This document shows, piece after piece, positions 1 to 64,000 of a stretch of 64,000 nt of DNA. Location: NCBI RefSeq assembly GCF_028714655.1, contig NZ_JAQTLY010000001.1, positions 124,001 to 188,000 of the forward strand, in the 5' to 3' direction. The first letter of the stretch is position 1, and the number at the start of each line of letters is the position of its first letter. The notes under the pieces were generated by a model that ran no database searches, was not told the DNA's origin, and was given only the letters and a program-made list of their open reading frames with translations. Made by a program: the position numbers and the translations under genes. The stretch comes from Sulfurimonas sp. (lineage in GTDB: Bacteria; Campylobacterota; Campylobacteria; Campylobacterales; Sulfurimonadaceae).

Positions 1-181
1 TGATATGGCTTTTCATACATATTTTGCGCTGTTTATTTATCATAATAGTAAAAACAATAAAGTTATTGCAAATCACTATAAAATGGAAATATTATGGCTC
101 TTTCTAAAAAACGATTTAAAATCGTTTCTATTTTTTATTTTTAAAAAGATTAAGAATAGACTCCAAAGAGAGATAAAATAA
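1..181 (+). CDS. C-terminal end of an upstream gene (partial), probably in the polysaccharide cluster
   Basis: An open frame enters from the left edge and ends with TAA at 179-181. The stop shares its last base with the ATG of the next gene (TAATG), the tight coupling seen throughout this cluster. About 59 residues remain; they are rich in Phe, Leu, Lys and Ile and end in a basic tail (KNRLQREIK). That would fit the tail of a glycosyltransferase, but no motif is left to prove it. The function is inferred only from the neighbours. Confidence 0.6.
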   Translation, partial: DMAFHTYFALFIYHNSKNNKVIANHYKMEILWLFLKNDLKSFLFFIFKKIKNRLQREIK

Positions 182-999
182 TGCGCTTTTATATTCATAA
201 AATTATTACAAAATTGATGAGGTTATTTTTAGCTTTTGTTAATTTATCTTGTAAAAGAAAAAGTTGTTATATATGCAGTAAAAAATTTTATAGATTTTTT
301 CCTTATCGCGGCGGAAGTAAATTTTTAACAAAATATGAAAAATTATTGGATTTAATCGGAAGCGATATTGATAATTTTAGTTGTATGTATTGTGGTAGTA
401 ACGATAGAGAAAGACATCTGCATATGTATTTTGATAAATTAAATATTTGGGATAAAATGAAAAATGGGGTAATATTACATTTTGCGCCTGAAAAAACTCT
501 AGAAAAAAAAATACTTAGTCTAAATCCGGCAATCTATATTAAAGCCGATTTGTTTCCTCAAGACAAAACGACAAAAAAAATGGATGCAACCAATATAGAA
601 TTAACGGACAACAGTGTTGATATTATAGTCGCTAACCATATATTAGAACATATTTTGGAGTATAAAAAAGCTCTTAATGAATTTTATAGAGTTCTAAAAA
701 CAGATGGAATTGCAATACTTCAAACACCTTTTTCTCGTTTATTAAGTAAAAATTTTGAAGATAGTTCAATCAATACCGACAAATTAAGAAAATTTTTTTA
801 TGGGCAAGAAGATCATGTTAGAATTTTTTCTGAAAAAGAGCTATTAAATGAAATCTCAAAAGCCGGTTTTGAATTAAAAATTGTAGAACATAAAGAGTTG
901 TTTTCTAAACAAGATGCATATTATTTTGGAGTCAATCAAAATGAGTATTTAATTATGGGGATTAAAAAAGTGAAATTAGATAAATTTTCAATAAGTTAG
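181..999 (+). CDS. SAM-dependent methyltransferase with N-terminal cysteine pairs
   Basis: A 272-residue class I methyltransferase (Methyltransf_11-like). The SAM-binding region begins near residue 97 (ILHFAPE), with the acidic strand YIKADLF and the segment DATNIELTDNSVDIIVANHILEHI around residues 135-158. This last segment is typical of methyltransferases in polysaccharide clusters. Two CxxC pairs (C29/C32 and C68/C71) suggest a small zinc-binding head. It probably methylates a sugar or a lipid-linked glycan, but the substrate cannot be read from the sequence. The start overlaps the upstream stop by one base. The gene is visibly more AT-rich than the housekeeping genes later in the window, as are its neighbours up to 4681. 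Confidence 0.8.
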   Translation: MRFYIHKIITKLMRLFLAFVNLSCKRKSCYICSKKFYRFFPYRGGSKFLTKYEKLLDLIGSDIDNFSCMYCGSNDRERHLHMYFDKLNIWDKMKNGVILHFAPEKTLEKKILSLNPAIYIKADLFPQDKTTKKMDATNIELTDNSVDIIVANHILEHILEYKKALNEFYRVLKTDGIAILQTPFSRLLSKNFEDSSINTDKLRKFFYGQEDHVRIFSEKELLNEISKAGFELKIVEHKELFSKQDAYYFGVNQNEYLIMGIKKVKLDKFSIS

Positions 1000-1006
1000 T
1001 TAAATA

Positions 1007-1990
1007 ATGACTTACATACTTATTTTAAATTTTAACGGTGCCTATGATACTATTGAGTGTTTACAAAGTGTTTTTAGAATGCATAACAGAGCTTTTCATG
1101 CCATATTGATTGATAATAATTCTACTGATTCTTCCGTAGATACTCTTGAAAATTGGCTTTATGTAAACGAAACACCTTTTAACAAAATCAGATATTTAAG
1201 TCAAAAAAACTCTTTTTCTACCCCAGTTTTACAAAAAAAGGCTCTCATGACTTTTATATACTCTGATGAAAATAACGGTTATGCAAGCGGGAATAATATA
1301 GGGTTAAAGTATGTTATGCAAAATGCTTCATCGACTGATTTTATATGGATACTTAATAACGATACGATAGTGTATACCGAGACCTTATATGAATTGACAA
1401 AAAGTTGGAATAGTTTACAAAAACAAAATATTGCACTCTTAGGAGCGAAAGTTCTTGAGTATACATATCCGCATAATATACAGAGCGTAGGCATTCAGAC
1501 TGGTTTAATGTTGAAAGAAGAGAAGCTTTTTTATGCTTGCCATAGCAGTTCCTTATCATATGATATTGAAGTTGATTCTATATGCGGATGTTCTATTTTT
1601 CTAAGTTTAGAGACTTTAAAAGAGATTGGATTGATGCCTGAAGAGTATTTTTTATATTATGAAGAAACCGACTGGATGAGAGCTATTAAGCTCAAAGGTT
1701 TTAAGATTTTTACTTCGGGAAATTCAATCGTTCTTCATAAGCATGCAAAATCAACGGGTGGTTATTTATCACCGATGGTGCTATACTACATGACAAGAAA
1801 TAGAGTATTGTTTAATAAAAAATATTTAACGGATAAAAAATTTTTACTCTTTTGCATCTTTTTTTCTTTGTATACTTTAATTAAGGCTGTGATCTATTTT
1901 TTTAGGAGCAAAACTTTGTCTCATTCAATTTTATCCGGAATGATAGACGGTTTTAAGGGAATTAGCGGCAAAACATATCAAAGAAGATGA
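1007..1990 (+). CDS. Family 2 glycosyltransferase, rhamnosyltransferase-like
   Basis: A 327-residue GT-A fold glycosyltransferase. The N-terminus ILILNFNGAYDTIECLQS and the segment LIDNNSTDSSVDTL form the nucleotide-binding half. NNGYASGNNIGL and FIWILNNDTIV (near residue 118) hold the metal-binding acidic motif, and YYEETDWMRA is the likely catalytic region. The motif set matches the WbbL group, which transfers rhamnose or related sugars to a lipid-linked oligosaccharide at the cytoplasmic face of the inner membrane. A hydrophobic stretch near residues 282-300 may anchor the protein. It lies 7 bases after the methyltransferase gene and 7 bases before the next glycosyltransferase. The sugar donor is not identifiable. 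Confidence 0.85.
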   Translation: MTYILILNFNGAYDTIECLQSVFRMHNRAFHAILIDNNSTDSSVDTLENWLYVNETPFNKIRYLSQKNSFSTPVLQKKALMTFIYSDENNGYASGNNIGLKYVMQNASSTDFIWILNNDTIVYTETLYELTKSWNSLQKQNIALLGAKVLEYTYPHNIQSVGIQTGLMLKEEKLFYACHSSSLSYDIEVDSICGCSIFLSLETLKEIGLMPEEYFLYYEETDWMRAIKLKGFKIFTSGNSIVLHKHAKSTGGYLSPMVLYYMTRNRVLFNKKYLTDKKFLLFCIFFSLYTLIKAVIYFFRSKTLSHSILSGMIDGFKGISGKTYQRR

Positions 1991-1997
1991 TAAAAAA

Positions 1998-2768
1998 ATG
2001 AAATTTTCAGTTATTATCCCTATTTACAACTCTCAAGCCACGATAGCAAGAGCTTTGGATTCTGTAATAAATCAAACTTACAAAGATTTTGAGATTATTT
2101 TAGTAGACGATGGAAGTTCTGATAACACAAATCAAGTCATTAAAATGTTTTTTAAAAATAAAGATATAGCACATAAGTATATTTATCAAGAAAACAGTGG
2201 GGTTTCAATCGCAAGAAACAGAGGCATAAAAGAAACGGTCGGTGAATATATTGCCTTTTTAGATTCTGACGATATGTGGCATCCTCAAAAATTAGAAATA
2301 GTATCCAATATATTGTCTAATGATTCAATTAATATTATTGGGCATGGATATACTTTGGATAATAATTTTTCCAATGTTTATAAAACTTTTGATTTGACAA
2401 AAGTATCATTTAGTAGATTACTTATAAAAAATTTTGCAGTTACGCCAAGTATTGTAGTAAAAAAAGATGTTTGTGAGCGTTTTAATGAAAATATGAGATA
2501 CACTGAAGACCATGAGTTATGGCTTCGCATGGCAATTGCCAATGAGCTTTATTTTTGCAATTTGCCTTTGAGTGTTATAGGAAGAAAACCATTAAGCAAG
2601 GGAGGCTTAAGTGCGGATAGATGGGCTATGAGAAAAGGCGAGTTGCAAATGTATAAAAATATAGTGTGCTATAAAAAAAGCCTACTACCTTTGTACCCAT
2701 TTTTAGTAATTTTTTCTCTTTTTAAATATGTTAGAAACATTTTAAAGGATTTTTTTGCAAAAAATTAA
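1998..2768 (+). CDS. Family 2 glycosyltransferase
   Basis: A 256-residue glycosyltransferase with the classic start FSVIIPIYNSQATIARALDSV, the nucleotide-binding VDDGSSDNT, the metal-binding LDSDDMW and the acceptor-side segment YTEDHELWLRM. It probably adds one sugar to a surface glycan on the cytoplasmic side of the membrane. A C-terminal hydrophobic and basic stretch (LLPLYPFLVIFSLFKYV) suggests peripheral membrane binding. Its 3' end overlaps the following acyltransferase gene by 14 bases, so the two are translated together. Donor and acceptor are unknown. Confidence 0.87.
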   Translation: MKFSVIIPIYNSQATIARALDSVINQTYKDFEIILVDDGSSDNTNQVIKMFFKNKDIAHKYIYQENSGVSIARNRGIKETVGEYIAFLDSDDMWHPQKLEIVSNILSNDSINIIGHGYTLDNNFSNVYKTFDLTKVSFSRLLIKNFAVTPSIVVKKDVCERFNENMRYTEDHELWLRMAIANELYFCNLPLSVIGRKPLSKGGLSADRWAMRKGELQMYKNIVCYKKSLLPLYPFLVIFSLFKYVRNILKDFFAKN

Positions 2769-3777
2769 GATTGAAAATAATTTTGACATCTTGCGGCTGT
2801 TTTTAGCAGTTTTGGTATATTTTGCTCACTGGAATACTTTGACAGGGCAGAATTTGTCCCATATAGTTTTTCATTTAAGTGGATATGCAGTACACATGTT
2901 TTTCATAGTAAGCGGATTTTTGATATTTTGGAGTTTCGATGCAGATCAAAATAAAAAGCATTTTTATATCAAACGATTTTTTAGAATATTTCCCCTTTAT
3001 GCTTTTTTGATTATCTTGCAAACTCTATTTTTCATATGGTTTTCTAATGAAAATGTTTTTCAAACAATTAAGTATTTTATATCAAATATATTTTTTTTAA
3101 ATTTTCTATCTCCTACAGTAGGAACTATTTTAAGTGATTTAAAAGTCAATGCCATTAATGGAAGTCTATGGACTCTTAAAAATGAAGTCGTTTTTTATCT
3201 TGCTATACCATTGTTGTTTATGCTTTACAAAAAGTTTGGTAAAGCAGTTTTTGTAATATTTTATATTTTATCTGTCGCATATATGTTTATTATTGATTAT
3301 ATTGTCTCTTTGGAAATTGTCTCGAGACATCATGCCGATATATTACTTTTTCAATTTCCAGCCCAAGTCAGGCTTTTTATGGTTGGAATCTTAATGTATG
3401 TGTTGTTCCATAAATTTAAAAAGCAAAATATCTATTCTTTCGCATTAATTAGTTTATTTTTATTGATTTTCTTTAAAAATAATACCTATTTTATTTATAT
3501 TGCTTACCCTTTTTGTATAGGTTTTATGATGGTTTATTTAGCATATTTTGTTAAACAAATTAAGATACATTTTGATTTTTCATATAGTTTTTATATATTA
3601 CACTTTCCAGTGATTCAGTTGGCTTTGTATTTTGGAATAAATCCATCAAATTCTGTTTTGTCTTTTGTAATTTTGTTTGCAGTTGTTTTGATTTTGTCTT
3701 ACTTTTTTGAAAATTATATAGAAAAAAAATTTATACAGATTGGGAAAAATATTATAAGGCAAGATAAGAATGTATAA
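2755..3777 (+). CDS. Acyltransferase 3 family (OafA/YrhL-like) membrane O-acyltransferase
   Basis: A 340-residue, highly hydrophobic protein with about ten membrane segments. The opening NNFDILRLFLAVLVYFAHW with its conserved His, then FFIVSGFLIF and the basic loop KRFFRIFPLY, are the hallmarks of acyltransferase family 3. These enzymes usually acetylate sugars of O-antigen or capsule. The start is a TTG at 2755, chosen because AAAGGAT lies just upstream (2743-2749); it falls inside the end of the previous glycosyltransferase gene. The gene overlaps the next glycosyltransferase by 8 bases. The acyl group and target sugar cannot be told from sequence. Confidence 0.87.
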   Translation: MQKIKIENNFDILRLFLAVLVYFAHWNTLTGQNLSHIVFHLSGYAVHMFFIVSGFLIFWSFDADQNKKHFYIKRFFRIFPLYAFLIILQTLFFIWFSNENVFQTIKYFISNIFFLNFLSPTVGTILSDLKVNAINGSLWTLKNEVVFYLAIPLLFMLYKKFGKAVFVIFYILSVAYMFIIDYIVSLEIVSRHHADILLFQFPAQVRLFMVGILMYVLFHKFKKQNIYSFALISLFLLIFFKNNTYFIYIAYPFCIGFMMVYLAYFVKQIKIHFDFSYSFYILHFPVIQLALYFGINPSNSVLSFVILFAVVLILSYFFENYIEKKFIQIGKNIIRQDKNV

Positions 3778-4681
3778 AAATATTTTACCTAAATTCGCAA
3801 TATTACTAGCAGCATATAATGGCACAAGATGGATAGAAGAACAAGTAGATACTATTTTAAATCAGCGAAATGTAGATGTGGAGATATTTATAAGCATTGA
3901 TATTTCAACAGATGGAACTAGAATTTTATTGGAAAATTTATATAAAAATAATGCAAAAATTCATATTTTAGATGATGTACAAAGATTTGGCGGTGCAGCA
4001 AAGAACTTTTATAGACTTATTAAGGATGTTGATTTCAGTAGATTTGATTATCTCTCTTTATCGGATCAAGATGATATATGGAACAGTGATAAGTTGTACA
4101 ATGCCCATCAGCTAATTAGTTCGCAAGGCTATGATGCATACTCTGGAAATGTAGAGGCTTTTTGGGAAGATGGAAAAACTATGCTAATAGATAAAGCACA
4201 AGAGCAAACTTGCTGTGATTATCTATTTGAAGCGGCCGGTCCCGGATGTACTTATGTTATTTCAAACAGACTCGCTATGCACATAAAAGAATTTTTAACC
4301 GCTAATTGGAGTGAAGTTAATAAAATTGAGTTGCATGATTGGTTTATCTACGCTTTTAGCAGGGTAAATAACTATAAATGGTATATCGATAAACAAACCA
4401 ATATGTTGTACAGACAACATGATACAAATCAAGTCGGTGTAAACTCCGGCATCCGTGCTATTTTAAAGAGATTTATGATGATAAAATCACAATGGTATAG
4501 AGAAGAAACCATTAAAATTATTACTGTATTAAATTTGAAAAGTAGATATAAATTCACTTCATATATCATAAATAAGAGCTTTTTAAATAATCTGTTATTG
4601 ATAGGTAGTCTGTTTAGTTTTAGAAGAAAATTTAGCGATAAAATATTTTTTCTTCTAGTTTGTAGTTTGGGGATTTACTAA
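3770..4681 (+). CDS. Family 2 glycosyltransferase (alpha-rhamnosyltransferase-like)
   Basis: A 303-residue GT2 enzyme. FAILLAAYNGTRWIEEQVDTIL with FISIDISTDGT is the N-terminal nucleotide-binding part, YLSLSDQDDIWNSDKL holds the metal-binding acidic residues, and GPGCTYVISNRLA and LHDWFIYAFS are found in the group annotated as rhamnosyltransferases. The usual DDGSxDGT appears as IDISTDGT, a mild deviation. It overlaps the acyltransferase gene by 8 bases and is the last plus-strand gene of this cluster; the next gene converges on it only 3 bases away. Confidence 0.83.
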   Translation: MYKNILPKFAILLAAYNGTRWIEEQVDTILNQRNVDVEIFISIDISTDGTRILLENLYKNNAKIHILDDVQRFGGAAKNFYRLIKDVDFSRFDYLSLSDQDDIWNSDKLYNAHQLISSQGYDAYSGNVEAFWEDGKTMLIDKAQEQTCCDYLFEAAGPGCTYVISNRLAMHIKEFLTANWSEVNKIELHDWFIYAFSRVNNYKWYIDKQTNMLYRQHDTNQVGVNSGIRAILKRFMMIKSQWYREETIKIITVLNLKSRYKFTSYIINKSFLNNLLLIGSLFSFRRKFSDKIFFLLVCSLGIY

Positions 4682-4684
4682 ATT

Positions 4685-5698
4685 TTACTTCTTTTTTAAA
4701 ATAGTCGTAAAAATCATATATGCCATTGCAATTAAGATAAAAAAAGTAAAAATCATAGCTATCGGGAATAGACCGTTTGGGTAATGTTCAATGTGTCTGG
4801 CGACTACATATCCCAAAAAACAGAATATTAGTTGAGCGAGTATCAAAAAAGTTACGGTCTGTTTCGTATCTCCGAAAAATCTGTGCAGTATATGGTGTAT
4901 ATGCGTTTTATCGGCTAAAAACGGCGAGCGTTTCATATTTATTCGCCTAAGCATTACGACGACGGTATCTATGATGGGAATGGCGGCAAAGTATAAAATT
5001 ATTACGGGATGTATATGTTTTATGCTTAAAATGGCTATTGTAGATATGATAAAACCTATGCTTAAACTCCCGCTATCGCCCATAAATATTTTTGCCGGTG
5101 ACCAATTAAACATTGTAAAAGCAACCAAAACGGCTATTGTAAATATGGATAGCAAAAATATCAACTCATCGTTAAAAACAAAGCCGACATAGGCAAAGGT
5201 TGCCAGTATGACTATGGAAATTCCTCCGGCTAGCCCATCGAGTCCGTCTATGAGGTTTAGAGCATTTGTAAATCCGCTAACGACAAAGATAGTAAACGGG
5301 ATAGCAAGATAAGCCAGCGTGGCATCAAATCCAAAATAAATTCCCAAAGAGTCTATATAAATATTGTTAAAGTACAAAAAAAGAGTAGACGAGCCTATGG
5401 CGAAAAATTTAATTCTCGGTGAGAGACTTTTATAGTCATCATAAAAACCTGCGATAAAAACTATGGCAATTGCCAAAAACATATAGATATATTGTAAAAA
5501 CAGAGCCGTCTCAAGCAGTGCAAAAGATATGAAAAGTGCAGAGATAAAGCCGATGCCGCCGCTTCTGGGTATGGTGCTTGCGTGTATGCTTCTGTCGTTT
5601 GGTACATCCAATATCCCGATTTTTGAAGCATATCTTATAAGAAGATATATAAATAAAAATGATAATATAAACGGTAAAATGTATTTTATTTCAATCAT
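4685..5698 (-). CDS. wecA: WecA/TagO-type undecaprenyl-phosphate sugar-1-phosphate transferase
   Basis: A 337-residue polytopic protein (about ten membrane segments) of glycosyltransferase family 4. Recognisable motifs in order: VPNDRSIHASTIPRSGGIGF, the acidic FYDDYKSLSPR, NALNLIDGLDGLAGGIS and [12 protein letters not shown], then the substrate-recognition loop KTHIHHIL, which in this family separates WecA-type enzymes from MraY. It should move HexNAc-1-phosphate from UDP-sugar to undecaprenyl phosphate and so start synthesis of a lipid-linked glycan. Its base composition is closer to the housekeeping genes than to the AT-rich cluster it faces. It is distinct from the true MraY at 33766-34827. 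The exact sugar is an inference. Confidence 0.85.
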   Translation of the reverse strand: MIEIKYILPFILSFLFIYLLIRYASKIGILDVPNDRSIHASTIPRSGGIGFISALFISFALLETALFLQYIYMFLAIAIVFIAGFYDDYKSLSPRIKFFAIGSSTLFLYFNNIYIDSLGIYFGFDATLAYLAIPFTIFVVSGFTNALNLIDGLDGLAGGISIVILATFAYVGFVFNDELIFLLSIFTIAVLVAFTMFNWSPAKIFMGDSGSLSIGFIISTIAILSIKHIHPVIILYFAAIPIIDTVVVMLRRINMKRSPFLADKTHIHHILHRFFGDTKQTVTFLILAQLIFCFLGYVVARHIEHYPNGLFPIAMIFTFFILIAMAYMIFTTILKKK

Positions 5699-5754
5699 TG
5701 GTACAATTATACTTGATTTTTGTTACGGTTGCTAAACAGATGGAAATTAAGAAG

Positions 5755-5831
5755 TGGTGCCGACACGAGGATTTGAACCCCGGGCCTGCTGATTACAAAT
5801 CAGCTGCTCTAGCCAACTGAGCTATGTCGGC
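5755..5831 (-). tRNA. tRNA-Thr (anticodon TGT)
   Basis: On the minus strand the acceptor stem GCCGACA/TGTCGGC, the D-arm TAGCTCAGTTGG, the anticodon loop TTTGTAA (anticodon TGT), the T-loop GTTCAAATC and discriminator A followed by an encoded CCA (5757-5755) are all visible. Length is 77 bases including CCA. It stands alone between the wecA-like gene and an orphan gene on the other strand. Confidence 0.95.
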
Positions 5832-5897
5832 AAAAAATAGAGTGCAATTCTATCCAATTAACCTTTAATAAAACTGATTTTATGTAAAATCCTATCT

Positions 5898-6350
5898 ATG
5901 AAGAAAAATATTACGGCAAAAACATTCACACCGATTTATGATGAACTTGAAGACAGATTGAGGCTTGTCATAAACTATCAAGATATTTATAACAGAGTCG
6001 ATTTTATGATAACGAGAAATTTTATCTTAAATCTAATTCCTACTGCCGAAGAGTTTATGGCTAGACAGTACGGCATAGCCGATTTTGAAACAACTCCTCA
6101 TATAGAAACTAATGATAAAACTACTTCAAAAACGGATAGTGTAAATTTAGAACTTTTAAGAACAAACGATGATCTTTTGTTAGAGGTTAATTTCTCATAT
6201 GATCAAAACTTAAAACGAACTATTTTAACACTCAGCTCTAAAAGTACAACGGCAAAGGCTGATTTGGACGGTTTTATGCTGTCGCAAATATTTCAAGTGA
6301 TAAAATCGGCTATACCTTATATAAGATGGGGGATATCTTATCATTTTTGA
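5898..6350 (+). CDS. Conserved-looking protein of unknown function
   Basis: A 150-residue protein that I do not recognise. It has no signal peptide, no membrane segment and no cysteine. The start ATG lies 67 bases beyond tRNA-Thr, which is on the opposite strand. The middle is polar (ETNDKTTSKTDSVN) and the second half has alternating hydrophobic residues (LLLEVNFSYDQNLKRTILTLSS), suggesting a small beta-rich domain. Codon use resembles the housekeeping genes. It stands alone, followed by the repeat patch, so context gives no clue to its job. Confidence 0.65.
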   Translation: MKKNITAKTFTPIYDELEDRLRLVINYQDIYNRVDFMITRNFILNLIPTAEEFMARQYGIADFETTPHIETNDKTTSKTDSVNLELLRTNDDLLLEVNFSYDQNLKRTILTLSSKSTTAKADLDGFMLSQIFQVIKSAIPYIRWGISYHF

Positions 6351-6383
6351 TGTAGTCGGAGTGATGCTGTAGTCCAAGAGCGA

Positions 6384-6605
6384 GATTGCCGCGTCGCTTT
6401 GCTCCTCGCAATGACAAGGAAATGGATTGCTTCACTTTGTTCGCGATGACAAAGAAAGAAAAAGAGAGAGATTGCTTCACTGCGTTCGCAATGACAAAGG
6501 AGTGTCACTGCGAGGCTTTAGCCGTGGCAGTCTCAATGACAGGGCAAGAGAGAGATCGCTGCGCTTCGCTTGCAATGACGGAAGAGAGAAATCGCTTGCA
6601 ATGAC
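6384..6605 (+). repeat. Array of degenerate short repeats ending in CAATGAC
   Basis: Five direct copies of a unit running roughly GATTGC...TTCGC...AATGAC lie at 6384-6415, 6425-6450, 6470-6495, 6554-6579 and 6591-6605 (truncated), with one inverted copy at 6504-6534. Purine-rich spacers such as AAAGAGAGAG separate them. The same unit occurs as an inverted pair at 14061-14130. Open frames can be read through it but these are by-products of the repeat. Such GC-rich, potentially hairpin-forming intergenic units are common in this kind of genome. It fills most of the 370-base gap between 6350 and 6721. Confidence 0.8.
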
Positions 6606-6610
6606 ATGGT

Positions 6611-6659
6611 AATGACTCTGGCACCTATTTAAAAATATAAAAATGGTGTCGGAGTCATT
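6611..6659. repeat. Imperfect 15-bp inverted repeat just before the RAYT-SapC gene
   Basis: The arm AATGACTCTGGCACC (6611-6625) pairs with GGTGTCGGAGTCATT (6645-6659) with two mismatches around an AT-rich 19-base loop. It could form a REP-like hairpin in DNA or RNA and lies 61 bases before the TTG start of the RAYT-SapC gene. RAYT transposase genes are normally flanked by REP hairpins, so this may be a relic of such a site; it may also be the terminator or leader of the secretion operon. Confidence 0.6.
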
Positions 6660-6720
6660 TAATCGACTCTTAAGTTCTATTTGCATACAATTCAGTTTGA
6701 AAGTAAGTTAAGGAACTGAT

Positions 6721-8100
6721 TTGGCACGAAAAGTTAGAATTTTTGTTAAAGATTCTTCACAGCATGTGATACTAAAGAGTTTGGATAAGCTTACTGTTTT
6801 TAGAGACGAGTCGGACTACAGAGCATTTGCGGCTATTTTAAAAGAGTCTAGTGCAAATAATGATTTGGCTGTTCATGCCTATGTTTTGATGCCGAACTAT
6901 TTTGAATTTTTGGCTACTCCGTTAAATGAAGATGCTTTGTCGAAGTTTATGCAAAGCTTGGGTAGAAAATATGTCGGTTATTTTAACAAAAAGTACAATC
7001 GAACGGGAACTATTTGGGAAGGCAGATATAAATCTTCGCTTGTAGAAAATGATAAATTTCTTTTTGATGTTATGATTTATATAGAGAAGCTTGCTCCAAA
7101 AGAGCATCCCTTTAGCAGCATTTATAAAAATTTATATAACAAAAAAGATGATTTAGTCTCTTATCATAGTTTGTATAAAAAGTTGGGATTTACGGATGAG
7201 CAAAGAGTACAAAAGTACTCAACACTCTTTGACTCTAAAACAGACAAAAGCGAGTTTATAGCGACGAGTTTAGAAAAACAGAGTATTACCGGCAGTTTAG
7301 AGTTTATAAAAAATCTTGAAATAATAGTAGGAATGAGTCTCTCTTTAAAAGAGAGAGGCCGTCCTAAAAAAGATCATATTGAAAAAGGAAAAAAAATGTA
7401 CAAAAATTTAGCAATCTTAGATAAAGAAAAACACAAAGAGTTAAAGATAAATCCGTTGACGGATCTCAATTTTGCAAAATCGGCAACTCATATACCTGTT
7501 TTGGCTAGTGAAGTTTCACAAGTCGGTGAACTGTTTCCTATAGTTTTTACGGCAGATGAAAATCCGTCTCTAACAGCAGTCGTCTCTTTGGGAACTGATA
7601 GTTTGGCAATAACTGCGGACGGGAAATGGATAACTTCTTATGTTCCGTCATACTTAAGAAAGTATCCGTTTTCTTTGGCAAGTACGAAAGAAAATCCACA
7701 ACAGAAGGTGATTCTTATAGATGAGGACTCTTCGCTCTTTTCAAAATCAAAAGGCAAACAGCTTTTTAAAAAAGACGGCGAAAAGTCTGAAGTGCTGGAG
7801 CATGCTATTAATTTTTTAACTTCTTACGATACCCAAATGAGCGTTACTCAAAATGTGGCTAAAATTATTTCACAAAGCGGGATTCTTGAAGACAGAGAGA
7901 TTTCTGTAGGTGAGGGCGATGAGAAAAAAGTTTTGGTAAACGGGTTTAAAGTCGTAGATAGAGAAAAACTTAACGCACTGAGCGATGATATCTTAGCCGA
8001 CTGGGTTAGAAAAGGTATTATGACTATGATAGATGCACATCTAAAGTCATTAAACAATATCGGAACTCTTTTTGAAATAGCGCAAAAAAGACAGAGTTGA
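6721..8100 (+). CDS. Fusion of an inactivated RAYT/IS200-like transposase domain and a SapC domain
   Basis: A 459-residue protein with two domains. Residues about 1-165 follow the REP-associated (Y1_Tnp) transposase pattern: HAYVLMPN at 52-59, then GRKYVGYFNKKYNRTGTIWEGRYKS and a YIE motif near 120. The catalytic HUH pair is gone: the family's MPNHVHLL reads MPNYFEFL, with Tyr60 and Glu62 in place of both His. Residues about 250-455 match SapC: YVPSYLRKYPFSL, LIDEDSSLF, GKQLFKKDGE and AHLKSLNNIGTLF. In Campylobacter fetus sapC precedes sapDEF, the S-layer type I secretion genes; the same order is seen here. The start is TTG at 6721, with AAGGAAC a few bases upstream. It is probably a protein of the secretion system with a re-used nucleic-acid-binding domain. 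The role is inferred. Confidence 0.85.
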   Translation: MARKVRIFVKDSSQHVILKSLDKLTVFRDESDYRAFAAILKESSANNDLAVHAYVLMPNYFEFLATPLNEDALSKFMQSLGRKYVGYFNKKYNRTGTIWEGRYKSSLVENDKFLFDVMIYIEKLAPKEHPFSSIYKNLYNKKDDLVSYHSLYKKLGFTDEQRVQKYSTLFDSKTDKSEFIATSLEKQSITGSLEFIKNLEIIVGMSLSLKERGRPKKDHIEKGKKMYKNLAILDKEKHKELKINPLTDLNFAKSATHIPVLASEVSQVGELFPIVFTADENPSLTAVVSLGTDSLAITADGKWITSYVPSYLRKYPFSLASTKENPQQKVILIDEDSSLFSKSKGKQLFKKDGEKSEVLEHAINFLTSYDTQMSVTQNVAKIISQSGILEDREISVGEGDEKKVLVNGFKVVDREKLNALSDDILADWVRKGIMTMIDAHLKSLNNIGTLFEIAQKRQS

Positions 8101-8145
8101 TTTGGGTTGCGTGACATAGATAGAATTTTTATATAAAAGTTGACC

Positions 8146-8172
8146 TTACGCACTTTTTAAAAAAGAGCGTAA
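8146..8172. terminator. Hairpin after the RAYT-SapC gene
   Basis: TTACGCACTTTTT and AAAAAGAGCGTAA face each other with one mismatch across 27 bases, 45 bases after the stop at 8100. The AT-rich centre would open as loop. It may end transcription of the first gene or weaken read-through into the ABC exporter gene. The U-run on the 3' side is poor, so termination strength is uncertain. Confidence 0.5.
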
Positions 8173-8222
8173 AATACCTTGAAATTCTCGAAAAACATAT
8201 TTTTCGTAGCTTTAGGGGGTTG

Positions 8223-8265
8223 CAAGGGACATTTGTCCCTGACGCTAAATGGGCCTTGCTCATTT
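8223..8265 (+). promoter_or_regulatory. Double hairpin leader ahead of the secretion ABC exporter gene
   Basis: Two small hairpins lie in tandem. The first is a perfect AGGGACA/TGTCCCT pair (about 8225-8240). The second is AAATGGGC-CTT-GCTCATTT (8247-8265), which pairs with one G-T wobble. The second hairpin recurs almost unchanged at 22838-22856, there too about 30 bases before the start codon of an export operon. It may be a mobile REP-like repeat or a leader element affecting translation. Confidence 0.5.
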
Positions 8266-8294
8266 GGTGCATAACATCAGATAAAAGGAATCAA

Positions 8295-10094
8295 ATGGCA
8301 AAAAAACCGCTTAATGGACAAAAAGGTGATTTTTCTGAATTAAAAGAGGCTATATTAAAATCTAAAAAATCATTTATAATGGTTGGCTTTTTTAGTTTAG
8401 TTATAAATATACTGATGCTTGTTCCGTCACTATATATGCTACAGCTTTACGATAGGGTTATGGCAAGCAGAAGTCAAGATACGCTGATAATGCTTACGGG
8501 CATAGTGGTATTCTTATTTTTAGTAATGGCGCTTTTAGAAGTCGTAAGATCAAGAGTGCTTGTAAAAGTCGGAAATAAAATGGATAGTTTACTAAGTCAA
8601 AGAGTATTTGATTCCGTATTTGAACTAGCCCAAAAATATCCGGGAAAGGCATCTTCGATTCCGTTAAGCGATCTTACTCAGGTAAGACAGTTTATGACGG
8701 GAAACGGTCTTTTTGCTTTTTTTGATGCACCGTGGATGGTTATATATATAGCAGTCCTTTTTATGTTTCACCCTGTTTTTGGGTACTTTGCCATATTTGC
8801 CGCTATTGTTTTGGTCTGTATTACTATAGCAAACGAATATACTACAAAACAAAAACTCAGTGAGGCAAATAATCTTAGCAGATCTTCATCGGCATTTGTC
8901 GAAGCAAATCTAAGAAATGCTGAAATCGTTCATGCTATGGGTATGAAAGAGAATATTAGAAAAATATGGGAAGAGCGATATTTCGGTTTTTTAAATGCTC
9001 AAAATGATGCAAGCAACAGTGCGGGTATATGGTCAAATGCTTCTAAGAGTTTGCGTATGCTTTTTCAATCACTTATCCTTGGAATCGGCGGATATCTTGC
9101 CATTAAAGCGGAGTTGTCTCCGGGTATGATGATTGCAGGTTCTATTATCATGGGTAGGGCATTGGCTCCGCTTGATTTAATGATCGGCAGTTGGAAAGGG
9201 TTTAGCAGTGCTAGAGCTTCATATCAAAAACTTGACGGACTTTTAAATGAGTTTCCAAAAGATAAAGAGTATATGAAACTGCCTGCTCCGCAAGGTGAAA
9301 TTTTAATTGAAGGTGCCGTTGTAGCGCCTCCTGGTGCATCTCAGCCCTCTCTTCGCGGCATCTCTATGATGATTCAAAAAGGTGATGTAGTCGGTATAAT
9401 CGGACCTAGTGCAGCAGGGAAATCATCTCTTGCCAGAGTCATTTTAGGGCTTTGGCCGCTTGCAGCAGGAAAAGTCAGACTTGACAAAGCAGATATTTAC
9501 CAATGGGACAAACAAGAACTTGGAAATTACATAGGTTATTTGCCTCAGGATATAGAACTTTTTGAAGGAACCATTAGCCAAAATATAGCGAGATTTGGTG
9601 AAATCGACTCTCAAAAAGTTGTAGAAGCCGCACAAAGAGCAGGCGTTCACGAGATGATACTTAGGCTTCCTGAGGGTTACGATAGTAAAATCGGTGTAGG
9701 CGGTTTAGCACTCTCCGGCGGTCAAAGACAAAGAGTAGGACTTGCCAGAGCACTCTATAACAACCCTGTTTTAGTTGTTTTGGATGAGCCTAACTCAAAC
9801 TTGGACGATGCAGGTGAAATCGGACTTGTAAATGCTATTAACTACTTAAAACAGATAGGTTCTACCGTGATAATAATTACGCATAGACCGAGCATACTTC
9901 AAGTGACAAACAAATTAGCCCTAATCAAACAGGGAGCTTTAGAGTTGTATGGAAACACAAATGAAGTTTTAGCTCATCTGGCAAAAAATGCACAACAAGC
10001 TCAAGCGGCACAGCAGCAGCAGGCTCAGGCACAAGCAAGTCAGCAACAGCCGCAAAGTGCGCCTAAAATATCACTCAGCAAGCCTGAAAATTAA
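8295..10094 (+). CDS. Type I secretion ABC exporter (PrtD/SapD-like), permease-ATPase
   Basis: A 599-residue half-transporter with about five or six membrane segments in residues 25-290 and an ATPase domain. Walker A GPSAAGKSS is at 370-378, the signature LSGGQ at 473-477 and Walker B VVLDEP near 494-499. It drives export of an unfolded protein straight from the cytoplasm through the adaptor and TolC-like genes that follow. There is no N-terminal peptidase domain, so this is the PrtD type rather than the bacteriocin type. The C-terminus carries an Ala/Gln-rich tail (about residues 560-590). ATG 8295 is chosen over upstream in-frame codons because AAAGGAA lies just before it. In C. fetus the matching gene is sapD. 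No exported substrate gene is seen in the window. Confidence 0.92.
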   Translation: MAKKPLNGQKGDFSELKEAILKSKKSFIMVGFFSLVINILMLVPSLYMLQLYDRVMASRSQDTLIMLTGIVVFLFLVMALLEVVRSRVLVKVGNKMDSLLSQRVFDSVFELAQKYPGKASSIPLSDLTQVRQFMTGNGLFAFFDAPWMVIYIAVLFMFHPVFGYFAIFAAIVLVCITIANEYTTKQKLSEANNLSRSSSAFVEANLRNAEIVHAMGMKENIRKIWEERYFGFLNAQNDASNSAGIWSNASKSLRMLFQSLILGIGGYLAIKAELSPGMMIAGSIIMGRALAPLDLMIGSWKGFSSARASYQKLDGLLNEFPKDKEYMKLPAPQGEILIEGAVVAPPGASQPSLRGISMMIQKGDVVGIIGPSAAGKSSLARVILGLWPLAAGKVRLDKADIYQWDKQELGNYIGYLPQDIELFEGTISQNIARFGEIDSQKVVEAAQRAGVHEMILRLPEGYDSKIGVGGLALSGGQRQRVGLARALYNNPVLVVLDEPNSNLDDAGEIGLVNAINYLKQIGSTVIIITHRPSILQVTNKLALIKQGALELYGNTNEVLAHLAKNAQQAQAAQQQQAQAQASQQQPQSAPKISLSKPEN

Positions 10095-10103
10095 GGAAAA
10101 ATT

Positions 10104-11402
10104 ATGAGCGAAAATAGAGATATAAAAATGCCGTCTACAAATGATTCTAAAGTTATCGGATTTGGACTTGGAGTGATTTTTTTACTCTTTGCGGTGTTTG
10201 GCGGCTGGATGACTTTTGCTCCGCTTGCCGAATCTGTAGTGGCAATCGGAAAGATTTCTGCCGATTTGGATAAAAAAACACTTCAGCATTTAGAGGGCGG
10301 AGTTATAGAGAACATATATGTAAAAGACGGCGATGAGGTAAAAAAAGATGATCTTCTTTTAAAGCTAAAAGATATAAATATAAAAAGTCAGCTTGATATC
10401 TTTAAAACACAATATGACGATGCGTCGGCTTTGTATGCGAGACTTGTAGCTCAAAGAGACAATTTAGGCAGCGTTGTTTATCCCGACGAACTTAAGAATG
10501 AGAGTATCAAAAAAGAGCAAAACAGTATATTTTTTGAAACAAAAAAGAGTATAGAAGATGAAAAAATTATCTCTCAAAACAGAGTGGTACAGCTTGAAAA
10601 TCAGATAAGCGGTTTAAAATCTTTGATGGAAGCTAAAAAGAGCAGAATGAGTTCGATAAGCGAAGAGATTTTAGAGTGGGAAAAGCTTTTTAAAGAGCAG
10701 TTGGTCGATAAGCTAAAGATAAGAGATTTAAGCAGAGAAAAAAATATGATTGAGGGAGACATCTCTCAAACGGCTTCTGAGATAGCAAAGCTTTCCGAAG
10801 CTATAAACGAGACTAAAAATCAACAATTGCTTAGAGAAAAAGAGTTTACAAAAGTGACTCTAAACGATCTTGTAAAAGCGAAATCTATGCTTTTTGACCT
10901 GCAATCAAAAATAGCCTCTATCGAAGATATGCTCTCAAGAACAAATATAGTATCTCCGATTGACGGAACTGTTGTCGGTTTAAGCTTGCATACGATTGGA
11001 GGCGTTGTTCCTCCGGGTAGAGATATACTGCAGATAATACCGCAAAAATCAAAGCTTATAGTTATAGCTCAGGTTCAAATAACGGATATCGACAAAGTTA
11101 AAGTCGGGCTTATGGCAGATATTAGATTTTCAGCTTTTAACACGCGTCACACCCAAGTCATAGAAGGTAAAGTAGTACATGTCTCAGCCGATAGTTTTAA
11201 GGATGAGAAAAATGGCGCACAGTATTATGAAGCAAAAATCGAAGTGACAAAAAATGGAGAGAAGCAGATAACAGAATATGGTTTTGAGCTTGTTTCAGGT
11301 ATGCCTGCGGAAGTAATGATAAAAATTTCGGAGAGAACAATGCTTAGTTATTTTGTAAAACCTCTTACCGATATGATAAGTAGGGCATTCAATGAAGAGT
11401 AA
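10104..11402 (+). CDS. Type I secretion membrane fusion protein (HlyD/PrtE/SapE-like)
   Basis: A 432-residue adaptor with a short cytoplasmic N-terminus, one membrane segment (about residues 18-40, IGFGLGVIFLLFAVFGGWM), a lipoyl-like half motif (QHLEGGVIENIYVKDGDEVKK) and a long periplasmic coiled coil (about 100-275). The second lipoyl half follows (VSPIDGTVVGLSLHTIGGVVPPG), then a beta-barrel region. It bridges the inner-membrane exporter and the outer-membrane channel. It starts 9 bases after the exporter gene and overlaps the TolC-like gene by 11 bases. It corresponds to SapE of C. fetus. Confidence 0.92.
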   Translation: MSENRDIKMPSTNDSKVIGFGLGVIFLLFAVFGGWMTFAPLAESVVAIGKISADLDKKTLQHLEGGVIENIYVKDGDEVKKDDLLLKLKDINIKSQLDIFKTQYDDASALYARLVAQRDNLGSVVYPDELKNESIKKEQNSIFFETKKSIEDEKIISQNRVVQLENQISGLKSLMEAKKSRMSSISEEILEWEKLFKEQLVDKLKIRDLSREKNMIEGDISQTASEIAKLSEAINETKNQQLLREKEFTKVTLNDLVKAKSMLFDLQSKIASIEDMLSRTNIVSPIDGTVVGLSLHTIGGVVPPGRDILQIIPQKSKLIVIAQVQITDIDKVKVGLMADIRFSAFNTRHTQVIEGKVVHVSADSFKDEKNGAQYYEAKIEVTKNGEKQITEYGFELVSGMPAEVMIKISERTMLSYFVKPLTDMISRAFNEE

Positions 11403-12702
11403 TAAATATACGCTTTGTCTGTTTCTGTGCGGACTGTTATTTAGCGGTGCGGATGCCGAAGTTTTAAATTTTTCAAGAGCGTACGGGCTTGCTCTTGAAA
11501 ATGCGAACAATATTCGTTCATCCGTTTATGTCTCAGAAGCGGAAAAAGAGAAGATAAAACAAGAAGAGTCTCAACTTTATCCTCAAATAAATTTCTCTAC
11601 ATCATATAAAAAGTCGGAGTTAGAAGCGAATCCGACAGGACATATGACAAGACAAGGTTTGATAACTTACTCGCTTAGCGCCAGACAATCTATTTATAAT
11701 CCTGAAACTTACACAAGAATAGATATGCAGGAGTCAAGAAGCAAATATTCAGGAATAAAAGTTGAATATGAAAAAGAAGATTTGGCTCAAAAGCTCTTTA
11801 AAACATATCTTGATATTTTAAAATCACAAAACAAGATAAGATTGTTGGAATCTTATCTTGAGTACAATAGATCTAAACTTGAACAGTTAAGCAAAAAATT
11901 TGATATGGATATGTCAAATAAGATGGATCTGCTTCAAATGAGGGTCGAGTATAATTCTGCGCAGATAGAGCTTGACAAAGAGAGCAAGTTATTTCATGTT
12001 TATGATCTGAAATTTAAACAATATGTCGGAAACATTGAATATGAACTACCAAAAATTGAGTCTGACAAGCTGATTTTAGAAACCATAAAAGAGATGAAAG
12101 CGCAAGTTTTAGGCAAGAGCGATTTGGAAAAAAGTTTAAAGGTTAAACAAGCCGAGGCAGCGGTTGAGATATCTAACTCGGAGTTGGAAAATGCAAAAAG
12201 CGGACACTTGCCAAAAGTGACTTTTGATGCGGCATACTCAAAGTATGATACCGATACTCCGACTATTGACGCGCCTTATGACAATACCAGCTATGCAATG
12301 ATTAGCTTCAATATGCCGATTTACAGCGGCGGTTATGTTTCATCAAGGGTTGATTCATCCAGACTTATGAGAAAAGCTGCCGGCGAAGATTTGGAAAATG
12401 CAAAAAAAGAGGTTCTCGTACAGCATGGTGAATATTTAGCAATCTTTGAAGCTTCGGCAGAATCGGTCGGTATGTATAAAAAAGCTCTTGAATCGGCGGA
12501 ACTTTACCTGCAAGCGATAAATCAAGGGTATGATTACGGACTTAAAAGTATTATTGATCTAAACGATGCTAAAAATAAACTAAATGAAGTAAAATACAAA
12601 TATGTAGAAAATATGTATGAGATGGTAAACTCATATATCGGACTTTTAATGGTTACGAATAACTTTAAAGAGTTAAATCTCTTGGATAAATTAGTAGAAT
12701 AG
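11392..12702 (+). CDS. TolC-like outer membrane protein (PrtF/SapF-like)
   Basis: A 436-residue outer-membrane efflux protein. A signal peptide is clear (basic MKSNK, then a hydrophobic run to GADAE around residue 23). Two repeated alpha-hairpin halves follow, rich in Lys, Glu and Leu, with the strand-forming segment AYSKYDTDTPTID and NMPIYSGGYVSSRV typical of the family's conserved regions. It should form the trimeric channel for the secretion system encoded just upstream, whose adaptor gene it overlaps by 11 bases. Order and content match sapF of C. fetus. Confidence 0.9.
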   Translation: MKSNKYTLCLFLCGLLFSGADAEVLNFSRAYGLALENANNIRSSVYVSEAEKEKIKQEESQLYPQINFSTSYKKSELEANPTGHMTRQGLITYSLSARQSIYNPETYTRIDMQESRSKYSGIKVEYEKEDLAQKLFKTYLDILKSQNKIRLLESYLEYNRSKLEQLSKKFDMDMSNKMDLLQMRVEYNSAQIELDKESKLFHVYDLKFKQYVGNIEYELPKIESDKLILETIKEMKAQVLGKSDLEKSLKVKQAEAAVEISNSELENAKSGHLPKVTFDAAYSKYDTDTPTIDAPYDNTSYAMISFNMPIYSGGYVSSRVDSSRLMRKAAGEDLENAKKEVLVQHGEYLAIFEASAESVGMYKKALESAELYLQAINQGYDYGLKSIIDLNDAKNKLNEVKYKYVENMYEMVNSYIGLLMVTNNFKELNLLDKLVE

Positions 12703-12725
12703 TTTTTTAAGGTACAATTAAATAT

Positions 12726-14036
12726 ATGAACAGTTTTAAACTTAGCACTTCACTCTATCTGCTTATATCTTTACTTTTGAGTGCTGATTTTTTAGTGCTT
12801 TTTCTCTCTCTAAAAGCAGCACAATTTACACAAAAAGAGAGTGTGGATATTTCTCTTTATTTTTGGATTTTAATTTTAATACTCTCCTCTTTTGCTACCC
12901 AAAAAATATATGTAATCAGGTATGATTTTTGGGGTGATGCCAAAAAAATACTCAAAGTGTTTTTCTTCTCCTTTTTTGTTGTTTTTACGGTTATTTCTCT
13001 TGCTAGAATATCCGATGTATATTCAGTGCCGTTTTTACTGAATTTTTTTGTTATAGCCATATTTGCCACTCTTTTTTTTAAAAGATTATTTAAAAAACTT
13101 CTTTTTTCGTTTGACTTTTTTAAAATCAAAGTCAGAGTTATGGCTGATAAAGAGAACTACAAAACAATATGCGGTGAAATAACGAAAAATTGGTATTTTG
13201 GATATGAAGTTGATGATGAGAACTACGATATTGTCATAGTCTCCTCAAGAGGTTTTGAGATAAACAGACTTCAAGAGTCTATAAGAGAATTTTCGCACAA
13301 CACCAAAGATATATATCTCATTCCGTATCTGGATAATGTAGATTTTTCGCATACTACGATAGTCGACTTTTCAAATATAAGATTTTCGGCTCTGCATATA
13401 GAAAACAGGCTCTTAAACTATAAAAATATATTTATAAAATATTTCTTTGAAAAAATAGTCGTAATTATGCTTTTTCCTTTTGTTCTTATTTTGCATCTTT
13501 TTATTCGCTATTTTATAAAAACGGATTCAAAGGGAGAGACCTTTTTTAAACAGCAAAGGCTCGGCAAAAATTCCGAACCGTTTGAGTGTTATAAATACCG
13601 CACAATGTATGAGAACAGCCAAAATATCTTGGATGAATACCTTTTGCAAAACCCTGATGAGGTAGAGTACTATGCGAAGTTTCATAAATACAAAAATGAC
13701 CCGCGGATTACAAAAGTCGGCGGATTTTTAAGAAAAACATCGCTTGACGAGCTGCCGCAGTTTTACAATATACTAAAGGGCGATATGAATCTAATAGGCC
13801 CGCGGCCTTATATGCCTGAAGAACTAGGCGATATGGGCAAAGACAATAAAGAGATAATACTTAAAGTAAAACCGGGATTGACCGGTTTATGGCAAGTTAG
13901 CGGGCGAAATGAGCTTACTTTTAAAGAGAGAGTCGATTTGGATGTTTGGTATATACAAAATTGGTCGTTATGGATGGATTTTGTTATTTTCCTTAAAACG
14001 ATTAATGCGGTAGTGTTAAAAGTAGGCGCTAAATAA
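12726..14036 (+). CDS. Polyprenyl glycosylphosphotransferase (WcaJ/WbaP family)
   Basis: A 436-residue enzyme. The first half has about four membrane segments, followed by a degenerate CoA_binding_3-like region. The second half has another membrane segment (VVIMLFPFVLILHLFIRYFI) and the conserved catalytic domain: KYRTM, DPRITKVGGFLRKTSLDELPQF, NLIGPRPYMPEE, KPGLTGLWQVSGRNELTF and DVWYIQNWSLWMD. It moves a sugar-1-phosphate to undecaprenyl phosphate to begin an exopolysaccharide or glycan. It is a second initiating enzyme besides the WecA-type one at 4685. It lies 23 bases after the TolC-like gene and could be co-transcribed, which hints that the exported protein or S-layer may be glycosylated or anchored to a glycan. 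That link is inference. Confidence 0.92.
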   Translation: MNSFKLSTSLYLLISLLLSADFLVLFLSLKAAQFTQKESVDISLYFWILILILSSFATQKIYVIRYDFWGDAKKILKVFFFSFFVVFTVISLARISDVYSVPFLLNFFVIAIFATLFFKRLFKKLLFSFDFFKIKVRVMADKENYKTICGEITKNWYFGYEVDDENYDIVIVSSRGFEINRLQESIREFSHNTKDIYLIPYLDNVDFSHTTIVDFSNIRFSALHIENRLLNYKNIFIKYFFEKIVVIMLFPFVLILHLFIRYFIKTDSKGETFFKQQRLGKNSEPFECYKYRTMYENSQNILDEYLLQNPDEVEYYAKFHKYKNDPRITKVGGFLRKTSLDELPQFYNILKGDMNLIGPRPYMPEELGDMGKDNKEIILKVKPGLTGLWQVSGRNELTFKERVDLDVWYIQNWSLWMDFVIFLKTINAVVLKVGAK

Positions 14037-14060
14037 GCGGCAGTCTGAGAAAAATAGAGA

Positions 14061-14130
14061 GATTGCCGCGCTTCGCTCGCAATGACAAGCGTGACACTGT
14101 CACTGCGAGGAACGAAGTGACGCGGCAGTC
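14061..14130. repeat. Inverted pair of the CAATGAC repeat between convergent genes
   Basis: A direct unit (14061-14086, GATTGCCGCG...AATGAC) and an inverted unit (14099-14130, GTCAC...GCGGCAGTC) face each other and could form a long imperfect hairpin. The unit is the same family as the array at 6384-6605. It lies between two converging genes (stops at 14036 and 14149) and may serve as a two-way terminator. Confidence 0.75.
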
Positions 14131-14148
14131 TTTACGGCAAAGTTAATC

Positions 14149-15360
14149 CTACTCATGCCTTAGCGCGTCGATAGGGTTAAGTCGTGCCGCTTTTTTTGCC
14201 GGAAAAAATCCAAATACGATTCCGACTAAGGTTGAGAATAAAAAAGCCACAATAACTATAAAAGTGTTAAAAATAAGCGGTAAATCAAAAAATAGCGTAA
14301 TTGCGATTCCCGTACTTATTCCAAAGACTATGCCGATAATTCCGCCAAGAGAGGAGAGAACGACGGCTTCAACCAAAAACTGAAGCAAAACTTCTCTCTC
14401 AAGCGCTCCTATGGCAAGCCGTATGCCTATTTCACGAGTTCTCTCGGTGACTGAGACGAGCATAATGTTCATAATGCCGATACCGCCTACCAAAAGACTA
14501 ATAGCGGCAACCGCTCCAAGCAAGATGGTGAGCATCTGAGTAGTCGAAGAGAGTGTTTGAACCATTTCGCGCATATCACGAATATTAAAATCATTCTCTT
14601 CTCCGGTTTGAATCCTGCGTCGCTCCTGTAAAAGTGAGGTTATGGATGCTTTTACGCTCTCTATGGTTGCAGCCGAGGAAGCCGAAATCATAATCCTTGA
14701 TATTTCCTGATTTCCGCTGACTCTGCGTTGGAACATTCGAATCGGAACAACGATGATGTTGTCCTGATCCATTCCAAACATCGTTGCCCCTTTAGGCTTA
14801 AGCAGTCCAATTACTTCACAAGAGAAGTTTTTAAGTCTTATTGACGCTCCTATGGGATCTCCGCTGTCAAACAGCTCTTTTCTTACCGTCTCGCCTATTA
14901 CGCAAACTGCTTTTCCTCCTTGAAGTTCGGCTCCTAAAAAGTTTCTCCCCGATGCAAACACCCAATCTTTAACTACAAAATAGTCGTTATTTGTTCCCTC
15001 GACCGTTGCGGAGTGATTTTTATTGCCGTAGACCGCTTGCATAGTGTTTGAACCGACGGGTGCGACACCGCGAATATTATCAACCTCTTTTTTGAGTGCA
15101 TCAACATCGCTATGCGTAAATCTTCTTGCCGTTGAGTCGGTGCTTGGCGGTCCTTGTCGCTGCTGACCCGGCAAAACAATCAGTATATTTGTCCCAAGTT
15201 TAGAGATACTTTGTGAGACATAAGCAGTTGTTGCATCTCCGAGCATTACCATAGCAATAACCGAAGCGATGCCTATGACTATTCCTAAAGTTGTAAGTGC
15301 TGAACGCATAGCGCTTCTGCGAATCTCGCGAAGTGCAAGTAAAAAGGCGTTCCAAATCAT
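14149..15360 (-). CDS. MacB-type ABC transporter permease (FtsX family)
   Basis: A 403-residue permease with a MacB layout: first membrane segment near residues 20-45 (SALTTLGIVIGIASVIAMVML), a periplasmic MacB_PCD domain of about 230 residues, then three membrane segments containing GGIGIMNIMLVSVTERTREIGIRLAIGA, the FtsX signature. The last residues are LNPIDALRHE, the usual family end. In E. coli MacB the ATPase is fused in front; here it is a separate gene whose stop overlaps this start by 4 bases. Together with the adaptor and TolC-like protein it should form an export pump for a toxic molecule, peptide or glycolipid. The cargo is unknown. Confidence 0.92.
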   Translation of the reverse strand: MIWNAFLLALREIRRSAMRSALTTLGIVIGIASVIAMVMLGDATTAYVSQSISKLGTNILIVLPGQQRQGPPSTDSTARRFTHSDVDALKKEVDNIRGVAPVGSNTMQAVYGNKNHSATVEGTNNDYFVVKDWVFASGRNFLGAELQGGKAVCVIGETVRKELFDSGDPIGASIRLKNFSCEVIGLLKPKGATMFGMDQDNIIVVPIRMFQRRVSGNQEISRIMISASSAATIESVKASITSLLQERRRIQTGEENDFNIRDMREMVQTLSSTTQMLTILLGAVAAISLLVGGIGIMNIMLVSVTERTREIGIRLAIGALEREVLLQFLVEAVVLSSLGGIIGIVFGISTGIAITLFFDLPLIFNTFIVIVAFLFSTLVGIVFGFFPAKKAARLNPIDALRHE

Positions 15361-16064
15361 AGAAGCACCTTTTTGTCATATCCCTCATCAATTCCGCCGT
15401 CCCGAAAATGGACTGTTCTTGAGGCGTATTTTGCCATTTCCATCTCATGAGTTACCATTATTATAGTAATTCCTTTTTCACGATTAAAGGATTGCAACAG
15501 TTCCATTATTTCAATACTTTTTGCAGTATCCAAGTTTCCCGTCGGCTCATCAGCAAGTAAAACAAGCGGTTTTGTGGCAATTGCACGGGCAATGGCAACT
15601 CGTTGCTGCTGACCGCCTGAGAGTTCGGCGGGCGTGTGGTTTGCGACGCTCTCAAGCCCCACGCTTCTTAGCGCTTCCATTGCCATTTCATATCTTTGCT
15701 CTGCGTTAAACCCGCGGTAAAGGAGAGGCAGTTCGACATTTTCAACGGCAGTCGTTTTTCCAAGCAGGTTAAATCCTTGAAAAATAAACCCGATGTAGTT
15801 TCTCCTAAGCAGTGCGCGCTGATCTCTTGAGAGAAAGCCGACATCAACTCCCTCAAATAGATAGTTGCCGCTGCTTGGGGTGTCAAGACAGCCGATAATG
15901 TTCATAGTGGTTGATTTTCCCGAGCCGCTTGGTCCCATAACCGCTAAAAATTCTCCGTGTGCAACTTGCAGATCTACGCCTTGCAGAGCAAATGTCTTAG
16001 CCTCGCCCTCACCGTAAAATTTTGTGGCATTATGAAGTTCGATTACATATTTTTGTTCCATCAC
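15357..16064 (-). CDS. MacB/LolD-type ABC transporter ATPase
   Basis: A 235-residue ATPase with Walker A GPSGSGKSTTMN (about residues 44-55), signature LSGGQQQRVAIARA, Walker B VLLADEPTGNLD and the switch His in IMVTHEMEMA. It belongs to the LolD/MacB group that powers FtsX-type permeases. Its start overlaps the adaptor gene end by 4 bases and its end overlaps the permease by 4 bases, so the three are made together. Confidence 0.93.
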   Translation of the reverse strand: MMEQKYVIELHNATKFYGEGEAKTFALQGVDLQVAHGEFLAVMGPSGSGKSTTMNIIGCLDTPSSGNYLFEGVDVGFLSRDQRALLRRNYIGFIFQGFNLLGKTTAVENVELPLLYRGFNAEQRYEMAMEALRSVGLESVANHTPAELSGGQQQRVAIARAIATKPLVLLADEPTGNLDTAKSIEIMELLQSFNREKGITIIMVTHEMEMAKYASRTVHFRDGGIDEGYDKKVLL

Positions 16065-17281
16065 GGCTCTTTTGTTCCGATTAAAACCAAATCGGTTTGT
16101 TCAATTTCTCCCTTTGTAACAATAGTCGAACTGCCGTCACTTTTCCCTGTTTCAACTTCTACTTTAAACGGTTTATTTTTGCGAACAATCCACACATGGG
16201 GCGTTGAATTGCCGGAATGGTTTTTGGCATTTTTTGGGATTTCATCTTTTTTAAAAGTCGGATTAAAGCGGAGTGCGGCGTTTGGTACGGTAAGAGCATT
16301 ATTTAAAACACCGGTTATTATTTGTGCCGAAGCCGTCATTCCGGGGCGAAGCAAAAGTTCGGGATTTTCTACGCTTACAACGGCATTGTATGTAACAACT
16401 CCGTTTACTATCTGCGAGTTTAGACGCAACTGAGTAAGCGTTCCGTCAAAGAGTTTTTGCGGATAGGCATCGACGCTAAATTTAACCTTTTGCCCCTCTT
16501 TTACCTCTCCTATGTCGGCTTCATCTACGCTTACTATTACTTTCATTTTAGTCAAATCTTGTGCCAGTTTAAATAAAATAGGTGTTTGCATAGCGGCAAC
16601 GACGGTTTGTCCCGGTTCAACTTTTCTTTCTAAAACAATTCCGTTTATGGGAGAGAGAACAACCGCTTTTCGAAGATCGTCTCTTATCGCTTTTAGTTCG
16701 GCATTTGCTTGGTCACGCGCAGCTTTTGCCGCTTGTACTGAAGCTTTGGCAGATTCGAGTACCGCAAAAGCAGAATCGACATCTTGTTTTGAGGGGTAGT
16801 TTCCGTTGGTTGCCTTAACCATTTTTTCAACTCTTTCCCACTCATTTTGCGCTTTGTTTTTTGAAGACATCGCTTCGGCAATATTTGCTTCAAATTTTGA
16901 GAGAGCGGCTTGATAACTTGTTACTTTAGAGGAGAGTTTTACGGTGTCTAGCCGTGCCATAAGCTGCCCTGTATTAACTCTTTCATTGTAATCGACTAAA
17001 ACTTCACTTATGGTACCTGAAACTTCTATACCGACATCAACGGTATTTGTCGGTTCCATATTTCCGGTTGCCGATACCGTCGTGGTGATGGTTTTTCTCT
17101 CTACGGGTGCCGTTTGATAGTTCAGGTTTTCGTCTGCTTTTTCTATATAAGCATACCATCCGCCGCCTGATGCTAAAAGGAGCAAGACAAACCCCGCCCA
17201 TAAATATTTCTTATAAGATTTTTTTGGTTTAATAGTGAGTCCTAGAGTATTTTCTATAGAGTTGTTTTGTGGGCTGTTCAT
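16061..17281 (-). CDS. MacA-like periplasmic adaptor (membrane fusion protein)
   Basis: A 406-residue HlyD-family adaptor. A short cytoplasmic part and a single membrane anchor (LWAGFVLLLLASGGGWYAY, about residues 27-45) are followed by VSATGNMEPTNTVDVGIEVSGTISEV (first lipoyl half), a coiled-coil hairpin (about 115-195), AVVLSPINGIVLERKVEPGQTV (second half) and a beta-barrel domain. It connects the MacB-type pump to the outer-membrane channel. The start ATG shares one base with the TolC-like gene's stop region. The layout matches MacA/YknX. Confidence 0.9.
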   Translation of the reverse strand: MNSPQNNSIENTLGLTIKPKKSYKKYLWAGFVLLLLASGGGWYAYIEKADENLNYQTAPVERKTITTTVSATGNMEPTNTVDVGIEVSGTISEVLVDYNERVNTGQLMARLDTVKLSSKVTSYQAALSKFEANIAEAMSSKNKAQNEWERVEKMVKATNGNYPSKQDVDSAFAVLESAKASVQAAKAARDQANAELKAIRDDLRKAVVLSPINGIVLERKVEPGQTVVAAMQTPILFKLAQDLTKMKVIVSVDEADIGEVKEGQKVKFSVDAYPQKLFDGTLTQLRLNSQIVNGVVTYNAVVSVENPELLLRPGMTASAQIITGVLNNALTVPNAALRFNPTFKKDEIPKNAKNHSGNSTPHVWIVRKNKPFKVEVETGKSDGSSTIVTKGEIEQTDLVLIGTKEP

Positions 17282-18480
17282 TAAATATCCTTGCTATTTT
17301 TGAGGGCAAAATGAATCTTTGCCAACTCAAGTTGTATATTTATTTCATTGATTTTTATAGTCTGTTCTTCGATTGCTTTTGAATTTTTTAAAGTTTGCAA
17401 ATCATATCCTGTTTTTACTCCTGCATCGACCCCGGCTTTTATAGTTGCTATTAGTTCATCATAAAGAGCTAGATTTTTTGAAGTAATCTCTATTTGGCTG
17501 CGGTAATTTTGTATAAGCTCCAGTGACTGCGCATAAGAAGCTTTGGCGCTTCGCTCTTTATCGACTACATCTGCCAACTGTTTTAAGTGTGCAGATTTTG
17601 CTTCTTCTATTGTGGCGGATGAATTGTATGCAAGCGGTACATTTACGGAAATTCCCGCACCGTAAAAACCGCCGTCATAGCCGTTTGATAGTTTCTTGGC
17701 ATCATAATCCTGATACCCGATGTTGGCATTTAGAGCGACTGATGGCAGATAACTGCTCTTTGCTATACCGTAGAGGTACTCGTTACCCACGCTTTGTGAG
17801 CGGGCATAGTTTAGCTCTAGGTTATTTTGAAGATAGTCGCTCTCTTTGGTTAAAGCAAACTCTCTAAGCAAAAAAGTATCGGGATTTATATCGCTTATTT
17901 TTGAAATCTCATATCGCTGCTGTGCTAAGGCGTAGTTGTAAGCAGCCAGATTTTTAAGTTCGCTGCTTTGCCCCATAAGCGCATTGTTTAGCTCTGTTAT
18001 GTCAGCTTTTCCGACATCGTAAAGTTGCTGTTTGATGAAGATTTCAATCTCTCTGTTTTTAAGATTTAGCTCGCTTTGATCTTTTTGGCGGAGAGCTTTT
18101 TTATAATTTAATATGGCACTGAAAAGTTTTTCGTTTATGGATGCAATCTCCATATCCAGCGCAATTTTGTTAGATGTTTTTTTTGCATCGGCATAGGCTA
18201 TCTGGTAAGTGATACCTCCGGAGCGAAAAACATCTTGAGAGACGGAAGCAGAGATTTTTTTATTATTTGCATGTTCGCCGATAGCACTTTTGTCGTAGCC
18301 GTAAGAAGCGTTTAGATTAATGGGCGCTATCCAGTTGTATTTTAGTTTTTCATACTCGGACTCGTAACGGTTTTGCTCTTCGCGTAAAAGATTTTGCTTC
18401 TGCGGTGAAAGAAATTCCGTCTCACCGGCATATAGAGTTATTAAAAAAATGTTTAGGTAAAATAGAACATATCTCTTCAT
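17281..18480 (-). CDS. TolC-like outer membrane protein of the MacAB-type pump
   Basis: About 399 residues, with a signal peptide (MKRYVLFYLNIFLITLYAG) and two long helical-hairpin halves (for example RYESEYEKLKYNW and YNYALAQQRYEISKI). ATG 18480 is preferred over ATG 18486 because the ribosome-binding AAGGA (18490-18486) would overlap the earlier codon. It follows the kinase gene by 11 bases, so the pump genes appear to be transcribed with their regulators. It is one of three TolC-like genes in the window, each tied to a different pump. Confidence 0.85.
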   Translation of the reverse strand: MKRYVLFYLNIFLITLYAGETEFLSPQKQNLLREEQNRYESEYEKLKYNWIAPINLNASYGYDKSAIGEHANNKKISASVSQDVFRSGGITYQIAYADAKKTSNKIALDMEIASINEKLFSAILNYKKALRQKDQSELNLKNREIEIFIKQQLYDVGKADITELNNALMGQSSELKNLAAYNYALAQQRYEISKISDINPDTFLLREFALTKESDYLQNNLELNYARSQSVGNEYLYGIAKSSYLPSVALNANIGYQDYDAKKLSNGYDGGFYGAGISVNVPLAYNSSATIEEAKSAHLKQLADVVDKERSAKASYAQSLELIQNYRSQIEITSKNLALYDELIATIKAGVDAGVKTGYDLQTLKNSKAIEEQTIKINEINIQLELAKIHFALKNSKDI

Positions 18481-18491
18481 TTGCATCCTTT

Positions 18492-19724
18492 TTAAAATTT
18501 TATCTCAAAAGAGTTGATATCGTCTTTGTAACTATACACAAAATGAAACCCGTGCTTTTGAACTATCGAGTTAGTAAGATAAAGTCCGAGTCCGAGTCCC
18601 GATGCAGAGTTTTCATAAGAGCGGTTAAACGGTTTGGAAAAATCTCTCTTTTCTTCTAAAATAGGCTCTCCATGGCTGCAAATCTTTATGAAATGCGCAG
18701 AAACGATAATCGTTGGTTTGCCGCTTCCGTATTTTAGCGCGTTATCGAGCAGATTTTTAAGCGCAATAGCAAAAAGTTCAAAATCAACACTTAATATAAG
18801 TTTCGGCTCCTCTAGTTTGAGTATAAAACCGTTTTTGTCGCACATCAAAATATCATATGCCGCATCCAGCAAATCTACAAAAAGGTACTCACCTATCTTT
18901 AACTCACACTCTTTGCTGCCGAATCGCTCTATTTTTGAAAATTCGTCAAGCAGATAACCCATTCTCTCAAATATCCGCTTTAACCTCTCTTGATTTTGGC
19001 TTGGTTCAAGACAATCAGCCGTGAGCGAGCCTTTCATAATCGGAGTTTTAAGCTCATGAAAAACATTTCGCATAAAGAGAGTTCTTGCCTCTTTCATTGA
19101 AGCAATTTTTTCAAGCACATGGTTGAATTCAACCGTGATTTCGGAAACTTCGTCATAAGTATTTGTAGGTGCGTCAAGCTTTGTATCGCCGTCCTTGTAC
19201 GAACGAATGGCATTTTTTAGATGATACAAAGGGAGCAGTTTTTTCATAAGGTATATAAAAAAAAGCAAAATCAGCAAGTCGATGAAAACAAATATCGCCC
19301 AAATAGGTATAGCCCCTTTTGTTTCGATATCTTCTAGTGCCATATGGGTAAAAATATCTTTTGGCGGCGGAGGCGGATGCGGTGAAAAAAACGCTTTTGG
19401 ATGAGGCGGCGGCGGAGTTCGGACAAAAATCGTCCTGTTTTTGTAAAGAACCATTTTTGCAAACGGCAACTCGGTGAGAACCCTGCCATTTTTTAACAGC
19501 TCCTCTTGAGTTATGTCTGTTACCGATTTAATCATAAGATGTTTAAGCTCATCTTCACCCTCGCGAACCAGCCGCTCCGCTATGAAAAATCTTCGCAGCT
19601 GCTCTTTTTGCTCCATGGCAGAGAGATACTCTTGCGTCATCCAAAAAAGAGCGTTTATCAGGATAAAAACAGAGAGAAAAAAGATAGAGATTAGTTTTAA
19701 GATAGAGTTTTTACTGATTGACAA
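18492..19724 (-). CDS. Sensor histidine kinase with a Pro/His-rich periplasmic loop
   Basis: A 410-residue membrane kinase. The first membrane segment is at about residues 9-30. A periplasmic region of about 110 residues carries two clusters of prolines with histidines (TPPPPHPKAFF and SPHPPPPPKD), and a second membrane segment follows at about 143-163. Next come a HAMP-like linker, the H-box FHELKTP, the N-box LKNLLDNALKYG and the G-box GLGLGLYL. The domain layout resembles the ArsS-type kinases of Campylobacterota. The Pro/His clusters could bind a metal ion; that is inference. Its start overlaps the regulator gene by 14 bases. Its position inside the efflux unit suggests that it senses the pump's substrate or envelope stress. 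Confidence 0.9.
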   Translation of the reverse strand: MSISKNSILKLISIFFLSVFILINALFWMTQEYLSAMEQKEQLRRFFIAERLVREGEDELKHLMIKSVTDITQEELLKNGRVLTELPFAKMVLYKNRTIFVRTPPPPHPKAFFSPHPPPPPKDIFTHMALEDIETKGAIPIWAIFVFIDLLILLFFIYLMKKLLPLYHLKNAIRSYKDGDTKLDAPTNTYDEVSEITVEFNHVLEKIASMKEARTLFMRNVFHELKTPIMKGSLTADCLEPSQNQERLKRIFERMGYLLDEFSKIERFGSKECELKIGEYLFVDLLDAAYDILMCDKNGFILKLEEPKLILSVDFELFAIALKNLLDNALKYGSGKPTIIVSAHFIKICSHGEPILEEKRDFSKPFNRSYENSASGLGLGLYLTNSIVQKHGFHFVYSYKDDINSFEIKF

Positions 19725-20379
19725 ATTTGTATCCTACCCCTCTAACAGAGATTATATAGCGAGGATTTTTTGTATCGTCGCCGATTTTTTGGCGGATTCG
19801 CCCCATAATAACATCTATGCTTTTAAGACTGCTTTCATACCGAATGGCACCGATGTTTAGAAGAATCTCCTCGCGAGAGATGACGCTGCGCTCTTTTTTT
19901 ATCATATATGCCACTATCTCATACTCCGCATTGGTTAATCGCATCAGCATAGAGTTTTTTGTAATCTCTCTGGCGTCTTCGTCAAGCTCAAAGGGTTGAG
20001 CCGTTTTTACCATATTCGGGTTGATTCGTCTCATAATCGCATCAATCCTAAAAATCAGCTCTTGCGGGTCGTACGGTTTTGGCAGATAATCATCCGCTCC
20101 GCGGGAAAATCCCATCGTTTTATCTCTCATATCCGAACGCGCGGACGAGATGATAATGGGAATGTCGCTCTCTTGACGGATCAGGCGGCAAATCTCCAAA
20201 CCGTCCATCTGGGGAAGCGAGAGATCCAGTATGAGCAGATCAAAGGATTGGCTTTGAAACAGTCTTAGACCATCAAGTGGAGTAAGTGCCACGCTGACAT
20301 CGATATCGCTTTTAAAAAGCCGCGATTTTAACAATACTGCCAACTCTTCATCATCTTCAATCATCAGTATCTTTAACAT
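19711..20379 (-). CDS. OmpR-family response regulator
   Basis: A 222-residue regulator: a receiver domain with the acidic pair EDDEE, the phospho-acceptor Asp in LLILDLSLPQMDG and Lys in YLPKPYDP, then a winged-helix DNA-binding domain (LTNAEYEIVAYM...SREEILLNIG...GVGYKFVN). The start is ATG 20379; a TTG at 20421 is in frame, but MLKILMIEDDEE is the normal receiver beginning. A GTTAC-N6-GTTAC box lies 25-40 bases upstream, so the gene may regulate itself. It pairs with the kinase encoded next. Confidence 0.93.
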   Translation of the reverse strand: MLKILMIEDDEELAVLLKSRLFKSDIDVSVALTPLDGLRLFQSQSFDLLILDLSLPQMDGLEICRLIRQESDIPIIISSARSDMRDKTMGFSRGADDYLPKPYDPQELIFRIDAIMRRINPNMVKTAQPFELDEDAREITKNSMLMRLTNAEYEIVAYMIKKERSVISREEILLNIGAIRYESSLKSIDVIMGRIRQKIGDDTKNPRYIISVRGVGYKFVNQ

Positions 20380-20403
20380 AAGGTTGATTATATCGAAGGA
20401 AGA

Positions 20404-20419
20404 GTAACTCAAAAGTAAC
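20404..20419 (-). promoter_or_regulatory. Candidate response-regulator box GTTAC-N6-GTTAC before the regulator gene
   Basis: Read on the plus strand this is GTAAC-TCAAAA-GTAAC, two 5-base direct repeats with an 11-base period, the usual geometry of OmpR-type binding sites. The same arrangement appears at 21134-21149 before the EF-hand gene. A third GTAAC follows at 20438-20442, and a short palindrome (TACCC...GGGTA, 20424-20440) lies next to it. Binding by the adjacent regulator is inferred. Confidence 0.55.
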
Positions 20420-20446
20420 AAGCTACCCTTTTAAAGGGTAACTAGC

Positions 20447-21070
20447 TTATGCGCTTAGGCTAAGAGATGAGCTGCTTGAAGATGTAGCGTTGGAGCTATA
20501 GTGAGATAGTATACTTTGAAGCATCATATCTTTCATTTTAGTTCCGTTTTTGTTTTGCGTAGAGGTTGACTCTTCTTCGGTTGAGCTGTTTTCTAGGAGA
20601 GCGAGTAGCTCATCTTGTGAAATTGTGCCGTCTTTGTTTGTATCCAGTGATGAAAAAACATCACTTAAGCTGCTACTTGACGACTCATCTGACGAAGACG
20701 GCGGTGGAGGCGGAGGAGGCATAGAACCCATCATCTTCTCTTTACCCTCGGGTTTTTGCGGTTTGCTGGCTTCGAGTGCAGCCAAAAACTCCTCACTGCT
20801 CATAGCACCGTCGCTGTTTGAGTCGATTTTTGAAAAAATATCGCTGATTTGAGAAGAGATATTTTGTGTTGATTCTGTTGAATCGCTTGAAGATGATTGC
20901 ATAGCGGTAGTAAACTCATTCAAATCAATACTGCCGCTTCCGTCGCTATCTATGGAACTTAGAAGCTCTTTAGCAATCTCTTCGAAATTTGGTTTTGTTT
21001 TTTGCCCTGCGGAGGCTGTTGCGGACGAACCGTATGATGCATACGAACTATAATTAGAACTCACAGTCAT
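20447..21070 (-). CDS. EF-hand calcium-binding protein
   Basis: A 207-residue protein with three canonical EF-hand loops: DSDGSGSIDLNE (41-52), DSNSDGAMSSEE (83-94) and DTNKDGTISQDE (143-154). The Asp, Asn, Ser and Glu residues are in the calcium-coordinating positions. Ser-rich stretches and a run of prolines (about 118-124) separate the hands. There is no clear signal peptide, so location is uncertain. The start is supported by AAGGAG six bases before ATG 21070. It is the first gene of the minus-strand unit that includes the two-component pair and the MacAB-type pump, and has its own upstream GTTAC box. It may be a calcium sensor or buffer tied to that system. Confidence 0.88.
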   Translation of the reverse strand: MTVSSNYSSYASYGSSATASAGQKTKPNFEEIAKELLSSIDSDGSGSIDLNEFTTAMQSSSSDSTESTQNISSQISDIFSKIDSNSDGAMSSEEFLAALEASKPQKPEGKEKMMGSMPPPPPPPSSSDESSSSSLSDVFSSLDTNKDGTISQDELLALLENSSTEEESTSTQNKNGTKMKDMMLQSILSHYSSNATSSSSSSLSLSA

Positions 21071-21133
21071 AAGAGACTCCTTGTGTTATGTAGCAAGAAA
21101 CTCTTGCTCAAACAGAAGAATAAAAGCGAAACG

Positions 21134-21149
21134 GTAACTTCTTGGTAAC
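21134..21149 (-). promoter_or_regulatory. Candidate response-regulator box GTTAC-N6-GTTAC before the EF-hand gene
   Basis: On the plus strand the sequence is GTAAC-TTCTTG-GTAAC, with the same half-sites and 11-base period as the box at 20404-20419. It lies 64-79 bases before the EF-hand start codon, a sensible activator position. The spacer bases differ between the two boxes while the half-sites do not. Confidence 0.55.
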
Positions 21150-21215
21150 AATGGGTGTAATAAATAACGGTTTAAGTTATGGTCTTTTAGGTATTGTTGA
21201 ATTACTTTAGAGGGT

Positions 21216-21233
21216 GTAATGGTGGAGCTGTGG
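21216..21233 (+). repeat. Displaced copy of the ssrA 3' end (far attachment site of a small island)
   Basis: GTAATGGTGGAGCTGTGG is identical to 22277-22294, which contains the last bases of tmRNA on the minus strand. It has the same orientation and lies 1,061 bases further downstream of ssrA. This is what integration at the 3' end of a tmRNA gene leaves behind. The sequence beyond it is not tmRNA-like. Confidence 0.7.
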
Positions 21234-21334
21234 GGAACCATCATCTCCTTAATATTTGGATTTATATAAATTGTTATCCCTAAAAATAAATGTGACCTAA
21301 TATTTTCTATGTTTTTCGTTAAAGTAGAAATATA

Positions 21335-21718
21335 TTACTTTTCACTCATATCTTTGATTATATTGATAGTTGTCGATAAAAGTTCACTTATTTCATTTTC
21401 ACAAATATCAAAAATAGCTTCTGCATCTAAATCAAAATAGTGATGAGATAAAATATCTCTTATCCCTTTAACTTGTTTCCATGGAATATTTGGATAATTA
21501 CTTAAAAGTTTACTATCAGATAATTTATCGATATTTTTAAAGCCTTCCCCAATTGCAACTAATCTCATTGAAATACTATCAAGTTTTAATAGTCCATCTT
21601 TATCATCTAAAAAATCATCACTTGAATTTATGCTTTCACATCTTTCTTTTATCAACTCTAATGAAAATTTAATATCTTCAAGAGTCGATATAATTATTCT
21701 ATCTTTGTAACTATGCAT
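21335..21718 (-). CDS. hepT: HepT-like toxin (HEPN domain, type VII toxin-antitoxin)
   Basis: A 127-residue HEPN/DUF86 protein. The RX4HXY motif is intact (Arg87, His92, Tyr94 in IRDILSHHYFD). This is the active motif in HepT RNases and the target site for AMPylation of the Tyr by the partner MntA. Its start overlaps the MntA gene by 8 bases. It lies within the ssrA island. A second pair of the same type is at 31068-31698. Confidence 0.88.
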   Translation of the reverse strand: MHSYKDRIIISTLEDIKFSLELIKERCESINSSDDFLDDKDGLLKLDSISMRLVAIGEGFKNIDKLSDSKLLSNYPNIPWKQVKGIRDILSHHYFDLDAEAIFDICENEISELLSTTINIIKDMSEK

Positions 21719-21998
21719 AAACTAAATCTTTACTTATCATCTCTAAAAAGAAAGGCTTCATATTTTTATGTTCTCTAATAATATCAACTTTTGTATGTAG
21801 GTCTTCTTCTATTTGTTCTTTAATAGCTATCATATCAAACATATTAGGCTTCATTGTTACAAAAATATCTATATCACTATCTTTAGTTGCTTCATCCCTA
21901 GCATAGCTTCCAAATAGACCAATCTTTTCAACATTGTACTGACTCTTAAATTCTTGATAATGCTCTTTTAAGTAGTTTAAAATATCTGACTTTGTCAC
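21711..21998 (-). CDS. mntA: MntA-like antitoxin (minimal nucleotidyltransferase)
   Basis: A 95-residue nucleotidyltransferase with GLFGSYARDEATKDSDIDIFV: Gly30-Ser31, then Asp42 and Asp44 as metal ligands, and a third Asp in KVDIIRE. Proteins of this type AMPylate and silence the HepT toxin. The gene comes first and overlaps the toxin gene by 8 bases, the usual order for type VII pairs. Confidence 0.88.
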   Translation of the reverse strand: MTKSDILNYLKEHYQEFKSQYNVEKIGLFGSYARDEATKDSDIDIFVTMKPNMFDMIAIKEQIEEDLHTKVDIIREHKNMKPFFLEMISKDLVYA

Positions 21999-22280
21999 TA
22001 TAAACTCCCTCCCTTTTTATGGCATTATAACATTTTATCTGAATGAAACATTTGGTGCAGAACATCATCAAAATATGCTTTTTTCGCATCGCTATTAATC
22101 ATTTTCTAATATTTCTTTTAAATTATATTTAACTATAGATTTTATTTACTAATCCCTAAATCTATCCCTAAAAAGATTAGATTACTATAGCATAACTTAG
22201 ATTGTATTAGAGTAACTTTTTATATAAAAGCCTATTTATGGGGTTTATTGGAGTTCTTTGAATTGATTTAAATTGAGTAA

Positions 22281-22659
22281 TGGTGGAGCTGTGGAGGATC
22301 GAACTCCAGTCCGAAACCACGCTACTCCTAATGTCTACATGTTTAGAGAAGTTGTTTATTTTTTAGTTCGGCTTCACACAACTTGCAAAGCTACACCAAA
22401 CGAGCCTCTTGGGTTCGTTTTGCGTCCGAGACAAACGCAAAGTATATCTGCATAAGGGGTGATACTTCGAATCCTATTTATCCAGAGTCCATAGGTGAAG
22501 CAGCCCGTCCTCTTGCGAGGGGGTAAAACTTAAGCTACTGCTAAAGCTGGGCGATAATTTGTATTGTTTGCGTTTAAGCAAGTTGAGCCGCGTAACGGAA
22601 GTGCTCAGTCCGACATGCAATTAGAAGCTACTTGATCCCGTCGAAACCAGGTCAGCCCC
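22281..22659 (-). ncRNA. ssrA: tmRNA (ssrA), tag peptide ANNTNYRPALAVA
   Basis: The minus strand begins GGGGCTGACC at 22659 and ends in CAGCTCCACCA at 22281; GGGGCTG pairs with CAGCTCC as the alanyl acceptor stem. The T-arm GTTCGATCC precedes the 3' end. The tag frame GCA AAC AAT ACA AAT TAT CGC CCA GCT TTA GCA GTA GCT TAA gives ANNTNYRPALAVA, close in style to Campylobacterota tags. Length is 379 bases, one piece. A -10-like TATAAT lies at 22674-22669 on the minus strand. Trans-translation frees stalled ribosomes and marks the unfinished protein for proteolysis. Its 3' end is the site of the island described above. Confidence 0.96.
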
Positions 22660-22837
22660 ATTAGTGAAATTATATCAAAATTTTGTATAATGAAAAGTAA
22701 AGGATAAAGTGGTAAAAATTTAGCTACACAATCACTACACATCAAAAGTATTATACTTCTTTTTTTTACTCGTAAGAGGTAAGCTTTTCTAAAGAAACAG
22801 CTAAAGCAGTTTTGTGCCCCAAGCGGCTAGCGGAGTA

Positions 22838-22856
22838 AAATGGGCTTTGCTCATTT
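22838..22856 (+). promoter_or_regulatory. Leader hairpin AAATGGGCTTTGCTCATTT before the Cus operon
   Basis: The arms AAATGGGC and GCTCATTT pair with one G-T wobble around a TTT loop. The element matches 8247-8265 except for one loop base and sits 33 bases before the start codon of the first Cus gene; the other copy sits 29 bases before its gene. The remaining leader (22660-22889) is AT-rich, with TATAAT-like stretches and no other clear feature. Confidence 0.5.
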
Positions 22857-22889
22857 TGCGTTTAAAATATAATATGTGGAGTATCAAAA

Positions 22890-23303
22890 ATGAAAAAAAT
22901 TCTTCTCTCGACGGTGTTGTTGTCAAGTCTCTCATTTGCGGGCGGTTTTATGGATATGGGTACGAGCGGTGATATACATGTAATGCTCTCAAGCGATAAA
23001 GTTCTAAGCGAAGGTGCAAATAAGATCAAAGTAGAGTTAAACAGAGGTGAGCACGGAGGAGCTGTTGTTGCGGCTAAAGATGTTCGAGTGAAGTTTTTTA
23101 TGCCTGAAATGCCGGGAATGCCTTATATGGAGTCAAAAGATATTTGTAAAAAAACAGGTGAATATTTTGAGTGTAATGCAAATCTTCCAATGAACGGGAC
23201 ATGGCAGTATCAGGTTTTTATAAAAGATGAGAATAACAAGGATTACAAATACAAAGGCAGTGTTAATCTAGGTCAAGCTTCATCAACTCATAATCATCAT
23301 TAG
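22890..23303 (+). CDS. YtkA-like periplasmic protein at the head of the Cus operon
   Basis: A 137-residue secreted protein: signal peptide MKKILLSTVLLSSLSFAGG, then a small beta-sandwich of the YtkA/FixH type (VKVELNRG...DVRVKFFMPEMPGMPYM...NLPMNGTWQYQVFIKD). Methionines in MPEMPGMPYM and the terminal HNHH could bind Cu(I) or Ag(I), which would suit a periplasmic copper carrier or buffer. Two cysteines are also present (CKKTGEYFEC). It is 6 bases before the TolC-like gene of the efflux operon. The metal role is inferred from motif and context. Confidence 0.8.
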   Translation: MKKILLSTVLLSSLSFAGGFMDMGTSGDIHVMLSSDKVLSEGANKIKVELNRGEHGGAVVAAKDVRVKFFMPEMPGMPYMESKDICKKTGEYFECNANLPMNGTWQYQVFIKDENNKDYKYKGSVNLGQASSTHNHH

Positions 23304-23309
23304 GACTTT

Positions 23310-24491
23310 ATGATGAAGATGCTGACTTTTTTTATTGGTTCTGTAACTATATGTTTTGGTGCAGAGTTTAATGATGTGTTTGAAAAAGCACTTAATCGTT
23401 CGCCGAATTTGTTAGCAAAACAGGAAAAAATCTTAGCATCCCATCAAGCACTTAAGAGTGAAGTTGCATACAAAAATCCAATTATTTCAATAGGTGTGGA
23501 TGGTCTGTCTTTAAATAAGAATTTTTTAAAAATGAATCTTGAGCCTATGCAGACTCAGTTTATCGGCATAACTCAGGAGTTTGAGACTTTTGGAAAGCTT
23601 GACCTTAAAGAAGCAATACTTAAAGCTGATACTCTAATGTTAGAGTATGAGTTAGAAGATTTGAAGTTAGAATTATATAAAAAAATGGCACTGGTAGTTG
23701 AGCAAATCTCAACTTTTACAACTTCTATAGAACTGCTGGAGCAAAAAAAATTCAACTTAGAGATGCTATTAAACTACTATGAAAAGAGCATAAGTGTTGA
23801 AGACGGATTTAAAACGAGCGTAGAGGTTCAAAAAAATATATTTGTTGTAGAGGATAAAATTTTAGAGTTGGAAGATAAGGTGACATCGCTTAAAAACGAG
23901 TTTAAGTATCTAACAAATCAAGATTTTACGCAGGTGCAAAAAGCTCAAATAGCTGAGGAATTTTTGCAAGAGGAGATAAAAAAATCTCCGAAGTATAGAA
24001 TTTTTGAGATAAAAACCAAGCAGCTAGAGATTCAGGGCAGACTTGAAGATAGAAAAAAATACTCAAATGTAAATCTAAATGTTAGTTACAACCGTCGTGA
24101 AAATTTTGATGATTATCTCTCTGTTTCAACCTCTTTTGAACTTCCTGTTTATGGTGTTGAAGAGGCAAAAGTCAAAAAAACCAAGCATTTGAGAGCTGAG
24201 AGTATTCAAGAAGAGAATAATTTTATGCAAAATACGACCATGATTTTTTTAAACAATTACAAAAGAGTGGAGTATTTAAATGCAAGAGTTCAAAATCTTG
24301 ATGCAATTTTACAGAAGTATAGGCAGCTGAATTCATATGAGAAATCCAACATAAAAGACAGTGCTACGCTAGATAAAAATATAGAAAATGAGAATCTTTT
24401 ACTTGATTTAGAGATAGAAAAACTAACATATAAACTGGATATAAAAACAGCTCAATTAGAGCTTTTTTATATCACAAAAGAGAGAATATAA
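23310..24491 (+). CDS. CusC-like outer membrane efflux protein
   Basis: A 393-residue TolC-family protein with a signal peptide (MMKMLTFFIGSVTICFGAEF) and helical-hairpin halves (ALNRSPNLLAKQEKILASHQAL, and later YEKSNIKDSATLDKNIENEN). There is no lipobox, unlike E. coli CusC. It should form the outer-membrane duct of the copper/silver pump. Its TAA shares a base with the next ATG (TAATG). Confidence 0.85.
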   Translation: MMKMLTFFIGSVTICFGAEFNDVFEKALNRSPNLLAKQEKILASHQALKSEVAYKNPIISIGVDGLSLNKNFLKMNLEPMQTQFIGITQEFETFGKLDLKEAILKADTLMLEYELEDLKLELYKKMALVVEQISTFTTSIELLEQKKFNLEMLLNYYEKSISVEDGFKTSVEVQKNIFVVEDKILELEDKVTSLKNEFKYLTNQDFTQVQKAQIAEEFLQEEIKKSPKYRIFEIKTKQLEIQGRLEDRKKYSNVNLNVSYNRRENFDDYLSVSTSFELPVYGVEEAKVKKTKHLRAESIQEENNFMQNTTMIFLNNYKRVEYLNARVQNLDAILQKYRQLNSYEKSNIKDSATLDKNIENENLLLDLEIEKLTYKLDIKTAQLELFYITKERI

Positions 24492-25453
24492 TGAAAATAG
24501 TAATTTTAATTTTATTAACCCTTTCGCTGGCAAACTCAAAAACTTTTGAGCAGGCTTTTAACATCCAAAGCATCAAACCAAAGATGCAAGTGCAAAAAGT
24601 ATCTAAAACATATTATGCTACTACTACCTATAACGAGCGTAAAATCTATGAAGTCAGTATAAGATTTGACGGGTATATTGAAAATTTAGAGGCAAATGAA
24701 CTCTATAAAAGCGTTAAAAAAGGAGATAAACTTTTTGATATTTACTCAAAACATATGCATGCTCTAAAAAAAGAGCTTCTCGCTACTAACAATTTTCAAG
24801 CTCTGCAAAAAACAATTTTTGAAAAATTTAAACTTTATGAGATAGATGAAAAAACTATTGTCTCTAAAGACTTGGCAATTCCCATTTATAGTAAATATAG
24901 CGGTCAAATTATCGAAAAAAATATCTTTATCGGCTCTTATGCGGAGGCGGGTGCTACTCTCTTAAGAATTGCGGATAATTCTTCGATGTGGGTTATGGCA
25001 AAAGTGTATCAAAAAGATCTTGAGTTTATTAAACAAGGGATGAGCGTGAGCGTGGAGATAGAGGGAATAAGTGCGCCGATTGCTGCAAAAGTCAGCAAGA
25101 TATATCCAAAAATCAACAAAGATGATTTGACTTTTGATGTTAGAGTCGATGTTGAAAATCCGCACGGTAAGATTTTTTCAGATATGTTTGCAAAAGTAAG
25201 TTTTAGTAAAAATGAAAGCTCTTCGCTTACACTTCCAAAAGATGCGGTTATAAAAAAAGGCGATAAATTTTATGTCTTTAAGAAAATATCTAAAAGCGAG
25301 TATGAGCCTCAAGAGGTTGACGCAAAGTACGGCGGCGGGTATTATCAGATTTTTAGCGGCATAGATGAGAACAGCGAAGTAGCGCAAAACGCACTTTTCC
25401 TGCTTGATAGCGATGCAGTTACAAACGGCTCATATATGAGCGAAAAGTGGTAA
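24491..25453 (+). CDS. CusB-like periplasmic adaptor
   Basis: A 320-residue adaptor with a signal sequence (MKIVILILLTLSLANS), a beta-barrel and lipoyl region (YEVSIRFDGYIENLEANELYKSVKKGDKL), a short helical hairpin and GSYAEAGATLLRIADNSSMWVMAKVYQKDLEFIKQGM, a segment typical of heavy-metal RND adaptors. It is shorter than E. coli CusB. It links the CusA-like pump to the TolC-like channel and may receive metal; its N-terminal methionines are fewer than in CusB, so metal handover may use the YtkA-like protein instead. That last point is inference. Confidence 0.87.
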   Translation: MKIVILILLTLSLANSKTFEQAFNIQSIKPKMQVQKVSKTYYATTTYNERKIYEVSIRFDGYIENLEANELYKSVKKGDKLFDIYSKHMHALKKELLATNNFQALQKTIFEKFKLYEIDEKTIVSKDLAIPIYSKYSGQIIEKNIFIGSYAEAGATLLRIADNSSMWVMAKVYQKDLEFIKQGMSVSVEIEGISAPIAAKVSKIYPKINKDDLTFDVRVDVENPHGKIFSDMFAKVSFSKNESSSLTLPKDAVIKKGDKFYVFKKISKSEYEPQEVDAKYGGGYYQIFSGIDENSEVAQNALFLLDSDAVTNGSYMSEKW

Positions 25454-25457
25454 GAAG

Positions 25458-28400
25458 ATGATTGAGAGAATCATAGGTTTTAGCGCAAAAAATATATTTT
25501 TAGTCCTTATTGTCTCGGTGATTTTAACGATTTTAAGCATATCAAGCCTTAAAAATATTTCGCTTGACGCTCTGCCTGATCTCTCTCCTGCGCAAGTGAT
25601 ACTTGAAGTATCATATCCGGGACAATCTCCAAAAATCATCGAAGAGCAGGTTTCTTATCCGCTTATCAGCTCTTTAATGTCGCTCTCAAATATCAAAACC
25701 GTTAGAGCGATGAGCAGTTTTGAAACGGGGATGATTTACATCATCTTTAAAGACGAAATGGATATTTATGATGCCAGAAGCAGGATTTTAGAACAGCTCT
25801 CTACCATCTTGCCTACTTTGCCCTCAAACGCAAAAGTAAGTATGGGACCCGATGCAACGGGTGTGGGCTGGGCTTATCAATATGTTTTAAAATCAAAAAA
25901 GCTTAATCTTCAAGAGTTAAGGGATTATCAGGATTACTACTTAAAATACGGACTGCTAGGCGTTGACGGTGTAAGTGAAGTGGCGGCAGTGGGCGGATTT
26001 GTAAAAAATTATCAGCTTCTTGTAGATCAAGACAAGATGGTAAAGTACAACATCGGCATAAATGAAATAACCGATGCTCTTAAGAAAAACAACCAAGATA
26101 TCGGCGGCGGCGTACTTTTACAAAACGGTTATGAAAATATCATTCAGGCTCGCGGATATGCTTCAAGCATAGAGGATATAGAAAATATAACACTCAAAGT
26201 AAGCGGTGTAACACCTATAAAACTGAGCGATATAGGTGAGGTTGCTATAGTGCCGACACCAAGACGCGGAGTTGCCGAATTTAACGGAGAGGGTGAAGCT
26301 GTAGGCGGCATTGTTTTGGTGCGATACAAAGAGAATACTTATGAGGTGATTCAAAAAATTAAAGCCAAAATCGAGTCGCTTAAAAATGAAGATGTAGAGA
26401 TAGTTACCGTTTATGACAGAAGCAAACTTATAGACAGAGCTATAAATACGCTAAAACATACATTGATGGAAGAGTCCGTCATAGTCATCATCATTACGGC
26501 TCTTTTCTTGTTTCATTTTAGAAGTGCTTTGGTTGTCGTCATTATACTCCCTTTGACGGTTTTGCTTAGTTTTTGGCTTATGACGCTCTTTCATATAGGC
26601 TCAAATATTATGAGTTTGGGTGGTATCGCCATAGCCATAGGCGCGATGGTGGACGCTTCTATTGTAATGGTTGAAAATGCTCATAAACATCTCAGTAAAA
26701 GTGACGGTTCAAAGAGCAGGGTTGAAATCATCATAGACTCCTCAAAGCAAGTCGGTCGTCCTATCTTTTTTGCTCTTATGCTCATAGTTATCTCATTTTT
26801 GCCGATTTTCGCGTTAGAGGGGCAAGAAGCAAAACTCTTTTCGCCTCTTGCCTATACCAAAACATTCGCGATGCTTATCGGCGCGGTGCTTTCCATCACA
26901 TTAGTTCCCGTTTTAATGGTACTTTTCATTAAGGGCGAGATTAAAAAAGAGGAACATAACTACATCAACCGATTTTTTACATTTTTATATACCCCCGTGC
27001 TGAAACTCTTTTTGAAATTAAAGTACTTGGTAATTGTTCTTGCCGTTGTCGGGATAGCTTATATCTATCCGCTTTACAATGTACAAAAATGGGAGTTTAT
27101 GCCGCAGTTAAATGAGCAGGATTTTATGTATATGCCCGTTACTCCATATGGCGTAAGCATCGATTTGACTAAAGAGATTACTGCCGAGACAAACAAAATC
27201 ATCAAAAGCTTTCCTGAAGTCGATACCGTTTTTGGAAAAGCCGGTCGTGCCAACAGTGCGACAGATCCCGCTCCGCTTGCGATGATAGAGACCATCATAA
27301 CTTTTAAAGACGAATCTCTTTGGAGAGAGGGAATGACTTATGAGAAGTTGATGCAAGATATGCATAAAGCGCTTGAAGTAAAAGGGCTAATCAACTCTTG
27401 GACTTACCCCATACGAGGAAGGATAGATATGCTTCTAACAGGTATCCGCACCCCTCTTGGCATAAAACTATACGGTGATGACAACAAAATTTTAGAAGAG
27501 ATCTCTTCAAAGATGGAACAAAAACTAAAAACTATGCCGCTGACACTTAGCGTATCTGCCGACAAATCAAACAGTGGCTATTTTCTTGACATAGAGATAA
27601 AACAAGATGCTCTCTCAAGGTACGGTCTTTCAAAAGAAGATATACTTGATACTCTCTCCTTTGGAGTAGGGGGGCTTGGCGTGGGCACTTTTATTGACGG
27701 ACTTAAACGCCATCCTATATCTATGCGGATAAATTCCGAACAAAGAGAAGATATAGATAAAATCAAAGAGTTAAAAGTAAAAACATCTTTTGGATTTTTG
27801 CCTCTTAGTATGTTTGCCGATGTAAAATATACAGAGGGGGCGAGTGTTATAACGAGTGAAAAGGGTATGAAAGTTTCATTTATTTATATCACGCCAAAAA
27901 TCGGTGTCAGCGCGGATGAGTATAAAAAGACGGCTACGACTCTTTTTCAAGATATCAAACTTCCAAAAGGGTACTACTATGAGTTTGCGGGGCAGAGCGA
28001 GTACCTCGAATCTGCCAAAGCAAGACTTAGTTTTATCGTTCCTATAGTCGTTATCAGCATCTTTGTGCTTATCTATTTTGCGCTTAAAGATGCGACAAAT
28101 TCGCTTATAGTCTTTTTGACTCTGCCGTTTGCCGTCCTCGGCGGACTGCTCTACATAGACTATCTCGGTTTTAACCTCTCAGTTGCCGTTGTCGTGGGAT
28201 TTTTGGCTCTGCTTGGTATTGCCGCAGAGACGGCAATTGTTATGGTCATCTATCTTGAAGAGGCGATAAAAGATAAAACTCTCTCGCATCAAGAGGCGAT
28301 TATACACGGCTCGGCAGGGAGACTAAGACCAAAACTAATGACCGTTTTTGCCATTCTCGGCTCTCTTTTGCCCATCATGTACATCAGCGGCGTGGGAAGT

Positions 28401-28511
28401 GAAGTTATGCAGCGCATAGCCGCACCGATGATAGGCGGCATCGTAACTTCGGCTATTTTAACACTGCTTATCATTCCTGTTTTGTACTCTTTGAAGAAGC
28501 CTATTGACTAG
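25458..28511 (+). CDS. cusA: CusA-like heavy-metal RND efflux pump
   Basis: A 1,017-residue RND transporter with twelve membrane segments and two large periplasmic loops. The methionine triad that binds Cu(I)/Ag(I) in E. coli CusA (M573, M623, M672) is present at M559 (FMYMPVT), M609 (PLAMIET) and M658 (RIDMLLTG), a constant shift of 14. The proton-relay Asp is D399 in GAMVDASIVMVENAHKHL. These residues point to monovalent copper or silver rather than Co/Zn/Cd. It follows the adaptor gene by 4 bases. Expected role: proton-driven export of Cu+/Ag+ from periplasm and membrane to the outside. Confidence 0.95.
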   Translation: MIERIIGFSAKNIFLVLIVSVILTILSISSLKNISLDALPDLSPAQVILEVSYPGQSPKIIEEQVSYPLISSLMSLSNIKTVRAMSSFETGMIYIIFKDEMDIYDARSRILEQLSTILPTLPSNAKVSMGPDATGVGWAYQYVLKSKKLNLQELRDYQDYYLKYGLLGVDGVSEVAAVGGFVKNYQLLVDQDKMVKYNIGINEITDALKKNNQDIGGGVLLQNGYENIIQARGYASSIEDIENITLKVSGVTPIKLSDIGEVAIVPTPRRGVAEFNGEGEAVGGIVLVRYKENTYEVIQKIKAKIESLKNEDVEIVTVYDRSKLIDRAINTLKHTLMEESVIVIIITALFLFHFRSALVVVIILPLTVLLSFWLMTLFHIGSNIMSLGGIAIAIGAMVDASIVMVENAHKHLSKSDGSKSRVEIIIDSSKQVGRPIFFALMLIVISFLPIFALEGQEAKLFSPLAYTKTFAMLIGAVLSITLVPVLMVLFIKGEIKKEEHNYINRFFTFLYTPVLKLFLKLKYLVIVLAVVGIAYIYPLYNVQKWEFMPQLNEQDFMYMPVTPYGVSIDLTKEITAETNKIIKSFPEVDTVFGKAGRANSATDPAPLAMIETIITFKDESLWREGMTYEKLMQDMHKALEVKGLINSWTYPIRGRIDMLLTGIRTPLGIKLYGDDNKILEEISSKMEQKLKTMPLTLSVSADKSNSGYFLDIEIKQDALSRYGLSKEDILDTLSFGVGGLGVGTFIDGLKRHPISMRINSEQREDIDKIKELKVKTSFGFLPLSMFADVKYTEGASVITSEKGMKVSFIYITPKIGVSADEYKKTATTLFQDIKLPKGYYYEFAGQSEYLESAKARLSFIVPIVVISIFVLIYFALKDATNSLIVFLTLPFAVLGGLLYIDYLGFNLSVAVVVGFLALLGIAAETAIVMVIYLEEAIKDKTLSHQEAIIHGSAGRLRPKLMTVFAILGSLLPIMYISGVGSEVMQRIAAPMIGGIVTSAILTLLIIPVLYSLKKPID

Positions 28512-28512
28512 C

Positions 28513-28540
28513 TTAACGAAAAGTAAAACAATGCTATAAT
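28513..28540 (+). promoter_or_regulatory. Promoter before the ParE-type toxin-antitoxin pair
   Basis: TTAACG (28513-28518) and TATAAT (28535-28540) are spaced by 16 bases, and TGC just before the -10 makes it an extended -10. It lies 29 bases before the antitoxin ATG. It could also drive the two-component genes downstream, separately from the pump genes. Confidence 0.6.
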
Positions 28541-28569
28541 TTTATAAAGTTAATATTAAAAGGATTTTT

Positions 28570-28827
28570 ATGCAAACTATACAGTTTCAAGTTGAAGATA
28601 GTTTATATAATGAGATAGTTAAAAGGGGCATTAACATTCAAGATGAGTTGAAGCTTGCACTAAATAAAATCTTGTATAAAAAAGATAGTTATCTGAATTC
28701 TCAAAACTTCCAAGAAGATAAGGCATATTTTCAAAATGCACTTGATGAGATTGACAGTGGTGAAATTAAACCATTGTCTCATAATGATGTATGGGAACAA
28801 ATAGAAAAACATTCCAAAGCTAATTAA
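28570..28827 (+). CDS. Antitoxin of a ParE-type toxin-antitoxin pair
   Basis: An 85-residue acidic protein. The N-terminus (TIQFQVEDSLYNEIVKRGINIQDELKLALNKIL) has the strand-helix-helix pattern of ribbon-helix-helix or RelB-like antitoxins; the C-terminus (DEIDSGEIKPLSHNDVWEQIEKH) resembles toxin-wrapping tails of this class. AAAGGAT precedes the ATG. Its TAA overlaps the toxin ATG by one base. The family assignment rests mainly on the partner. Confidence 0.78.
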   Translation: MQTIQFQVEDSLYNEIVKRGINIQDELKLALNKILYKKDSYLNSQNFQEDKAYFQNALDEIDSGEIKPLSHNDVWEQIEKHSKAN

Positions 28828-29108
28828 TGAAAATTATCTATCAACCAAAATTTATAAATTCTTTTAATCAAATATGGGATTATATTTCACTTGACAGTAA
28901 AAATGGAGCGAATCAATTTAAAAAAGAAGTTAAAGAGAAAATTGAAGATTTAGTAAATATGCCTTTTAAATTTCGACAATCAATCTATTTTCAAGATGAG
29001 AACATAAGAGATTTAATCTTCAAAGGTTATACGATTGTTTATAGAGTTGATGCGATAAAAGAGATTATAACAATCATCGGTATTAAAAAATGCCAAGATG
29101 ATTTATAA
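28827..29108 (+). CDS. ParE/RelE-superfamily toxin
   Basis: A 93-residue protein with the ParE fold pattern: KIIYQPKFINSFNQIWDYISLDSKNGANQFKKEVKEKIEDLVNMPFKFRQS followed by IRDLIFKGYTIVYRVDAIKEIITIIGIKKC. The paired strands with Arg and Tyr (YTIVYRVD) are typical. Members either poison DNA gyrase (ParE) or cleave mRNA (RelE); which applies here is not clear. It lies between cusA and the response regulator, ending 7 bases before the regulator start. Confidence 0.83.
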   Translation: MKIIYQPKFINSFNQIWDYISLDSKNGANQFKKEVKEKIEDLVNMPFKFRQSIYFQDENIRDLIFKGYTIVYRVDAIKEIITIIGIKKCQDDL

Positions 29109-29115
29109 ATACGGC

Positions 29116-29775
29116 ATGAATATTTTACTATTAGAAGACGATGTTATTTTATCAGAGATACTAAGTGAGCATTTAAGCGAAAAAGGGTACTCTGTTTCAT
29201 GTGCTTACGACGGTGAAGAGGCTTATGAGAAGATAATTAAGAAGCGGTATGATTTTATGCTTTTTGATGTCAATGTACCGCTTTTAAACGGCTTTGAACT
29301 CTTAAAACTGTTAAGGGAGCAGTATATCAACATTCCGACTATCTTTATCACTTCGCTTGATTCTGCCGTTGATTTAAAAAAGGGATTTGATTTGGGGTGT
29401 GATGATTACCTAAAAAAACCCTTTGACCTCATAGAGCTCGACGCAAGAATAAACTATCTTATAAAAACGCACAATCTAAACTCTACGCACATCGTTATAG
29501 ACGCTAAGAGCTATCTTGATAAATCGACTCACACGCTTGTTAAAGAGGGCGAAAGGATAAAATTATCCAAAAAAGATTTTGAAATAATTGAGTATTTTTT
29601 ATCGCAAAAAGGTAAAATCATCTCACATGCAGAGCTAGCCGCAAATATCTGGATAGACGGCGAAGTGCCCAGCGATGCGACGCTTAGAACCTATATAAAA
29701 AATATAAGAGCGTACCTTGGCAAAGATTTTATAACAACCATAAAAGGAGTCGGCTATCGAATTAACCTCCAGTGA
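29116..29775 (+). CDS. OmpR-family response regulator (CusR-like)
   Basis: A 219-residue regulator. The receiver domain has LEDDVILSEIL, the phospho-acceptor in MLFDVNVPLLNGFELL, and Lys in YLKKPFDL. The winged-helix DNA-binding domain has LSKKDFEIIEYFL...HAELAANIW...TTIKGVGYRIN. ATG 29116 is chosen because MNILLLEDD is the natural receiver start; an earlier ATG at 29098 would run inside the toxin gene. Its position after the Cus genes suggests that it activates them in response to copper or silver. Confidence 0.92.
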   Translation: MNILLLEDDVILSEILSEHLSEKGYSVSCAYDGEEAYEKIIKKRYDFMLFDVNVPLLNGFELLKLLREQYINIPTIFITSLDSAVDLKKGFDLGCDDYLKKPFDLIELDARINYLIKTHNLNSTHIVIDAKSYLDKSTHTLVKEGERIKLSKKDFEIIEYFLSQKGKIISHAELAANIWIDGEVPSDATLRTYIKNIRAYLGKDFITTIKGVGYRINLQ

Positions 29776-30898
29776 AAAAAAGTCGCTTTATGGCTTTTTA
29801 GGACTTTATCTTAGTTCATCAATCTTTCTAATTCTCTTTATTGCCGTAAGCTTTTACGGCTATGAATCTTCAAATATTGTTTTCATAAAAAAAGAGAAGA
29901 TGCAAAATTTGGCACTAAGTCTCTCTTCAAAAATCGTCTCGTCATATATGAATTCGCAGCACTTGAACATTGAGAAAACAGACGGATACGAGATAACGCT
30001 CTATGATGAAGACAGAGCCGTCATCTATGGTTTGGCGTCAGAAGCTATAGAGTTTAAGCAGGGTTTTTACGAGGATGATGAGTTTGATTATTTCGTAGAT
30101 CTTAGCCCTCAGCTTCATCACGGCGTAAAGTATTTGGTGGTTAAAAATAAAAAAGCAAACGAGCAAATTTCCAAATTGGTTCAAAGCACGCTTCTTATCG
30201 CTACATTTTCGGTTGTTCTTATCGTAATTGTGGGTTACTTTTTAGCAAAGATGTTTTTAAAACCGATACAAAACGAGAGAATCAAGCTAGACAAATTCAT
30301 AAAAGATACGACGCATGAGCTAAACACCCCCATTACCGCAATTTTAATGAGTATTGAGAGGCTTAAAAAAGAGAATATTGATGAGAAGATTTTAAAGAGA
30401 GTAGATATCAGCTCAAAGCGAGTTCAAAAAATATACTCAGATTTAACCTATCTTCTGCTTGAAAACGAAAACCAAATCGCAAAGCAAATCAACCTAAGAG
30501 AGATTGTAGAAAATGAACTTGCTCTTTATGAGGATTTGGCATCCAAAAAATCATTGACGGTAGATAAAAACCTCTCAGACGCTTTTGTGATGATTGATGA
30601 GGTAAGCGCAGAGCGGCTCATGAGCAACTTGCTCTCAAATGCCCTCAAGTACAACAGACACGGCGGTAAGATAGAACTAAAGCTCACCGCAAACGAGTTT
30701 ACTATCAGCAACAGTGGTACGGGCATAAAAAAAGAGCAACAGGATAAAATTTTTGAGAGATTTTACAGAGCCAACGAATACGAAGGCGGCTTTGGCATAG
30801 GGCTTGACATCGTAAAAAGAGTGTGCAGCAGATATAAAATAGAGATTAAGATAAGTTCCGTAGAAAATGGTTTGACAACGGTTACATTGAGGTTTTAA
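29756..30898 (+). CDS. Sensor histidine kinase (CusS-like) with a non-standard start
   Basis: The frame is open from 29744 and encodes a full kinase of about 380 residues: first membrane segment (LYGFLGLYLSSSIFLILFIAV), a short periplasmic part, second segment (LLIATFSVVLIVIVGYFLA), H-box HELNTPITAI, N-box LMSNLLSNALKYN and G-boxes GTGIKKEQ and GFGIGL. No ATG, GTG or TTG exists before 29900, and starting there would delete the first membrane segment. AAGGAG (29744-29749) is placed well for an ATC codon at 29756, giving IELTSSEKKS, a plausible start. The start is therefore provisional; the conservative gene is 29900-30898. Confidence 0.75.
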   Translation: MELTSSEKKSLYGFLGLYLSSSIFLILFIAVSFYGYESSNIVFIKKEKMQNLALSLSSKIVSSYMNSQHLNIEKTDGYEITLYDEDRAVIYGLASEAIEFKQGFYEDDEFDYFVDLSPQLHHGVKYLVVKNKKANEQISKLVQSTLLIATFSVVLIVIVGYFLAKMFLKPIQNERIKLDKFIKDTTHELNTPITAILMSIERLKKENIDEKILKRVDISSKRVQKIYSDLTYLLLENENQIAKQINLREIVENELALYEDLASKKSLTVDKNLSDAFVMIDEVSAERLMSNLLSNALKYNRHGGKIELKLTANEFTISNSGTGIKKEQQDKIFERFYRANEYEGGFGIGLDIVKRVCSRYKIEIKISSVENGLTTVTLRF

Positions 30899-31067
30899 AA
30901 GCAATTATTAAATATTATTTTGTATAAATTTAATTATTATAGTAGTACAATTTCTACAAAATAGCATAATTTAAGTTTTCTGGTATGAAACTGTTGTGCT
31001 AAAATAATATGAGACTCCCTGTCTTAAATAACATAAAAAGTTTATCAAATATGATAAAATACAACCT

Positions 31068-31367
31068 ATGAACACACAATATGAAATAATGAATTTTTTA
31101 CAAAACAATCGTAATCTTTTATTGGAAAAATATCATGTTACTAAAATAGGTCTTTTTGGTTCATTTGCACGAAATGAACAAAAAGAAAACAGTGATGTTG
31201 ATTTATTGATAGAGCTTGAAGATGGCGTACAAAATATTTATGATTTAAAAGATTCTCTTAGACAATTTCTCTCTTCTTCATTTAATCGTAGTGTAGATAT
31301 AGCTCGTGAAAAATACCTCAAACCTTATGCAAAAGAACAAATTTTAAAAGATACTTTGTATGTATGA
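31068..31367 (+). CDS. mntA: MntA-like antitoxin, second copy
   Basis: A 99-residue minimal nucleotidyltransferase with GLFGSFARNEQKENSDVDLLIE: Gly31-Ser32 and metal-binding Asp43 and Asp45, then VDIARE with the third Asp. It precedes and overlaps the HepT gene by 8 bases, the same overlap as in the ssrA island pair, yet the protein sequences are clearly different. ATGATAAAAT just upstream may be its promoter. Confidence 0.88.
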   Translation: MNTQYEIMNFLQNNRNLLLEKYHVTKIGLFGSFARNEQKENSDVDLLIELEDGVQNIYDLKDSLRQFLSSSFNRSVDIAREKYLKPYAKEQILKDTLYV

Positions 31368-31698
31368 CAATATCGCTTTTAATCTTCATGCTCTTGTTGA
31401 TGCTATCGAAAAGATAGAGTTGTACTCAAAAGATTTTGATGATGCAGATAAATTTTACCATGACCAAAAAAGTTTTGATGCTTCAATGATGCAGTTTGTG
31501 GTAATCGGAGAAATTATTTCTCGTTTGGATGAAAAGTTTAAATCTTCTCACAGTGAAATACCTTGGCAAAAAATAAAAGATTTCAGAAATATTATTGCAC
31601 ATGATTATTTTGGTATAGATGCAGATGAGATTTGGGATATTATTAACAATAAGCTTCTGCCGTTGAAAAATGATATCAATGGATTATTAGAGAAATAA
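31360..31698 (+). CDS. hepT: HepT-like toxin (HEPN domain), second copy
   Basis: A 112-residue HEPN protein with the RX4HXY motif intact (Arg76, His81, Tyr83 in FRNIIAHDYFGID). The conserved VVIGEIISRL helix and IPWQKIKDFRN are typical of the DUF86 family. It is expected to act as an RNase silenced by its MntA partner. It ends 49 bases before two tRNA-Phe genes on the other strand. Confidence 0.88.
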   Translation: MYDNIAFNLHALVDAIEKIELYSKDFDDADKFYHDQKSFDASMMQFVVIGEIISRLDEKFKSSHSEIPWQKIKDFRNIIAHDYFGIDADEIWDIINNKLLPLKNDINGLLEK

Positions 31699-31747
31699 TC
31701 ATCGTCAATTCTAAAATTTCGTATTATATGGAGTTTATAAAAGTTGG

Positions 31748-31823
31748 TGGTGGCCAATCTCGGAATCGAACCAAGGACACAGTGATTTTCAGTCACTTGC
31801 TCTACCGACTGAGCTAATTGGCC
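31748..31823 (-). tRNA. tRNA-Phe (anticodon GAA), copy 1
   Basis: On the minus strand: acceptor GGCCAAT/ATTGGCC, D-arm TAGCTCAGTCGGTAGAGC, anticodon loop CTGAAAA (anticodon GAA), T-loop GTTCGATTC, discriminator A and encoded CCA. Length is 76 bases. It is identical to the copy at 31874-31949. Confidence 0.96.
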
Positions 31824-31834
31824 ATTATAAAAAG

Positions 31835-31855
31835 ATTCCAAATCAAGTTTGGAAT
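31835..31855. repeat. Hairpin repeat between the two tRNA-Phe genes
   Basis: ATTCCAAA-TCAAG-TTTGGAAT followed by GACG. The inverse complement of 36534-36554 has the same plan (ATCCTGAA-TCAAG-TTCAGGAT, then GACG) with different but still complementary arms. It belongs to a family of small intergenic hairpins. Confidence 0.65.
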
Positions 31856-31873
31856 GACGATATCAATAAAAGG

Positions 31874-31949
31874 TGGTGGCCAATCTCGGAATCGAACCAA
31901 GGACACAGTGATTTTCAGTCACTTGCTCTACCGACTGAGCTAATTGGCC
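31874..31949 (-). tRNA. tRNA-Phe (anticodon GAA), copy 2
   Basis: Same sequence as the copy at 31748-31823, with encoded CCA, 76 bases. Being first in the minus direction it would be transcribed ahead of the other copy. Identical tandem copies point to a recent duplication or to gene conversion. Confidence 0.96.
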
Positions 31950-32009
31950 ATCTTTTAAGAGCGCAATTATATCTTTTGGGGACTGAAAGTTAGCTTATAA
32001 GCCTCTTTT

Positions 32010-32567
32010 TTAGATATTTTTAAATGCTTCTACGATTGCGCTTTGTTCAAGTTTTTTGATTTTGGCTTCTAGTGAATCTACGCTTTCATCTTCGCTCAAG
32101 ATGAGTTTTTTTTGCAAAATGATTTTGCCTTCGTCATAATTTTCATTAACTTCGTGAATGGTAACGCCGCTTACTTTTTCTTGGTTTTTCATAACGGCTT
32201 CATGCACAAAGCGACCGTACATCCCCGCTCCGCCGTAGTTTGGAAGAAGTGCGGGATGAGAGTTTATAACTTTAAAATTTTTTGTGATGTTCTCGCCGAC
32301 TTTTTTCATATAGCCGGATAAAAAAACATATTTACACCCATACTCATGCAAGAGCTGCTCAATCTTTTCATCCGGATTATCGGCTGTTTTTGAGTTGACT
32401 GCTAAATTGTCAATTCCGTATTTGGAAGCATTTTGCAAAGCCACTGCACCTGAGTTGTTTGATATGACCAATACTATTTCAATATTTAGCTCTTTTTTTT
32501 GAGAAGCTTCGTAAAGCGCATTAAAACCGCTTCCGTTGTAAGATGCTAAAATGGCTATTTTTGTCAC
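32010..32567 (-). CDS. purN: Phosphoribosylglycinamide formyltransferase
   Basis: A 185-residue PurN, catalysing formyl transfer from 10-formyl-THF to GAR in purine synthesis. The N-terminal ILASYNGSGFNALYEA binds the phosphate of the substrate; INSHPALLPNYGGAGMYGRFVHEAV carries the catalytic His and the folate-side loop, and GVTIHEVNENYDEGKII the catalytic Asp region. The start is a GTG whose first base is the last base of the murD stop (TAGTG), so translation is coupled to murD. Confidence 0.95.
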   Translation of the reverse strand: MTKIAILASYNGSGFNALYEASQKKELNIEIVLVISNNSGAVALQNASKYGIDNLAVNSKTADNPDEKIEQLLHEYGCKYVFLSGYMKKVGENITKNFKVINSHPALLPNYGGAGMYGRFVHEAVMKNQEKVSGVTIHEVNENYDEGKIILQKKLILSEDESVDSLEAKIKKLEQSAIVEAFKNI

Positions 32568-33766
32568 TACAGCCCTTTTACGGCATTTTTAAACTGATCG
32601 CCTCTGTCTGCATATGATTTAAACTCATCAAGACTGGCTGCAGCGGGAGAGAGGAGGGCAACCTCGTCATTTTTTAGATTTTTATCTATTCTTACTATCG
32701 CGTCTGCGAGGTTTTTACAAAGTTCAAACTCAATGTTGTACTCGCGTGCCAGATTTGAGAGTTTTTCTTTGTTTGAGCCGATATTGTAGATTTTAACATC
32801 ACATTTTTGCAGGTAGACAAATAGTTCGCCTAAATCGACCCCTTTGTCATCCCCGCCCAAAATAAGATGCACACTCGAATCTTGATAGCGTTTAAGCGCT
32901 ACGATAGTCGCATCTAAGTTTGTCGCCTTTGTATCATTTACCCATAGACGATTTTTGCTGTCCCTTAGTTCTTCTTGTCTGTGAGGATCTATGACAAACG
33001 AGTTGATTTTTTTATAATCCGTGCTATCAAATAGTATCTTTTCAACCGCCATTGCCAAAAGCGCGTCCATCAAAAAAGCGCCTTTGAAGGTTACTCTGCT
33101 CGTATCTATGCCAAATCGTGAAGCCAAATCATTTTCATCTCTGTATGTGATGAGATGTGCGGAAGTTTTGACATCTTTGTATGCTTCGGGAATGATTGCA
33201 ACTTCTCCCTCACGCATTTTCAAAACAGGCTTCAATTTTGCTTTTATGTACTCGTCCATATCTCCGTGCCAACTTAAATGGTCAGGTGTTATCGGCAGTA
33301 AAACATATATGTTAGGCACTGCTTGGTTTGTATAGTAAATCGTAAAAGAGCTTGTTTCAAGTATCCATATATCGGCATTTTGGTCTAGTTCGCCAAGCGG
33401 TGTTCCTATGTTTCCGCCCTCTTGTGAGCCTCTGGCTTTTAAGAGGTATTGCATCATCTGAGTTGTAGTAGTTTTGCCGTTTGTTCCGCTTATCCACACG
33501 CTAAGAGGGGAGTTTTTAGCAAAGCAGTCATATTCGCTTATAAGGTTTTTTGCTCTTAAAATCAGAGGATTTGACGGAGGAATTCCCGGAGAGGGTATCT
33601 CTAAATCTGAGAAGTCGGGATCAAAATCAGATGAAGGTCTAACTTCAAAACCGTTATCGTCAGTGAATGGTTCTATGCACTTGTCATCATAAAATATTGC
33701 ATCGGGATAGAGCTTTGTAAGCGCTTTTGTGGTCTTGCCGTAGCCAAAAAGAGAGACTTTTTGCAT
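32567..33766 (-). CDS. murD: UDP-N-acetylmuramoylalanine--D-glutamate ligase
   Basis: A 399-residue MurD that adds D-Glu to UDP-MurNAc-L-Ala. The P-loop WISGTNGKTTTTQMM is near residues 90-104, followed by GNIGTPLG, the ligase motif HLSWHGDMDEYIKAKLKP, HRQEEL and NDTKATN. It is shorter than E. coli MurD, as usual in Campylobacterota. ATG 33766 is chosen because [16 protein letters not shown] is the expected Rossmann-like start; its first base is the last base of the mraY stop (TAATG). Confidence 0.95.
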   Translation of the reverse strand: MQKVSLFGYGKTTKALTKLYPDAIFYDDKCIEPFTDDNGFEVRPSSDFDPDFSDLEIPSPGIPPSNPLILRAKNLISEYDCFAKNSPLSVWISGTNGKTTTTQMMQYLLKARGSQEGGNIGTPLGELDQNADIWILETSSFTIYYTNQAVPNIYVLLPITPDHLSWHGDMDEYIKAKLKPVLKMREGEVAIIPEAYKDVKTSAHLITYRDENDLASRFGIDTSRVTFKGAFLMDALLAMAVEKILFDSTDYKKINSFVIDPHRQEELRDSKNRLWVNDTKATNLDATIVALKRYQDSSVHLILGGDDKGVDLGELFVYLQKCDVKIYNIGSNKEKLSNLAREYNIEFELCKNLADAIVRIDKNLKNDEVALLSPAAASLDEFKSYADRGDQFKNAVKGL

Positions 33767-34827
33767 TAACGAATCTTTAGCGTGATTAGAGCAATAACAT
33801 TTGAGAGAGTCGCAATAATCCAAAATCTAACGATAATCTTGTTTTCCGCCCAATTTTTCATCTCAAAATGGTGATGGATAGGAGCCATCAAAAAGACTCT
33901 TTTTTTTCTAAGTTTATAACTTCCGACTTGAAGTATTACCGAGAGCGTCTCTATAACAAAGATTGAGCCGATTAAGAGAAGAAGGATTTCGCTTTTTGAG
34001 ATGATTGCGAGATAGCCTAAAAATGCGCCGATTGTAAGTGAACCGCTGTCTCCCATAAAAACTTCGGCAGGATGGCAGTTGTACCATAAAAATCCCGTTA
34101 AAGCTCCGATTAGAGCACTTGAGACGATTGCAACTTCCCCGATATTTATGTGCGGCATAAGCAGATAAGAGCTTATGGTGACATTTCCGGTAATGTAGAT
34201 AATAATGCTAAAAGATGCAAGAGCCGTAACGGATGGAACGGTTGCAAGTCCGTCAAGTCCGTCTGTCAAATTTACCGCATTTGATGTTGCGATAATGACG
34301 ACAACCCAAAAAAAGATAGCAAAAATACCCATATCAAAAACAGGATTTTTTAAAAACGGAACATAAAGGCTTGTGTTGAAGTCGGTAAGTGTGTATAAAA
34401 AGATTGAGATTGCCAATGCAAAAGCAGTTTGCAAAAACAGTTTTGTTCTTGCTTTTAGTCCTGCAAGATTTTGATTTTTCTTGATTTTCGCAATGTCATC
34501 CTGAAAGCCTATCAAAGCAAAAAGCAGAAGCGTTGCAACTGCACCGACAGCATAAATATTTGAAAATTTTATGCTAATCAAAGAGGCTAAAATCGTTGAA
34601 AAAATAAAGACGATTCCGCCCATTGTCGGAGTTTTTGCTTTGCCCTGATGTCGCTGGGGCGCCCATTCGTTGATTGGTTGATGGCTAGATGTCGCTTGCG
34701 CCCATTTGATGAATCGCGGCATTAAGTACAGCGTAAAAGAGAGTGCCAGAAAAAACGATATTCCGGCTCTTACCGTGATGTAACCGAGAAGATTTATATT
34801 AAGTAATTCTGAGAGCCAGTACAGCAA
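33766..34827 (-). CDS. mraY: Phospho-N-acetylmuramoyl-pentapeptide transferase
   Basis: A 353-residue membrane enzyme with about ten segments that makes lipid I. Motifs: [15 protein letters not shown], the catalytic [37 protein letters not shown] and [22 protein letters not shown]. The KTPTMGG and PIHHHFE motifs separate it from the WecA-type gene at 4685. The start is a TTG at 34827 preceded by AAGGAC. It heads the mraY-murD-purN operon. Confidence 0.97.
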
Positions 34828-34928
34828 AATTGATAGTCCTTATAAATAACTGTTGTTATACAGTAAATCTTTCGCATTTAGCGAAAAGCTTTAGGGAATT
34901 GCGTAACAAAATAAAAACGACATTATAG

Positions 34929-34934
34929 TATAAT
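34929..34934 (+). promoter_or_regulatory. -10 box of the gpmI promoter
   Basis: TATAAT at 34929-34934 lies 31 bases before the TTG start in the divergent gap between mraY and gpmI. No strong -35 is seen, which is common in this group. Transcription would begin within about 20 bases of the start codon. Confidence 0.55.
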
Positions 34935-34965
34935 TGCATAAATCTTTTATTATCAAGGATAAATA

Positions 34966-36441
34966 TTGACAAAAAAAGCTATCTTAGTCATAACAGACGG
35001 TATCGGCTATAGTTCAAAAACTCAGTTTAACGCTTTTTACAGTGCAACAAAACCGACTTATGATGAACTTTTTAGCAAAACTCCTCACTCTTTGATAGAT
35101 ACTTTCGGTTTAAGCGTCGGACTTCCGGAGGGTCAAATGGGCAACTCTGAAGTCGGACATATGAGCATAGGAAGCGGGAGAGTTTTATATCAGGATTTGG
35201 TAAAAATATCTTTAGCCTTGAGTGAGAACAGATTTAAAGAGAATGAAGAGTTCAAAAATCTTTTAGATAAATCAAACAGATTGCATCTAATAGGGCTAAT
35301 GAGCGACGGCGGAGTTCACTCTCATATAGATCATTTTATGGGTATAGCAGATTTGGCGTCAAAAGAGGGCAAAGAGGTATATTTGCATCTTATAACCGAC
35401 GGAAGAGATGTCTCTCCTACTTCTGCAAAGAGATTTTTAGAGCAAGTTCAAATTAACTTAAATCACAATATCAAGATAGCTACCATCGGCGGACGATTTT
35501 ACACTATGGATAGAGACAACCGTTGGGACAGGGTTCAAAAAGGGTATGATGCAATCGTAAATGCAACTCCGAAAACAGATATGCAGCCATCAAGTTATAT
35601 TGACGCATCGTATGCAAAGAATGAGACGGATGAGTTTATAGAACCTGTTGCATTTAGCGGATATGCCGGTATGAAAGACGGAGATAGCGTTTTGACGATT
35701 AACTATAGAAGTGACCGTATGCGTGAGATTGTAACTGTTATCGGAGATAAAAATTTCAGCGGATTTTCAAAGTCGCATATTGAAGTAAATCTTGCGACTA
35801 TCACCGAGTATGACAAGAGTTTCTCTTATCCTGTTTTGTTTTTAAAAGATTCGCCTAAAAACACTCTCTCTGAAGTTATATCAAAAGCAGGTCTTAGACA
35901 GCTTCACACTGCCGAGACCGAAAAGTACGCCCATGTGACATTTTTCTTTAACGGCGGGATTGATGAGCCGTATGAAAATGAGACAAGAATTTTGATACCT
36001 TCTCCAAATGTAAAAACTTACGATGAAAAACCGCAGATGAGTGCGGCAGAAGTCGGCGAGGTCGTTTTAAAGGCTATGGATGATGAGTATGATTTTATAG
36101 TCGTAAATTTTGCAAACGGCGATATGGTGGGGCATACCGGTAATTTTGAAGCAGCAAAAATCGCCGTAAATGCGGTAGATACAGAGCTAGGAAAGATACT
36201 TAAAAAAGCAAAAGATAGAGATTATGCTGTACTTATCACTTCAGATCACGGAAACTGCGAAGAGATGAGAGATGATGAGGGCAATGTTTTGACAAATCAT
36301 ACTGTCGGAAAAGTGTGGTGTTTTGTTGAAGCAGATGGTGTAAGCAAGGTTGAAAACGGCGGATTAAATAATATCGCTCCTACCGTTTTAAAGCTTATGG
36401 GATTAGAGATTCCATCGGAGATGGATCATAGTTTAGTATAA
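34966..36441 (+). CDS. gpmI: 2,3-bisphosphoglycerate-independent phosphoglycerate mutase
   Basis: A 491-residue alkaline-phosphatase-fold mutase interconverting 3- and 2-phosphoglycerate. Metal ligands and the catalytic Ser are in VITDGIGYS and [63 protein letters not shown] and [11 protein letters not shown] follow as in other GpmI enzymes. The start is TTG, with AAGGAT about five bases upstream. Confidence 0.96.
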
Positions 36442-36533
36442 AGAGATTAAAATTAACATATTAGATTCCAAATGACCGAAGGAAATGCCCTTGTGGTACA
36501 AGTTTAAAATGACGAGATTCTTGAGTTTTCGTC

Positions 36534-36554
36534 ATCCTGAACTTGATTCAGGAT
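36534..36554. repeat. Hairpin repeat ATCCTGAA-CTTGA-TTCAGGAT
   Basis: Perfect 8-base arms around CTTGA, preceded by GTC. It is the inverted form of the element at 31835-31855 with compensating arm changes. It lies in the 148-base gap between gpmI and fabG and could act as terminator or simply be an intergenic repeat. Confidence 0.7.
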
Positions 36555-36589
36555 CTATGTTACGAAATAAAATTAAGGAGATATAAATA

Positions 36590-37336
36590 ATGAAATTTAG
36601 TGGAAAAAATGTTTTGGTTACGGGTTCTAGTCGCGGTATCGGTGCGGAGATTGCAAAAGTTTTGGCGTCTTACGGTTTAAAAGTTTGGATAAACTACAGA
36701 AGCGGTGCAGCGGAGGCGGATGCCATCAAAGATGCTATTGAAGCAAATGGCGGAAGTGCAGCAGTAATCGGCTTTGATGTAAGCAGCGAAGATGCGTTTG
36801 TAGATGCTATAAAGACTATAGTTGATTGCGACGGAGAGTTAAGTTATCTTGTAAACAACGCAGGGATTACGAATGACAAACTAGCTCTAAGAATGAAGAG
36901 CGAAGATTTTATGTCGGTAATCAATGCAAATCTTCTCTCATGTTTTGTAGGATGCAGAGAAGCGATGAAAGTTATGCGAAAGAAAAAATTCGGCTCGGTT
37001 GTCAATATCGCTTCTATTGTAGGCGAGACGGGAAATGCAGGGCAGACAAACTACTCGGCAAGCAAGGGCGGCGTTATTGCGATGACGAAGAGTTTTGCAC
37101 AAGAAGCTGCAACTAGCGGTATCCGTTACAACACGATAACGCCGGGCTTTATCGCAACTGAGATGACGGATGTTTTAAGCGATGAGGTAAAAAATAGTTT
37201 TACTTCTAAAATCCCGATGGGTCGTTTTGGAAACCCAAGTGAAGTGGCAGAAGCTACGGCATTTTTACTCTCAGACCATTCAAGCTATATAACGGGCGAG
37301 ACGCTAAAAGTTAACGGCGGAATGAATATGGCGTAA
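36590..37336 (+). CDS. fabG: 3-oxoacyl-[acyl-carrier-protein] reductase
   Basis: A 248-residue short-chain dehydrogenase: cofactor loop TGSSRGIGAEIA, NNAGITNDKLALRM, catalytic Ser in VVNIASIVG, YSASKGGVIAMTKS (Tyr and Lys), PGFIATEMTD and the end ITGETLKVNGGMNM. It reduces beta-ketoacyl-ACP in each cycle of fatty acid elongation. AAGGAGAT precedes the ATG. It is upstream of acpP, fabF and accA. Confidence 0.95.
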   Translation: MKFSGKNVLVTGSSRGIGAEIAKVLASYGLKVWINYRSGAAEADAIKDAIEANGGSAAVIGFDVSSEDAFVDAIKTIVDCDGELSYLVNNAGITNDKLALRMKSEDFMSVINANLLSCFVGCREAMKVMRKKKFGSVVNIASIVGETGNAGQTNYSASKGGVIAMTKSFAQEAATSGIRYNTITPGFIATEMTDVLSDEVKNSFTSKIPMGRFGNPSEVAEATAFLLSDHSSYITGETLKVNGGMNMA

Positions 37337-37342
37337 CATCAA

Positions 37343-38044
37343 ATGAATATAGCAGTTTCGGCTTGTCTTTTAGGTCAAAATGTCAGATATGACGGCGGAA
37401 ACAAGCATGATAAATTTATCACCGATGAGCTGGGTCGCTATGCCTCTTTTGTTCCTTTTTGCCCCGAAGCTATTGCGTTTGGAACACCGCGCTCCTCTAT
37501 TAGACTTACTAGCAGAGATGATACTGTTTTTGTGTTCTCAAACGAAAATAATTCCGATTTAACACGGCAGCTTTTAGATAAAGCGTATGACGAGATGCAT
37601 AGAATTGCAGGAGTAAATCTAAGCGGTATTATTTTTAAGTCAAAATCTCCAAGCTGCGGTATGGGCAGCGCAAAAACCTACTTAGAAAACGGAAATATCG
37701 ATACACAAAGCGACGGTGTTTTTGTCACTATCTGCAAAGAGAAATTTCCTCTTTTGCCGATGGAGGAGGAAGACAGACTTCAAGATGAGCTCATTAGAAA
37801 AAACTTCATAATACAGCTCTTTGCGTATGACTCCATAGAGAAGTTCAAAGAGAATAGTCCAAATATAAAATCTCTTGCTAATTTTCACACAAGAAACAAA
37901 TTTTTACTTCAAACAAAAGATAAAAGAGTCTATAAAGTGCTTGAAAATATTGTTGCAAATCACAAAAATCTACCGTTTGATGACCTTTTTGCAAACTATG
38001 AGTATAATTTTAAAGTTGCCATTTCAAAAAAAGTTCTTTTATAA
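37343..38044 (+). CDS. DUF523 protein with a shortened DUF1722 tail
   Basis: A 233-residue protein. Residues about 1-140 follow DUF523: VSACLLGQNVRYDGGNKHD, FVPFCPEAIAFGTPRSSIRL, GIIFKSKSPSCGMGSAKTY. The cysteines in SACLLG, FCPE and SPSCG may bind a metal or cluster. Residues about 170-230 match the first part of DUF1722 (LANFHTRNKFLLQTKDKRVYKVLENIV), but the domain is shorter than in the usual form. It sits between fabG (6 bases away) and acpP; whether it is connected with lipid synthesis is unknown. Confidence 0.8.
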   Translation: MNIAVSACLLGQNVRYDGGNKHDKFITDELGRYASFVPFCPEAIAFGTPRSSIRLTSRDDTVFVFSNENNSDLTRQLLDKAYDEMHRIAGVNLSGIIFKSKSPSCGMGSAKTYLENGNIDTQSDGVFVTICKEKFPLLPMEEEDRLQDELIRKNFIIQLFAYDSIEKFKENSPNIKSLANFHTRNKFLLQTKDKRVYKVLENIVANHKNLPFDDLFANYEYNFKVAISKKVLL

Positions 38045-38193
38045 TGTGTAGCGTTGTAACACAAATATAGCAGATGGTTGTTTTTTTAAAATTTTTCTCC
38101 AAAAAATGTATGATTATGCCCAAACAAAGCGATTTAAGCCCGATAAACGGTCTCTTGTTTTATTTTTCGTTGGTAGTTTATTTAAGTTAAATA

Positions 38194-38202
38194 TGTTACA
38201 AT
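38194..38202 (+). promoter_or_regulatory. Extended -10 of the acpP promoter
   Basis: TGT-TACAAT (38194-38202) forms an extended -10 about 34 bases before the acpP ATG. The preceding 150 bases are AT-rich and hold no gene. The acyl carrier protein needs strong expression, so its own promoter inside the fab region is expected. Confidence 0.5.
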
Positions 38203-38236
38203 TACAGGATTTTACACATAAAACATAGGAGCTAGA

Positions 38237-38464
38237 ATGGCACTTTTAGACGATATTAAAGAAGTAGTGGTTGAACAATTAGGCGTAAATGCCGATGAAG
38301 TGAAAGAAGACGCGAAGTTTGTTGAGGATTTAGGTGCTGATAGCCTTGATGTAGTTGAGTTAGTAATGGCGCTTGAAGAGAAGTTCGATATCGAAATTCC
38401 TGATGATGAAGCGGAAAAAATTAGAACTGTTAAAGATGTAGTTAACTATATCGAAAACAAATAA
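38237..38464 (+). CDS. acpP: Acyl carrier protein
   Basis: A 75-residue acidic protein with the phosphopantetheine Ser in [29 protein letters not shown] (Ser36). It carries growing acyl chains in fatty acid, lipid A and phospholipid synthesis. TAGGAGC precedes the ATG. It lies directly ahead of fabF, the usual pairing. Confidence 0.98.
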
Positions 38465-38477
38465 GTACCAAATAATT

Positions 38478-38498
38478 CTACTGAGGACTCCTCAGTAG
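38478..38498 (+). terminator. Hairpin between acpP and fabF
   Basis: CTACTGAG-GACTC-CTCAGTAG is a perfect 8-base stem and 5-base loop, 13 bases after the acpP stop, followed by AT-rich DNA with a T-run (38504-38511). It probably ends part of the transcripts, giving more acpP than fabF mRNA, or stabilises the acpP 3' end. Confidence 0.7.
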
Positions 38499-38566
38499 CA
38501 AATATTTTTTAGTAATCAGGTTTTTCTGGTTTTTAAAAAGTATTTTATATTTTTACGGAGATTTTA

Positions 38567-39784
38567 ATGAGAAGAGTTGTAGTTACCGGTTTAGGTATGA
38601 TAAATGCGGTTGGAAATAATAAAGAGAGTTCTTTTAAAGCTATTTGTGACGGAGAGTGCGGGATTGATAAAATAACTCTTTTTGATCCTGAAAATTACGC
38701 TGTACAGATTGCAGGTGAAGTTAAAAATTTTGATCCGTCTACGGTTATGGAAGCAAAAGAGGTTAAAAAAGCAGATAGATTTATCCATCTTGGTTTAAAA
38801 GCGGCTCAAGAAGCGATGGCTGATGCAAATTTTAAAGAAGATGTCGATATGGATAGATTCGGCATAAGTGCGGGTTCTGGTATCGGCGGGCTTCCTGCAA
38901 TCGAGAAAAACTCTATCATAATCGAGACAAAAGGTCCAAAAAGAATAAGCCCGTTTTTTATACCTTCGGCACTTGTAAATATGCTTGGCGGCTTTGTGTC
39001 TATTGAACACGGAACTAAAGGTCCAAATCTCTCAAGCGTAACGGCTTGTGCTGCAGGAACTCATGCAATCAGCGAAGCAGTTAAGACGATTATGTGCGGC
39101 GGAGCGGATAAGATGCTTGTCGTCTCAGCCGAATGTGCTATAACAGGTGCAGGTGTGGGCGGATTTGCCGCTATGAAAGCACTCTCAACAAGAAATGAAG
39201 ATCCAAAGAAAGCTTCTCGTCCGTTTGATGCGGATCGTGACGGATTTGTTATGGGAGAGGGCGCTGCCGCTTTAGTTTTAGAGGCATATGAAGATGCGGT
39301 TGCAAGAGGGGCAAACATTTATGGGGAGATTATCGGTTTCGGTGAAAGCGGTGATGCTAACCATATAACTACGCCAAGTCTTGACGGTCCGGCTCGTGCA
39401 ATGAAAGCTGCATATAAAATGGCGGGTGAGCCTAAACTTGACTATGTAAATGCGCACGGAACAAGTACTCCTATAAACGATAAAAACGAAACTGCTGCAG
39501 TAAAAGAGCTGCTCGGCGGCAAAGAGAACTGTCCTCCGATGAGTTCTATCAAAGGACAAATCGGTCACTGTTTAGGAGCTGCAGGCGGTATCGAAGCGGT
39601 TGTATGTTTGATGGCAATGCGTGATGGGATAATACCTCCGACGATTAACCATGAAACACCGGACGAAAATTGTGATCTTGATATAGTTCCAAATTGTGCT
39701 AGAAAAGCAGAGCTAACTACTGTAATGAGCAACTCTTTTGGTTTTGGCGGAACAAACGGCGTTTTAATTTTTAAAAAAATCTAA
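38567..39784 (+). CDS. fabF: 3-oxoacyl-[acyl-carrier-protein] synthase II
   Basis: A 405-residue condensing enzyme with the Cys-His-His triad: SSVTACAAGTHAI (Cys about 163), VNAHGTSTPINDKNE and SIKGQIGHCLGAAGG. RPFDADRDGFVMGEGAA and NSFGFGGTNGVLIF are further family marks. It elongates acyl-ACP with malonyl-ACP. ACGGAG lies upstream of the ATG. Confidence 0.97.
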   Translation: MRRVVVTGLGMINAVGNNKESSFKAICDGECGIDKITLFDPENYAVQIAGEVKNFDPSTVMEAKEVKKADRFIHLGLKAAQEAMADANFKEDVDMDRFGISAGSGIGGLPAIEKNSIIIETKGPKRISPFFIPSALVNMLGGFVSIEHGTKGPNLSSVTACAAGTHAISEAVKTIMCGGADKMLVVSAECAITGAGVGGFAAMKALSTRNEDPKKASRPFDADRDGFVMGEGAAALVLEAYEDAVARGANIYGEIIGFGESGDANHITTPSLDGPARAMKAAYKMAGEPKLDYVNAHGTSTPINDKNETAAVKELLGGKENCPPMSSIKGQIGHCLGAAGGIEAVVCLMAMRDGIIPPTINHETPDENCDLDIVPNCARKAELTTVMSNSFGFGGTNGVLIFKKI

Positions 39785-39799
39785 GTATAAGGATTTAAG

Positions 39800-40735
39800 T
39801 TGGCAACATATTTAGATTTTGAGAGCAAGATAAAGTTTATACAAGAAGACATTATATCTGCGCGAGTTCGTCATGACGAGGGCACGGTTAAAATTTTGCA
39901 AGAAAATTTAGATAGAGAAGTTTCAAAAATATACAATAATCTATCTCCTTTTCAACAGCTTCAGCTGGCACGCCATGTGGATAGACCGTACGCACTTGAC
40001 TATATTAACTTGATTATGAGAGATAAGTATGAGATTCACGGAGACAGACACTTCCGTGACGACGCGGCTATTTTATGTTATATGGGTTATATCGGCGAAG
40101 AGAAAGTTATGGTTATCGGCGAGCAAAAAGGTCGCGGAACTAAAAATAAGATAAAAAGAAATTTCGGTATGCCTCATCCTGAGGGTTACAGAAAAGCACT
40201 TCGTGCGGCGAAACTTGCCGAAAAATTCAATATCCCTCTCCTTATGCTTGTAGACACTCCGGGTGCATATCCGGGTATCGGAGCAGAAGAGAGAAACCAA
40301 AGTGAAGCAATTGCCAGAAATCTTTTAGAATTATCGCAGCTAAACACGCAAACTATCTCTGTGGTTATCGGCGAGGGCGGAAGCGGGGGAGCTTTGGCTA
40401 TCGGTGTTGCCGATAAATTTGCCATGATGAGATACTCCGTATTTAGCGTTATATCGCCGGAGGGGTGTTCTGCAATTTTATGGAACGATCCTGCAAAAGC
40501 AGAAGCGGCAACAAATGCTATGAAAATCACAAGCGGGGATTTAAAAGAGTTAAATCTTATAGATGATGTAATTGCAGAACCGCTAATCGGCGCGCATAGA
40601 GACAAGGACGGTGCAGCAGCGGCAATAGCCGAATATTTCTTAACAGAGCTTTCAAAACTCCGCCTGATGTCTGATGAAGAGAGAATGGACGCAAGATACA
40701 AAAAACTTGTAGGCGTCGGAGCTTACAGCGAGTAA
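39800..40735 (+). CDS. accA: Acetyl-CoA carboxylase carboxyltransferase alpha subunit
   Basis: A 311-residue Acc[16 protein letters not shown], the [31 protein letters not shown] stretch, [40 protein letters not shown] and [17 protein letters not shown] are all in place. With AccD it transfers the carboxyl group to acetyl-CoA to make malonyl-CoA. The start is TTG at 39800, with AAGGAT upstream. It ends one base from the stop of the convergent exonuclease gene; the junction (40731-40743) is a small palindrome, GAGTAA-A-TTACTC. Confidence 0.97.
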
Positions 40736-40736
40736 A

Positions 40737-41534
40737 TTACTCTTGACTCTCTTTAAGCAGAGGGTCAAATTTCGGTCTTTTCAACCTTTTTGCCTCTTTT
40801 GTAAATTTTATGAGGTCTTCTACCGTTTCTACCGGTTCATCTAAATTAGCCAGCGATAATTTAAAAAGTTCATAAGTCGTAAGCACATCGCTCATTGCTC
40901 TGTGATGGGTTGCGCTAGGATTTAAACTAAAAAATTCGTTTAAGTAAGAGAGAGCGTACCTATATGATTCAATAGTTCTCTCCGCTAACGACAGAGAGCA
41001 TATGCTTCTGTTTAAAAGCGGTGCCAAACCGACTTTTTGCATACTTTGTGATATAAATTTATAGTCAAATTTTACATCATGCGCAATAAAAACAGCATCT
41101 CCTAAAAAAGCTTTAAAATCATACATAACTTTTTTCAAGTTTGGCGCATCTTTGGTATCTTCTGCCGCTATACCGGTTATCTCGGTAATATGCGGATTTA
41201 TCTCGCTGCAATTAACAAGCGATTCGTAACTATCAACTATTTTGCCGTTTTTTACTTTTACGGCTGCTATTTCAATTATCTGATGTTTTTCTATTTTTGA
41301 ACCGTTGGTTTCAATGTCTACTATGCAAAACTCTGCATCTTCTATTGGGATAAATTTTGTTGCAAAGTAAAAACTCCCCTGCTGTTTTGTTATCTGCAAA
41401 CCTTGAGAGTGCCAAAGTTGAAGCAAAAACTCTAAATCATCATCAATCTGCTCTTTTAGTGTTTTTGAAGATAGCCCGCCGGAAGATAGCTTATGGATAC
41501 TTTTTGCATCTAGGCAAATATCGTTATTTATCAT
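40737..41534 (-). CDS. DnaQ-type 3'-5' exonuclease (DEDDh)
   Basis: A 265-residue protein with a unique N-terminal 65 residues and then an exonuclease domain: CIVDIETNGSKIEKHQIIEI (Asp and Glu), VFIAHDVKFDYKFI (Asp), and HHRAMSDVLTTYELF (His and Asp). This is the fold of the DNA polymerase III proofreading subunit and of RNase T-like enzymes. It could be the epsilon subunit or a separate repair exonuclease; sequence alone does not settle which. It follows trpF with a gap of 10 bases. Confidence 0.88.
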   Translation of the reverse strand: MINNDICLDAKSIHKLSSGGLSSKTLKEQIDDDLEFLLQLWHSQGLQITKQQGSFYFATKFIPIEDAEFCIVDIETNGSKIEKHQIIEIAAVKVKNGKIVDSYESLVNCSEINPHITEITGIAAEDTKDAPNLKKVMYDFKAFLGDAVFIAHDVKFDYKFISQSMQKVGLAPLLNRSICSLSLAERTIESYRYALSYLNEFFSLNPSATHHRAMSDVLTTYELFKLSLANLDEPVETVEDLIKFTKEAKRLKRPKFDPLLKESQE

Positions 41535-41544
41535 CAGTTATAAC

Positions 41545-42132
41545 TTATTGCTTTGCATTTTTTATAAATTCTCCAACTTTAGAAGCATCTTTTTTACCAT
41601 ACGAGAGTTCAACACCGCTGCTGACATCAACGCCGTAAAAGCCGTATTTTTTTACGGAAGTGACATTACTTGCATCAAGTCCGCCTGCCAAGATGATTTT
41701 AGAGCAGTCAACGCCCTCAAACCACTCTAAATTTAGTCTTTTGCCGCTTCCGCCGTAAGATTCGCAGTAGGCATCAACCAATCTATACTCATCACTATAT
41801 TGCATAATGTCTTTAGCTTCTTTTGCGCGGATTACCTTTATGTAAGGAACGAACAACTGTTCATAGAGCTTATGAGGAGCTTCAAAGTGTATTTGAGCAA
41901 GCGTAGCACCCGCTTCTTGACAATAGGAGTTTATGATTTGGGCATCGGAGTTTACAAAGAGGGCAACTTTTTCAACAAAGGGCGGTAGTTTTTTTATAAT
42001 ATCTCTTGCATCTTTTGGAGTTATATAGCGGGGGGAGGCTTCATAAAATACAAAACCGAGTGCGTCCGCACCGGCTTCTATCGCTACCATTGCATCTTCA
42101 TAGGATGTTATTCCGCAAATCTTGACGCGCAT
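41545..42132 (-). CDS. trpF: Phosphoribosylanthranilate isomerase
   Basis: A 195-residue TIM-barrel enzyme of tryptophan synthesis. VKICGITSYEDAMVAIEAGADALGFVFYEASPRYI is diagnostic (catalytic Cys in KICG), and IILAGGLDASNV and GVDVSSGVEL form the phosphate-binding and closing regions. It stands outside a trp operon here, between rpe and an exonuclease gene, 2 bases after rpe. Confidence 0.95.
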   Translation of the reverse strand: MRVKICGITSYEDAMVAIEAGADALGFVFYEASPRYITPKDARDIIKKLPPFVEKVALFVNSDAQIINSYCQEAGATLAQIHFEAPHKLYEQLFVPYIKVIRAKEAKDIMQYSDEYRLVDAYCESYGGSGKRLNLEWFEGVDCSKIILAGGLDASNVTSVKKYGFYGVDVSSGVELSYGKKDASKVGEFIKNAKQ

Positions 42133-42134
42133 AG

Positions 42135-42776
42135 TTAAATTTTTAAAGAAGCGATAGCCTCTTTTTTATCTTTATGATTAAATACATAGCTGCCCGCAAC
42201 GACAATATCTACGCCGACATCTTTTAGCAGATGAATGTTTTTATCGCTAACACCGCCGTCAACTTCTATAAGACAATTAGGGTTTAATCTTTTTCTCATC
42301 TCATTAAGCTTTTTTGCTTTTGGTATGACGCTATCTATAAAGCTTTGTCCGCCAAATCCCGGATTTACGCTCATCAGAAGAACCATATCCAAATCTTGAA
42401 GCAGATACTCTATGGATTCCGGCGGCGTGTGGGGATTTAACACTATGGCAGGTTTAATGCCAAGGGAACGGATTTTTTGGATGAGACGGTGAGGATGCTT
42501 CTCCTCTTCGATGTGAAAAGAGATGTATTCCGGTTTTAACGGAGCAAAAAGATCAACAAAAAATGAGTTGTTTTCAACCATTAGATGGATATCAAGAGGC
42601 TTGGTTGCACACGCAGCGATTGCGGAAACTACCACAGGACCGATTGTCAGGTTGGGAACAAAATGACCGTCCATTACATCTACATGAACCAAATCACAGC
42701 CGGCACTGCATATCGCCTCTATATCTCTTTGTAGATTACCGAAATCGGCAGATAGAACACTAGGAGCTACTAACAA
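42135..42776 (-). CDS. rpe: Ribulose-phosphate 3-epimerase
   Basis: A 213-residue TIM-barrel enzyme: VAPSVLSADFGNL, HVDVMDGHFVPNLTIGP, DIHLMVEN, MSVNPGFGGQSFI, IEVDGGV and VAGSYVFNH are the family motifs with the metal-binding His/Asp set. It interconverts ribulose-5-P and xylulose-5-P. The start is TTG at 42776 with AAAGGAA upstream. Confidence 0.96.
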   Translation of the reverse strand: MLVAPSVLSADFGNLQRDIEAICSAGCDLVHVDVMDGHFVPNLTIGPVVVSAIAACATKPLDIHLMVENNSFFVDLFAPLKPEYISFHIEEEKHPHRLIQKIRSLGIKPAIVLNPHTPPESIEYLLQDLDMVLLMSVNPGFGGQSFIDSVIPKAKKLNEMRKRLNPNCLIEVDGGVSDKNIHLLKDVGVDIVVAGSYVFNHKDKKEAIASLKI

Positions 42777-42831
42777 TCAAATTTCCTTTATTAGGGCATA
42801 AATTTTTTGAAATTGTACAGTTTTGTATCTT

Positions 42832-44226
42832 TTATCTTGTTAAGAAAAAAAGAAATTTGTCACCGTTAAACGATAAATCTACTTGAACGCCTTTTCTGTT
42901 TTCAATGACTTCGAGCAAGCTTTTTACATCGTGATAAGTTCTTGGAAGCGTTATATTTACATTTATGCCTTCATCCAGAAGAAGAGTTTTTATTTTTCCG
43001 CCTACAATATTTACAAGTTCCGCCAATGAATCTAAAATCAGTTCTATATCATCCGTATTTTCACCTATAAGAAGTTCGCAAGCTTTTTTAGCAATGCCTA
43101 TCGGGAAAACTAAAATAACCATACCGTCTATATCGCCGTAGTAACCGATAGAACTTGCCACTTTTTCGTCTTTGTTTTCAATAATTAGATTTTGAACGCT
43201 TGCAGACTCTTTTACGGCTTTTGAATTTGTCATCATCTCTATCGTAACGGCTGCGGCATTTATGAATTTCGGCAGTTCCAAGACTGTCTCTTTGTTTATA
43301 ACTCTTCTGTTTTTTACATTTGCCGCACTGCTTGCACCAAGCTCTTTTAAAAGCTCTTTATTTCCTAAGATATCATCCATTTGCGCATAGAAAAGTATCC
43401 CTGAATCTTCTAGTGTGTTTCTGAATGATTCGGGAGTTTTATCAAATTTCATTCCTACAAAGCATATGGTAGCGTTATATTCGGCAGCGGAACTTGCTAA
43501 CTTTGAAAAAAAGTTAAGCGCATGAACATTCATACTCGTAACTTTATATGCATCAAAAATAAAAAGCCTAAATCCGACATTTAGGGAGTTGTTATGATAC
43601 TCAATATTGAATTTATCGCTTATTTCAATATCTAAAAACATAGATATAGTGTATATGATAGCGTTACCGGTTACTCTTGTTGCGATTTTTTGTCCCATTT
43701 GTCCTAAGAAAGTTGAATCAATCGCATAGTCGAAAGTCTCTTTCTTCTCTTTTTTTTCATCATACTCCTCTTGAGACTGTACGACGATGGGGTTGTGACC
43801 GTTGTCATGCAGCTCAATAGCAATAGCAGATCGCTGGGATCTGTCACTGCTGTAGATGAGAACATTTTTACTCTGATTTTTAAAACTTGAGGAGAAAAGA
43901 TAAGCAATTTCCAAGGTTTTAAAGAGTGAGAAATTAACATCATCTTGATAAAATTTCTTTATAGCTTCATATTTTTTACGGTCATAATCACAAAATCCGA
44001 CCGTTGCATGGTTTTTTTTACGAATTTGAATAAAGAGTTTTATAAAAGTATCTAAACCGTTTTTATTGAAAAAAATAACTTTTTTAAGTGAAACTAAAAT
44101 CATATCTACATTTAAGTGTATTGTAGCCTCAACATCTTCAATGCCCAAAAAAGAGTTGGTGTTATTACCGTCTAAAAAACCCTGCGGCGAAAAGGTGGCA
44201 ATGCCGTTTTTTACTACCGGTCTCAT
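42832..44226 (-). CDS. Composite protein: STAS-like, receiver-like and CheX-like domains
   Basis: A 464-residue protein. Residues about 1-105 resemble a STAS domain (LNVDMILVSLKKVIFFNKNGLDTFIKLF). Residues about 115-165 look like a degenerate receiver (NVLIYSSDRSQRSAIAIELHDNGHNPIVVQS). Residues about 310-464 look like CheX, the CheY-P phosphatase family (INAAAVTIEMM...GYYGDIDGMVILVFPIGIAKKACELLIGE...DSLAELVNIVGGKIKTLL). The E-x2-N motif of CheX is visible in ELVN. It overlaps the HDOD gene by 4 bases. It probably takes part in chemotaxis or a related signalling step; domain calls other than CheX are tentative. Confidence 0.7.
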   Translation of the reverse strand: MRPVVKNGIATFSPQGFLDGNNTNSFLGIEDVEATIHLNVDMILVSLKKVIFFNKNGLDTFIKLFIQIRKKNHATVGFCDYDRKKYEAIKKFYQDDVNFSLFKTLEIAYLFSSSFKNQSKNVLIYSSDRSQRSAIAIELHDNGHNPIVVQSQEEYDEKKEKKETFDYAIDSTFLGQMGQKIATRVTGNAIIYTISMFLDIEISDKFNIEYHNNSLNVGFRLFIFDAYKVTSMNVHALNFFSKLASSAAEYNATICFVGMKFDKTPESFRNTLEDSGILFYAQMDDILGNKELLKELGASSAANVKNRRVINKETVLELPKFINAAAVTIEMMTNSKAVKESASVQNLIIENKDEKVASSIGYYGDIDGMVILVFPIGIAKKACELLIGENTDDIELILDSLAELVNIVGGKIKTLLLDEGINVNITLPRTYHDVKSLLEVIENRKGVQVDLSFNGDKFLFFLTR

Positions 44227-45032
44227 TGAATCCCCATAAGCAAAGCAAAATCGTCGTATATATCACCGATATATTCAACTTGAAAATCAACAAAATCATT
44301 AAGTCCTGCTTCGATAAATTGCGGCTTGGAAAGCTCGTAGAAAAGCAGAAGATGCATCCATTTTCCAAGAGTGTCGATATTTTGAATATCTGACGGTTTT
44401 GTTCCCGAAGCAGCTTGAATAATTTGCCAAATAGAGTCATCCATCTCCCATTTCTTTGCAATCATTTCGCAAATATCAAACAGTGTAACTCCGCAAAGAC
44501 GAAGAAGAACCGTGTTGTAATCAAGCGCTTTTGTCGTTCTTAGTAGATTTATATCATCTTTTTTTTGGGCAAAAAGAGCTTCCGTTACCAATATGCTTGC
44601 GGGCAGCAGACTGATAGAGGCATAAATATTTTTATCTTCGATACCCAGATGTTTTAGGATAATTTCCCATTTTTTAGATAAATTTGCTTGAAGTTCATAA
44701 AACAGTCTTGAGTTTAGTTTAAACAGAGTCCACTTTTTAGGACTTAAAAGAGTAATCATATAGTTATATACGCTCTGCTGCGATAAAGACACTCCAAGTA
44801 TGCCGAAGATTTGAGAAATGTCGCTTACCTCATTTCTAAATCCATAGATTGGTTTGTTTACAATATGTTTAAGATAGGATTTAAGAGCTAAATCACTCTC
44901 TGCAATCTTGGCAGCTCTGATTAGTTCTCCTGCGTTAAGCAGTCTCATAGTCTCTTTTAAGGCATTTGGAGCAGGGGGTATCTTTTCGATGAAGCTATCT
45001 ATTTCATTTTTTGTTATCATATTCACTATCAT
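44223..45032 (-). CDS. HDOD domain protein
   Basis: A 269-residue protein that matches the HDOD pattern: IPPAPNALKETMRLL, ELIRAAKIAESDLALKSYLKHIVN, GFRNEVSDISQIFGILGVS, and later ASISLLPASILVTEAL. HDOD domains are related to HD phosphodiesterases but lack the metal-binding residues and act in signalling scaffolds. The 4-base overlap with the CheX-like gene suggests that the two proteins act together. A start at ATG 45020 is also possible. Confidence 0.8.
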   Translation of the reverse strand: MIVNMITKNEIDSFIEKIPPAPNALKETMRLLNAGELIRAAKIAESDLALKSYLKHIVNKPIYGFRNEVSDISQIFGILGVSLSQQSVYNYMITLLSPKKWTLFKLNSRLFYELQANLSKKWEIILKHLGIEDKNIYASISLLPASILVTEALFAQKKDDINLLRTTKALDYNTVLLRLCGVTLFDICEMIAKKWEMDDSIWQIIQAASGTKPSDIQNIDTLGKWMHLLLFYELSKPQFIEAGLNDFVDFQVEYIGDIYDDFALLMGIQ

Positions 45033-45138
45033 GTACTTAAATTTTGTTTATTCTATCTATATAACTATAAAAGAAATATAAAAGTAAAAATAAGAATAAT
45101 TATATCTACCCTTAAGCAGAAGTTTTGTTTGAGCTTGA

Positions 45139-45144
45139 TATAAT
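45139..45144 (+). promoter_or_regulatory. -10 box of the rpmB promoter
   Basis: TATAAT lies 34 bases before the rpmB start in the divergent gap with the HDOD gene. The -35 region is not recognisable. Confidence 0.5.
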
Positions 45145-45178
45145 TCGCAACTTTAAACCTAAATATAAGGAAGCTAAA

Positions 45179-45367
45179 ATGGCAAGAAGATGTGCTATAA
45201 GCGGCAAAGGCCCAATGAGCGGAAACAATGTTTCTCACGCTAAAAACAGAACAAAGCGTCGTTTTTTATTAAATCTTAGAACAGTACGCATCACTTTAGA
45301 TGACGGTACTACTCAAAAAGTTAAAATCTCTGCAAAAGAGCTAAGAACACTTAAGAAAAACTCTTAA
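45179..45367 (+). CDS. rpmB: 50S ribosomal protein L28
   Basis: A 62-residue basic protein: [20 protein letters not shown], then [17 protein letters not shown], matching bacterial L28. The start is ATG 45179 with AAGGAAG eight bases upstream, not the in-frame upstream ATG at 45125 hidden in the promoter region. Confidence 0.97.
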
Positions 45368-45419
45368 GAAAATAAGGTTAAAATTGAATCTCTTAGAGAA
45401 GATTCGAGACTTTATATAT

Positions 45420-45464
45420 TGGGAGTTATCTCCCAAACCCCGCATAACACTCAATTATGAGTCA
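45420..45464 (+). terminator. Hairpins in the rpmB-argJ gap
   Basis: The 207-base gap holds a strong stem TTGGGAG-TTAT-CTCCCAA starting near 45419, and a smaller one, ACTCA-ATTA-TGAGT (about 45451-45464). Neither is followed by a long T-run. They probably separate rpmB transcription from argJ. No gene is visible in the gap. Confidence 0.5.
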
Positions 45465-45574
45465 TATTCCCGATTTTTACCGTTTATAATTCCTCCTGTT
45501 TTAATTAAAATGTTTATATTTACAGGATTTGGTACATTAAAAAAGTTACAGAGATAAATTTAAGGAGCTAAAAT

Positions 45575-46753
45575 TTGTATAATATAGTTTATTCACAAGG
45601 CGGAGTTTGTTTAAGTGATGGTTTTTTTGCTTCAGGCGTGCATGCCGGACTAAAAAAAGAGGGCGCATTGGATATGGCATTTATCTATAGCGAAGATGAG
45701 TGTGAAGTTGCTTCGGTTTTTACGACAAACAAGATGGCGGCAGCTCCGATTAGACATTTTAGAGCTATGGGCGATGTCAAGACAAACTTTATAGTCATAA
45801 ACTCTAAAAACGCAAATGCAATGACGGGTCAAGCGGGGATTGATGATATAAAAGAAGTTTTATCCACTTGTGACGCAAGTGTAAAAAATCCTATTATGAG
45901 TTCAACCGGAGTTATCGGTGTGCGACTTCCAAAAGCTAAAATTATAGATGGTATGAAGCTTTTTGATTTAACAAAAAGAGACTCTGCAAGCGCATCAAAA
46001 GCCATAATGACGACCGATACATTTGCTAAAGAGATAGCATTTAAGGTTATGCTTGACAATGGAAACAGTTTCCATATCGGAGCTATTGCAAAGGGTGCAG
46101 GGATGATAAATCCTGCAATGGCAACGATGCTCTGCTTTATAACAACCGATGCAAAAGTCGGCAAAAACGGGATGCAAGAAGTACTTGACGAAGTTGTAAA
46201 GACTACTTTTAATGCTATCAGCGTTGACGGCGATACTTCTACAAACGATACCGTTTTTGTTTTGGCAAACGGCAGAAGCGGTGCTTATGATAAAGAGGCT
46301 TTTAAAGAGGCACTTTTTAAAGTTATGCACTTTTTAGCGCTTGAGATGGTAAGAGACGGTGAGGGTGCTACAAAGTTAGTAACTTACAAAGTAACGGGTG
46401 CAAAAGATGATAGAGAAGCTGAAATTGCCGCAAAAGCGTTGTCCGATTCGCTTTTAGTAAAAACTGCACTTTTCGGTGAAGATCCAAACTGGGGAAGAAT
46501 TGCCTCAACGATAGGTGCCAGCGGAGTAGAAGCGTATGAAGAGAAGCTAAAAATCTCATTTGACAATCTTTGCGTTTACGATAGCGGCACTATCTATTTT
46601 GACGCTGAGATGGAGAAAAAGTGCGCAGTCATAATGCAGCATCAGAAATTTACTATTTCGTGCGATTTGGGCATAGGCGAGGGCAGTTTCAAAGCATACG
46701 GATGTGATCTTGGACATGAGTATGTAAAGATAAATGCGGATTATAGAACTTAA
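45575..46753 (+). CDS. argJ: Glutamate N-acetyltransferase / amino-acid acetyltransferase
   Basis: A 392-residue ArgJ that recycles acetyl groups in arginine synthesis. The autocleavage site is at A-T184-M-L in [19 protein letters not shown]; Thr184 becomes the nucleophile of the beta chain. Other motifs are [41 protein letters not shown] and NADYRT at the end. The start is TTG at 45575 preceded by AAGGAGC. Confidence 0.96.
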
Positions 46754-46764
46754 TGAATATTTTT

Positions 46765-46785
46765 GGAATATGAATTTTCATATCC
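46765..46785. terminator. Hairpin between convergent argJ and UPF0126 gene
   Basis: GGAATATGAA and TTCATATCC pair with one bulge across the stop codon of the minus-strand gene. T-runs on both sides (ATTTTT before, CGTTTAATTT after) fit a terminator used from both directions. Confidence 0.6.
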
Positions 46786-47395
46786 CGTTTAATTTAGGCA
46801 GATGCCACTCTTTTTTATAGGCTAGAAGTCTTAGTGCCGTGCTAAAGAGTGCAGTTGCTAAAATGGAAAACTCATTTATAGCGCCAAAAAAGTGAAGTGC
46901 GCCTAAAAGAAGGGCAGCTATTACCGCTATTGAGCCGTAAAAATCACTTATGAGGACTGAGGGAACTTGATTTATCATGATGTCTCTTGTAACGCCTCCG
47001 CCCACAGCGGTTATAAAGCTAAGTATGATAATGCCAAAAAAGTTATATTCTGCATTGATAGCCATAAGCGCGCCTGTGATACTAAATGCAACAAGTCCTA
47101 TGGTGTCGCTTACTACAAATATCCACCCTCTCTCGACAGAGTCTTTTTTATAAATTTTGAAAATATAGACCAAAAATATTGTAACAATAAGAGTTAGGGC
47201 AGGGTAGAGTGATGTAAATGCAAACGGCGCAGAGCCAAGAATAACATCTCTGATTATGCCGCCTCCAAGGGCGGTAAGAGTAGATGCTATAAGTATGCCT
47301 AAAATGTCAAGGTTGTTTTTTGTGGCGATTAAAAAACCGCTTATGCTAAAAGCCGTGATGCCTATAATGTCGGCAAATATAAAATATTCAGGCAT
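46778..47395 (-). CDS. UPF0126 (YicG/TRIC-like) membrane protein
   Basis: A 205-residue protein with about six or seven membrane segments, made of two repeats each carrying a GGG-x2-RD motif (TALGGGIIRDVILG and TAVGGGVTRDIMI). The family is annotated as UPF0126 and related to trimeric intracellular cation channels. It is next to the gamma carbonic anhydrase gene (9 bases). The transported ion is not known. Confidence 0.88.
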   Translation of the reverse strand: MPEYFIFADIIGITAFSISGFLIATKNNLDILGILIASTLTALGGGIIRDVILGSAPFAFTSLYPALTLIVTIFLVYIFKIYKKDSVERGWIFVVSDTIGLVAFSITGALMAINAEYNFFGIIILSFITAVGGGVTRDIMINQVPSVLISDFYGSIAVIAALLLGALHFFGAINEFSILATALFSTALRLLAYKKEWHLPKLNGI

Positions 47396-47404
47396 ACATC
47401 TTTT

Positions 47405-47932
47405 CTACTCTTGATAGTGAGATTTGAACTCTACATATCTTGATGCCGAAGCGTATAGCTCGGCTACCTCTTCGTCGTTAAGCTCTCTTACAACTTTTGC
47501 AGGGCTTCCCATAATAAGCGAGCGGGGCGGAAAAACTTTGTTTTTTGTAACAAGCGCACCCGCACCGACAATAGACTCTTTCCCGATTACCGCACCGTCA
47601 AGTATGGTTGCACTCATTCCGATAAGACACGCATCTTCAATAGTGCATCCGTGAAGCATAACTCGGTGACCTATGGTTACATCGTTGCCTATGATTGTCG
47701 GGTGTCCGTCGCTTCTGTCTGCTTTTTTATGATGTGTTACATGAACCATGCTCAAATCTTGTATGCTTACTCTGTCGCCGATTGTGATGTAGTGAACATC
47801 GCCTCGCACAACAGTTCCGAACCATATGGAGCAATCTTCCCCGCATGTTACATCACCTATGACATCGGCAGAGGCGGCAATCCATGTATTTTTGCCGATT
47901 TTTGGACTCATCCCTTTAAATTCATATGTCAT
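47405..47932 (-). CDS. Gamma-class carbonic anhydrase-like hexapeptide-repeat protein
   Basis: A 175-residue left-handed beta-helix protein (YrdA/PaaY group). Zinc ligand positions are seen in VHVTHHKK and [25 protein letters not shown] and [10 protein letters not shown] are family marks. It could hydrate CO2 or be an inactive relative. Its start overlaps the ppk1 stop by 4 bases (ATGA). Confidence 0.9.
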
Positions 47933-50034
47933 AGTTCTTCTCCTTCTATAAATAAGTTTCCTAGCAGTTGTTCAACTACGCTAGCACTCTCTTTTTTTGT
48001 AGCTTTTGTAATTTTGTTTACATAATCTTCCAAATATTTATGGTTATTTATATTTTTTACACCGTCACTTTTTACTTTTATGTAGCTTCCGTCACTTTGA
48101 AGTTCATGCGCCAGAGAATTGTCTGCACATTGAAGTTTTAAAACTTGCAATATCTTATTTTTTGCTTTTTGGTCTTTTATGGCAGTTAATAGCTCTATGC
48201 GTCTTGTCAGGTTTCTCGGCATCCAATCTGCACTGGATATATATATGCCCGTTTCATCATTTTTAAAGTAAAATGCGCGGGAGTGCTCTAAATACTTTCC
48301 TAAAATAGAGATAACTCTTATATTTTCGCTTACTCCCTCAATGCCGGGTTTTAAACAGCATACGCCTCTGACAATCAGGTCTATTTTTACACCTGCTTGA
48401 CTTGCTTTATAGAGTGCGCGAATAACATCATCGTCTACTAAAGAGTTTAGTTTTGCAATGATGCGGCCGTTGACTCCCTTTCTTGCCTCATTTTGGATAA
48501 GCGATAGGATTTTCGGTTTAATTTGTGACGGTGACATATACAGCTCGTTAAGTTTGCCTTTTTTACTAAAGCCTGTTAGAAAATGGAAAAATCTTGTCAA
48601 GTCATTCGTGATATCATCTTTAGATGTCAAATAACTCATATCCGTATAGATTTTTGCAGTCGATGGATTATAGTTACCTGTCCCTATGTGCGCGTACTGT
48701 TTGAGTTTGCCGCCTTTTTTTCTTGTTATAAGCGTTGCTTTTGCGTGAACTTTAAAGCCTTTGATACCGTAAATAACATGCGCCCCTGCTTTTTCAAGCG
48801 CTTTTGCCCAGATAAGATTGTTTTCTTCGTCAAATCTAGCCTTTAGCTCAACCATAACGGTTACCTGTTTTCCAGATTCGCTTGCACCCATAAGTGCTTT
48901 AACGATCGGAGAGTCGGTTCCTGAGCGGTAAAGCGTCATTTTTATAGAGACTACATCGGGATCTTTTGCTGCTGCTTGGATGAGCTGAACAACCGGATCA
49001 AAACTCTCATACGGATGCATAAGCACTATATCTTGTTTCTCAAGCGTTGAAAATATATTTTCTATATTGTCAAGCGGAGGAAGATTTCTCGGCTGATACG
49101 GCTCAACAAGCAGATGTGCAAATTTTTTGTTCGTGACAATCTGCCATAAGCTTGAGAGGTTTATAAATGTGTGAAATCTAAAGATATCGTCTCGATAAAC
49201 ATTTATATGACGGTTAAAAAAGTTAATAAGCTCCTCATCTCCGTCGCTCTCAACTTCAAGCCGAACCATAGCGCCTTTTTTACGAAGTTTTAGACCCTCT
49301 TCCAAAATCTCCATAAAGTCGTCAGCCTCTTCTTCTTCTATCTCGATATCGGCATTTCTGGTAACTCTAAAAGAGGCTTGTTTTATAAGAGTATATCCGG
49401 GAAAAAGCTCTTCTACATGTTTTGCAACAATACTTTCGATAGGAACGAAAGTGTTTAAATCCAACTCTACAAATCTCTCTAAAACTCTTGGAATACGAAC
49501 AATTCCGCTTCTCTCAAGAGCGGGGTTGTCGTTGTCTCTCAGTTTTACTATAAGCCCGAAGCTGAGGTTGTTTAGATGCGGAAACGGATGTGTTGCATCG
49601 ATGGCGATAGGAATGACTACGGGGTATATCTGTTCATTAAAATATTTGCTTAGATAGTGTTTTTGTTGTTGAGTAACTTCATTGTAATACTTTATGCATA
49701 TGCCGTTAGTTTCAAGCTTTTTAAGTATGGAATTTAGGCAGTGTTCAACGACTTGCTGCTCTTGATGGAGATACTCTCTAATCTCTCTTAATTGTTCAAG
49801 CGGTGTGAGCTTGTCGGCGCTTGATTCTATTATCCCTACGGTGAAGAGTTTTTTAAGTCCTGCAACCCTAATCATATAAAATTCGTCTAAGTTTGTACCG
49901 TAAATTGCTAAAAATTTAAGCCTCTCAAGCAGCGGTAGAGATTCATCCTGAGCCTGTTTTAAAACTCTGGTGTTAAATTGAAGCCACGAGAGTTCGCGGT
50001 TGTTGAAAAGATCCGGATTTTTTAGATTTAGCAT
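47929..50034 (-). CDS. ppk1: Polyphosphate kinase 1
   Basis: A 701-residue Ppk1: [60 protein letters not shown], the active-site His in [21 protein letters not shown] and [13 protein letters not shown]. It makes and uses polyphosphate, important for stress survival and energy storage. It starts 60 bases after lnt and is co-directional. Confidence 0.96.
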
Positions 50035-50093
50035 TATAAAACCTTATAAAAATAATTTTTAGCAATATTGTCGGGAATTATATCAAATAAAGG

Positions 50094-51332
50094 TTACCTT
50101 ACGATTGCGGTACCCTTCCAATTTGCAGAATGATATATCGTAACACCTTTTTTGCGTGCATAGTACCTCATAAGAAGTTTTTGCAAAGTCGGTTCGATGG
50201 AGGGATAAAACCATGCATTATTGCTTGAGGCTATCATAAAATCCACATCCCCTTCGTAAAGCTCTTCACAAGTTGCTTCATAACAGATGGCATTTCTAAA
50301 TTTTACGCCTTTGATGATAAAATCTGTCGGTTTATCTGCCGTTTTGAAGTCGGATGCTCCGGCAAAAAAGAACTCGTTAATATATTTTTTTGCAAAGTCG
50401 GGCAGCGGAATATACTCTCCAAAAGGGACAAGCACCATTTTTTTTGCTATTTCAAAATTTCCGCCGCTAAACATATAAGTTACATTATAGTGTTTGCCCT
50501 CTTCACTCAAAAGCGTACCCGCAACAATAGTTATGTCGTTAGACAGCTCTTTTAAATGCTCCGTGACTATATTGGCTTTATTCATATAAAAAGGAAAAAC
50601 CGATTCGGGAAAAACGACTATGTCATACCCCTCCTCTTTTGCATCTCTTATCTCTTTGTATATAAGTTCCAGTGTCGGACGCAGGCTCTCTTTTTCCCAT
50701 TTCTTGTCCTGTTTTACATCGGTAGCTATCAATTTTATTTTCAGAGGAGCGTCTTTTTGCACGGGAGAATTGAAATTTATAGATAGCAGTATCAACAAAA
50801 GCGGAGCAAATTTATACGGTTTTTTTATGTAATTCGGTAAAGTTAGAGCCAAAAGTATAAGGGCAAGTTGATACTTAAACACTCCTAAGTAACTATCCAC
50901 AAAGAGAAGTTCAATCTGCAGCCAGTTAAAATCAAAAGGTTCGACAAAACTTAAGCCAAAGAGCAAAACGGCTCTTATCGCTACGCTGTTAGTAAATGCC
51001 GTAACACCGAAAAAGAGCATATAAACAACCGCAAAAAGTACGGTGATAACAGGCTCCATATAGCCTACACCGTTATATTTAAAGCTATATCCAATCCAGT
51101 AAAACCATAACAGACCGATAAAAAAGCCGGCTGTTAAAACAGCTCTTTTTGGCATGTATAAGAACATTGCCAAAGCCAAAAGTCCAAAAATAGTATTTAA
51201 AAATTTTATAGTTATGCCGAAATGTTCTAAGTAGAGAAATGCGCTAAACAGCAGTGAGGTTATAACTCCGCATATTAAGTCAAAAAAGATAGGATTGTAT
51301 CTCTCTCTAAGCTTTTGTAGTTTTTCAATCAT
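50094..51332 (-). CDS. lnt: Apolipoprotein N-acyltransferase
   Basis: A 412-residue membrane enzyme with about six N-terminal membrane segments and a nitrilase domain. The triad is seen as Glu in VVFPESVFPF, Lys in KKMVLVPFGEYIPL and Cys in NAICYEATCEELY. It adds the third acyl chain to lipoproteins. It is shorter than the E. coli enzyme, as is common in this group. It is divergent from yajC. Confidence 0.9.
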   Translation of the reverse strand: MIEKLQKLRERYNPIFFDLICGVITSLLFSAFLYLEHFGITIKFLNTIFGLLALAMFLYMPKRAVLTAGFFIGLLWFYWIGYSFKYNGVGYMEPVITVLFAVVYMLFFGVTAFTNSVAIRAVLLFGLSFVEPFDFNWLQIELLFVDSYLGVFKYQLALILLALTLPNYIKKPYKFAPLLLILLSINFNSPVQKDAPLKIKLIATDVKQDKKWEKESLRPTLELIYKEIRDAKEEGYDIVVFPESVFPFYMNKANIVTEHLKELSNDITIVAGTLLSEEGKHYNVTYMFSGGNFEIAKKMVLVPFGEYIPLPDFAKKYINEFFFAGASDFKTADKPTDFIIKGVKFRNAICYEATCEELYEGDVDFMIASSNNAWFYPSIEPTLQKLLMRYYARKKGVTIYHSANWKGTAIVR

Positions 51333-51435
51333 ATTTTTTACTCTGTTTTTTGGTGCGAATTATAGCACTCTTCAGTCTTTTATTAATATACTTTTTGTAT
51401 AATCGCCGCAATTTATTCAAAGGAAACCTAGACTC

Positions 51436-51702
51436 ATGGAAATAATAAGTCAGCTATTACCGTTCGTTATTTTGATCGCAATTATGTATTTCGTAATTAT
51501 CCGTCCACAACAAAAAGCGGCAAAAAATCATCAAGAGATGATAGAGGCTCTTAAAAAAGGCGATAAAATCGTTACAGTAGGTGGAATTATATCTGTCATT
51601 TATAAGGTTGAAGAGAAGTTTTTGAGTGTTAAAATCAATGATGACATCATTGTAAAAATAACAAAAGAAGCAGTTGCTAGAAAGCTTGAAGATGAAGCTT
51701 AA
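51436..51702 (+). CDS. yajC: Preprotein translocase subunit YajC
   Basis: An 88-residue protein with one membrane segment (LLPFVILIAIMYFVIIRPQQKAAKNHQEM) and a basic cytoplasmic domain (GDKIVTVGGIISVIYKVEE). It joins SecDF in assisting secretion. A TATAAT at 51398-51403 lies 32 bases upstream. It overlaps secD by 11 bases. Confidence 0.96.
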   Translation: MEIISQLLPFVILIAIMYFVIIRPQQKAAKNHQEMIEALKKGDKIVTVGGIISVIYKVEEKFLSVKINDDIIVKITKEAVARKLEDEA

Positions 51703-53269
51703 TTTTCGTTTAGTAATTTTTGCATTTTTAATAGCGTTTGGTCTGTTTTTTTCAGCTCCTTCGCTTTTGCAATTAGAAAGTGGTAAAAAAGTGACGCTTG
51801 GGCTTGATTTGCAGGGCGGACTCCACATGCTTCTTGGTGTAAAAACAGACGAAGCGATAAAAGCTCGTATAAAATCAATTGCTGCAAGCGTTAAAAATTT
51901 TAGTGAAAAAAAAGATATCATAATCGATTCTTTTAGTTTTAGTGAAGATAGTGTCTCTATTACATTTTTAGACAAAGACGAAGTGAAAAATGTAAAAAAT
52001 TTTATTTCTGAAATAAAGGGAAGCGTTGTCGCCGTCGACGGTGCAAAAATATCTATCTCTTTAACTAAAGAAGAGATTTTAAGATCTCAAGAACAGGCAA
52101 TATCTCAAGCAATCGAGACGATTAGAAACAGGCTTGATCAGTTTGGTTTAGCAGAACCCGTGGTCGCCCGTCAAGGTGAAAATCAGATTTTAGTCGAGTT
52201 GGCGGGGATTAAAACTGCCGATGAAGAACAAAGAGCAAGAGAGCTTATCTCTCGTGCCGCAAAGTTAGAACTTATGGCGGTAGATGAAGATAGGGCGGCA
52301 CGGGTTAACTCTATGAGTGAATCCGATGCTTCGTCTTACGGAGATGTAATTTTAGAAGATGCTAACAACCCGAAGATAAAACATTTGGTTCGTGAAATTC
52401 CTATCTTAGACGGTTCTATGTTAACGGATGCTCATGTGGGCTTTGATCAGAACAATCGTCCGCTAATTAGCTTCACACTAAATGCCGAAGGTGCCGGAAT
52501 ATTCGGCGATTTTACAGGTAGAAGCGTTGGAAAACGCTTAGCAGTCGTGTTGGACGGAAAAGTTTACTCTGCTCCCGTTATCAACGAGCGCATCGGTGGC
52601 GGAAGCGGTCAAATTTCCGGTCATTACACTGTGGTAGAGGCTAAAGATTTGGCGATTGCTCTTCGCTCAGGGTCGCTTTTAGTACCTATTTATGTAATGG
52701 AAAAACGCTCCGTCGGTCCTAGTTTAGGTGCGGACAGTATTCGTGCGTCACTTCTTGCGTTGGTAAGCGGTTTTGCGCTAGTTATCGTTTTTATGATGTT
52801 TTATTATGGACTTGCGGGCGTTATTGCCAATGTAGCGGTTGTTGTTAATCTTTTTATTATCTTGGGTGTGATTTCACTTCTTGGAGCAACGCTGACTTTG
52901 CCCGGTATGGCAGGAATTGTGTTGCATATAGGACTCGCCGTAGATGCGAATATTATTATTAACGAGCGTATTCGTGAAGGGCTTCGTGCAGGAATCCCGA
53001 CAAGCAGAGCGATTTCGGAAGGATATAAAAAAGCTATGCGTGCAATTTTGGATTCAAATATAACGCAAATTTTAGCTTGTACAATTCTTTATGTATACGG
53101 AACGGGTGCCATTAAAGGATTTGCCGTTACTCTTAGTTTAGGTATATTGGCATCCATATTAACGGCAATCGTCAGCACTTACGGTATTTATCAGTTTTTC
53201 ATGAGCCGTATAGAGAAAGATAAAAACTACACACTGTGGTTTGGTATGTCAAAAAGAAAGGGAGCATAA
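51692..53269 (+). CDS. secD: Protein translocase subunit SecD
   Basis: A 525-residue SecD: one N-terminal membrane segment, LGLDLQGGLHMLLGV, a periplasmic P1 region, and five C-terminal segments with GLAVDANIIINERIREGLRAG. With SecF it uses the proton gradient to pull proteins out of the Sec channel. ATG 51692 (MKLNFRLVIF) is chosen over an ATG 18 bases upstream because it gives the natural N-terminus. secF follows after 3 bases. Confidence 0.97.
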   Translation: MKLNFRLVIFAFLIAFGLFFSAPSLLQLESGKKVTLGLDLQGGLHMLLGVKTDEAIKARIKSIAASVKNFSEKKDIIIDSFSFSEDSVSITFLDKDEVKNVKNFISEIKGSVVAVDGAKISISLTKEEILRSQEQAISQAIETIRNRLDQFGLAEPVVARQGENQILVELAGIKTADEEQRARELISRAAKLELMAVDEDRAARVNSMSESDASSYGDVILEDANNPKIKHLVREIPILDGSMLTDAHVGFDQNNRPLISFTLNAEGAGIFGDFTGRSVGKRLAVVLDGKVYSAPVINERIGGGSGQISGHYTVVEAKDLAIALRSGSLLVPIYVMEKRSVGPSLGADSIRASLLALVSGFALVIVFMMFYYGLAGVIANVAVVVNLFIILGVISLLGATLTLPGMAGIVLHIGLAVDANIIINERIREGLRAGIPTSRAISEGYKKAMRAILDSNITQILACTILYVYGTGAIKGFAVTLSLGILASILTAIVSTYGIYQFFMSRIEKDKNYTLWFGMSKRKGA

Positions 53270-53272
53270 CTT

Positions 53273-54244
53273 ATGGAACTTTTTAAAGAAGATAAAGTAT
53301 ATAACTTTCTTGGAAAAGGTAAAATCTTTTTTATTGCGTCGTTTGTTCTATTTTTTATCTCAATAGGTCTTATTGCAATAAAAGGCTTCTCTTTTGGTAT
53401 CGATTTTACGGGAGGAACAGTTGTTCAGGTAAAATATACGGGTGATGCTCCTATAGATAAGATTCGTGAAAGTCTTAAAAAGAGCGAACTTTTTGAACAT
53501 GCGAGCGTAAGCGAGTTTGGTTCATCTCAAGAGGTCGTTATTAAAACTCCATCATCTACAGTCGGTTTAAGCCATGATATAGGTGATACGACTAAAGAGA
53601 TTTTAAAAGGCACGGGTGATTTTGAAATTCGCCGTGTCGATATGGTCGGTCCAAAAGTTGGAGATGAACTGCGTGTAAAAGGTCTTAGCGCATTTTTATT
53701 AACGCTATTGGCAATTATGGCAACCGTGACATTTAGATATGAGTGGCGTTTTGCGTTGGCTGCTATTATTGCTATTGTTCACGATATTGTTATTACTTTT
53801 GGATTTGTTTCATATTTCGGAGTTGACTTTAATATAGAGAGTGTCGCGGCACTGCTTATGATTTTGGGCTACTCTATCCATGACACTATTATCGTTTATG
53901 ACCGTGTCCGCGAACATATAGAAGAGTCTAAAGAGGCAGATTTTGTTCATATCATTAATGAAGCGGTTTCTAGAACGCAATCTCGTACGACTCTTACCTC
54001 TTTGACGGTATTTTTTGTTGTTCTTACTCTCTTTTTATTTGGCGGCGACATAATGCTCGGATTTAGTTTCCCGATGTTAGTAGGTGTCGTCATAGGAACA
54101 TACAGTTCAATCTTTGTTGCTGCTCAGCTTGTCGTATGGACTGGGTTTAGTGTAGCGGCATATCGTCAAAAAATGGCTGATAAGGTAAAAATTCAAGCAG
54201 AAAAAGAGAGAATGAGATCTCAGTTTGAATCCGGAGTTATGTAA
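53273..54244 (+). CDS. secF: Protein translocase subunit SecF
   Basis: A 323-residue partner of SecD. One N-terminal segment is followed by GFSFGIDFTGGTVVQVKY, then five membrane segments with ALLMILGYSIHDTIIVYDRVREH and SRTQSRTTLTSLTVFFVVL, the SecF signatures. A gap of 55 bases leads to leuS. Confidence 0.97.
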   Translation: MELFKEDKVYNFLGKGKIFFIASFVLFFISIGLIAIKGFSFGIDFTGGTVVQVKYTGDAPIDKIRESLKKSELFEHASVSEFGSSQEVVIKTPSSTVGLSHDIGDTTKEILKGTGDFEIRRVDMVGPKVGDELRVKGLSAFLLTLLAIMATVTFRYEWRFALAAIIAIVHDIVITFGFVSYFGVDFNIESVAALLMILGYSIHDTIIVYDRVREHIEESKEADFVHIINEAVSRTQSRTTLTSLTVFFVVLTLFLFGGDIMLGFSFPMLVGVVIGTYSSIFVAAQLVVWTGFSVAAYRQKMADKVKIQAEKERMRSQFESGVM

Positions 54245-54299
54245 GATTTTATTTACAGAACAAGAGTTAAAAAATCGTGATTGAGTATTAGGAGATATT

Positions 54300-56750
54300 T
54301 TGGAGTATAGTTCAAAAAAGTTAGAGAAAAAGTGGCAAGAGTACTGGGCTCAAAATGGCAGTTTTGAACCTAACGAAGATTTTACAAAAGCAAAAAAATA
54401 TATTTTAAGTATGTTCCCGTTTCCAAGCGGACGACTTCATATGGGGCATGTTAGAAACTATACTATAAGCGATGCATTTGCGAGATACTACCGTCAGCAA
54501 GGTTTTAATGTTCTTCATCCTATCGGTTTTGACAGTTTTGGTATGCCTGCTGAAAATGCGGCTATTAAAAACGGCTCACATCCTAAAACATGGACATATA
54601 GCAATATAGATTACATGAAAGGCGAGTTTAAATCTTTAGGTTTCTCATTTTCAAAAGAGAGAGAACTGGCAACAAGCGATGAACTTTACACGAAGTTTGA
54701 GCAGGGCTTTATCATCGATATGTATGAAAAAGGGCTTCTTTACCGTAAAAAAGGGTTTTTAAACTGGTGTCCAAGTTGTCAAACCGTTTTGGCAAATGAA
54801 CAGGTTTTAGAGGGAAGCTGTTGGAGATGTGATACAAGCGTAGTTAAAAAAGATATGAATCAGTACTACTTTAAAATCACACAGTATGGGGATGAACTGT
54901 TGTCTGATTTGGCAAAACTTGAGGGTGGTTGGCCTAAACAGGTTTTAACTATGCAGGAAAATTGGATAGGCAAATCATACGGTTTGGAGTTTAAATTTTC
55001 TTTTGACATAGCTTCACGAGAGAAATTAAACGATAAATTTGACGGTTTTGAAGTATTTACGACTCGTCCCGATACCATTTATGGCGTAAGTTACGCAGCT
55101 CTTGCACCTGAGCATGAGATAGTAAATTACATGATTGAAAATTTACTCTTAGATGATGATACAATCATAAAAATCCAAGAGATGAAAAATACATCTTCCA
55201 TAGATAGACAAAAAGAGAAGAGCGGTGTTCCTTTAAACCTAAGCGTAATTCATCCGCTGACTAAAAAATCTATACCTATTTGGGTTGCCAACTTTGTTTT
55301 GATGGATTATGGAAGCGGTGCAGTTATGGCGGTTCCGGCTCATGATGATAGAGATTTTGATTTTGCTGCAAAGTATAACTTGCCGATAAACGCAGTTATA
55401 AAACCTTTTAACGGTGACTTGAGTGATGATAAAGCATTTACCGAAGTCGGAGAACTGTTTAACTCAGAGTCGTTTAACGGACTAAACTCCAAAGACGCGC
55501 AGGCAAAAATAATAGACTATTTTGAGACTCAAAACATCGGCACAAAAAAGACAAATTTCAGACTAAAAGACTGGGGTGTTTCAAGACAGAGATATTGGGG
55601 TGCTCCTATCCCGTTTGTTCATTGTGACAGTTGCGGTTTGGTTATGGAGAAAAAAGAAAATCTGCCGATAGCACTTCCTGAAGATATCGTAATTACGGGT
55701 GAGGGAAATCCGCTTGATAAACATCCGACTTGGAAACATTGTAAATGTCCAAGTTGCGGCAAAGACGCTGTCCGCGAAACAGATACTATGGATACATTTG
55801 TCGAGTCTAGCTGGTATTTTTTACGCTTTTGTGCATCACCGAAAAATTGGGAAGACGAGGCGTTTTCGGCAGAGCAAATCAAGTACTGGATGTCGGTGGA
55901 TCACTATATCGGCGGAATAGAACATGCGATTTTACATCTTTTGTATGCAAGATTTTTTACAAAAGTGTTCCGTGATTTGGGATATATCAGTTTTGATGAA
56001 CCGTTTGAGAAACTTCTTACTCAAGGTATGGTCTTAAAAGACGGTGCAAAGATGAGCAAATCCAAAGGCAATACGGTTGACCCCGACGCTATCATCGAGA
56101 AATACGGTGCAGATACGGCTAGACTTTTCATACTTTTTGCCGCACCTCCGACGCAAGAGCTGGAGTGGAACGACAGTGCCGTTGAAGGAGCGTACAGGTT
56201 TATAAAAAGATTTTACGAGAGAAGCTCAAATATCGTAAAAACAGATAGTATCCCTCAAATAGATCACGGCTCATTAAGCAAAGATGAAAAGTTTGCGAGA
56301 AAAAAAGTTTATGAAGCGCTTGTGCGTGCAAATGATGTTTACGGCGAAAAATATACTTTTAACACGATGGTAGCAGGTGTTATGGAAGCTATGAATGCTC
56401 TTAATGCTCAGAGCAATAGTGATATTTGGAGCGAGGGGTACTGGATACTTACTTCGATTATGGAGCCTGTAATTCCGCATGTATGTTCTGAAATAAGCAG
56501 CGAATATTTTTCGCTTAAAAATCTGACTTTGCAGAGAGTTTTAGAAGAAGTCTTTGTTGAAAATGTTATAATCTTGGGAGTTTCCATAAACGGCAAGGCA
56601 AGGGCGGAGATAGAGGTTGCATCTGATGAGTCGCAAGAAAATATCATAAAAATTGCAAAAGAGTGTGCCGCAAAATGGCTAGAGGGAAAAACCATAGTTA
56701 AAGAGATAGTAGTTCCTAAAAAATTAGTAAATCTGGTAATCAAGGATTAA
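54300..56750 (+). CDS. leuS: Leucyl-tRNA synthetase
   Basis: An 816-residue class I synthetase. The HIGH motif appears as [16 protein letters not shown] (about residues 40-55), the zinc-like CxxC pairs in [23 protein letters not shown], an editing domain with TRPDTIYGV, and the KMSKS motif in [12 protein letters not shown]. The start is TTG at 54300 with GGAGA upstream. lptE begins one base after its stop. Confidence 0.97.
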
Positions 56751-56751
56751 T

Positions 56752-57276
56752 TTGAAAACTGTTTCAAATATCAAAACGCTTTTTTTACTTTTTTTAATCT
56801 TAAGTGCAATAAGCGGATGCGGATATAAACCGAGTGCTAAATTTTCTCGTGATGTTATGGGGGAGAAGATAAGCACGAATGTAATTATCTCTTTACAAGA
56901 TCCTGAAAATACGGTTTTTATAAAAGATGCGGTTGATAGAGCTGTTATACAAGTTTTTCAAGCATCTTTGGTAGATAAATCAATTTCAGACAGCCATCTT
57001 GTTATAAAAATTGTTTCGCCTGCTTACTCGCCGATTGTTTATGATAAAAACGGTTTTGTAACAGGATACAGAATGAGTGTAATTTTGAATATTACAAAGC
57101 AGACTAAAGATGAGTCAAAAAGCTATAATACGAGAGGATTTTATGACTTCTCAGTTGCTCCTAATGCTATAGTAACCGATCAAGAGAGATTTGAAGCTAT
57201 CGGATTTGCTGCACAAAGAGCTCTTAATTCATTTGTCGCACAAGTTTCTGCAGAGGGAGCAAGAGCTAAAAAATAA
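56752..57276 (+). CDS. lptE: LptE-like LPS-assembly lipoprotein
   Basis: A 174-residue lipoprotein with a lipobox (LILSAISGC-G, Cys about 23) and the start CGYKPSAKFSRDVMGEKISTNVIISLQDPENTVFIKDAVDRAVI, the usual Campylobacterota LptE pattern. LptE plugs LptD in the outer membrane during LPS insertion. It lies directly after leuS, the same order as in many proteobacteria. The start is TTG. Confidence 0.85.
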   Translation: MKTVSNIKTLFLLFLILSAISGCGYKPSAKFSRDVMGEKISTNVIISLQDPENTVFIKDAVDRAVIQVFQASLVDKSISDSHLVIKIVSPAYSPIVYDKNGFVTGYRMSVILNITKQTKDESKSYNTRGFYDFSVAPNAIVTDQERFEAIGFAAQRALNSFVAQVSAEGARAKK

Positions 57277-57301
57277 TGAGATTTTATTAGTAGGAGAGGC
57301 T

Positions 57302-58843
57302 ATGAATATTCAAGCTATCATTAAAAATGCCGTTAAAAGATTAGAGATAGAAGGCAAGCTTTTAACGCCTGATTTTTATGCTGAAGCCTTTTGTAAAGAG
57401 GCTTCTAAAGCGGGCTTTACAACGGAAGATTGTACGCATTTGGAAAAATTTACCGCAACTCTTAACAAAGAGTTTCAAAATGAGTTAAAAAAATATCACA
57501 TTAAAAGTATGCCGGAGCTAACCCGCTTTTTAGTTTCAAAACTAAACAGAACTAATCCGTCACACTGCTCAAATCTCTTAGAATCGCAAACTCAATTTAC
57601 AAAAAGAGTGCTTCAAGTCGTTGAAATGCTTCATAATAAAGAAGCAACGGAGTTGTCAAAAAGAAGTACAGAGCTTTTAAGCAGAGAGACTACAGTTGCC
57701 GAAATAGACCAATATAGACAGTTGTGGGTTAATTTTACAAATACATATGATGATACATTTTTGCAAAAGTTAAAAACTTTTGGTGATATTGATAGCAGGG
57801 ATCTTAAAAAAAGTATTCAAAATTTAAGGTTAGACGGTTATGAAAAAGCATCAGGTTCCTCGGATTTTTCTATCATCGCATCTCTTTTGGTTTCATCGTT
57901 TGTTCCCTCTATCGCTTCTAGCGTAAATGATAAAATAGCGCAAATAAGTCAAAAAATTCAAGACAACCCCGCACTTCTTGAGGATACAACGATTGAGTCG
58001 GAGATAAAATCGGCAATCTCTTTAAGAATAGCACTCGATAAGCAGAGTGTCAAAGAGATGATAGAGTCAATCGACGGTGTTTTGGATAAGTTATCTCTTA
58101 GATTGATAGAGATGATTGAGAGTTCGGACAGCTCTACCGTAGAGATACAAAAGATAAAAAAAGAGCTTGAGAGTTACAATGAAAGTTCGGATATAAACTT
58201 TAGCATCGCGCATAAAAAGTTATATACCATAGCAGTAGCATTGGAAGAGAATACTCAAGCATTGACTAGAGATTTGAAAAAACATAATAGTGAAGTCGGT
58301 GCATTAAGCAAAAAAATAGAGTATTTGGAGCATGAGCTTGAGCGTGCCAAAGAAGAGTCTAAAGAAGATTTTTTAACAAAGTTGTATAACAAACGCGCAA
58401 TAGATGAATTTATAAATAATAAAGATGCGGAATTTCAGAGATACGGACGCAATTTTGCCGTTGTATTTTTTGATCTTGATTACTTTAAGACAGTTAACGA
58501 TACATACGGGCATGATGCCGGTGATGCCGTACTTCTTGCTTTTGCAAAAATATTGAAAAATGAAGCAAGAAGCGTCGACATAGTAGGAAGATTCGGCGGT
58601 GAGGAGTTTATAGCGATTCTTGGTGAAACTGATATTGAGGGTGGAGTGATATTTGCCGAAAAAGTTAGAAAAAAAGTTAAAAATGCCCGTTTTATGTACA
58701 AGGACAGTCGTATAGAAGTTACGGTCAGTTGCGGAGTCAGCGATAGAAAATCAAATTTTTCACTTCAAAGTTTACTAAAAACCGCTGATGAGTTTTTATA
58801 TAAAGCTAAAAAAGACGGTAGAGATAGAGTAGTAAGTAAGTGA
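57302..58843 (+). CDS. Diguanylate cyclase (GGDEF) with a long helical N-terminus
   Basis: A 513-residue protein. Residues 1-340 are mostly helical with no named domain that I recognise; coiled coils are likely at about 300-345. Residues about 350-510 are a GGDEF domain: DFLTKLYNKRAIDEFI, FFDLDYFKTVNDTYGHDAGD, and the active-site loop GRFGGEEFIAIL (GGEEF at 432-436). GGEEF is an active variant, so it should make cyclic di-GMP. No clear inhibitory RxxD site precedes the loop. ATG 57302 is preferred, preceded by TAGGAGAG. It ends in a GTGA overlap with folC. Confidence 0.9.
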   Translation: MNIQAIIKNAVKRLEIEGKLLTPDFYAEAFCKEASKAGFTTEDCTHLEKFTATLNKEFQNELKKYHIKSMPELTRFLVSKLNRTNPSHCSNLLESQTQFTKRVLQVVEMLHNKEATELSKRSTELLSRETTVAEIDQYRQLWVNFTNTYDDTFLQKLKTFGDIDSRDLKKSIQNLRLDGYEKASGSSDFSIIASLLVSSFVPSIASSVNDKIAQISQKIQDNPALLEDTTIESEIKSAISLRIALDKQSVKEMIESIDGVLDKLSLRLIEMIESSDSSTVEIQKIKKELESYNESSDINFSIAHKKLYTIAVALEENTQALTRDLKKHNSEVGALSKKIEYLEHELERAKEESKEDFLTKLYNKRAIDEFINNKDAEFQRYGRNFAVVFFDLDYFKTVNDTYGHDAGDAVLLAFAKILKNEARSVDIVGRFGGEEFIAILGETDIEGGVIFAEKVRKKVKNARFMYKDSRIEVTVSCGVSDRKSNFSLQSLLKTADEFLYKAKKDGRDRVVSK

Positions 58844-59997
58844 ATTTTCAAGAGTATCTAAACGCCAAACCGCTCTACTATGACGAGATAGACTACTCAC
58901 GGATGCCGAGGGTATATGAGAAGATAAAACACTCTTTAAAAATCCCCAAAATCATACACATAATCGGCACAAACGGCAAAGGTACGACGGGGCGCTTTTT
59001 GGCGACCGCGCTTTTTGCAAACGGTCATCGTGTGGGACACTACACCTCACCGCATATTTTAGAGTTTAATGAGAGGATATGGCTTAACGGGCAAAATGTA
59101 AGTGATGAAGAGTTGCAAAATGCCCATGAAGTGCTGCAAAAACTTTTAAGCGAAGAGGATGCTGCTTCGCTTAGTTATTTTGAGTACACCACGCTTCTTG
59201 CCGTGATAATATTTAAAGAGTGTGAGTTTGTCGTTATGGAAGCGGGGCTTGGCGGCGAGCATGATGCAACGGCGGTATTTCCTAAGATACTAACTCTTGT
59301 AACACCTATCGCGTATGACCATGAGACATTTTTAGGCAGTGACATATCGCAAATTGCAAAAACAAAATTAAATGCTATTCAAAACAGTGCGATAATCGCA
59401 AAGCAGCAATTTAGCGAGGTTTACGAAGTAGCTAAAAGTTTAGAGGGTAAAAATATTTATAGAGTAGATGAACTCTTAAATGAAGATGACAAAAAAAGTA
59501 TAGAAGCGATAAGCAAAGAGCTGCTTTTAGCTCCATATCTTGTGCAAAATCTCTCTCTTAGCATTGCGGCATTGAAATTTTTAGGCATAAGTTACAAAGC
59601 GGATGATTTTAAAAATGCAAAGCTTTTTGGACGACTAAGCCGAGTCTCTAAAAATGTTATAGTCGATGTCGGACACAACGCACTTGCCGCTTCAAGTATA
59701 GCAGAGGCGTTAGCGGGAGAAAAATTTACGCTTGTCTATAACAGCTACAGAGATAAAAACTATAAAGAGATTCTGTCAATTTTAAAGCCGATTGTTTTGG
59801 GCGTGGAGATTATAGAAGTTGTTAACCAAAGAGTTGAAGATATAGAAAAAATCCAAAATGCGCTTGATGATTTGGGCATAAAACGAACGATTTTTAAAGA
59901 GATAAAAGATGAAGAGAACTATCTTGTCTTTGGCTCTTTTAGCGTTGCGGAGAAGTTTTTGAAGGAGTATTCAGATGAGTCAAAATATACTATTTGA
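58840..59997 (+). CDS. folC: Folylpolyglutamate synthase / dihydrofolate synthase
   Basis: A 385-residue Mur-ligase-fold enzyme with the P-loop IIGTNGKGTTGRFLATAL, YTSPHILEFNERIWLNG, VMEAGLGGEHDATAVF, PIAYDHETFLG, GRLSRV and VDVGHNALAA. It adds glutamate to folates. The start is a GTG overlapping the cyclase stop by 4 bases, and its end overlaps mfd by 23 bases. Confidence 0.93.
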   Translation: MNFQEYLNAKPLYYDEIDYSRMPRVYEKIKHSLKIPKIIHIIGTNGKGTTGRFLATALFANGHRVGHYTSPHILEFNERIWLNGQNVSDEELQNAHEVLQKLLSEEDAASLSYFEYTTLLAVIIFKECEFVVMEAGLGGEHDATAVFPKILTLVTPIAYDHETFLGSDISQIAKTKLNAIQNSAIIAKQQFSEVYEVAKSLEGKNIYRVDELLNEDDKKSIEAISKELLLAPYLVQNLSLSIAALKFLGISYKADDFKNAKLFGRLSRVSKNVIVDVGHNALAASSIAEALAGEKFTLVYNSYRDKNYKEILSILKPIVLGVEIIEVVNQRVEDIEKIQNALDDLGIKRTIFKEIKDEENYLVFGSFSVAEKFLKEYSDESKYTI

Positions 59998-62941
59998 CTA
60001 TTTTAAAAGAGGTCAAAATCTTGAAGTGCTTATCTGTCAAGACCATAAAGAGTCGCTTGAGCTTGAGAGCGTTGCCAAATTTTACGGCAGAGAAGTTGTT
60101 GTTTTTCCCGATTTAAGAGCGACATTTGGAGATGATTTACGAGTTTACAAAGAGGAGCTGCATGAGCTTTTTTCATGTCTTAGAAAGTACTACACTTCAA
60201 AGAAAAAGCCTCTTGTTATCTCGCCGCTTAAAACGCTCCTTTTTCATCTTCCAAAAGAGGAACTTTTAAAGAGTACGGTGTTGGAGTTTGGCTCAAAGAT
60301 AGAGCTGAAAAAATTTAAAGAGCTTCTTCTTTTTTGGGGATACAGCTTTGTAGATATGGTAGAAGTGGAGGGTGAAGTCTCATTTCGAGGCGACATCATA
60401 GATATCTATCCGAGTGCAAGCAAAATGCCGCTTCGTATCTCTCTTTTTGATGATGAGATAGAGCAGATAAAATATTTTGAGTTAGAATCCCAGCGCACGC
60501 AGGGCGAGGAGCTAGAGAGCATAGAGATAAATGCGGCGTTTTTTTCTTTGGATGAAGAGGCGTTTAACACTCTTGATGCAAGGGTGAAAAAGAGCGATTT
60601 TAACTCCCTCTCTTATGATATAGCTTCTTTGGGACTTTGGTATTTGGGCGAAATGGCATCAAACTTTTTAGAGGGTAAAAATACAAAACTAATACGAAAT
60701 TTGGATGCACTTTTAGTCGATGCTTATGCACTTAACAACCCGATGCTTAGTCGTGCGTGCTTTAACCTAGAGATTTTGCCGCAAAATGATGAGTGCAAAG
60801 AGTTGGCGGTTACGGACGCTATGGCTCTTATAACCGTTCATAAAGAGAAGAAGATAACCGTTATAGCATCCAACGAGGCGGTTGTAAAACAAGCGAGGCT
60901 TTACGACACAAAGGGCATCAAAGTCATCTATGCTCCCTATGTCTTAAACATCATAGACAAAGACGAGCTTGTTATTTCGCTTAACAAAAAAGATAAATTT
61001 AGACGCAAACGAAAAAGCTCCATCCTGCTTGATGACCTAAAAGTCGGCGATTATGTCGTGCATGAAGATTACGGCGTGGGCATATTTGAGGGGATTGAAA
61101 AGACAGAGATACTCGGCGGCGTGAAAGATTTTATCGTTATAAAGTATGTCGGCGACGACAAGATACTTCTCCCCGTTGAAAATATCGACTACATAGACCG
61201 CTACATAGCTTCAGGCGGCTCAACTCCGGAGCTAGACAGACTCGGCAAAGGGAGTTTCGGCAAACTTAAAGAGAGTGTGCGAAAACGCCTAATGGAGATT
61301 GCAGGGCAGATTGTAAATACCGCCGCCGCAAGAGAGCTAATAGCCGCACCAAAAATCAGCGTGGATGAGAGCGAGCTAAGAGCATTTCAGAAGCTCTCAG
61401 GATTTGAGTACACGGATGATCAGGTAACCGCCATAGATGAGATAATTGAGCAGATGAGTTCGGGTCATATTATGGATAGGCTTCTAAGCGGGGATGTCGG
61501 CTTTGGTAAAACTGAAGTTGCGATGAATACGATATTTGCGGCGTACAAATCAGGCTTTCAGTCGGCACTAATCGTCCCTACAACGCTTCTTAGCGCACAA
61601 CACTACCGCTCTTTGGCTCAAAGATTTGATGCGCTTGGTATAAGGGTTGCAAAGCTGGATAGATTTGTAAGCGCAAAAGATAAAACAAATATTACAAAGG
61701 CACTCAGGGATGGGATTTTGGATGCAGTTGTGGGAACGCATGCGCTTTTTGATTTGGACTTTAAAAATCTCGGAGTCGTTATCATAGACGAAGAGCATAA
61801 GTTTGGGGTAAAACAAAAAGAGAAGATAAAAGAGCTTTACAACAATGTCCATCTTCTCTCCATGAGCGCAACCCCGATTCCCCGTTCGCTCAATCAGGCA
61901 CTTAGTTCCATCAAAACCATGTCGCAGCTGCTTACTCCGCCAAGCGAGAGAGAGCCTGTGAGAACTTTTGTAAAAGAGTATGAAGAAAAACTTATAAAAG
62001 AGGTGATTTTACGAGAGATTCGCCGCGGAGGACAGATATTTTATGTGCATAACTCCATAGACCATATGCCTATAAAGCAGGGTGAACTAAAAGCGATACT
62101 GCCCGAACTTAGAGTTGTTATGCTTCACTCGAAAATCTCCGCAACCGATACCGAAAAAGAGCTTTTAAAGTTTGAAGCAGGCGAGTACGACCTTATGCTT
62201 GCCACTTCCATCATCGAATCAGGCATCCATATGCCGCGGGTCAATACTATAATCGTTGACGGTGCAGATAGGTTTGGGATGGCGGATCTACATCAGCTCA
62301 GAGGGCGTGTAGGGCGAGGGAGCGTTGAGGGGTTTGCCTACTTTGTGGTAAACGATAAAGAAGTTTTAACCGATGAGGCAAAAAAAAGACTTCTAGCGTT
62401 AGAGTCAAACTCATATCTTGGAAGCGGTTCTGCTTTAGCGTACCATGACTTAGAGATAAGAGGCGGCGGAAACTTAGTCGGAGATGCTCAGAGCGGACAC
62501 ATCAAAAACATCGGCTATTCGCTCTACTTAAGAATGTTAGAAGACGCCATAAAACTTTTAAGCAACCATGTCCAAGTAGAAAAGTTCAAAGTAGATATCA
62601 AGCTTACCATTTCCGCTTATATATCAGATGAGGTAGTAAAAGAGGACAGACTTCGTCTTGATATTTACAGGCGTTTATCTGCTTGCCAAAAAGTAGTTGA
62701 GATATACGAGATACAAGAAGAAGTGATAGACCGTTTCGGCGAGCTTGATACCCCAAGCAAGCAGTTTTTTGAACTGATGGTTATCAAGCTTTTATGTCTG
62801 GAGAAAAAGATAAAAATCATCTCAAACTACGGACAAAACATAACGATTACGCATAGTGACGATAAAAAAATAACCATAAAATCCGACTCAAAAGATGACG
62901 ACGACATCATAAAAGCAGTGCTTTTGTATTTGAGAGCGTGA
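59975..62941 (+). CDS. mfd: Transcription-repair coupling factor Mfd
   Basis: A 988-residue Mfd. The N-terminal UvrB-like part includes VSFRGDIIDIYP; the RNA polymerase-interacting region has LKVGDYVVHEDYGVGIFEGIEK; and the motor has the P-loop LLSGDVGFGKTEVAMN, VIIDEEHKFGVKQKEK, MSATPIPRSL and ELHQLRGRVGRG-like DLHQLRGRVGRGS. It removes RNA polymerase stalled at damage and recruits UvrA. It is shorter than the E. coli protein, as expected for this group. Confidence 0.96.
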   Translation: MSQNILFDYFKRGQNLEVLICQDHKESLELESVAKFYGREVVVFPDLRATFGDDLRVYKEELHELFSCLRKYYTSKKKPLVISPLKTLLFHLPKEELLKSTVLEFGSKIELKKFKELLLFWGYSFVDMVEVEGEVSFRGDIIDIYPSASKMPLRISLFDDEIEQIKYFELESQRTQGEELESIEINAAFFSLDEEAFNTLDARVKKSDFNSLSYDIASLGLWYLGEMASNFLEGKNTKLIRNLDALLVDAYALNNPMLSRACFNLEILPQNDECKELAVTDAMALITVHKEKKITVIASNEAVVKQARLYDTKGIKVIYAPYVLNIIDKDELVISLNKKDKFRRKRKSSILLDDLKVGDYVVHEDYGVGIFEGIEKTEILGGVKDFIVIKYVGDDKILLPVENIDYIDRYIASGGSTPELDRLGKGSFGKLKESVRKRLMEIAGQIVNTAAARELIAAPKISVDESELRAFQKLSGFEYTDDQVTAIDEIIEQMSSGHIMDRLLSGDVGFGKTEVAMNTIFAAYKSGFQSALIVPTTLLSAQHYRSLAQRFDALGIRVAKLDRFVSAKDKTNITKALRDGILDAVVGTHALFDLDFKNLGVVIIDEEHKFGVKQKEKIKELYNNVHLLSMSATPIPRSLNQALSSIKTMSQLLTPPSEREPVRTFVKEYEEKLIKEVILREIRRGGQIFYVHNSIDHMPIKQGELKAILPELRVVMLHSKISATDTEKELLKFEAGEYDLMLATSIIESGIHMPRVNTIIVDGADRFGMADLHQLRGRVGRGSVEGFAYFVVNDKEVLTDEAKKRLLALESNSYLGSGSALAYHDLEIRGGGNLVGDAQSGHIKNIGYSLYLRMLEDAIKLLSNHVQVEKFKVDIKLTISAYISDEVVKEDRLRLDIYRRLSACQKVVEIYEIQEEVIDRFGELDTPSKQFFELMVIKLLCLEKKIKIISNYGQNITITHSDDKKITIKSDSKDDDDIIKAVLLYLRA

Positions 62942-62993
62942 GGGTTAAGAGTAAGAGTTTGAGATTCAAATATTAAAAAATTGCAAAATTATA

Positions 62994-63026
62994 TTGACAA
63001 CTATTATAGTAACAGGTATAATAGTT
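62994..63026 (+). promoter_or_regulatory. Perfect consensus promoter overlapping an inverted repeat
   Basis: TTGACA (62994-62999), 17 bases, TATAAT (63017-63022): both boxes and spacing are ideal for the housekeeping sigma factor. The inverted repeat AACTATTATA (62999-63008) / TATAATAGTT (63017-63026) covers the end of the -35, the spacer and the -10, so a repressor bound here would block the promoter. A further AACTATAAT half-site follows near 63029. Confidence 0.8.
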
Positions 63027-63051
63027 GAAACTATAATGGAGAAAACTTTAA

Positions 63052-64000
63052 ATGAACAACCCGTTTTATTTTGGTAATGAAGTGTATAGTGATGATTTTT
63101 GTAATAGAGTTTATGAGCTGAGTGAGTTAAGGCGGGATGCTCTTAGCGGGCTAAATGTTCTTCTGTATGCTCCAAGAAGATTTGGTAAAACTTCACTGCT
63201 AAAAAAACTTCAAAATGATCTGCAACACGATGAAAATACCAAAGTGATTTTTTTTGATTGGTTTAGTGTTACGAGTGTAGAAGAGTTCATTGAGAAGTAT
63301 TTTCATGCTATCGTCTCTGCCTTTGAGAGCAAAAGTGACAAAGTGGTAAAGCTTTTTAAAGAGTTGCTCCAGATAAGACCAAATATAACTATGAAAATAT
63401 CCCAAGCAAATGATATAAGCTACGGACTTTCTTTTACAAAAAAAGAGCTTGAAGCGACATTTGAAGATATTATCAATCTGCCGTATCAATATGCTAAAAA
63501 AACACGCACAAAGGTTGTTGTAATATTTGATGAGTTTCAAGAGGTTGAGCAGTTTGATATAGAAAAAAAGTTAAGAACTATCATACAAACTCACTCAAGA
63601 GATGTGTCATATATCTTTAGCGGCAGCAAAAAATCGATTTTAAATAGTATGTTTAATGATAAGAACAGAGCCTTTTACAAATCCGTAAAACATAATATTA
63701 TTAAAGAGATTAAACTTGATGATTGGGTAGTTTTTGCAAACGAGAAATTTACCAAAACAGACAAATCAATAACAAATAAACAAATAGGGCGTATTTTTAA
63801 CATTACGGATGGATTTCCTTACTATATGCAACAGCTCTTATATTTGGTGTGGGACATTGCACAAAAAAGCGTTAAGGATGAGGACATTACAAAAGCGCTA
63901 GAATTAATGTACGAAAGAGAGTATGATTTATATGCTTACATATATAGTTCGCTTACGCCAAATCAAAAAATGGCACTAAAGTATATTGTAGAGTTTGACG
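63052..64000 (+). CDS. P-loop ATPase of the archaeal-ATPase (PF01637-like) type, cut off by the window end
   Basis: An open frame of 316 codons runs off the right edge. MNNPFYFGNEVYSDDFCNRV is followed by the P-loop LLYAPRRFGKTSLLKKL, Walker B VVVIFDEFQEV, sensor 1 SYIFSGSKKS and the later GFPYYMQQLLYLVW. These features mark the AAA+-like ATPases found in archaea and many bacteria, whose roles are poorly known and which are often linked with mobile or defence genes. A GGAG lies 12 bases before the ATG. A minus-strand frame at 63199-63540 is only its shadow. Confidence 0.88.
   Translation, partial: MNNPFYFGNEVYSDDFCNRVYELSELRRDALSGLNVLLYAPRRFGKTSLLKKLQNDLQHDENTKVIFFDWFSVTSVEEFIEKYFHAIVSAFESKSDKVVKLFKELLQIRPNITMKISQANDISYGLSFTKKELEATFEDIINLPYQYAKKTRTKVVVIFDEFQEVEQFDIEKKLRTIIQTHSRDVSYIFSGSKKSILNSMFNDKNRAFYKSVKHNIIKEIKLDDWVVFANEKFTKTDKSITNKQIGRIFNITDGFPYYMQQLLYLVWDIAQKSVKDEDITKALELMYEREYDLYAYIYSSLTPNQKMALKYIVEFD

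Follow-up and report, generated by a model that had tools for sequence, protein, structure and literature searches.

Why does a gene at the head of a type I secretion operon join a transposase-like domain to SapC, and what might that domain do there? SapC is a protein of unknown function found beside S-layer exporters, and RAYT-type proteins have long been suspected to be domesticated. Both meet in a single gene of the Sulfurimonas window (the whole stretch of 64,000 nucleotides that was analysed). Should SapC turn out to bear a regulator that descends from a transposase and recognises what was once the end of its own transposon, there would be a testable route to the control of S-layer or RTX export and an example of what RAYT-type proteins can become. 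A literature search of limited reach found no paper on a Y1-SapC fusion.

Structure and distribution of the fusion gene

The fusion gene (6721..8100, forward strand, as are all features described here) has a TTG start and an open frame of 459 amino acids. The original prediction assigned its residues 1-165 to a RAYT pattern and its C-terminal half to SapC, and Pfam profiles agreed with both assignments: Y1_Tnp (PF01797) scored 33.2 bits against a cut-off of 23 over residues 11-122 (E 6.5e-8), and SapC (PF07277) matched residues 233-450 above cut-off over the full profile, 1-220 (E 1.2e-59). The Y1/RAYT fold covers residues 1-186 (6721..7278), a possibly AT-hook-like RGRPKK linker lies at residues 212-217 (7354..7371), and the SapC domain, which is probably also a separate product, extends from ATG 7396 (Met226) to 8100. 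TIRYTs, or TnpA_Y1 subclass 2.1, are common in epsilonproteobacteria (PMC3733652, PMC6006769). The close HUH relatives of the fusion are stand-alone proteins of about 220 residues in which NPRGRPKK and a few further residues come just before the stop codon; the majority of their genes have inverted repeats on either side (GGGGACAGGCTACTTTAA and its complement). Because RGRPKK at 212-217, the C-terminal end of stand-alone TIRYTs, is followed by the SapC start Met at 226, the fusion unites a whole TIRYT with a whole SapC. The best explanation is that a complete TIRYT-type Y1 transposase gene, similar to TnpA_Y1 subclass 2.1, became fused in frame, its end to the beginning of sapC, at the head of the secretion operon and brought its left terminal inverted repeat (TIR) and promoter with it.

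The nearest named relative, Sulfurimonas sp. STA_12, has 95% identity across the whole fusion protein, and full-length open fusions occur in about 20 other Campylobacterota genomes (58-95% identity), which rules out an assembly error as the origin of the fusion. Full-length relatives were confined to Campylobacterota in a genome-contig search with the fusion protein, a search that reaches close relatives only. Nearly all orthologues start the long form with TTG, and two with GTG. The protein is single-copy in the window's genome, whose one further Y1 match, an ordinary HUH protein (MTNHYHLL), is encoded on a different contig. The genomes with fusions do not show the several mobile copies of an active insertion sequence; each has one full copy in a fixed operon, with the exception of G093. 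That genome has two copies of the locus made up of a conserved 150-aa open reading frame (ORF) and the fusion (L142, L143). In the Sulfurimonas isolate BM502 (L010:8001-9383), the fusion has an in-frame stop at codon 109, and the internal SapC start is intact.

The predicted position at the head of a type I secretion operon was also borne out. Immediately after SapC are genes for a type I secretion ABC exporter of the PrtD subfamily (8295..10094; E 7e-229 to TIGR01842) and, by profile match, an HlyD-type membrane fusion protein (10104..11402) and a TolC-type outer-membrane protein (11392..12702). The start of the exporter gene is probably ATG 8295 instead of 8220. Upstream is the 150-aa ORF (5898..6350), which has no Pfam family; most relatives encode a homologue in the same place (34-91% identical), and the order 150-aa ORF, palindrome, fusion, PrtD, HlyD, TolC is near-universal among them. 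In two families this ORF goes together with SapC loci, and in a third it adjoins a stand-alone SapC (L138:10404-10889). In three genomes, an HUH TIRYT gene and a gene for a trypsin/Calx-beta protease are located a few kb upstream of the fusion (L124:12096-14276, L144:2047-5673, L145:64-5136, L002); such a pair also occurs in the window's genome, where it lies on contig C10 within a few kb of an RTX gene.

Loss of the active site and retention of the fold

The original prediction held that both catalytic histidines were replaced and that the tyrosine of the YIE motif remained. The window protein indeed has N-Y-F-E (Y60-F61-E62) in place of N-H-x-H, and Tyr120 lies within YIE. HUH is found in none of the 20 aligned Sulfurimonas-type fusions, all of which have an invariant F61-E62-F63, including Glu at the second His position. 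This suggests, from the alignment, that the old active site on the former HUH strand has been reused and not simply lost. Tyr120 is kept in 18 of these 20 orthologues; in the other two it is His, so the tyrosine is not strictly needed. Mean identity among the 20 proteins is 86% for the HUH strand and 83% for SapC. It is 87% for the REP-stem helix, which in TnpA_REP contacts the stem of REP (PMC8266576); together with the NR-GT-W-GRYK segment, this helix ranks among the best-kept parts in Sulfurimonas.

The structure model agrees with the profile match. In the AlphaFold2 model, pLDDT is >90 for the greater part of the N-domain and residues 211-224 form a disordered linker; the best PDB match of model residues 1-186 was 4er8, TnpA_REP with its REP hairpin (Z 15.3, 2.6 A, 152 residues), so the expected structural match to Y1 transposases is present. 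N-domain dN/dS values were 0.08-0.17 in Sulfurimonas pairs, 0.11 in a pair of HUH-containing fusions and 0.04 in a pair of Campylobacter-type proteins, similar to those of SapC. Because the HUH loss is common to all Sulfurimonas-type orthologues and the domain is under purifying selection, we consider it domesticated, as had been proposed; the dead site is maintained, not drifting.

Order of fusion, erosion and loss

Whether the HUH loss is shared among SapC proteins with this domain had been proposed as a check. It is shared by all Sulfurimonas-type fusions, but the same fusion at the same operon has an intact HUH (NHVH, NHIH, THIH) in all three fusions of f10, a sister family within the order (L097, L098, L099). 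Genomes of this family are probably Sulfurospirillum-like. Their fusions have YIExxPVR at the tyrosine. Intact-HUH orthologues in mobile copies had been named as the case that would speak against domestication; these orthologues are single-copy at the operon and not mobile, so they date the HUH loss and do not refute domestication.

A second family, f3, has loci that look like Campylobacter sap loci, with SapC, exporter genes and adjoining large RTX-type genes, and we infer that its genomes are Campylobacter-like. The SapC of these loci has about 143 extra N-terminal residues, a shortened domain. When compared with HUH TIRYTs by profile, this stretch matched with probability 96.7 (E 4e-10), which identifies the extension as an eroded form of the Y1 domain; the original prediction did not include this eroded domain or the internal SapC start described below. 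In genus g32, close relatives have a SapC that stands alone and apart from exporter genes.

In the SapC tree, fusions with and without HUH formed one clade (100/97), Campylobacter-type proteins were sister to this clade (99/92), and the g32 proteins were nested within the Campylobacter type. The intact-HUH sister fusions and the eroded Campylobacter-type version indicate that the fusion came first and that HUH was lost at least two times. The best fit to these sequences is a single fusion, after which HUH disappeared on at least two occasions and the entire domain on one. The surviving intermediates open the proposed path from enzyme to regulator to direct experiment.

Inverted repeat and promoter-like box upstream of the fusion

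Two nearby hairpins had been put forward as targets of the domain, and only one of them retained its standing. The hairpin at 8223-8265 is real, but it belongs to an intergenic copy (8101..8294) of a dispersed repeat, outside the conserved system. This repeat is up to about 190 bp long and has 27 other matches in the window's genome; the copy between sapC and the exporter gene carries the palindrome GGGACATTTGTCCC. Most relatives lack the repeat, and their gap between sapC and the ABC gene is mostly 1-91 bp. This hairpin was therefore rejected as a partner site.

The hairpin at 6611-6659 is real and conserved. Its left arm (AATGACTCTGGCACC, 6611..6625) is conserved in 21 of 21 aligned upstream regions, and its right arm (GGTGTCGGAGTCATT, 6645..6659) has the place and type of a TIRYT left TIR. 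All 21 orthologues for which upstream sequence exists have the inverted repeat, at about 55-65 nt from the start, and TTAAG and a TAYAAT-like box come after it; in the window the two form a predicted promoter-like TTAAGT ... TACAAT (6670..6691, -10 at 6686-6691), conserved in the orthologue alignment, and the sequence of the long form has a Shine-Dalgarno AAGGA at 6710..6714. The repeat belongs to the fusion gene, since it stays where the upstream gene differs or is inverted, and for the same reason it was rejected as a terminator of that gene. A sigma-54 promoter (TGGCAC) was also rejected because a correctly spaced GC at -12 is missing. In the window, an array of short TCGCAATGACA-type repeats (6353-6610) separates the 150-aa ORF from the conserved hairpin; L005 and L010 have similar repeats at the same spot, and L007 and L009 have another repeat type there, as if it were a repeat hotspot.

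The HUH-containing fusions have perfect palindromes upstream (AAGTATCTGACCCTA ... TAGGGTCAGATACTT), with a compensatory change in one of the three. Their right arm is located at the TIRYT left-TIR distance (about 56 nt) and is similar to TIRYT TIRs, with shuffle p <=0.012 against several of the seven that were used. Sulfurimonas right arms match these TIRs weakly (p ~0.07 at best), and for them the likeness is no more than suggestive. Taken one at a time, Sulfurimonas sequences often have an imperfect repeat that does not surpass AT-rich shuffles, and its support comes only from conservation. In the five Campylobacter-type loci with an eroded domain, the half-site TACTCTGGCAC occurs once each; a single half-site (TACTCTGGCACTTTTT) is left in these loci, and the other arm is gone although the gene persists. 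The half-site is absent from eight loci (five genomes) of relatives without the domain.

The window's genome has no second copy of the paired site at <=3 mismatches, which led us to reject a regulon-wide site. The half-site alone has 13 matches in the genome, two of which are the two arms (control 6). No further exact palindrome copies were found in the HUH-containing genomes; one of these, G441, has one single-mismatch half-site elsewhere. Uniqueness of the site in the window's genome and in these genomes speaks for an operator, not for a mobile family. Could the fusion protein still be mobile, or process DNA at its palindrome with an altered active site? The existence of HUH-containing orthologues and the invariant Glu at the second His position in the forms without HUH are in its favour. 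This explanation is nevertheless highly unlikely: the gene is single-copy in a fixed operon, the palindrome pair is single-copy in HUH-containing genomes with no dispersed copies, and in Sulfurimonas both His are lost and the Tyr is variable.

Taken from its conservation and position, the inverted repeat at 6611-6659 is a credible target of the fusion protein. Because it lies upstream of the -10 box, it would act as a DNA site or be present in read-through RNA only. Its position upstream of the promoter and its match to the TIR class make DNA at an operator a likely target, in preference to mRNA. The domain might instead recognise a single-stranded form of the hairpin, either DNA, perhaps at replication forks, or RNA, perhaps in mRNA that reads through from the 150-aa gene, and affect message stability or processing. 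The hairpins that Y1 proteins recognise are single-stranded; recognition is strand-specific and includes contacts with mid-stem mismatches, as in REP binding by TnpA_REP (PMC8266576). Most Sulfurimonas repeats have a mid-stem A.G mismatch and G.T wobbles, the asymmetry expected for strand-specific reading. We find this doubtful, since the site would be missing from the operon's own mRNA and several species keep it where the upstream gene is different or inverted.

Internal SapC start

An internal Shine-Dalgarno sequence, AAGGA (7385..7389), is located 6 nt before ATG 7396. AAGGA lies 5-7 nt before the ATG at the SapC boundary in 28 of 29 orthologous genes; under a null of random codons for the same amino acids, the mean was 3.3 genes and the maximum 12 in 2000 draws, figures that overstate the independence of cases because the sequences are related. 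Before other in-frame ATGs it was found once in 193 cases. The amino acids encoded at this position differ (Gly GGA, Arg AGG, or Lys-Asp AAGGAT). Retention of both AAGGA and ATG in these 28 genes indicates that free SapC is probably also made from the internal ATG.

This start bears on whether the transposase half is a functionless remnant, decaying and carried along because SapC is needed. The catalytic residues have been lost at least two times, and the domain is shortened in Campylobacter-type loci and lost in some, as decay would predict. However, selection (dN/dS about 0.1, with open frames across about 20 species) largely refutes this, the FEF motif is new and invariant, and, as the internal start could supply free SapC by itself, a separate reason is needed for the N-domain frame to stay open. 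We regard a remnant as extremely improbable.

Proposed regulation of the export operon

In these sulfur-oxidising Campylobacterota, loss of the cutting site and retention of a hairpin-binding fold suggest regulation of the export operon that the gene heads. The fold, the HUH loss, selection, the fixed site with its promoter-like box and the internal start can be read from the sequences; binding to the site, control of the operon and sensing through SapC are proposed steps. In the mechanism that we propose, and to which we give an even chance from the sequence evidence, TTG-started, low-level RAYT-SapC would autoregulate the operon through its own TIR palindrome. The long product would be made at a low level, since the TTG start would keep it scarce. 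It would bind the palindrome beside the promoter, assisted by the AT-hook-like linker, and in the bound state set transcription of sapC and the exporter; autorepression is our default guess for the direction of control. The internal ATG would supply free SapC for its role in secretion, and the SapC half of the fusion could inform the half bound to DNA of the secretion state, such as free exporter or cargo not yet secreted. Binding of single-stranded hairpins and not double-stranded operators by Y1 proteins (PMC8266576) counts against this mechanism, as do the arm missing from Campylobacter-type loci that keep the gene and the His in place of the tyrosine in two of the 20 Sulfurimonas-type proteins.

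The SapC model is good (pLDDT 92.9), but it had no Foldseek match in the PDB at E 0.001, and none of the chains set against it by VIA exceeded Z 2.3. A function for SapC from its fold was therefore rejected, and the sensing role is a guess.

Alternatively, the RAYT-derived half could be an interaction or scaffolding module for SapC and the exporter, with another regulator reading the palindrome. The Campylobacter-type domain is shortened yet selected (dN/dS 0.04) beside a half-site only, and it may no longer bind hairpins, which a scaffold would accommodate. Conservation of the REP-stem helix and the NR-GT-W-GRYK segment in Sulfurimonas, the TIR-type palindrome of the HUH-containing fusions and the absence of the half-site where the domain is lost argue against it, and we hold a scaffold to be possible but unlikely. 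Returning to autoregulation, the broadest form of our proposal is that a transposase became a secretion-coupled regulator: one gene would give a rare TIR-binding RAYT-SapC sensor-regulator and free SapC, and its whole history (catalytic fusion, dead fusion, eroded domain, loss) would be readable in living Campylobacterota, including the SapC of Campylobacter-type S-layer systems. We propose this tentatively, with somewhat less than an even chance of being correct.

Comparison with known systems

As far as its fusion point, the window gene is of the same length as TIRYTs (about 225 aa; PMC3733652, PMC6006769), and its residues 212-217 correspond to the RGRPKK end of the close relatives L101-L110. 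Both have a left TIR of GGGGWSAS type upstream, about 56 nt from the start, with a -10-like box after it. Unlike TIRYTs, the window protein is fused to SapC, has lost HUH in its lineage and is single-copy. TIRYTs have TIRs on both gene sides; no TIR was seen after the fusion gene in the stretches examined, and both arms of the fusion are head-to-head upstream.

The closest parallel is TldR, which arose from TnpB, an IS200/IS605 nuclease, and regulates flagellin (PMC13418256). The two cases are alike in that a protein of an IS200/IS605-group element was, or here would have been, turned into a regulator of a surface structure; they differ in that the protein here is of the Y1 (TnpA) type and its regulatory role is a proposal. 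Campylobacter fetus SapC, encoded in sapCDEF (PMC4943207), also lies directly before exporter genes, and Campylobacter-type SapC has an eroded form of the same N-domain, whereas in the window the complete domain has been retained, as has the palindrome. E. coli RAYT/TnpA_REP (4er8; PMC8266576) shares the fold (Z 15.3) and a hairpin with a mid-stem mismatch near its gene; the window protein differs in lacking HUH and a GTAG-tagged REP family and in having the extra SapC domain. Judged by HUH, the window protein fails as a transposase, and it is plausible that it works like a hairpin-binding RAYT protein.
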